Origin: Actinomycetes bacterium
GTDB lineage: Bacteria; Actinomycetota; Acidimicrobiia; Acidimicrobiales; RAAP-2
Direction of reading: 5' to 3'
Length of the DNA: 32,640 bases
Assembly: GCA_021838005.1 (NCBI GenBank)
Contig: JAKCEK010000006.1
Coordinates: 1 to 32,640 of the forward strand
This document shows positions 1 to 32,640 of this stretch, one piece after another (the first letter of the stretch is position 1; each line of letters starts with the position of its first letter). The notes under the pieces are model-generated. The model ran no database searches. It saw only the letters and a program-made list of their open reading frames with translations, and was not told the DNA's origin. The position numbers and the translations under genes are program-made.

Positions 1-806
1 GCCGGGCGCCGGGCGCGCGGTGGCGGGTCGAGCTCGCTCGTGGCGATCGGGGTGGCGAAACCCTCGCCCGCCCCGAGGAGCCGTCCGACGTGCGCCGCGA
101 CGTCGTGCCAGGTGGCGTCGCCGACGTTGGCCACGTGCCAGATCCCCCCCGGACGCTCACGCGCCATCGTGACCAGGACCCGGGCGAGGTCGCTCGCCGA
201 GGTGACCGTGCCCCGCTGGTCGTCGACGAAGCGCACCGGTTCGCCGCGGCGGGCCCGCTCGGCCATCACGTGCACGACGCTGCGCCCGCGCACGCCCATC
301 ACCCACGAGGTCCGCACGACGGTGTCGCGCGGCGCGCAGCGCCGTTCCCCGGCCCACTTCGAGGCCCCGTAGACCGACAGGGGGTTCGGCGCGTCCCCCT
401 CGACGTAGGCCTCGCCCTTGGTGCCGTCAAAGACGTAGTCGGTCGAGACCGTGACGAGGTGGGCGCCCGTCTCGGCGCAGCCCGCCGACAGCAGGGCCGG
501 GCCCGTCTCGTTCACCGCGTAACAGGCCGCCGCGTCGTCCTCGGCCCGATCGACCGCGGTGTAGGCCGCGAGGTTCACGACGACGTCGGGCCGGGCCATC
601 GAGAGGGCCCGCGCGACCGACGCGGGGTCGGTCACGTCGAGTTCCGCGCGAGTGAGGCCCACCACTTCGAACTCCCCCGGTCCGACCGGGGTGGCGTCGG
701 GCTCGAAGGCGGGGTCGCCCCCGGGCGGGAGGGTCCCGCGCAGGTGGTCGAGCAGGTCCCGGCCGACCTGGCCGTGGGCGCCGGTGACGAGCACGCGGAG
801 CGTCAC
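1..806 (-). CDS. rfbD: dTDP-4-dehydrorhamnose reductase (RfbD-like), 3' end truncated by window edge
   Basis: Not in the ORF track because it runs off the edge. My reverse-strand translation from GTG (804-806) gives VTLRVLVTGAHGQVGRDLLDHLRG..., then ...MARPDVVVNLAAYTAVDRAEDDAAACYAVNETGPALL..., ...VSTDYVFDGTKGEAYVEGDAPNPLSVYGASKWAGE..., typical of SDR/RfbD proteins. Confidence 0.88.
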   Translation of the reverse strand, partial: MTLRVLVTGAHGQVGRDLLDHLRGTLPPGGDPAFEPDATPVGPGEFEVVGLTRAELDVTDPASVARALSMARPDVVVNLAAYTAVDRAEDDAAACYAVNETGPALLSAGCAETGAHLVTVSTDYVFDGTKGEAYVEGDAPNPLSVYGASKWAGERRCAPRDTVVRTSWVMGVRGRSVVHVMAERARRGEPVRFVDDQRGTVTSASDLARVLVTMARERPGGIWHVANVGDATWHDVAAHVGRLLGAGEGFATPIATSELDPPPRARRP

Positions 807-809
807 CGC

Positions 810-1544
810 TCAGTCCTCCGCCGGGCGCACGTGCACGACGTCCCCCGCCGCCACGGCGACCTCGCCGGCCGCGGTGGCCACCACGAGTCGGCCGGCGTCG
901 TCGACGTCGCGGGCCTCGCCCTCAAGGGTGGCCGAGGCCTGTTCGACGCGGACGCGTCGGCCGAGGGTCACCAGCGCGCGCCGGTACTCCTCGCGCAGTC
1001 GATCGCGACCTTCGACGTCCTCCAGGAGCGGTCGGCGTCGCTCGATCTCCTCGAGCACGATGTCGAGCAGCGCCTCGGGCTCGAGGGTGATCCCGGCCGC
1101 GCGACGCACACTGGTGGACGGGCTCTGTGGCGGGCCGTCGTAGGTGAGGTTGACTCCGAGCCCGACGACGATCGCCCCGTCGGCGCTCGTCTCGGCGAGC
1201 ACCCCGGCGAGCTTGTCATCCCCGACGACGAGGTCGTTGGGCCACTTCAGCCCGACCCGGAGCCCGCAGAGGCGCACCAGCGCCGCGCGCGCCGAGAGGG
1301 CGACCGCCGCCACGGCCCACTGACGCTGGCGGGCCTCGAGCGCCGGGCGCAGCAGCACCGAGCACAAGAGCGAGGAGCGCTCCGGCGCCTCCCAGACGCG
1401 GTCGTGCCGACCGCGACCGGCGCTCTGGAAGTCGGCGACGACCACCCGGCCCTCGGGCGCGCCGGCCTCCGCCTGGGCGCGCAGGTGGGTGTTCGTCGAG
1501 TCCACCGACTCGAGCCGCTCGACCCTCCAGACCATCACCGCCAC
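810..1544 (-). CDS. birA: Biotin--[acetyl-CoA-carboxylase] ligase (BirA)
   Basis: ORF 244 aa: ESVDSTNTHL, ADFQSAGRGRHDRVW, LKWPNDLVVGDDKLAGVL are biotin-protein ligase motifs. Start codon (GTG 1544 or ATG 1535) uncertain. Confidence 0.93.
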   Translation of the reverse strand: MAVMVWRVERLESVDSTNTHLRAQAEAGAPEGRVVVADFQSAGRGRHDRVWEAPERSSLLCSVLLRPALEARQRQWAVAAVALSARAALVRLCGLRVGLKWPNDLVVGDDKLAGVLAETSADGAIVVGLGVNLTYDGPPQSPSTSVRRAAGITLEPEALLDIVLEEIERRRPLLEDVEGRDRLREEYRRALVTLGRRVRVEQASATLEGEARDVDDAGRLVVATAAGEVAVAAGDVVHVRPAED

Positions 1545-1606
1545 GCTGAGAACATTAGGGTTTCGGGGTCCGGTGCTAGAAAAGATGGGTCCTCCAGGAG
1601 GTCCGC

Positions 1607-3358
1607 GTGCTGAAAAAAGTCCTCATCGCCAACCGCGGTGAGATCGCCGTGCGGGTCATGCGCACCTGCCGGGAGCTCGGCGTCCAGACCGTCGCGGTCT
1701 ACTCCGAGCTCGACCGCAACGCCCTGCACGTGCGCCTAGCCGACGAGGCCTACGCCCTGGGCGGCCAGAGCGCCGCCGAGAGTTACCTCAACACCGAGGC
1801 CATCCTCGCCGTGCTCGAGCGCTCGGGGGCCGACGCGGTGCACCCCGGCTACGGGTTCTTCAGCGAGAACGCCGACTTCGCGCGAGCGATCACCTCGAAG
1901 GACGTGACCTTCATCGGCCCGCCGCCGGGGGCGATCGAGGTGATGGGCGACAAGATCTCCTCGCGCCGGGCCGCCGAGGCCGCCGGGGTGGCCGGGGTCC
2001 CGGGGCGCAGCGAGACCCTCGCTCACGCCGCCGAGGTGGTCGCCTTCGGCGAGGAGTTCGGCTGGCCCGTCGCCATCAAGGCCGCCTTCGGGGGCGGCGG
2101 TCGCGGCATGAAGGTGGTGGAGTCCCCGGCCGACGCCGAGGCGGCGCTCGAGAGCGCCCAGCGCGAGGCCCAGAGCTACTTCGGACGCTCCGAGTGCTAC
2201 GTCGAGCGCTACCTCTCGTGGCCGCGCCACATCGAGATGCAGGTCCTCGCCGACTCCCACGGCGCGGTCGTGTGGCTCGGCGAGCGCGACTGCTCGGCCC
2301 AGCGACGCCACCAGAAGTTGGTGGAGGAGTCACCCGCCCCGAACTTCCCCGACGAGGTCCGCACCGCCATGGGCGAGGCGGCCGTGCGCGTGGCGCGAGC
2401 CTGCGGCTACGTCAACGCGGGCACCGTCGAGTTCCTCTACCAAGACGGCGAGTTCTACTTCCTCGAGATGAACACCCGCCTCCAGGTCGAGCACCCCGTC
2501 ACCGAGCTCGTGACCGGCCTCGACCTCGTCGAGTGGCAGCTGCGCGTCGCCTCGGGTGAGGCCCTCCCCTTCGGCCAGGACGACGTCGCGCGCAACGGCC
2601 ACGCGATCGAGGTGCGCATCAACGCCGAGGACCCGGCCCAGGGACGCTTCACCCCCTCGCCGGGGACGATCACGGCGCTGCGCCCCCCCGCCGGGCCGGG
2701 CGTGCGCCTGGACGCGGGCTACGAGTCGGGCGACACGATCAGCCAGTACTACGACAACCTCATCGCCAAGCTCGTGGTCTGGGGTCCCGACCGCGAGCGG
2801 GCCCGGCGCCGGATGCTGCGCGCGATCGAGGAGACGACCATCGAGGGCGTCGCGACCACCCTCCCGGCCGACGTCATCATCCTCTCCGACGACGACTTCG
2901 TCGCGGGAACCCACTCGACGAAGTGGGTCGAGACCCGCCTCGACTTCTCCGAACTCCCGTCGGCGCCCGAGGCGGCGGTGAGCGTCGGCGACGGGCGCGT
3001 GCGCAAGGACGTGACGGCGGAGGTCAACGGCCGGCGCGTCACGGTGGCCCTCTGGGTGCCCGAGAACGGCGACGAGCTGAACCGCCCCGTCTCCACCGCC
3101 GCGAAGCCGCGTCGCCAGCACCACGCGGGCGTGCTGGGCAGCGGCTCGGGCCGGGTCACCGTCCCCATGCAGGGCACGATCGTCAAGGTCGGGGTCGAGG
3201 TGGGCCAGCGGGTTGAGGCCGGCGACACCGTCGTGATCCTCGAGGCGATGAAGATGGAGAACACGGTGGCCGCCGAGAAGTCCGGCGTGATCTCGGCGGT
3301 GCGGGTCGCCACCGGCGACTCGGTCGCCGCGGGCGACGTCGTCGTGGAGATCGAGTGA
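1607..3358 (+). CDS. Acyl-CoA (acetyl/propionyl-CoA) carboxylase alpha subunit: biotin carboxylase plus C-terminal biotin carboxyl carrier domain
   Basis: [23 protein letters not shown]-terminus, [28 protein letters not shown]-terminal biotinylation motif EAMKMEN. GTG start preceded by AGGAGG. Confidence 0.95.
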
Positions 3359-4512
3359 CCCTCGAGGAGCGCGCCTCGGAGGCCGTGGCCGCCGCGCGCG
3401 AGGAGTTGATCGCGCTCAGCCACTTCGTCCACGTCCACCCTGAGCTCGGCTACGAGGAGTTCGAGAGCGCCGAGGCCGTGGCCGCGGCGGCCGAGCGGGC
3501 CGGCTTCGTGGTCACCCGGGGCGTGGCCGGGCGGGCGACGGCCTTCGTCGCCTCGGCCGGCACGGGTTCGCTGCACCTCGCTCTGTGCGCCGAGTACGAC
3601 GCGTTGCCCGAGGTGGGTCACGCCTGCGGCCACAACATCATCGCGGCCGCCTCGTTGGGGGCGGCCCTGGGGCTGGCCGCCGTGGCCGAGGAGCTCGACC
3701 TCACGGTCCTGCTGCTCGGCACGCCCTCGGAGGAGGGCGGGGGCGGCAAGATCGACCTCCTCGAGGCCGGGGTCTTCGACGGGATCCACGCGGCCATGAT
3801 GATCCACCCCTTCCCCACCGAGCGACTCGAGGCCGCCTGCCTCGCCGTCGACCACTTCGACGTCACCTACACCGGCCGGGAGGCCCACGCGTCGGCCGCC
3901 CCGTGGGAGGGCGTGAACGCCCTCGACGCCCTGACCCTGGCCGAGGTCGCCATCGGGCTCCTGCGCCAGCACCTCCCCCCGGGAGACCAGGTCCACGGGG
4001 TGGTCCTCGAGGGCGGGTGGGCGGCCAACGTGGTCCCGTCACGCGCCGTCGGTCGGTTCATGGCCCGTTCGGTCACCGCCGAGCGGCTCGTCGCGCTGCG
4101 CACGCGACTGGCCGCGTGCTTCGAGGCCGGGGCGCTGGCCTCGGGCGCCTCGATGCGCGTCGCGGAGATCGGTCACGCCTTCAGCCACATGGAGTCTGAC
4201 CCCGAGCTGCTCGCCCACTACCGGCGCGCCGCCGAGTCGCTCGGACGCCGCTTCGACCTCGACGACGCCGGCGAGCCCAAGCCGACCATCTCCACCGACA
4301 TGGCCAACGTCTCACTCGTGGTGCCCTCGATCCACCCGATGCTCATGATCCCCACCGGCGGCGCCGTGAACCATCAGGCCGCTTTCACCGCGGCCTGCGC
4401 GACGCCCGCGGCCGACCAGGCCGTCCTCGACGGAGCGATGGCCCTCGCCCGGACCGGGGTGGCCGTGGCCCAGGACGGCCCCCTCCGGGAGCGGCTGCTC
4501 TCGCGCCACTAG
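3355..4512 (+). CDS. M20 family metallopeptidase/amidohydrolase
   Basis: ORF 385 aa: [59 protein letters not shown]. Starts 4 nt inside the end of the carboxylase gene. Confidence 0.9.
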
Positions 4513-4613
4513 GAGACGGTTGCCATAGGCGATTTCCGAGGAGTCGCCCGCAGAACGCGACGAGGGCAACAAGCTGGACGGCCTTCTACAGGCTGGAGAG
4601 GGTTGCCCGAGTC

Positions 4614-4647
4614 ACAACGGTCTCACGAAATCGGTGACCTCAGTTGT
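4614..4647. terminator. Candidate imperfect hairpin in a convergent intergenic gap
   Basis: ACAAC-GG-(TC)-TCAC-GAAATCG-GTGA-CC-(TCA)-GTTGT inverted repeat between two convergent genes. No clear U-tract, so terminator function is inferred. Confidence 0.3.
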
Positions 4648-4669
4648 CGCTCCGAATTCTTCAACGCGC

Positions 4670-6247
<1,578 letters not shown>

Positions 6248-6269
6248 GTCCCCCAGGGTAGGCCCGGGC

Positions 6270-7433
6270 CTAGACCCCCACCGGGTGGGGCATGCAGAGG
6301 TCGTCGTACTCGGCGATCTGGATCGGGCCCGCGTTCTCGCCGCAGGCCGGGCAGGCCGGATCGCGCCGGACGTTGAACGACCGGAAGGTCTGACCGAGCG
6401 CGTCGTAGGTGAGGAGGCGCCCGACGAGGGGGTCGCCGAGCCCGAGGATCACCTTGATCGCCTCGACCGCCTGGATCGAGCCCACGATGCCGGGCAGCAC
6501 CCCCAGCACCCCGGCCTCGGCGCAGCTCGGCGCCAGCTCGGGCGGCGGGGGCTCGGGGATCATGCACCGGTAGCAGGGCCCGACGTAGGGGTGAAAGACC
6601 GTCACCTGGCCCTCGAAGCGGAAGATCGAGCCGTGCACCACGGGGATGCGCTTGAGGAGCGACGCGTCGTTGACGAGGTAGCGGGTCGGGAAGTTGTCGG
6701 TCCCGTCGACGATCACGTCGTAGCCGTCGAAGATGTCGAGGACGTTGTCCGCGCCGAGGCGCGTGTCGTAGGTGTGCACCGTGACGTCGGGGTTGAGCGC
6801 CTCGAGGGCGGCCCGGGCGCTGTCGACCTTGCGCATCCCCACCCGGTCCATCGTGTGCAGGATCTGACGCTGCAGGTTCGAGGAGTCCACGACGTCCATG
6901 TCGATGACCCCGAGGGTGCCCACACCGGCCGCGGCCAGGTAGATGGCCGCGGGCGACCCGAGTCCGCCGGCCCCGAGCAGGAGCACCTTGGAGTCGAGGA
7001 GCTTCTGCTGACCCTTCTCGCCCACCTCGGGCAGCAGGAGGTGGCGGTGGTAGCGCTGGCGCTGGTCGGTGCCGAGGGTCCGCGGCGTCGCCCAGGAGAG
7101 CCCCTCGTCCTTCCATCGGTTAAAGCCGCCCACGACCGAGACGACGTCGGTGTAGCCGAGGTCCTGGAGGGTCTTCGCGGCGAAGACGCTGCGGACCCCC
7201 CCGGCGCAGTAGACGGCCACCCGGGCGGTCTTGTCGGGCAGGCGACCCTCGATCGAGAACTCGAGTTGGCCCCGCGGCACGTGCAACGCCCCGGGGATCG
7301 CGCCCTGGAGGTACTCGTCGGGCTCGCGCACGTCGAGCAGCGCGTAGCGATGCAGGTCGGCGGCCACCGCGGACGGCTCGACCTCTCGGATCTCGGCCTT
7401 GGCGGCGTGGAGCAGGTCGCGCGGAGAACTCAC
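6270..7433 (-). CDS. Rhodanese-ThiF/MoeB fusion: sulfur-carrier-protein adenylyltransferase/sulfurtransferase (MoeZ-like, reversed domain order)
   Basis: N-terminal rhodanese ([33 protein letters not shown]), then E1-like domain ([47 protein letters not shown]...CPAC zinc ligands, [10 protein letters not shown]). Confidence 0.92.
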
Positions 7434-7504
7434 GTTCCCTCCTTTCGTGGGCCAAACCCTACCGCCCGGGTCGACATTCGCGACCGCTCTGGTAGACCTC
7501 GGTC

Positions 7505-8098
7505 GTGGACGTCGCCTCCCTGCTCGCGCGCCGGCGCATGACGCGCTCCTTTGACGGCACGCCGGTCGAGGTCCCCTGGCTCGTCCGGGTCTGCGAGGCG
7601 GCGCTGCTCGCCCCCACGGCCGGCCACAGCGCCGGGGTCGCCCTCGGCGTCGTGGGCCACGACCGCGTCGGGGAGTACCTGGAGGTCGCCACCGACGCGG
7701 CCTGGCGAGAACGCTCCACGCGCTACGAGGGCTGGGCCCGCGCGGGCGGGCTCGTGCTCGTCTCGACCAGGGTGTCGGCGTACCTCGAGCGCTACGGCGA
7801 GCCCGACAAGGTCGCCTCGGGGCTGGCCGAGCGCGACGCGTGGCCGGTGCCCTACTGGCACGGCGACGCCGCGATGGCGACGATGGCCCTGTTGCTGCTG
7901 GTCGAAGAGGCCGGGCTCGCCGCCGGCCTGTGGGGGGCCTTCAGGAACGTCGAGGCGGTGCGCCGGTGGGCGGGCCTGGGCGAGGACGAGCTCTTCGCCA
8001 CCGTCTTCGTGGGCCGCCCCGACGGGCGGGACCGACCGTCGGCCTCGCTCGCCCGCCCGGTGCCGTCCCGCGCCGAGCGGGTGCGACGCGTTCCCTAG
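7505..8098 (+). CDS. Nitroreductase family protein
   Basis: 197 aa: LLARRRMTRSFDGTPVE, AALLAPTAGHS, YWHGDAAMATMALLLLVEEAGLAAGLWGAFRN. GTG start. Confidence 0.82.
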   Translation: MDVASLLARRRMTRSFDGTPVEVPWLVRVCEAALLAPTAGHSAGVALGVVGHDRVGEYLEVATDAAWRERSTRYEGWARAGGLVLVSTRVSAYLERYGEPDKVASGLAERDAWPVPYWHGDAAMATMALLLLVEEAGLAAGLWGAFRNVEAVRRWAGLGEDELFATVFVGRPDGRDRPSASLARPVPSRAERVRRVP

Positions 8099-9588
8099 CG
8101 CGACGCCCGTCGGGTCAAGAACTCGACCAGGGCGCGCGTGCCGAAGGCCGTTCCGCCCTTGGTGAGGTAGCCCTTGGCGGCGTCGGAGCGGGCCGGGCCC
8201 GCGACGTCGAGGTGGGCCCACGCCCGGCCCTTGGTGAAGCGCTGGAGGAAGAGCGCGGCGACGATCGTGCCCGCGACCCCGGGACGGCCGATGTTCTTGA
8301 GGTCGGCGATCTCGGAGTCGAGCGCCGCGGCGTAGGTGGCCGCGAGCGGCAGGCGCCACAGCGCCTCCCCGCTCGCCGCCGAGGCCTCGAGCATCTCCTC
8401 GGCGAGGGCGTCGTCGCTGGCGAACAGCGCGCCGATCTCGTCACCCAGGGCGACGCGCTGGGCGCCGGTCAGCGTGGCCACGTCGACGATCGCGTCGGGC
8501 TCCGCCTCGGCCGCGAGGCCGAGGGCGTCGGCGAGGATGAGGCGCCCCTCGGCGTCGGTGTTGAGGACCTCGACGGTCGTGCCGTCCCGGGTGCGCAGCA
8601 CGTCCCCGGGCTTTATGGCCTGGTCCCCGGGGAGGTTCTCGGTGAGCGGGGCGATCGCCGTTACCGAGAGCCCGAGCCTCAGCTGGGCCGCCGCCGCCAG
8701 GGCCGCCATCACGACCGCCGCGCCGGTCATGTCGGTCTTCATGGCCATCATGGCCTCGGCCGGCTTGAGCGAGAGCCCTCCGGAGTCGAACGTGACGCCC
8801 TTGCCCACCAGCACCACGTGGCCCCGCGAGGCCGACGCGGGCGTGTAGGTCGCGCGCACCAGGCGCGCCGGCTGGGCCGAGCCGAGGCCGACCCCGAGCA
8901 GTCCCCCGAGGCCCTCCTCTCGGATCCGCGACTCGGTCCAGACCTCCACCGAGACCCCGTCGAGCACGCTCAGGCGCAGGTCGAAGGTGCGGGCGAGTTC
9001 CTTGGGCGTGAGGTCCCCGGCGGGCGTGTCGATGAGCCGCTTGGCCCAGTTGGCGGCGTCGGCGACCACGACGCCGCGCGCCACGCCGGCGACCACGGCG
9101 TCGTGCACCGGGACCGAGGGCAACGGGGTGGACAGGGCCACCACCTCGAGCGTGCCGTCGGTCTCGGGCCGCTTGAAGCGGTACGAGGCGAGGACCGCGC
9201 CCTCGACGAGGCTGCCGGCCACCCGCGCGGGGTCGACGAGGCCGGTCACGGCGAGCAGCGCCGACGCTGAGCCCTCCCCGGCCAGACGGGCGATCGCCGC
9301 CCCGGCCAGGCGGACGCCGTCGGGCTCCTCGAGCGAGGGACCCACCGAGACGAGCGCCACCGCCGGGCCGCTCGCCGCGCGCAGCACCGCCGACGAGCCG
9401 GGGGTGGCGCTCAGCCCGCGCCGCTCGCACCACCCGGCGTCGAACGCGCGCGGCAGGTCGACCTCGCCGACGCGTCCGGGCACCGACCCGTCGAGGCGGA
9501 CGCCGTCGGCGGCCACGGTGACCGGCAGGGCCACGAGATCGGCCACGAGGGCGTCCTTCAGTGCGACGACGCGGGCGGTGCGGGCCAT
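8095..9588 (-). CDS. pepA: Leucyl aminopeptidase (M17 family)
   Basis: 497 aa: VLVGKGVTFDSGGLSLKPAEAMMAMKTDMTGAAVV, NTDAEGRLILADAL M17 signatures. Confidence 0.95.
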   Translation of the reverse strand: MARTARVVALKDALVADLVALPVTVAADGVRLDGSVPGRVGEVDLPRAFDAGWCERRGLSATPGSSAVLRAASGPAVALVSVGPSLEEPDGVRLAGAAIARLAGEGSASALLAVTGLVDPARVAGSLVEGAVLASYRFKRPETDGTLEVVALSTPLPSVPVHDAVVAGVARGVVVADAANWAKRLIDTPAGDLTPKELARTFDLRLSVLDGVSVEVWTESRIREEGLGGLLGVGLGSAQPARLVRATYTPASASRGHVVLVGKGVTFDSGGLSLKPAEAMMAMKTDMTGAAVVMAALAAAAQLRLGLSVTAIAPLTENLPGDQAIKPGDVLRTRDGTTVEVLNTDAEGRLILADALGLAAEAEPDAIVDVATLTGAQRVALGDEIGALFASDDALAEEMLEASAASGEALWRLPLAATYAAALDSEIADLKNIGRPGVAGTIVAALFLQRFTKGRAWAHLDVAGPARSDAAKGYLTKGGTAFGTRALVEFLTRRASR

Positions 9589-9616
9589 GGGTGCTCTCCT
9601 TGTGATCGCGGGTCGA

Positions 9617-10159
9617 CTAGTCCCCGGCGCGGGCGGTGCGGTGGCGGGGTCCCTCGGCGAAGCGCGCCAGGGCCCACACGAAGTCGCTCAGCCGGTTGAG
9701 GTAGGGCCCGACGTAGGAACCCTCCACCCGGCGAGCGACGGCGACGCGCTCGGCCCGGCGCACGACGGTCCGGGCCACGTCGAGGGCCGCCGAGAGATGG
9801 TCCTCGCCGGGCACGACGAACTCCCGGGGCATCTCGGACGCGGCGCTCAGCCGGTCGATCTCGGACTCGAGCCGCTCGACCATCGCGGCCGTCACCTTGC
9901 TCGCGCCGTCGACGAGTTTGCGCCGGTTCTCCTCGGAGGTGGCGACCTCAGCCATGAGCACCCACAGGTCGCGCTCGACGCTGACGAGCAGCGCGTCGAC
10001 CTCTCCACCGCGCTCGGCCCAGGCCCGCGCGGCGCCCAGCGCCGCTTGGGCCTCGTCGACCGCGCCGTTGACCTCGATCGGAGCGTCGGTCTTGGCCACC
10101 CGACCGCCGAAGTAGAGACCGGTGGTGCCGTCGTCCCCGCCTCGCGTGTAGATCTTCAC
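9617..10159 (-). CDS. Cob(I)alamin adenosyltransferase (PduO/ATR type)
   Basis: 180 aa: KIYTRGGDDGTTGLYFGGRVAKTDAPIEVNGAVDEAQAALG, ARTVVRRAERVAVA, YLNRLSDFVWALAR. Confidence 0.93.
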   Translation of the reverse strand: MKIYTRGGDDGTTGLYFGGRVAKTDAPIEVNGAVDEAQAALGAARAWAERGGEVDALLVSVERDLWVLMAEVATSEENRRKLVDGASKVTAAMVERLESEIDRLSAASEMPREFVVPGEDHLSAALDVARTVVRRAERVAVARRVEGSYVGPYLNRLSDFVWALARFAEGPRHRTARAGD

Positions 10160-10205
10160 CGGCTAGAGCGTACCGACTCGGTCTCACCGTTATCCTGAAT
10201 GCGCA

Positions 10206-13709
<3,504 letters not shown>

Positions 13710-13767
13710 CCCGGCGCGGCGGCCCTAGAGTGCGGGCGTCGCCGCGGCGCGCACGAGGAGGCCGACC

Positions 13768-14523
13768 ATCGCGAGACCCGCCCCCGAGGACGTCTTCGGC
13801 CGCGCCCTGCTCGACTGGGCGGGCGGCGCGACGGCCCCGGAGATCCTCGAGCGCGAGGACGGCTTCACTCAAGAGGGCGCCGGACCGGCGGTGTACCTAG
13901 CCGGCCCGCGGGCCTGGCCGGCGGCCGAGCGCCACGCGCTGCGCTACGCGCGCGGCCGGGTGCTGGACGTGGGCTGCGGCGCCGGACGCGTGGCCCTCGA
14001 GCTCCAGCGCCGTGGGGTGGAGGTCGTCGGGCTCGACGCCTCGGCCGAGGCCGCGCGAGCGGCGTCGCTGCGCGGAGTCGGGGAGGTCTGGCCGAACCGG
14101 CTCGAGCAGGTCGGCGAGCGCCTCGGCTCGTTCACGACGCTGATCCTGTTCGGCAACAACCTCGGCATCTTCGAGTCGCCCGAGGGGGTGCGGGCGGCCC
14201 TCGCGTGGCTCGCCGAGCGGTGCGGGCCGGGCACGCGCGTGCTCGCCGAGAGCACGAGCCCCCACTTCGGCGGCGCCCCCGGGCTGGACCGGCGCTACGT
14301 GCGCTCCAACGTCGAGCGGGGTCTCGCCCCGGGCCACCTGCGCGTGCGCTACCTCTACGACGGCCGGGTCGGCCCCTGGTTCACGTGGGTCTTCCTCGCG
14401 GTGCGCGAGCTGCGCGCCGCCCTGCGCGGCACGGGTTGGTTCGTCGAGGACCTCGTGCGCGGCGGCGTCGGCGACCCCTACGTCGCCGTGCTCGCCCTCG
14501 AGAAGCCCGGTGGCCGGCGGTGA
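13768..14523 (+). CDS. Class I SAM-dependent methyltransferase, probable ATC start
   Basis: ORF track starts at GTG 13891, but coding-like in-frame sequence extends upstream: IARPAPEDVFGRALLDWAGGATAPEILEREDGFTQEGAGPAVYLAGPRAWPAAERHALRYARGRVLDVGCGAGR. The in-frame stop is TAG 13726-13728. GAGGAGG lies 6 nt upstream of ATC 13768. Confidence 0.75.
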   Translation: MARPAPEDVFGRALLDWAGGATAPEILEREDGFTQEGAGPAVYLAGPRAWPAAERHALRYARGRVLDVGCGAGRVALELQRRGVEVVGLDASAEAARAASLRGVGEVWPNRLEQVGERLGSFTTLILFGNNLGIFESPEGVRAALAWLAERCGPGTRVLAESTSPHFGGAPGLDRRYVRSNVERGLAPGHLRVRYLYDGRVGPWFTWVFLAVRELRAALRGTGWFVEDLVRGGVGDPYVAVLALEKPGGRR

Positions 14524-15149
14524 CGCCCCGCCGCGCGCGCGCGGCGCGGGCACTCGCCGCGCTCGGGGCGCTCGCCCTCGCGCTAGCCTCGGCGACCCCG
14601 GCCGGGGCCGGCGGCCCGCCGGGGCGCCTCCCCCCGACCCGGGCCGAACCTTCCTTCGGCGCCCCACTCACCCGGGCGATGGCGCGCCTCGCCGCGGCGA
14701 TCGCGAGCGACGACCCGGCGGGCGCCCTCGCGACGTTCTTCCCCGAGGCCGCCTACGTGCGCCTGAAGACCGGGGAGATCCCCGACCCGGCGGGCGACTA
14801 CGAGAACCGGCTCGTCGCACTCTTGCGCCTCGACGTCGCGGCCTACCACGCGGTGCTTGACGCGGGGTCACCCGCGCGCTTCGTGCGCGTCGAGGCCGAC
14901 CCCGCCTTCGCTCGGTGGATCCCCCCGGGAGCGTGCGAGAACTCCCTGGGCTACTGGCACGAGCCCGGCGTGCGCCTGGTGTTCGCCCACGACCACCGCC
15001 TGGTCTCGGTCGAGGTCGACTCGCTCATCTCGTGGCGGGGCGTGTGGTACGTCGTGCACCTGGGGCCGAACCCCCGAGCGCGCGACGTGGGCACCGTCCT
15101 CTCCTACACCCTCGGCCCGGGCCGGCCCGGCCCGCCGGGGGGCTGCTAG
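14520..15149 (+). CDS. Secreted protein of unknown function with N-terminal signal sequence
   Basis: GTG start overlapping the methyltransferase stop (GTGA). Translation VTPRRARAARALAALGALALALASATPAGAGG... is signal-like, followed by a mature domain with ENRLVALLRLDVAAYHAVLDAG, CENSLGYWHEPGVRLVF, ISWRGVWYVVHLGP. The ORF track start at 14205 is over-extended. Confidence 0.7.
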   Translation: MTPRRARAARALAALGALALALASATPAGAGGPPGRLPPTRAEPSFGAPLTRAMARLAAAIASDDPAGALATFFPEAAYVRLKTGEIPDPAGDYENRLVALLRLDVAAYHAVLDAGSPARFVRVEADPAFARWIPPGACENSLGYWHEPGVRLVFAHDHRLVSVEVDSLISWRGVWYVVHLGPNPRARDVGTVLSYTLGPGRPGPPGGC

Positions 15150-16291
15150 GCCGGCGGGGCGATCGAGCCGTCGGCGCGGATGAGGGCGGCCGCCGGCCCG
15201 AAGTCCTCGCGGGAGAGCTGGTTGACGAAGGCGGCGGCGGCCCCGTGGGGGTCGACGCTCGCGTGGCCGTCGGGAGCGAGCAGCAGCGAGGTGAAACGCC
15301 CGGCGAGAAAGCGGCCGCCCGCGGAGAGCGTCACGTGCAAGATCCCCGAGAGGTCCAGCGTTGCGGCCGCGGAGAAGTCCTCGTAGTTGGCGAAGTCGCC
15401 CAGGCTGTAGGCGATGAGGTGTCCGCGGTACCACTCCATGCCCCGCAGCACGTGCGGCCCACTCGCGATCACGAGGTCTGCGCCGTGGTCGATCGCGAAG
15501 TGGGCGAAGGCGAAGGGGTTGCCACGGTTCTCGCCGAGGAAGTACTCGTTCTGGCGCGTGACGTGGTCGGCGTTCGTCCCCTCGGCGCCGGCGTGCATGT
15601 ACACCACCACCACGTTGGCCTCGGCCCGCGCCCGGGCGATGAGCTGGGCCGCCGCGGAGGGGTCGAGGAGGTCGTTGGTGAGGACGTAGGGGGCGAAGTC
15701 GCAGAAGGCGACCCTCACCGGCCCCTCCCGGACCAGGCCGATCTGGCCCGGCAGGCCGGCCTGGACGATGCCGGCGGCCCTCAGGGCGGCGCTCGTCGAG
15801 GCCACGCCGGCCGGGCCGAAGTCGTCGCTGTGGTTGTTGGCCGAGTTCAGCACGGTGAAGCCGGCCGCGCGGTAGATCGCGGCGTACGACGGCGGGACCT
15901 TGAACGCGTAGCAGTCGAGGGCGACCGCGCCACACTTCGAGGTCGTCGCCTCGGTCAGGGTGCCCTCGAGGTTGCCGAAGACGATGGGGGCGGCGAGCGC
16001 TGAGCGCACCGAGTCGAACCAGGTCGCCGGGTCGCTGGGCAAGGTCGGCGTGTTGCCGAGCTCGGTGTCGCCGACGGCCGCCAGCGTGACCGTCGGGGGA
16101 AAGGTGGTGGTGGTCGAGGACGGCGCGTTCGCGGCCGTCGTGGTCGTGGTGGAGGCCGCGGCGCCCGAGGCCCGTGGGGTGGCCGCGAGACGCCAGGCCA
16201 CGACCCCGGCGACGACCAGGACGGCCGCGGCGACGAGTCCGGGGATGCGCCGGCGAGGCGCGCCGGCGCGGGCGTGGCGGCCGGCTACCAC
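15146..16291 (-). CDS. CapA family protein (poly-gamma-glutamate capsule biosynthesis-like metallophosphatase fold), membrane-anchored
   Basis: 381 aa: TM segment, Thr-rich linker, AAVGDTELGN, FGNLEGTLTE, VLNSANNHSDDFG, VYMHAGAEGTN, IASGPHVLRGMEWYRGHLIAYSLGDFANY. Confidence 0.9.
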   Translation of the reverse strand: MVAGRHARAGAPRRRIPGLVAAAVLVVAGVVAWRLAATPRASGAAASTTTTTAANAPSSTTTTFPPTVTLAAVGDTELGNTPTLPSDPATWFDSVRSALAAPIVFGNLEGTLTEATTSKCGAVALDCYAFKVPPSYAAIYRAAGFTVLNSANNHSDDFGPAGVASTSAALRAAGIVQAGLPGQIGLVREGPVRVAFCDFAPYVLTNDLLDPSAAAQLIARARAEANVVVVYMHAGAEGTNADHVTRQNEYFLGENRGNPFAFAHFAIDHGADLVIASGPHVLRGMEWYRGHLIAYSLGDFANYEDFSAAATLDLSGILHVTLSAGGRFLAGRFTSLLLAPDGHASVDPHGAAAAFVNQLSREDFGPAAALIRADGSIAPPA

Positions 16292-17280
16292 GGCTGGGGC
16301 TCACCGGGTCGGCGCGAGGCGTACACGGCGAAGAAATCCTTGGTCGTAACGGTGAGAAAGCGCGTCGGGATCTGGTTCGGGTTGTCGACCGCGAGCAGCG
16401 GTGACGCCGCCCCGGGCCCGCCGTAGGTGACAAAGATCGGCCACTCGGGGTTGATGTCGAGCTCCATCGCGCGCACACAGTGCAGCCGGACCATCACGGC
16501 CGCCAGGGTGGACGAGGTCTGGGCCGGGGCGGCCGCGTAGATGAGGTTGCCGTTGGCGTCGATCCCGAGCGCCGAGCGCCACACCGCCGGCACACCGCCG
16601 AGCGTGAGGCCCCAGGCCGCGTTATCGGCCGACAGCGGCGTGGGGCGCCCGGCGTTGACCAGAAGGGGCAAGTTCTGGCGGGCCATGACGACGTTCCCCG
16701 GCGGACGCGGTCCCCCGGTCCAGCGCACGACGTCGACCCGCCCGTTGACGAAGCGCTCGACGGTCGCCAGACCGTCGAGCATCGGGTAGTAGAGCGTGTG
16801 GTTCACGTAGAACCCGCCCGCGGCGTCGTGCTCGTAGAACCCGGCGTTGAACGTCGCGAGCAGGCGCCCGCGCCCCGACGGGGGGACCATCTCGGGCCCG
16901 CGCGGCTGCGCCGTCGGCCCGGGCCCCTCGTAGCCCAGGTAGAGCGCGAGGTCGGTCGAGTCGGTCCGGATCCAGGCGGCGTAGGCCACCACGGCGGGCT
17001 GGCTGGGGTCGGGCCGAAAGACGGTCGTCTCAACCGGCGCGCTCGCCCCGGCCCAGGTGTCGCGCGGGCGCCACGGGGCGCAGACCTCGGCCGTGCGAGC
17101 CGGGTGCCCGTCGCTCGCCGCCACGGCGACGCGGCGGCACACCGGGAGCGGTCCGCCGGCCGCGTGGGCGGCCCCGGCGCGGGGTGCGCCGAGGGCCGCG
17201 GCCACCACCGCCGCCGCCGCGACCGCGAGGGGGGCCGCCCGACGGCGCTCGGCGCGGGTGCGCTCGGCCGTGACGGTCAT
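16285..17280 (-). CDS. Secreted phosphodiester glycosidase (NAGPA/DUF2233-like) family protein
   Basis: 331 aa with signal-like N-terminus; TFNAGFYEHDAAGGFYVN, WRSALGIDANGNLIYAAA, VRAMELDINPEWP, which match the pattern of this family. Confidence 0.78.
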   Translation of the reverse strand: MTVTAERTRAERRRAAPLAVAAAAVVAAALGAPRAGAAHAAGGPLPVCRRVAVAASDGHPARTAEVCAPWRPRDTWAGASAPVETTVFRPDPSQPAVVAYAAWIRTDSTDLALYLGYEGPGPTAQPRGPEMVPPSGRGRLLATFNAGFYEHDAAGGFYVNHTLYYPMLDGLATVERFVNGRVDVVRWTGGPRPPGNVVMARQNLPLLVNAGRPTPLSADNAAWGLTLGGVPAVWRSALGIDANGNLIYAAAPAQTSSTLAAVMVRLHCVRAMELDINPEWPIFVTYGGPGAASPLLAVDNPNQIPTRFLTVTTKDFFAVYASRRPGEPQPW

Positions 17281-17322
17281 GGATCGAGTCTCGCACGCGC
17301 CGGGTCGCTCGACGCGACGGCG

Positions 17323-18963
17323 CTAGCGGCGAAACTCGGGCGCCCCGACGGCGACCGGGGTGGCCTCGTGCATCGCGGTGCGCGCGTGGTAGCTCGAGCG
17401 CGTCAGCGGCGACGACTGCACGTGGGCCAGGCCGAGGGCCCTCCCCCGCTCGGCCAGCTCCTCGAACTCCCGGGGCGTCCAGTAGCGCGCGACGGGGAGG
17501 TGGTCGACGCTCGGGCGCAGGTACTGGCCGATCGTCACGATGCTCACCCCCACCGCCGCCAGGTCGCCGAGCGCCTCGTCGACCTCTTCGGGCGTTTCGC
17601 CGAGGCCCACCATCAAACCCGACTTGGTCGTGAGCCCGGCGCGGGCGGCGCGGGCGAGGACCGTGAGCGAGCGCAGGTATCCCGCACTCGGGCGCACGGC
17701 GCGCTGGAGCCGGGCCACCGTCTCGAGGTTGTGATTGAGCACGTCGGGGCGCGCCTCAAACAGCACCTCGATCGAGGCCCGGTCGCCGCGCAGGTCGCTC
17801 GTGAGCACCTCGACCGTCGTGCCGGGGCGGGCGCCGCGGATGGCGCGCACCGTCGCGGCCATCGCGCCGGCTCCGCCGTCCGCCAGGTCGTCGCGCGCCA
17901 CGCAGGTGATCACCGCGTGGTCCAGTCCCAGCCGCGCTACCGCCTCGGCGACGCGGGCCGGCTCGGTCGGGTCCAAGGGCGCCGGCTTCCTCGTGTCGAC
18001 GAGGCAGAAGCCGCACGCCCGGGTGCAGCGCTCGCCGTTGACCATGAAGGTCGCGGTCCCCTCCGCCCAGCACTCGAAGATGTTGGGGCAGCCCGCCTCC
18101 TCGCACACCGTGACCAGGCGCAGATCCTCAGTGAGCGTCCGCAGCGAGCGGAACTCGGTGCCCATGCGGGCGGGGATGCGCAGCCACTCGGGCTTGCGGT
18201 CGCGGATGCCCAGGCCGGCCTCGGGGTCGACGCCGGCCTGGCGGAGCCGGCGGATCAGGGGCCGCTCCGAGGACGGCCCGGCCGACGGCGCCGACCGCTC
18301 GACGCGCGCGACGCGCGCCGGCCCGCCGAGGCGCCGGTCGAGCTCCTCGCCGAGGACGTCCTCCACTCGCGCCGGGGAGACGTCGAGCCCGAACGACGCG
18401 AGCGAGCCGACCGGCTTGTCGGGGATCCCGCAGGGCACGATGACCGCGAAGCGCGCGAGGTCGACCTCCACGTTGAGGGCGACCCCGTGGAGGGTCCGGC
18501 GCCGGCCCCGCGCGTCGCGCTCGGTCCGCACCCCGACCGCCGCGATCTTGGTCGGCCGACCCTCGAGGTCGGCCCAGACCCCGGGGTAACCCTCCAGTCG
18601 GCCCACGCGCCCCAGTCGACGCCCCTCGTCGAGGCGCTCGACGGTCGCGAGGACCGCGTCTTCCAGGGCGGCCACGTGGTCGCGGCCCGCGGCGGGATCG
18701 TCGGCCACCGTGACGATGGCCCAGGCCACGACCTGGCCCGGGCCGTGGTAGGTGACGTCCCCGCCCCGGTCGGCCTCGACGACGGTGGCGTCGAGCTCGT
18801 CTCGGGACACGAGGATGTGCTCGGCCCTCGCGCGCACCCCCAGGGTGTAGGTCGGCGGGTGCTCGAAGACCAGGACGTAGTCGTCCTCGGCCTGGGCCAG
18901 GGCCCGCTGGAGGTCGTTCGCCTCGGCGAAGGTCACCCGCCCCAGGTGGCGTCGCCGCAGCAC
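17323..18963 (-). CDS. Bifunctional LipB-LipA fusion: octanoyltransferase (N-terminal) plus lipoyl synthase (C-terminal)
   Basis: 546 aa single ORF. LipB: FEHPPTYTLGVRA, DRGGDVTYHGPGQVVAW, RPTKIAAVGVR, VPCGIPDKPVGSL. LipA: RKPEWLRI, CEEAGCPNIFEC (CX4CX5C), CTRACGFC (CX3CX2C), SGLMVGLGET, RSSYHA. GTG start overlaps the upstream stop (TAGTG). Confidence 0.95.
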   Translation of the reverse strand: MLRRRHLGRVTFAEANDLQRALAQAEDDYVLVFEHPPTYTLGVRARAEHILVSRDELDATVVEADRGGDVTYHGPGQVVAWAIVTVADDPAAGRDHVAALEDAVLATVERLDEGRRLGRVGRLEGYPGVWADLEGRPTKIAAVGVRTERDARGRRRTLHGVALNVEVDLARFAVIVPCGIPDKPVGSLASFGLDVSPARVEDVLGEELDRRLGGPARVARVERSAPSAGPSSERPLIRRLRQAGVDPEAGLGIRDRKPEWLRIPARMGTEFRSLRTLTEDLRLVTVCEEAGCPNIFECWAEGTATFMVNGERCTRACGFCLVDTRKPAPLDPTEPARVAEAVARLGLDHAVITCVARDDLADGGAGAMAATVRAIRGARPGTTVEVLTSDLRGDRASIEVLFEARPDVLNHNLETVARLQRAVRPSAGYLRSLTVLARAARAGLTTKSGLMVGLGETPEEVDEALGDLAAVGVSIVTIGQYLRPSVDHLPVARYWTPREFEELAERGRALGLAHVQSSPLTRSSYHARTAMHEATPVAVGAPEFRR

Positions 18964-20126
18964 TAGCGCTCGCTCTCGAGGTCGAGCCCCGTGAGGAGCT
19001 CGGCGACGCGCTCGAGGTAGCGGGCCGCGCTCGTCGACTCGCAGACGCGGTGGTCGAAGCTGAGCCCGAGCACGAGCCGTCGGCCCACCCTGAGGGTCCC
19101 CTCGACGACGACCGGGACCTCGCGGACCGCGCCGATCGACAGGGCCGCGACCTCGGGCTGGATGACGATGGGTTGGGCGACGAGGGTGTGGGGACTCGGC
19201 GCGCCGACCACGGTGAAGGTGCCGCCCATGAGGTCGTCGGCGGTGAGCTCGCGCGCGGCGAGGCGCTCGTCGAGGTCGGCGACCCGACGCGCCAGCGAGC
19301 GCAGGGTCAGCCCGGCCGCCGCGTGGACCACCGGGACGAGCATCCCCTCGTCGGCCAGGGGCCGCACGAGGCCCAGGTTCACGCCGCGGTGCAGCACGAG
19401 CTGGTCACCCACCACCGACGCGTTGAGGAACTCGAACTCGCCGAGCGCCCTCACCGCGGCCAGGGCGACCACCGTCTCGTCCGAGACCGCCACGCCCTCG
19501 CGGGTCGTTCGACCGAGCGCGTCGAGGCGCGCGAAGACCGACCCGTCGGCCTCGAGGGCGACGAAGCCCTGGGGGCAGACCTGGGCCGAGTACGCGAGGT
19601 GCTGACCCATGCGACGCTGCCCGTGGCTCAGGGCGACGGTGACCTCCTCGGTCGGCCCCAGGGCCACCGCGCGCTCGGCGTCACGACGGGTGATCGTCCC
19701 GCCAGGACCGGTGCCCGCGACGCTCGAGGGGCTGACCGCGCCGTCGGCGAGGATCCGGCGCACCACCGGCGAGAGGACGACCCCGCCCACCGCCTCGTCG
19801 GGTCGCAGGGTCACCGGGGCGCGCCCGGTCGGGGCCGCCTCGGCGGCCGGGGCCGACGTCTCGGCGGGCGTCGGCGCGACGGACGCCGTCTGGGTCTCGT
19901 CGATGACGGCCACGCGCGAGCCGGTCATCACGGTGTCGCCCTCGCCCGCCAGGATCTCGGTCAGGACGCCCGCGGCCGGAGAGGGCAACTCGGAGTCCAC
20001 CTTGTCGGTCGAGACCTCAAAGAGCGGCTCGTCGCGCGCGACGAGGTCGCCGACCTTCTTGAACCACTGGGTGATGGTCCCCTCGGTGACCGACTCGCCC
20101 AGCGAGGGCAGCGTGACCTCAACCAA
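18963..20126 (-). CDS. 2-oxo acid dehydrogenase E2 (dihydrolipoamide acyltransferase), single lipoyl domain
   Basis: 387 aa: MVEVTLPSLGESVTEGTITQWFKKVGD, lipoyl site STDKVDSELPSP, peripheral subunit-binding domain LSPVVRRILADGAVSPSSVAGTGPGGTITRRD, catalytic domain with DHRVCES. Confidence 0.92.
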   Translation of the reverse strand: MVEVTLPSLGESVTEGTITQWFKKVGDLVARDEPLFEVSTDKVDSELPSPAAGVLTEILAGEGDTVMTGSRVAVIDETQTASVAPTPAETSAPAAEAAPTGRAPVTLRPDEAVGGVVLSPVVRRILADGAVSPSSVAGTGPGGTITRRDAERAVALGPTEEVTVALSHGQRRMGQHLAYSAQVCPQGFVALEADGSVFARLDALGRTTREGVAVSDETVVALAAVRALGEFEFLNASVVGDQLVLHRGVNLGLVRPLADEGMLVPVVHAAAGLTLRSLARRVADLDERLAARELTADDLMGGTFTVVGAPSPHTLVAQPIVIQPEVAALSIGAVREVPVVVEGTLRVGRRLVLGLSFDHRVCESTSAARYLERVAELLTGLDLESER

Positions 20127-21540
20127 CGTGCAGTCCCCGGCCAGCGAGGGCGAGCAGGGTCTCGCCGAAGGTCTCCGACAGCGAGGGGTGGGGCTGGATC
20201 AAGGCCGCCGCCTCCTCGGCCGTCGCCTCCCAGTTGACCGCGTAGTAGCCCGCGCCGAGCTGCTCGGTCACCCAGGGTCCGGCCATGTGGACTCCGAGCA
20301 GCTGGCCGGCCGAGCCGTCGGGTCGCTTCTCGGCGATGACCTTGACGACCCCGTCGGTCTCCCCAATGATCTGGGCCCGACTGTTGCCGCCGAAGGGGTC
20401 CTTCTTCACCACAACCTCGATCCCGCGCTCCTTGGCGGCCGCCTCGGTGAGCCCGACGAAGGCGACTTCGGGGTTCGAGTAGATGGCCCAGGGCACGCGG
20501 TCGTAGTCGACCGGCACCGTGCTCTCGCCGAGGATCGTCTTTATCGCCACGATGGCCTCGGCGAAGCCCACGTGGGCCAGCTGGGGCGACCCGGCCACCA
20601 CGTCGCCCACCGCGTAGACCCCGGCGGCCGCGGTGCGCTGGAGCCCGTCGGCGACGACGAAGCCCCGCTCGTCGATCGCCACGCCGGTGCCCTCGCCCAG
20701 AAGGCCCTCGGTGCGCGGTCGGCGGCCCACCGACACGACGATGAGGTCGGTCTCGAGGGCCTCGCCGCCTTCGATCGTGACGGCCGTCGACGACTTCTTG
20801 GGGGCGTGGCCGGTCACCGTTACCCCGGTGCGTACGTCGATCCCGCGCTTCTTGAAGGCCCGCTGGACGACCCCGGCGACCTCGGCGTCGCAGCCCGCGA
20901 GGATCGAGGGCAGGAACTCGAGGATGGTGACGGCCGTGCCCATGTCGGCGAGCATCGAGGCGAACTCGCAGCCGATGGCCCCGCCCCCGACGACCACCGC
21001 GCGCGCCGGCAACGCGGTGAGCTCCAAGAATTCGTCCGAGGTGTGCACGAACTTGCCGTCGGGCTCCAGCCCGGGCAGCGTGCGCGGGACCGAGCCCGCG
21101 GCGAGGATGACGCTCGCGCCCACGAGCTCGGCACCCTGGTCGACCCCGTCGACCACGACCACCCGGTGGTCGGCCTCGAGGCGCGCCGTGCCGTTGAGCA
21201 CGGTGACCGTGCGTCCCTTGAGCAGGCCCGACAGACCCTTGTGGAGCTTGTCAACGACCTCGTTCTTGCGGGCCTGGCTCACCGCGAAGTCCACCGAGAG
21301 CCCCTTCGTCGTGAAGCCGAAGTCCGAGGCGTGCTCCAGCGTGCGGCGCACGTGGGCCGTCTCGAGGAACTCCTTGGCCGGCACGCAGCCCCGGTGCAGG
21401 CAGGTGCCACCGACCTTGTCCCGCTCCACGAGGGCGATCCTCAGCCCCGCCGAGGCCCCGTAGAGGGCGGCGGCGTAGCCTCCGGGCCCTCCACCGATCA
21501 CGACCACGTCGTACTGCTGGACCCCGTCAGCCACGGTCAC
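20119..21540 (-). CDS. lpdA: Dihydrolipoamide dehydrogenase (E3)
   Basis: 473 aa: DVVVIGGGPGGYAAALYGASAGL, GGTCLHRGCVPAKEFLETA redox disulfide, VVVGGGAIGCEFASMLADMG, YAVGDVVAG, QPHPSLSETFGE. Confidence 0.96.
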   Translation of the reverse strand: MTVADGVQQYDVVVIGGGPGGYAAALYGASAGLRIALVERDKVGGTCLHRGCVPAKEFLETAHVRRTLEHASDFGFTTKGLSVDFAVSQARKNEVVDKLHKGLSGLLKGRTVTVLNGTARLEADHRVVVVDGVDQGAELVGASVILAAGSVPRTLPGLEPDGKFVHTSDEFLELTALPARAVVVGGGAIGCEFASMLADMGTAVTILEFLPSILAGCDAEVAGVVQRAFKKRGIDVRTGVTVTGHAPKKSSTAVTIEGGEALETDLIVVSVGRRPRTEGLLGEGTGVAIDERGFVVADGLQRTAAAGVYAVGDVVAGSPQLAHVGFAEAIVAIKTILGESTVPVDYDRVPWAIYSNPEVAFVGLTEAAAKERGIEVVVKKDPFGGNSRAQIIGETDGVVKVIAEKRPDGSAGQLLGVHMAGPWVTEQLGAGYYAVNWEATAEEAAALIQPHPSLSETFGETLLALAGRGLHVG

Positions 21541-21608
21541 ACCTTTCCGTCGTCCCGATCTACCCCCCGGGGAATCCTAATGTTCCCCGGGCGAAGGGCC
21601 CGACGCGA

Positions 21609-22046
21609 TCAGGCGCTCTGACCCCGCTGGGCGTCGGCCGCGGCGGTCGCGAGGCGGTCGACGAACTCGTTCATGGGGTCCCCGGCGTGGCCGCGCACCC
21701 ACGAGAAGCGCACCTCTCGGCCGGAGTCGAGCGCCAGGGGCAGCAGCGCCTCCCAGAGGTCCCGGTTCGCGACGGGCTGGTTCTGGCTGTTGCGCCATCC
21801 GCGGCGGCGCCACCCGACGTACCACCGGTCATGAAAGCAGCGTACGACGTAGTTCGAGTCGCTCACCACCTCGATCGCGCCGTCGGGGTTCGCCCGCAAC
21901 GCCTCGAGGACGGCCGTGAGCTCCATGCGCTGGTTGGTGGTGTGGGCCTCGGCGCCGCTGGCGTAGCGCGTCCGACCCGCCGCCCAGGCCCAGCCCCCGG
22001 GACCGGGGTTGCCGCGACAGGCGCCGTCGGTGTGCACCACGGTCAT
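21609..22046 (-). CDS. rnhA: Ribonuclease HI
   Basis: 145 aa: VHTDGACRGNPGPGGWAW, TTNQRMELTAVLEAL, SDSNYVVRC, WVRGHAGDPMNEFVDRLA. Confidence 0.95.
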   Translation of the reverse strand: MTVVHTDGACRGNPGPGGWAWAAGRTRYASGAEAHTTNQRMELTAVLEALRANPDGAIEVVSDSNYVVRCFHDRWYVGWRRRGWRNSQNQPVANRDLWEALLPLALDSGREVRFSWVRGHAGDPMNEFVDRLATAAADAQRGQSA

Positions 22047-22501
22047 ATGACCCGAGTGATCCAGGCGTCGGGGTCGTCGGTGAAGCGCGTCACGGCCACC
22101 GGCAGGTCCCCGCGCAGGACCTGACCGAGGGTGACGTGCTCGAGCACCTCGCGCAGCGCGGCGCGCACCGCCACCCAGACGTCCCGCAGGTGCTGGGCCG
22201 ACCCCTCGTAGACGAGGGTCTCGGGGCGCATGCCCCGGACCCCCGCCATGGGGCCGCTGACCACGCGCAGGATGTCGGCGATCATGATCGCGTCGGGGTC
22301 CTTGGCCAGCCGGAAGCCGCCCTCGGGTCCGCGCTGGCTCGTCACCAGCCCGCCGCGGCGAAGGTCGGAGAGGATCGCGCCCAAGAACTTCGCCGGCAGG
22401 TCCTGCTCGTGGGCCAGGTGCTCGGCGCTGACCGAGGCGTCGCTGGCCGCGAGGCTGAGCAGCGCGCGGATCGCGTACTCGGCCTTCGCGGGGATCTGCA
22501 C
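22043..22501 (-). CDS. Rrf2 family transcriptional regulator (no cysteine cluster)
   Basis: Start re-set from the ORF track (23083) to GTG 22499-22501: VQIPAKAEYAIRALLSLAA...LPAKFLGAILSDLRRGGLVTSQRGPEGGFRLAKD. The rest of the long ORF is antisense to thiE. Confidence 0.9.
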   Translation of the reverse strand: MQIPAKAEYAIRALLSLAASDASVSAEHLAHEQDLPAKFLGAILSDLRRGGLVTSQRGPEGGFRLAKDPDAIMIADILRVVSGPMAGVRGMRPETLVYEGSAQHLRDVWVAVRAALREVLEHVTLGQVLRGDLPVAVTRFTDDPDAWITRVI

Positions 22502-22549
22502 CGCACCATTCTGCCCCACCGGGGCCGCGCGGGCCCCTAACGTGGTCCC

Positions 22550-23197
22550 GTGTTCAGCCTGGCGAGCCGACGCCTCTACCTCTGCGTGGGCCTGCGCGAG
22601 GACCTTTCTGCCTTCGTGCGCGACGTCGTGGCGGGCGGCGTCGACGTCGTCCAGCTGCGCGAGAAGGTCGCCCCGTTGAGCGCCCAGCGCGGCCCCGCCC
22701 ACGCGCTCGCCCGTCTCTGCCGGGACCTCGGGGTGCCCTTTATCGTGAACGACTCCCCCGAGCTCGCCGCCGAGGTCGGCGCCGACGGGGTCCACGTCGG
22801 CCAGGACGACGTCACGGTGGCCCACTGTCGCGAGCTGCTGGGTCCGGCGGCGATCGTCGGGCTCTCGACCCACGCCGAGGCCGAGCTCGAGCCCGGCCTG
22901 GCGACCTCGGCGACCTACCTGAGCGCGGGCCCCGTCGTGGCGACCCCCACCAAGCTCGGGCGCCCGGGCACGGGGGTGGGCTACGCGCTCGTCGCCCAGC
23001 GCCGCAGCGACCGGCCGGTCTTTGTCACCGGCGGGGTCAGCGCGGCGACCGTGGGCGCGCTCGTGGAAAGGGGGCTGGGTCACTTCGTCGTCGTGCGCGC
23101 CCTCACCGAGGCCGCCGACCCGGGCGCCGCGGCGCGCGCGCTGCGCCGCGCGCTCGACGAGGCCCTCTCAGCGGTGCCGGTCGAGCCAGCCCAGTAG
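22550..23197 (+). CDS. thiE: Thiamine-phosphate synthase (ThiE-like)
   Basis: 215 aa: GGVDVVQLREK, VPFIVNDSPELAAEVGADGVHVGQDD, YLSAGPVVATPTKLGRPGTG, FVTGGVSAATV. Confidence 0.9.
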   Translation: MFSLASRRLYLCVGLREDLSAFVRDVVAGGVDVVQLREKVAPLSAQRGPAHALARLCRDLGVPFIVNDSPELAAEVGADGVHVGQDDVTVAHCRELLGPAAIVGLSTHAEAELEPGLATSATYLSAGPVVATPTKLGRPGTGVGYALVAQRRSDRPVFVTGGVSAATVGALVERGLGHFVVVRALTEAADPGAAARALRRALDEALSAVPVEPAQ

Positions 23198-23914
23198 CGT
23201 CGCCACCATCCGGGGGTCGGCCCGCAACTGGTGGCCCGCGCCTTGGATGAAGCGCAGCTCCGCGCGGCCGTCGGCCGCGGCCACGAGGTCGCGGGCGTCG
23301 CTGGCGGGCACCTCCACGTCGTCGGTGCCGTGACCCACGAGGAGCCGGCGCGGCGCCACCGCGGCGATCGAACCGAGCGGGTCGACCGTGAGCACGTCGG
23401 CCGCGAGGGCGTCGGGGGCGAGCAGGTCCTCGGGATCCCCGACGACGCCGGCCACCTGGACCGAGTGGTGGAACTCGACGGGCGAGCCGATCCAGCGCTC
23501 GAGGTGGGCGGGCGAGGCGAAGGTCGCCACGCCGCGCACCCGGTCGTCGTCGGCGGCCACCGCCAGGGCGAGCGCCCCGCCGAAGCCGAAGCCGGCGATC
23601 GAGACGCGCCCCTCGCCCTCGGCGACCCGCTCGACGATGGCCGCGAGGTCGTGGCGCCACTGACTCGCGCAGAAGGTCCCGGTGCTGGCCCCGACCCCCG
23701 AGAGCGTGCCGCTCGCCACGGTCCAGCCCGACTCGTTGGCGACGTGCTCGGCCAGCTCCGGCAGCAGGCCCGCCGCCTGACGGCCCATGCCCATCAGCCG
23801 GGGCAGGCCGTGCGCGAGGACCAGGACGTGGCCGGCCACGGGCCGCGAGCCCGAGGTGCACACGCGCAGCTCGAGCGTCGACGAGCCGCTCGCCAGCTGC
23901 TCGGTGACGAGCAC
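23168..23914 (-). CDS. Alpha/beta-hydrolase-fold protein; nucleophile elbow reads GFGFGG (Ser absent)
   Basis: 248 aa: VLAHGLPRLMGMGRQAAGLLPELAEHV, SIAGFGFGGALALA, LLVGHGTDDVEVPASDARDL, GAGHQLRADPR. Confidence 0.75.
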   Translation of the reverse strand: MLVTEQLASGSSTLELRVCTSGSRPVAGHVLVLAHGLPRLMGMGRQAAGLLPELAEHVANESGWTVASGTLSGVGASTGTFCASQWRHDLAAIVERVAEGEGRVSIAGFGFGGALALAVAADDDRVRGVATFASPAHLERWIGSPVEFHHSVQVAGVVGDPEDLLAPDALAADVLTVDPLGSIAAVAPRRLLVGHGTDDVEVPASDARDLVAAADGRAELRFIQGAGHQLRADPRMVATLLGWLDRHR

Positions 23915-23918
23915 CGCG

Positions 23919-25034
23919 CTAGATGCCCAGGCGCTGGGCGAGGAGCTCGCGGTGGTAGCTGGGGTCGCCGAGGAAGAGCTCGGAGCTCTTGGCCCGCTTG
24001 AAGTAGAGGTGGGCCGGGTGCTCCCAGGTGAAGCCGATGCCGCCGTGGATCTGGATGTTCTCCGAGGCGCAGTGGAAGTAGGCCTCTGAGCAGAACGACT
24101 TAGCGAGGCTCGAAGCGATCGGCAGCTCCTCGTTGCGTTCTTGGGCCGCCCACGCGGCGTAGTAGGCGGCCGACTTGGCCGACTCGACGTCGAGGAGCAT
24201 GTCGGCGCACTTGTGCTTGATCGCCTGGAACGATCCGATGGGCCGTCCGAACTGGACGCGGGTCTTCGCGTACTCGACCGAGCGGTCGAGCACCCGCTGG
24301 GCCCCGCCCACCTGCTCGGCGGCGAGCATTGCGGCGGCGACCTGGAGGGTCGTGGCGAGCCCCTCGGCCGCGCGGCCCTCGGCGCCCACGAGGCTCGCGG
24401 GCACGTCCTCCAAGACGAGACGGCTCTGTTTGCGCGTCTGGTCCATCGTCGCGAGCGCCTCGCGGGAGAGGCCGGTGGCGTCGCCCTCGACCGCGAAGAG
24501 CGAGAGGCCCGCCTCGGTCGTCGCCGGCACCAAGATCAGGTTCGCCGTCGACCCGTCGGTGACGTAGTTGCGCGCGCCGCTCACCCGCCACGCGTCGCCG
24601 TCGCGACGGGCGCTCGCCGCGCTGACCGCCACGTCCCACGAACCGGAGTCGTCGGTGAGGGCCACCGTCGCGACGGTTTCGCCACGGGCGATGCCCGGCA
24701 GGTAGCGCGCGTGGTCCTCGGGCCCGCCGACGAACGAGACGGCGTTCGCCGCCAGGGCGACGGTGGAGAAGTACGGCGCGCACAGCAGGGCGGCCCCCAT
24801 CTCCTCGAAGACGACGTAGAGCTCAACCGGACCGAATCCCTGGCCCCCGAAGGCCTCGGGGATGCCGAGCCCCTGGAGGGCGAGCTCGCGGGCCATCTGC
24901 TCCCACACCGCCGCGTCGTACCCCTCGGCCGTGGCCATCAGGCGGCGCACCTCGGTCTCGGGGGACTTCTCCTCCAGGAATCGCCGCACCATCTTGCGCA
25001 GCTCCTCCTGCTCCTCGCTAAAGCCGAAGTTCAT
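23919..25034 (-). CDS. Acyl-CoA dehydrogenase family protein
   Basis: 371 aa: MNFGFSEEQEELRKMVRRFLEEKSP, QGLGIPEAFGGQGFGPVELYVVFEEMG, TRVQFGRPIGSFQAIKHKCADM, QIHGGIGFTWEHPAHLYFKRAKS. Confidence 0.94.
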   Translation of the reverse strand: MNFGFSEEQEELRKMVRRFLEEKSPETEVRRLMATAEGYDAAVWEQMARELALQGLGIPEAFGGQGFGPVELYVVFEEMGAALLCAPYFSTVALAANAVSFVGGPEDHARYLPGIARGETVATVALTDDSGSWDVAVSAASARRDGDAWRVSGARNYVTDGSTANLILVPATTEAGLSLFAVEGDATGLSREALATMDQTRKQSRLVLEDVPASLVGAEGRAAEGLATTLQVAAAMLAAEQVGGAQRVLDRSVEYAKTRVQFGRPIGSFQAIKHKCADMLLDVESAKSAAYYAAWAAQERNEELPIASSLAKSFCSEAYFHCASENIQIHGGIGFTWEHPAHLYFKRAKSSELFLGDPSYHRELLAQRLGI

Positions 25035-25111
25035 CGCCCGACCCCTCTCTGCGGCGCCCCACCGAGACTAGCCAAGTCCCACCGGGCCCGGTTTCGTGGC
25101 ACACTGCGGCC

Positions 25112-25729
25112 GTGGGATCTTCCGAGACGATCTTGTCCGACTCGTCGATCGAGGTCCACCGGCTCGTCGTCGGGCCCGTCGAGAACAACGTCTACGTCGT
25201 GCGCAGCCGACGCCGCGGCCGCTCGGTTCTGATCGACGCGGCCAACGAGCCCGAGCGGCTGGTGGCGCTCGTCGACGAACTGGGCGTCGAGGTCGTGCTC
25301 ACGACCCACGGTCACTGGGATCACGTCGGGGCCGTCACCGAGATGCGCGCCGCCGGCGTGCCGGTCTGGGTCAGGGCCGAGGACGCCCACCACCTGACGG
25401 GCCACGACCACCTCGTCGGCGACGGCGAGGTCCTCGCGGTGGACGACGTGCGCCTGCGCGCGATCCACACCCCCGGCCACACCCCGGGCAGCGTCTGCTT
25501 CGCCCTCGAGGGGCGCCCGGTGCTGTTCACCGGCGACACCCTCTTTCCCGGCGGCCCCGGCAACACCAGCTTCGAGGGCGGCGACTTCGCGACCATCATC
25601 GCCTCGATCGAGGACCGGCTGCTGCGGCCCTTCGCCGGTGAGACGACCTTCTGGCCCGGCCACGGCGCCCCCTCGACCCTCGGTGCGGAGTCGCCCCATT
25701 TCGAGGAGTGGGTCGCGCGCGGCTGGTGA
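25112..25729 (+). CDS. MBL-fold metallo-hydrolase (glyoxalase II-like)
   Basis: 205 aa: THGHWDHVGAV (HxHxDH), IHTPGHTPGSVCFALEG, LFTGDTLFPGGPGNT, FWPGHGAPSTLGAE. Confidence 0.92.
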   Translation: MGSSETILSDSSIEVHRLVVGPVENNVYVVRSRRRGRSVLIDAANEPERLVALVDELGVEVVLTTHGHWDHVGAVTEMRAAGVPVWVRAEDAHHLTGHDHLVGDGEVLAVDDVRLRAIHTPGHTPGSVCFALEGRPVLFTGDTLFPGGPGNTSFEGGDFATIIASIEDRLLRPFAGETTFWPGHGAPSTLGAESPHFEEWVARGW

Positions 25730-25764
25730 GTGAGCCCCGGGGTCACCCCCGTTAGGCTCGTGGC

Positions 25765-26519
<755 letters not shown>

Positions 26520-26523
<4 letters not shown>

Positions 26524-27755
26524 GCAGCTACAGCCCGGCGCGGGTGCGGGCCGACGTGCCGATGCTCCACCGTCAGGTGCACGGACACCCCCTCACCTAC
26601 CTCGACTCGGCCTCGAGCACCCTGCCGCCCCGCGCGGTCATCGAGGCGATGGACCGCTACTACGAGTGCCACCACTCCAACGTCCACCGGGGCGTCTACC
26701 TCACCGCCGAGGAGGCGACCGCGGACTACGAGGGCGCCCGCGCGGCCGTCGCGCGCTTCATCAACGCCCCCGGCGGCGCCGAGGAGGTCGTCTTCACGAA
26801 GAACACCACCGAGTCGTTCAACCTGCTCGCCCGGAGCTGGGGGGCGTCACAGACCCAGCCCGGCGACGCCGTCGTCGTCACCGAGATGGAGCACCACGCC
26901 AACGTCGTCCCGTGGTTCCAGTTGCGCGACAGCCACGGGATCGAGGTACGGTTCATCCCCGTCGGCGACGACTTCCGCCTCGACCTCTCTCACGTTGAGC
27001 GCGTGCTCGCGGGGGCCAAGCTGCTCAGCGTCACCGGCATGTCCAACGTGCTCGGCACGCGCAACGACCTGGCCGCCCTCGCCCGCCTCGCCCACGACCA
27101 CGGGGCGCTCTTCGCCGTGGACGGAGCGCAGTCCGTCGCCCACGGCTCGACCGACGTCGCGCGCGACGGGATCGACTTCCTCGCCTTCAGCGGCCACAAG
27201 ATGCTCGGGCCCACCGGCGTCGGGGTCCTCTGGGCGCGACGCTCGCTGCTCGAGGCGATGCCCCCCTTCCTCGGGGGCGGCGGCATGATCGCCGACGTGC
27301 GCACCGACGGCTTCACCCCGGCGGCCGGGGTCGCCCGCTTCGAGGCCGGCACGCCGCCGATCGCCGAGGCCGTCGGACTCCACGCGGCCATCCGCTACCT
27401 CGAGGGCCTCGGTCCCGACGCCGTCGAGGCCCACGAGCGTGAGCTGACCCGCGACGCCCTCGAGCGCCTCGAGAGCACCTTCGCCGACCGGGTGCGCGTG
27501 ATCGGCCCGCACGACGTCATCGATCGCGGGGGCGTGCTCAGCCTCGACGTCGAAGGCGTCCACCCCCACGACGTCGCCCAGGTGCTCGACCAACACGGGG
27601 TGTGCGTCCGCCCGGGCCACCACTGCGCCAAGCCCCTGATGCGCCGCTTCGGCCTCGCCGCCACCGCGCGGGCCTCCTTCGGGCCGTACTCGCTCACCCG
27701 TGACACCGACGCCCTGATCGAGGGCCTCGGGCACGCCCTCGCCCTCTTCGCCTAG
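26520..27755 (+). CDS. sufS: Cysteine desulfurase SufS
   Basis: Start re-set from the ORF track (26145) to GTG 26520, overlapping the sufC1 stop (GTGA). YLDSASSTLPPRAVIEAMDRYYECHHSNVHRGVY, EMEHHANVVPWFQL, FLAFSGHKMLGPTGVGVL, CVRPGHHCAKPLMRRFG. Confidence 0.96.
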
Positions 27756-27757
27756 CC

Positions 27758-28225
27758 GTGGCCCCCCTCGACGACCTCTACCGCGAGATCATCCTCGACC
27801 ACTACCGCACCCCGCGCAACCGGGGCGAGTTAGCCACGCCGCCGGCCCATCGCGTCGAGGGCTTCAACCCGCTGTGCGGCGACGAAGTGACCCTCTACCT
27901 CGAGCTGCGCGACGGCCGGCTGGCCGACATCAAAATGACCGGTCGGGGCTGCTCGATCTCTCAGGCCTCCGCCTCGCTCATGGGCGCGGCCGTCAAGGGT
28001 AAGACCCTCGAGGAGGTCAACGCCGCCCTCGAGCGGTTCCGCCAGCTCATGACCGTGACCGAGACCCGCCTGGACGAGGGCGCCGAGCCCGAGCCGCTCG
28101 ACGTGCGCTCCCTGGGCGAGCTGGCGGCTCTCGCCGGCGTGGTGAAGTTCCCGGTACGCATCAAGTGCGCCATGCTCGCCTGGGCGACGCTCGCCCAGGG
28201 TCTCAGCGAGGCGTCGAGCCACTGA
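27758..28225 (+). CDS. sufU: SufU-type Fe-S assembly / sulfur-transfer protein
   Basis: 155 aa: LYREIILDHYRTPRNRGEL, GFNPLCGDEVTLYLEL, GRGCSISQASASLM, VRIKCAMLAW. Confidence 0.95.
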   Translation: MAPLDDLYREIILDHYRTPRNRGELATPPAHRVEGFNPLCGDEVTLYLELRDGRLADIKMTGRGCSISQASASLMGAAVKGKTLEEVNAALERFRQLMTVTETRLDEGAEPEPLDVRSLGELAALAGVVKFPVRIKCAMLAWATLAQGLSEASSH

Positions 28226-28232
28226 CCCGCCG

Positions 28233-29609
28233 CTAGGGCGAACAGGGCCGCGGGTCGTACGGCGCGTAGGCCGCGCTCGGGCTGGTGGTCGTGGTCGCCC
28301 GGGCCGCGCTCGCCGCGGGGGTCGACCTGGCCGCGGAGCCCGTCGACGGCGTCGTGGTGGTCGTGGGCGCGATCACCGGGGGCATCGGCGTCTGGCCCGA
28401 GGCGTTGGGTGGCGGGTTGGTCGGCGTCTCGAGCGGTGAGCCGAAGACGTCGACGAAGAGTTGCTGGGTCTCGGGCTGCTGGACGTAGAGCACGTCGCCG
28501 AGCACCGGGTTGGTCGCCGAGTAGACGGGCAGGGTGTAGGTCGAGATCGAGTTGGCGTTGAGGCTGTGGAAGCGCACGGCCAGTCCGACCAGCTCATTGA
28601 GGCTGAAGTTCTGGTCGAGGGTGATCCCCTGGGGGATCTTGGACAGGAAGTTATTGATGGTGAGGGGGTTGTAGAGGGTCTTGCCCCGCTCGACCATCGC
28701 GCGCAAGAACGCGCTCTGACGCTCGATGCGCCCGAAGTCGCTCGTCCCGTCGTAGAGCCAGCCGTCGGCGTAGAGGGTTGAGGCCGGGGTGTTGTTCCCG
28801 GGCCAGACGCCGTCGCCCTTGACGTTGTAGTAGTAGTGGCGGCTGCGCACGACCGCGAGCGCTTCGAAGCCCTTGATCAACTGGCAGCCCGGGTGGCGGA
28901 TCCGCAGTCCCGAGTACGGGTCCGCCGCCGGGTACGGGAAGTCCAGGTAGACCCCACCGAGGGCGTCGGCCGCGTTGATCAGCCCGGCGAAGCTCACCAC
29001 GACCGTGTCGTTGATGGGGATGCCGAAGTTCGCCGTGATCGTCTGGGCGAGCAGCGACGGCCCGTGGCCGAAGTTCACGTTGATCCGGTTCGCCTGGCCG
29101 TAGAGGTTCTGGTTGGCGAGCAGGGTCACCATCGTGTCGCGCGGGATCGAGATGACGCTGATCGTGCCGGCCTGGGGGTCGACGTGGACGATCTTGACGA
29201 CGTCGCTGCGCTGGCCCGCCACCAGCCCGGCGCTGGCGCCCGTCTGCTGGCCGACCAGACCCGAGAGGCCCGCCCGCGAGTCCGATCCCACGACCAGGAT
29301 GTTGAAGGGCCGGCCCGAGATGGGCTTGACCTCGCTGGTCACGTTGATCTTGTGGATCTGGGAGAAGCGCCAGTTGGCGTAGAGGTAACCCCCACCGACG
29401 ACGACCACGATCAGCGCGACGAGGCTCACCACGCCGATGAGGGCGACGCGCCCGGCGCGGTGGCGGCGGCGCGGGCGGCGCGTGGCCCCGGCCGGGGCGC
29501 GCCCGTTGACGACCTCACCGAGCGCGCGCAGCCGGTCCTCGTTGGGGATCCCGTTGGAGCGCGGGGCCGGTTCGCGGTCGCGACCGCCCCCGTTTCGTCC
29601 GCTGGGCAT
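28233..29609 (-). CDS. LytR-CpsA-Psr (LCP) family cell-envelope ligase/attenuator
   Basis: 458 aa: TM segment, FNILVVGSDSRAG, ISIPRDTMVTL, NRINVNFGHGPSLLAQTI, GVYLDFPYPAADPYSG, ALAVVRSRHYYY, Thr/Ser/Ala-rich C-terminal tail. Confidence 0.93.
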   Translation of the reverse strand: MPSGRNGGGRDREPAPRSNGIPNEDRLRALGEVVNGRAPAGATRRPRRRHRAGRVALIGVVSLVALIVVVVGGGYLYANWRFSQIHKINVTSEVKPISGRPFNILVVGSDSRAGLSGLVGQQTGASAGLVAGQRSDVVKIVHVDPQAGTISVISIPRDTMVTLLANQNLYGQANRINVNFGHGPSLLAQTITANFGIPINDTVVVSFAGLINAADALGGVYLDFPYPAADPYSGLRIRHPGCQLIKGFEALAVVRSRHYYYNVKGDGVWPGNNTPASTLYADGWLYDGTSDFGRIERQSAFLRAMVERGKTLYNPLTINNFLSKIPQGITLDQNFSLNELVGLAVRFHSLNANSISTYTLPVYSATNPVLGDVLYVQQPETQQLFVDVFGSPLETPTNPPPNASGQTPMPPVIAPTTTTTPSTGSAARSTPAASAARATTTTSPSAAYAPYDPRPCSP

Positions 29610-29642
29610 CGATCAATTCTACCGCCCGAGCCCGGGCTCGCG

Positions 29643-30371
29643 TCACGCCCGCGGCGCGCCGAATCCGTCGTAGCCGTCGCGCTCGAGTCGCTCGGCCAAC
29701 TCGGGACCGCCGGTCGCGACGACCCGGCCGTCGCGCACGACGTGGATCGTCGTGGGCACGAGCTCCACCAGCAGTCGACGGAAGTGGGTGATGGCGAGCA
29801 CGCCGCACTCCCACTCCGCCGCCGCGGCCGACAGCCGTCGCGCGACCGCGGCGAGGGCGTCGACGTCGAGGCCCGAGTCGACCTCGTCGAGAAGGCAGAA
29901 CCGCGGGCGCAGCACGCCGAGCTGGACCATCTCCGCGCGCTTGCGCTCCCCGCCCGAGAGGTCGACGTTCACGAAGCGCTCGAGCAGCTCGGGCCGCAGC
30001 CCGACCCGCACGGCCTCCTCGCGAACGCGTGCCGCCACCGTGGCGGCGTCGGCCCCGGCGGCGACGAGCATGTCGAGCGGGCGCACGCCCGGGACCTCGA
30101 GGGGCTGCTGGAGGGCGAGAAAGAGGCCCGCGCGGGCTCGCTCGGTGGCCGAGAGCCCGAGCAGCTCGCGCCCGTCGATGGTCACCGACCCCCCGAGCAC
30201 CCGGTATCCGGGGCGCCCGGTGAGGGCGTGCGCCAGGGTCGACTTGCCCGAGCCGTTCGGGCCCATAAGGGCGTGCACCTCGCCGGTGGACATCGTGAGG
30301 TCGAAGCCCTTGAGGACCTCGCGGTCCCCGACCGCGACGCGCAGCCCCTGGATCGAGAGCGTCGAGGTCAC
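29643..30371 (-). CDS. SufC-like Fe-S assembly ATPase (copy 2, divergent)
   Basis: Start re-set from the ORF track (30713) to GTG 30369-30371: VTSTLSIQGLRVAVGDREVLKGFDLTMSTGEVHALMGPNGSGKSTLAHALTGRPGY, VNVDLSGGERKRAEMVQLGVLRP, LLDEVDSGLDVDALAAVARRL, AITHFRRLL. Confidence 0.93.
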   Translation of the reverse strand: MTSTLSIQGLRVAVGDREVLKGFDLTMSTGEVHALMGPNGSGKSTLAHALTGRPGYRVLGGSVTIDGRELLGLSATERARAGLFLALQQPLEVPGVRPLDMLVAAGADAATVAARVREEAVRVGLRPELLERFVNVDLSGGERKRAEMVQLGVLRPRFCLLDEVDSGLDVDALAAVARRLSAAAAEWECGVLAITHFRRLLVELVPTTIHVVRDGRVVATGGPELAERLERDGYDGFGAPRA

Positions 30372-30682
30372 GGGACCTCCACCACCAGCTGTCCGTCGGC
30401 CTCGCGCACCTCGTAGTGGGCCACCGGCCGGGTCGCGGGGAGCGAGAGGGGCTCGCCGTCGACGAGACCGAAGAGCGCACCGTGGCGGGCGCACTCGATC
30501 TCGGCGGCCTCGACGTCGACGTAGCCCTGGGAGAGGGGGAAGTCCTCGTGGCTGCACCGGTCGTCGAGGACGTAGAGCGATCCCCCGATGCGCACCACGA
30601 CCAGGGTCCGCCCGGGCGCGGGGATCGCGCGCGCGACGCCGACCTGGTAGTCGGTGAGCCGGCCCAGGACCACCGTCGTCAC
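30368..30682 (-). CDS. Rieske [2Fe-2S] ferredoxin-like protein
   Basis: 104 aa: YVLDDRCSHEDFPLSQGYVDVEAAEIECARHGALFGLVDGEPLSLPATRPVAHYEVRE; CxH...CxxH ligands. 4-nt overlaps with both neighbours. Confidence 0.93.
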   Translation of the reverse strand: MTTVVLGRLTDYQVGVARAIPAPGRTLVVVRIGGSLYVLDDRCSHEDFPLSQGYVDVEAAEIECARHGALFGLVDGEPLSLPATRPVAHYEVREADGQLVVEVP

Positions 30683-31926
30683 GAGCCCACCACCGCGGCC
30701 CGGGCGACCTCACCCACCGCCGCGGCGACGTCGGCCTCGATGGGCGCGGCCAGGGCGGCGGGCAGGGCCTCGAGCATCTCGTAGAAGAAGCCCTGGATCA
30801 TGAGGCGCTGGGCGTCGACGCGCTCGACGCCGCGCGATTCTAGGTACCAGCGCTGGAAGGCGTCGAGGGGCCCGACGCTCGAGGCGTGGGCGCACAGCAC
30901 GTCGTTCTCTCGGATATCGAGGTTGGGCACGGAGTCGGCGTGCGCAGCCGACGAGAGCAGGAGGTTGTGGTTGGTCTGGCGCGCGTCGGTGCGCGTGGCG
31001 CCCTTCTCGATCTCGATCAGGCCGGTGTAGACCGAGCGCGAGCGCTCGGCGAGCGCGCCCTTGGAGAGGAGTCGAGACGTCGTGCGCGGCGCAAGGTGGA
31101 GCTGGCGGGTACGGAAATCGTGGACCTGGTCGCCCCGTCCGAGGAAGGTCGTGCGCAGCACGTTGGCCGCGCCCGCTCCGCGCAGCTCCGCGTCGTTGCG
31201 CGAGCGGTCGTAGTGGCCGCCGAGGCCGATGACCGCCTGGTGCAGACGGGCGTCGCGCTCCAAGAAGCCGGTCGTGCGCGCGACCTGCCAGGCGGTCTGG
31301 TCGAGGCGCTGGTAGGTGACGAGGGTCAGCGACCCGTCCGCGTCGACCGCGTACTCGCTCAGGGGCACCACCAGGCCGTCCCGGCCGCCCTCGAGGTACT
31401 CGACGACCACCGCCTCGGCGCCGCGCCCGACCTCGACGCGCAGCCGCGGGAAGGACGCCCCGGTGCCGGCGAGGCCGAGCACCACCACCGGCGCACCGAG
31501 GACCGTCCCGTCCTCGACGCGCACGACGGTGGTGGCCGGGGCGAGCGCCACGTTGAGCAGCGAGAAGGCGTCGTGGGCGTAGCGCTCGGCGAGGGCCTGG
31601 CCCGTGTGGGTTCGGCCGGACTCGTCGGAGGAGACGTGGACCCCCGTCGGGAGCTCGCCCACGGGCGCGAGGTAGCCGTCGACGACCGTGAGGACGAGCC
31701 CCGCGCCGTCGGCCAGTCGACGGGCCGTGTCCGAGGGCGCCACCGACGAGGGGCCCGTCGGCACGACGTGACGATCGAGGCCGAGCTCGGTGAGCGGGGT
31801 GTAGCGCCAGACCTCGTCGCTCGCCGAGGGCAGGCCGACCTCCTCGAAGGCCCGCCACGCGTCGAGTCGCCCCCCGCCCGGGCGCGCGTCGATCACGGCG
31901 GCGGCGGTGTCGGCGAAGGTCGTCAT
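30679..31926 (-). CDS. sufD: Fe-S cluster assembly scaffold SufD
   Basis: 415 aa: SDEVWRYTPLTEL, RNDAELRGAGAANVLRTTFLGRGDQVHDFRTRQLHLAPRTTSRLLSKGAL, DARQTNHNLLLSSAAHADSVPNLDIRENDVLCAHASSVGPLD. Confidence 0.93.
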   Translation of the reverse strand: MTTFADTAAAVIDARPGGGRLDAWRAFEEVGLPSASDEVWRYTPLTELGLDRHVVPTGPSSVAPSDTARRLADGAGLVLTVVDGYLAPVGELPTGVHVSSDESGRTHTGQALAERYAHDAFSLLNVALAPATTVVRVEDGTVLGAPVVVLGLAGTGASFPRLRVEVGRGAEAVVVEYLEGGRDGLVVPLSEYAVDADGSLTLVTYQRLDQTAWQVARTTGFLERDARLHQAVIGLGGHYDRSRNDAELRGAGAANVLRTTFLGRGDQVHDFRTRQLHLAPRTTSRLLSKGALAERSRSVYTGLIEIEKGATRTDARQTNHNLLLSSAAHADSVPNLDIRENDVLCAHASSVGPLDAFQRWYLESRGVERVDAQRLMIQGFFYEMLEALPAALAAPIEADVAAAVGEVARAAVVGS

Positions 31927-32003
31927 AGGCGGCCCGAGGGCCTCGGGCAGTGTACCGGTCCGCCCCGCTCGCCTAGACCGGCGTGACGTGGGACGATGGG
32001 CCC

Positions 32004-32640
32004 ATGGCCTTCTCCTCCGACGTGATCGACCTCGAGCGTGACGGCCGCGTGGCGACGCTGTGGCTCGATCGACCCGACGCGCGCAACGCCTTGGGGCGGG
32101 CGTTCTGGCGCGACCTACCCCGGGCCGTCGCGGCCGCCGTCGCCGACCCGGGCGTACGCTGCCTCGTGCTGGCCGGGCGGGGCCGCGACTTCACCGTGGG
32201 GCTCGACCTCAAAGAGGCCGGCGGCGTGCTCGCCCCGGCGGCCGCGGGCGCGCACGAGTCCCTCTACGAGTCGATACGCACGATGCAGGCGTCGGTCACC
32301 TCGCTCGCGGAGGCGCCGGTGCCGGTCATCGCCGCCGTCCACGGCTACTGCCTGGGTGGGGGCGTCGACCTCATCTGCGCCTGCGACGTCCGTCTGGCGT
32401 CGAGCGACGCCACGTTCGCCGTGCGCGAGACGCGCCTCGCGATCGTCGCCGACCTCGGCACCCTGGAGCGACTGCCGCGCATCGTCGGGCCGGGCCACGC
32501 CGCCGAGCTCGCCCTCACCGGACGTGACATCGACGCGGCCCGGGCCTGCGCGATCGGTCTCGTCAATCACCGCGTCGAGGGCGGGGCCGACGAGGTCCTC
32601 GCGGCCGCGCGCGCCATGGCCGAGGAGATCTCCGCCCTCT
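32004..32640 (+). CDS. Enoyl-CoA hydratase/isomerase family (ECH1-like dienoyl-CoA isomerase), truncated by window end
   Basis: Not in the ORF track in this frame because it runs off the edge. ATG 32004: MAFSSDVIDLERDGRVATLWLDRPDARNALGRAFWRDLPRAV...DFTVGLDLKEAG...HGYCLGGGVDLICACDVRLASSDATFAVRETRLAIVADLGTLERLPRIVG. Confidence 0.88.
   Translation, partial: MAFSSDVIDLERDGRVATLWLDRPDARNALGRAFWRDLPRAVAAAVADPGVRCLVLAGRGRDFTVGLDLKEAGGVLAPAAAGAHESLYESIRTMQASVTSLAEAPVPVIAAVHGYCLGGGVDLICACDVRLASSDATFAVRETRLAIVADLGTLERLPRIVGPGHAAELALTGRDIDAARACAIGLVNHRVEGGADEVLAAARAMAEEISAL

Follow-up and report, generated by a model that had tools for sequence, protein, structure and literature searches.

LipB (octanoyltransferase) and LipA (lipoyl synthase) act sequentially on the same protein-bound chain, and the locus described here raises the question of whether both can be encoded as one protein and, if so, what such an arrangement would mean for lipoate assembly. 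The window, the whole stretch of 32,640 nucleotides that was analysed, comes from contig JAKCEK010000006.1 of a member of the Acidimicrobiia. The initial annotation had proposed a single-ORF LipB-LipA fusion, and we indeed found an open minus-strand frame of 546 codons that matches the models of both domains (Table 1), with the motifs it had named (the LipB lysine and acyl-cysteine, the two LipA cluster motifs and RSSY) all located in this frame.

In the N-terminal half, the Pfam family LplA-B_cat (PF21948) matched residues 21-208 with 92 bits against a cut-off of 27, and the NCBIfam model TIGR00214 (lipB) was passed with 117.3 bits (cut-off 83.55); scores for the narrower PRK LipB models fell under their cut-offs. 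The same single chain also passed TIGR00510 (lipA) with 337.5 bits (cut-off 310.25) and carries a Pfam Radical_SAM match at residues 311-466, the Pfam and NCBIfam extents being approximately residues 4-220 for LipB and 255-534 for LipA. Within the LipB domain, K139 lies in KIAAVGVR, C178 in PCGI and the RGG motif at residues 66-68; in M. tuberculosis LipB, Cys176 and Lys142 form the catalytic dyad, and roles have been reported for both the dyad and the RGG loop (PMC9307952). The LipA auxiliary-cluster motif CX4CX5C is formed by C287, C292 and C298 (CEEAGCPNIFEC, residues 287-298), the radical-SAM motif CX3CX2C by C313, C317 and C320 (CTRACGFC, residues 313-320), and RSSY occupies residues 522-525. 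In a set of 108 diverse fusions sharing no more than 80% identity, near-invariance extends to both dyad residues of LipB, its RGG loop, all six cysteines of the cluster motifs and the RSS part of RSSY, and in a 38-sequence alignment R66, G67 and G68 are invariant, with C178 and K139 invariant or near-invariant. Because the tested catalytic residues are near-invariant across such diverse fusions, both halves are very likely active, judging from sequence and from what is known of the two families.

Foldseek matched each half to its own family, with M. tuberculosis LipA 5exk and M. tuberculosis LipB 1w66 among the hits, and no solved chain covering both halves was found among the matches listed. 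The LipB half shares the fold, the Cys/Lys dyad and the RGG loop with M. tuberculosis LipB (PDB 1w66; TIGR00214; 38% identity in the structural match), but the latter is a stand-alone chain of 232 residues, whereas the former makes up the N-terminal half of a chain of 546 residues. Likewise, both cluster motifs and RSSY are common to the LipA half and M. tuberculosis LipA (PDB 5exi/5exj/5exk; TIGR00510; approximately 50% identity, target-normalised TM-score 0.93), yet, unlike its M. tuberculosis counterpart, the window LipA sits C-terminal to LipB behind a variable linker.

Table 1. Coordinates of the fusion gene, its parts and neighbouring genes in the window.
Feature	Position	Strand	Basis or details
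lipB-lipA fusion gene	17323..18963	-	546 aa; GTG start 18963-18961; TAG stop 17325-17323; domain models and >130 fused homologues
LipB (octanoyltransferase) domain, residues 1-212	18328..18963	-	PF21948, TIGR00214, PDB 1w66, near-invariant residues
LipB-domain dyad	K139, 18549-18547; C178, 18432-18430	-	RGG loop at residues 66-68
Linker, residues 213-253	18205..18327	-	Alignment of 108 diverse fusions; AlphaFold2
LipA (lipoyl synthase) domain, residues 254-534	17362..18204	-	TIGR00510 at 255-533, PDB 5exk and 5exi, conservation
E2 dihydrolipoyl acyltransferase, one lipoyl domain, likely substrate	18963..20126	-	PF00364, PF02817, PF00198
E3 dihydrolipoyl dehydrogenase, further upstream in this gene run	20119..21540	-	TIGR01350, 461 bits, over cut-off
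SUF-type genes	26145-28225; 30679-31926	+; -	
ABC ATPases of the SUF-type set	25765-26523; 29643-30713	+; -	

The source of the window is a draft genome of 213 contigs, and one fusion homologue (L060) is broken by a frameshift, probably an assembly error, on a contig of 1.25x coverage; both would fit an artefact that had joined two genes. Among 24 congeneric genomes, the window's own excluded, 22 gave an uninterrupted match across the junction, one of which ends at approximately residue 433; of the two remaining congeners, one has the gene split over two contig ends (G003) and the other has no match (G004). Most of the other families sampled in the order also have the fusion. A survey of the class returned a match in 141 of 148 Acidimicrobiia genomes, and the halves are fused in one frame in all 138 genomes in which both were assembled, single-contig genomes included; this count omits G130, G140 and G178, in each of which one half alone was assembled. 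Ambiguous cases were settled by reading the DNA, which gave one continuous frame every time, and the in-frame stops suspected in G030, G057, G062, G141 and G149 were rejected in this way, with both halves lying in one open frame. None of the seven genomes without a match encodes a LipA over the curated cut-off, and assembly gaps are the simplest account of them. Records of the fusion family include Acidimicrobiaceae, Acidimicrobiales, Acidimicrobiia and Candidatus Microthrix MAGs, and reduced genomes of approximately 1 Mb (family code f26) carry the fused form as well. Since the same frame is open in more than 130 other genomes, single-contig assemblies among them, chance joining or a sequencing error is excluded, including the linker frameshift that the initial annotation had raised as a possible objection, and the probability we attach to an artefact is negligible. 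The fusion thus appears to be fixed throughout Acidimicrobiia rather than a local accident. No re-splitting was found within the class. The only unfused copy seen there is a second, divergent lipB-lipA pair (L178, G091:C83) in a genome that also has the fusion, reflecting either contamination or horizontal transfer.

Outside the class, separate lipB and lipA genes, often adjoining, are found in Mycobacterium, Nocardia, Streptomyces, Arthrobacter and others, and in many unfused relatives the two are neighbours on one strand. The expectation that LipB and LipA are normally separate holds outside the class but not within Acidimicrobiia, where fusion is the norm. No uninterrupted fusion was seen beyond Acidimicrobiia in samples of 110 and 396 Actinomycetota genomes, the larger sample being limited to E 1e-100, at which weak cases may escape. 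Apparent fusions in G215 and G268 (equal open-frame lengths) proved false because the reported frame runs through a stop, as did the apparent out-of-class fusions in G292, G302 and G310. An impression that unfused lipB and lipA mostly share a frame was discarded, as the contig search favours same-frame pairs. Matches in the plasmid collection were separate pieces and, where annotated, distinct genes. A lone, independent-looking LipB-LipA fusion was observed in a Nitrosomonadales MAG (L118:2803-4428, P0001); no further fusion was seen among 49 family relatives, not all of which were read at the DNA level, and it represents a fusion that arose recently and independently, or else an error of assembly.

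On the LipA tree, the fused state requires two changes, in the Acidimicrobiia clade and in the Nitrosomonadales sequence; when LipB and LipA are combined, a branch with an SH-aLRT support of 95 separates the Acidimicrobiia fusions from the rest of the tree. A LipB-only tree requires three changes of state rather than two, the extra change probably reflecting weak resolution; all trees were quick searches under a simple model. Because the Acidimicrobiia fusions make up one clade, a single old fusion, no later than the class ancestor, would be the simplest history: neighbouring lipB and lipA genes most likely joined in one event by the time of the last common ancestor of Acidimicrobiia, and the fusion would have been kept since.

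We also considered whether the two halves could be produced separately, through internal initiation or cleavage in the linker. In the 108 diverse fusions, the linker is rich in Ala, Arg and Gly, poorly conserved and variable in length, from approximately 30 to 190 residues. For the window protein, AlphaFold2 predicted a short strand (residues 216-220) and a helix (235-242) in the linker of approximately 40 residues, and in a homologue (L087) it predicted disorder over residues 225-271, which could favour separate products. A codon check agreed with the earlier claim that positions 18180-18360 contain no in-frame ATG, GTG or TTG; the closest in-frame starts are a GTG at V200 (18366-18364), inside LipB, and an ATG at M268 (18162-18160), inside LipA. 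A linker free of start codons is not a conserved trait of the fusions, since 100 of the 108 homologous linkers contain at least one in-frame ATG, GTG or TTG, which again would favour separate products. These codons are, however, unconserved in position, missing from the window linker and seven others, and occur at a rate of 0.053 per codon compared to a background of 0.065; Shine-Dalgarno-like sequences ahead of them are scattered, and the alignment of 108 fusions revealed no conserved cleavage motif in the linker. An internal LipA start was rejected on these grounds, in line with the earlier view that separate translation of LipA is unlikely, and we regard separate production of the halves by either route as very improbable.

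Directly upstream of the fusion gene lies the gene for an E2 dihydrolipoyl acyltransferase, whose TAG stop overlaps the GTG start of the fusion by one base at 18963. The same arrangement, an E2 gene directly upstream on the same strand, recurs at 90 of the 98 fused loci for which 1.1 kb or more of upstream DNA was available. As the E2 carries a lipoyl domain, the fusion is encoded beside one of its likely substrates. GcvH is another lipoyl-domain substrate in the window's genome, which also contains further, unsorted biotinyl/lipoyl domains. There is no second LipA in this genome, and the sole other LipB-family ORF (L198:740-1465, G000:C193; 241 aa) is weak: it belongs to the LplA/LipB superfamily, scores under the Pfam cut-off, has no NCBIfam match and is perhaps a divergent lipoate ligase. 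Consequently, the fusion must supply the lipoyl synthase, and the gene content makes it very likely that the cell has no other lipoyl synthase and relies mainly on the fusion as octanoyltransferase.

We propose that the product of the fusion gene is a single enzyme with two activities in lipoate assembly. Its LipB domain, at the N-terminus, would transfer octanoyl from octanoyl-ACP, through a thioester on Cys178, to a lipoyl-domain lysine on E2 or GcvH. The LipA domain at the C-terminus would then add one sulfur at C6 and another at C8 of this bound octanoyl chain, relying on two [4Fe-4S] clusters, of which one is the radical-SAM cluster and the other an auxiliary, sacrificial one. As a whole, a bifunctional LipB-LipA enzyme that arose by one fusion in the class ancestor and has been retained since is the best explanation, and we hold it with high confidence. 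The fixed 1:1 stoichiometry suggested by the initial annotation follows directly from one chain.

Whether the two domains also cooperate in space is less certain. AlphaFold2 gave a mean pLDDT of 91.0 and a pTM of 0.91 for the window protein, and 87.0 and 0.88, respectively, for the L087 protein, which is 48% identical; both predictions used shallow alignments of 33-38 sequences, and pTM is a summary number only. Two domains without a defined relative position are expected to give a clearly lower pTM, so the high values suggest, from these confidence scores alone, that LipB packs on LipA in a defined manner. Such packing could allow two successive modifications of one lipoyl domain, and direct hand-off of an octanoylated carrier, as initially proposed, is plausible, with indirect support from the high pTM, the conserved E2 co-location and the lack of splitting in the class. 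The competing account, which concerns only this last step, is that losing the stop codon between adjacent genes may have had no selective effect, that the bifunctional chain was kept by drift or equal dosage, and that the domains act independently, with the lipoyl domain dissociating between steps. The adjoining, same-strand lipB and lipA genes of many unfused relatives are consistent with this, as is the Nitrosomonadales MAG, which suggests that sporadic fusing is possible. The linker points the same way in its range of lengths and its predicted disorder in one homologue, and since it is poorly conserved, domain geometry may not matter. Against these points stand the absence of any re-split in the class and the high pTM of two proteins that are only 48% identical, and on balance we lean slightly towards a bifunctional chain without hand-off. 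That the class-wide fusion freezes a specific docking, in which octanoylation is followed by sulfuration without the lipoyl domain leaving, and that the same contact is transient between the separate enzymes elsewhere, is a tentative idea that we consider rather unlikely.

An old, natural, class-wide fusion offers a 'Rosetta stone' hint that LipB and LipA may touch each other, as well as a single-chain protein for testing stoichiometry, transfer in cis and the geometry of the two domains. Among known fusions, the NCBIfam entry NF053790 (LplA_LipA_fuse, bifunctional lipoate--protein ligase/lipoyl synthase) comes closest, as it likewise places an LplA/LipB-superfamily enzyme ahead of LipA in one chain. 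Its first half is, however, a lipoate ligase, and the window protein aligns through the LipA part only, with 342.7 bits against the cut-off of 800 for full-length membership. The unfused lipB and lipA of Actinomycetes (Mycobacterium, Nocardia, Streptomyces) encode the same enzymes in the same order, often as immediate neighbours, but differ in the intervening stop codon and hence yield two proteins. We found no published description of a LipB-LipA fusion in the open-access literature, and automatic annotation of such fusions may well exist already. The chemistry and the domains are known; what is unreported, as far as the open-access literature was searched, is the class-wide arrangement, a shared derived trait of Acidimicrobiia. 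It is also a possible annotation trap, as tools that assign one function per gene may call lipB or lipA missing.

Elsewhere in the window, SUF-type iron-sulfur assembly genes (cysteine desulfurase-like, NifU_N, SufBD core and ABC ATPases) lie within approximately 14 kb of the fusion. The minus-strand ORF at 14868-16478 (536 aa) has no Pfam or NCBIfam match and may not be a gene. In the minus-strand ORF at 22043-23083, an Rrf2-type regulator domain covers only residues 199-323 of 346, and its true start is probably internal.
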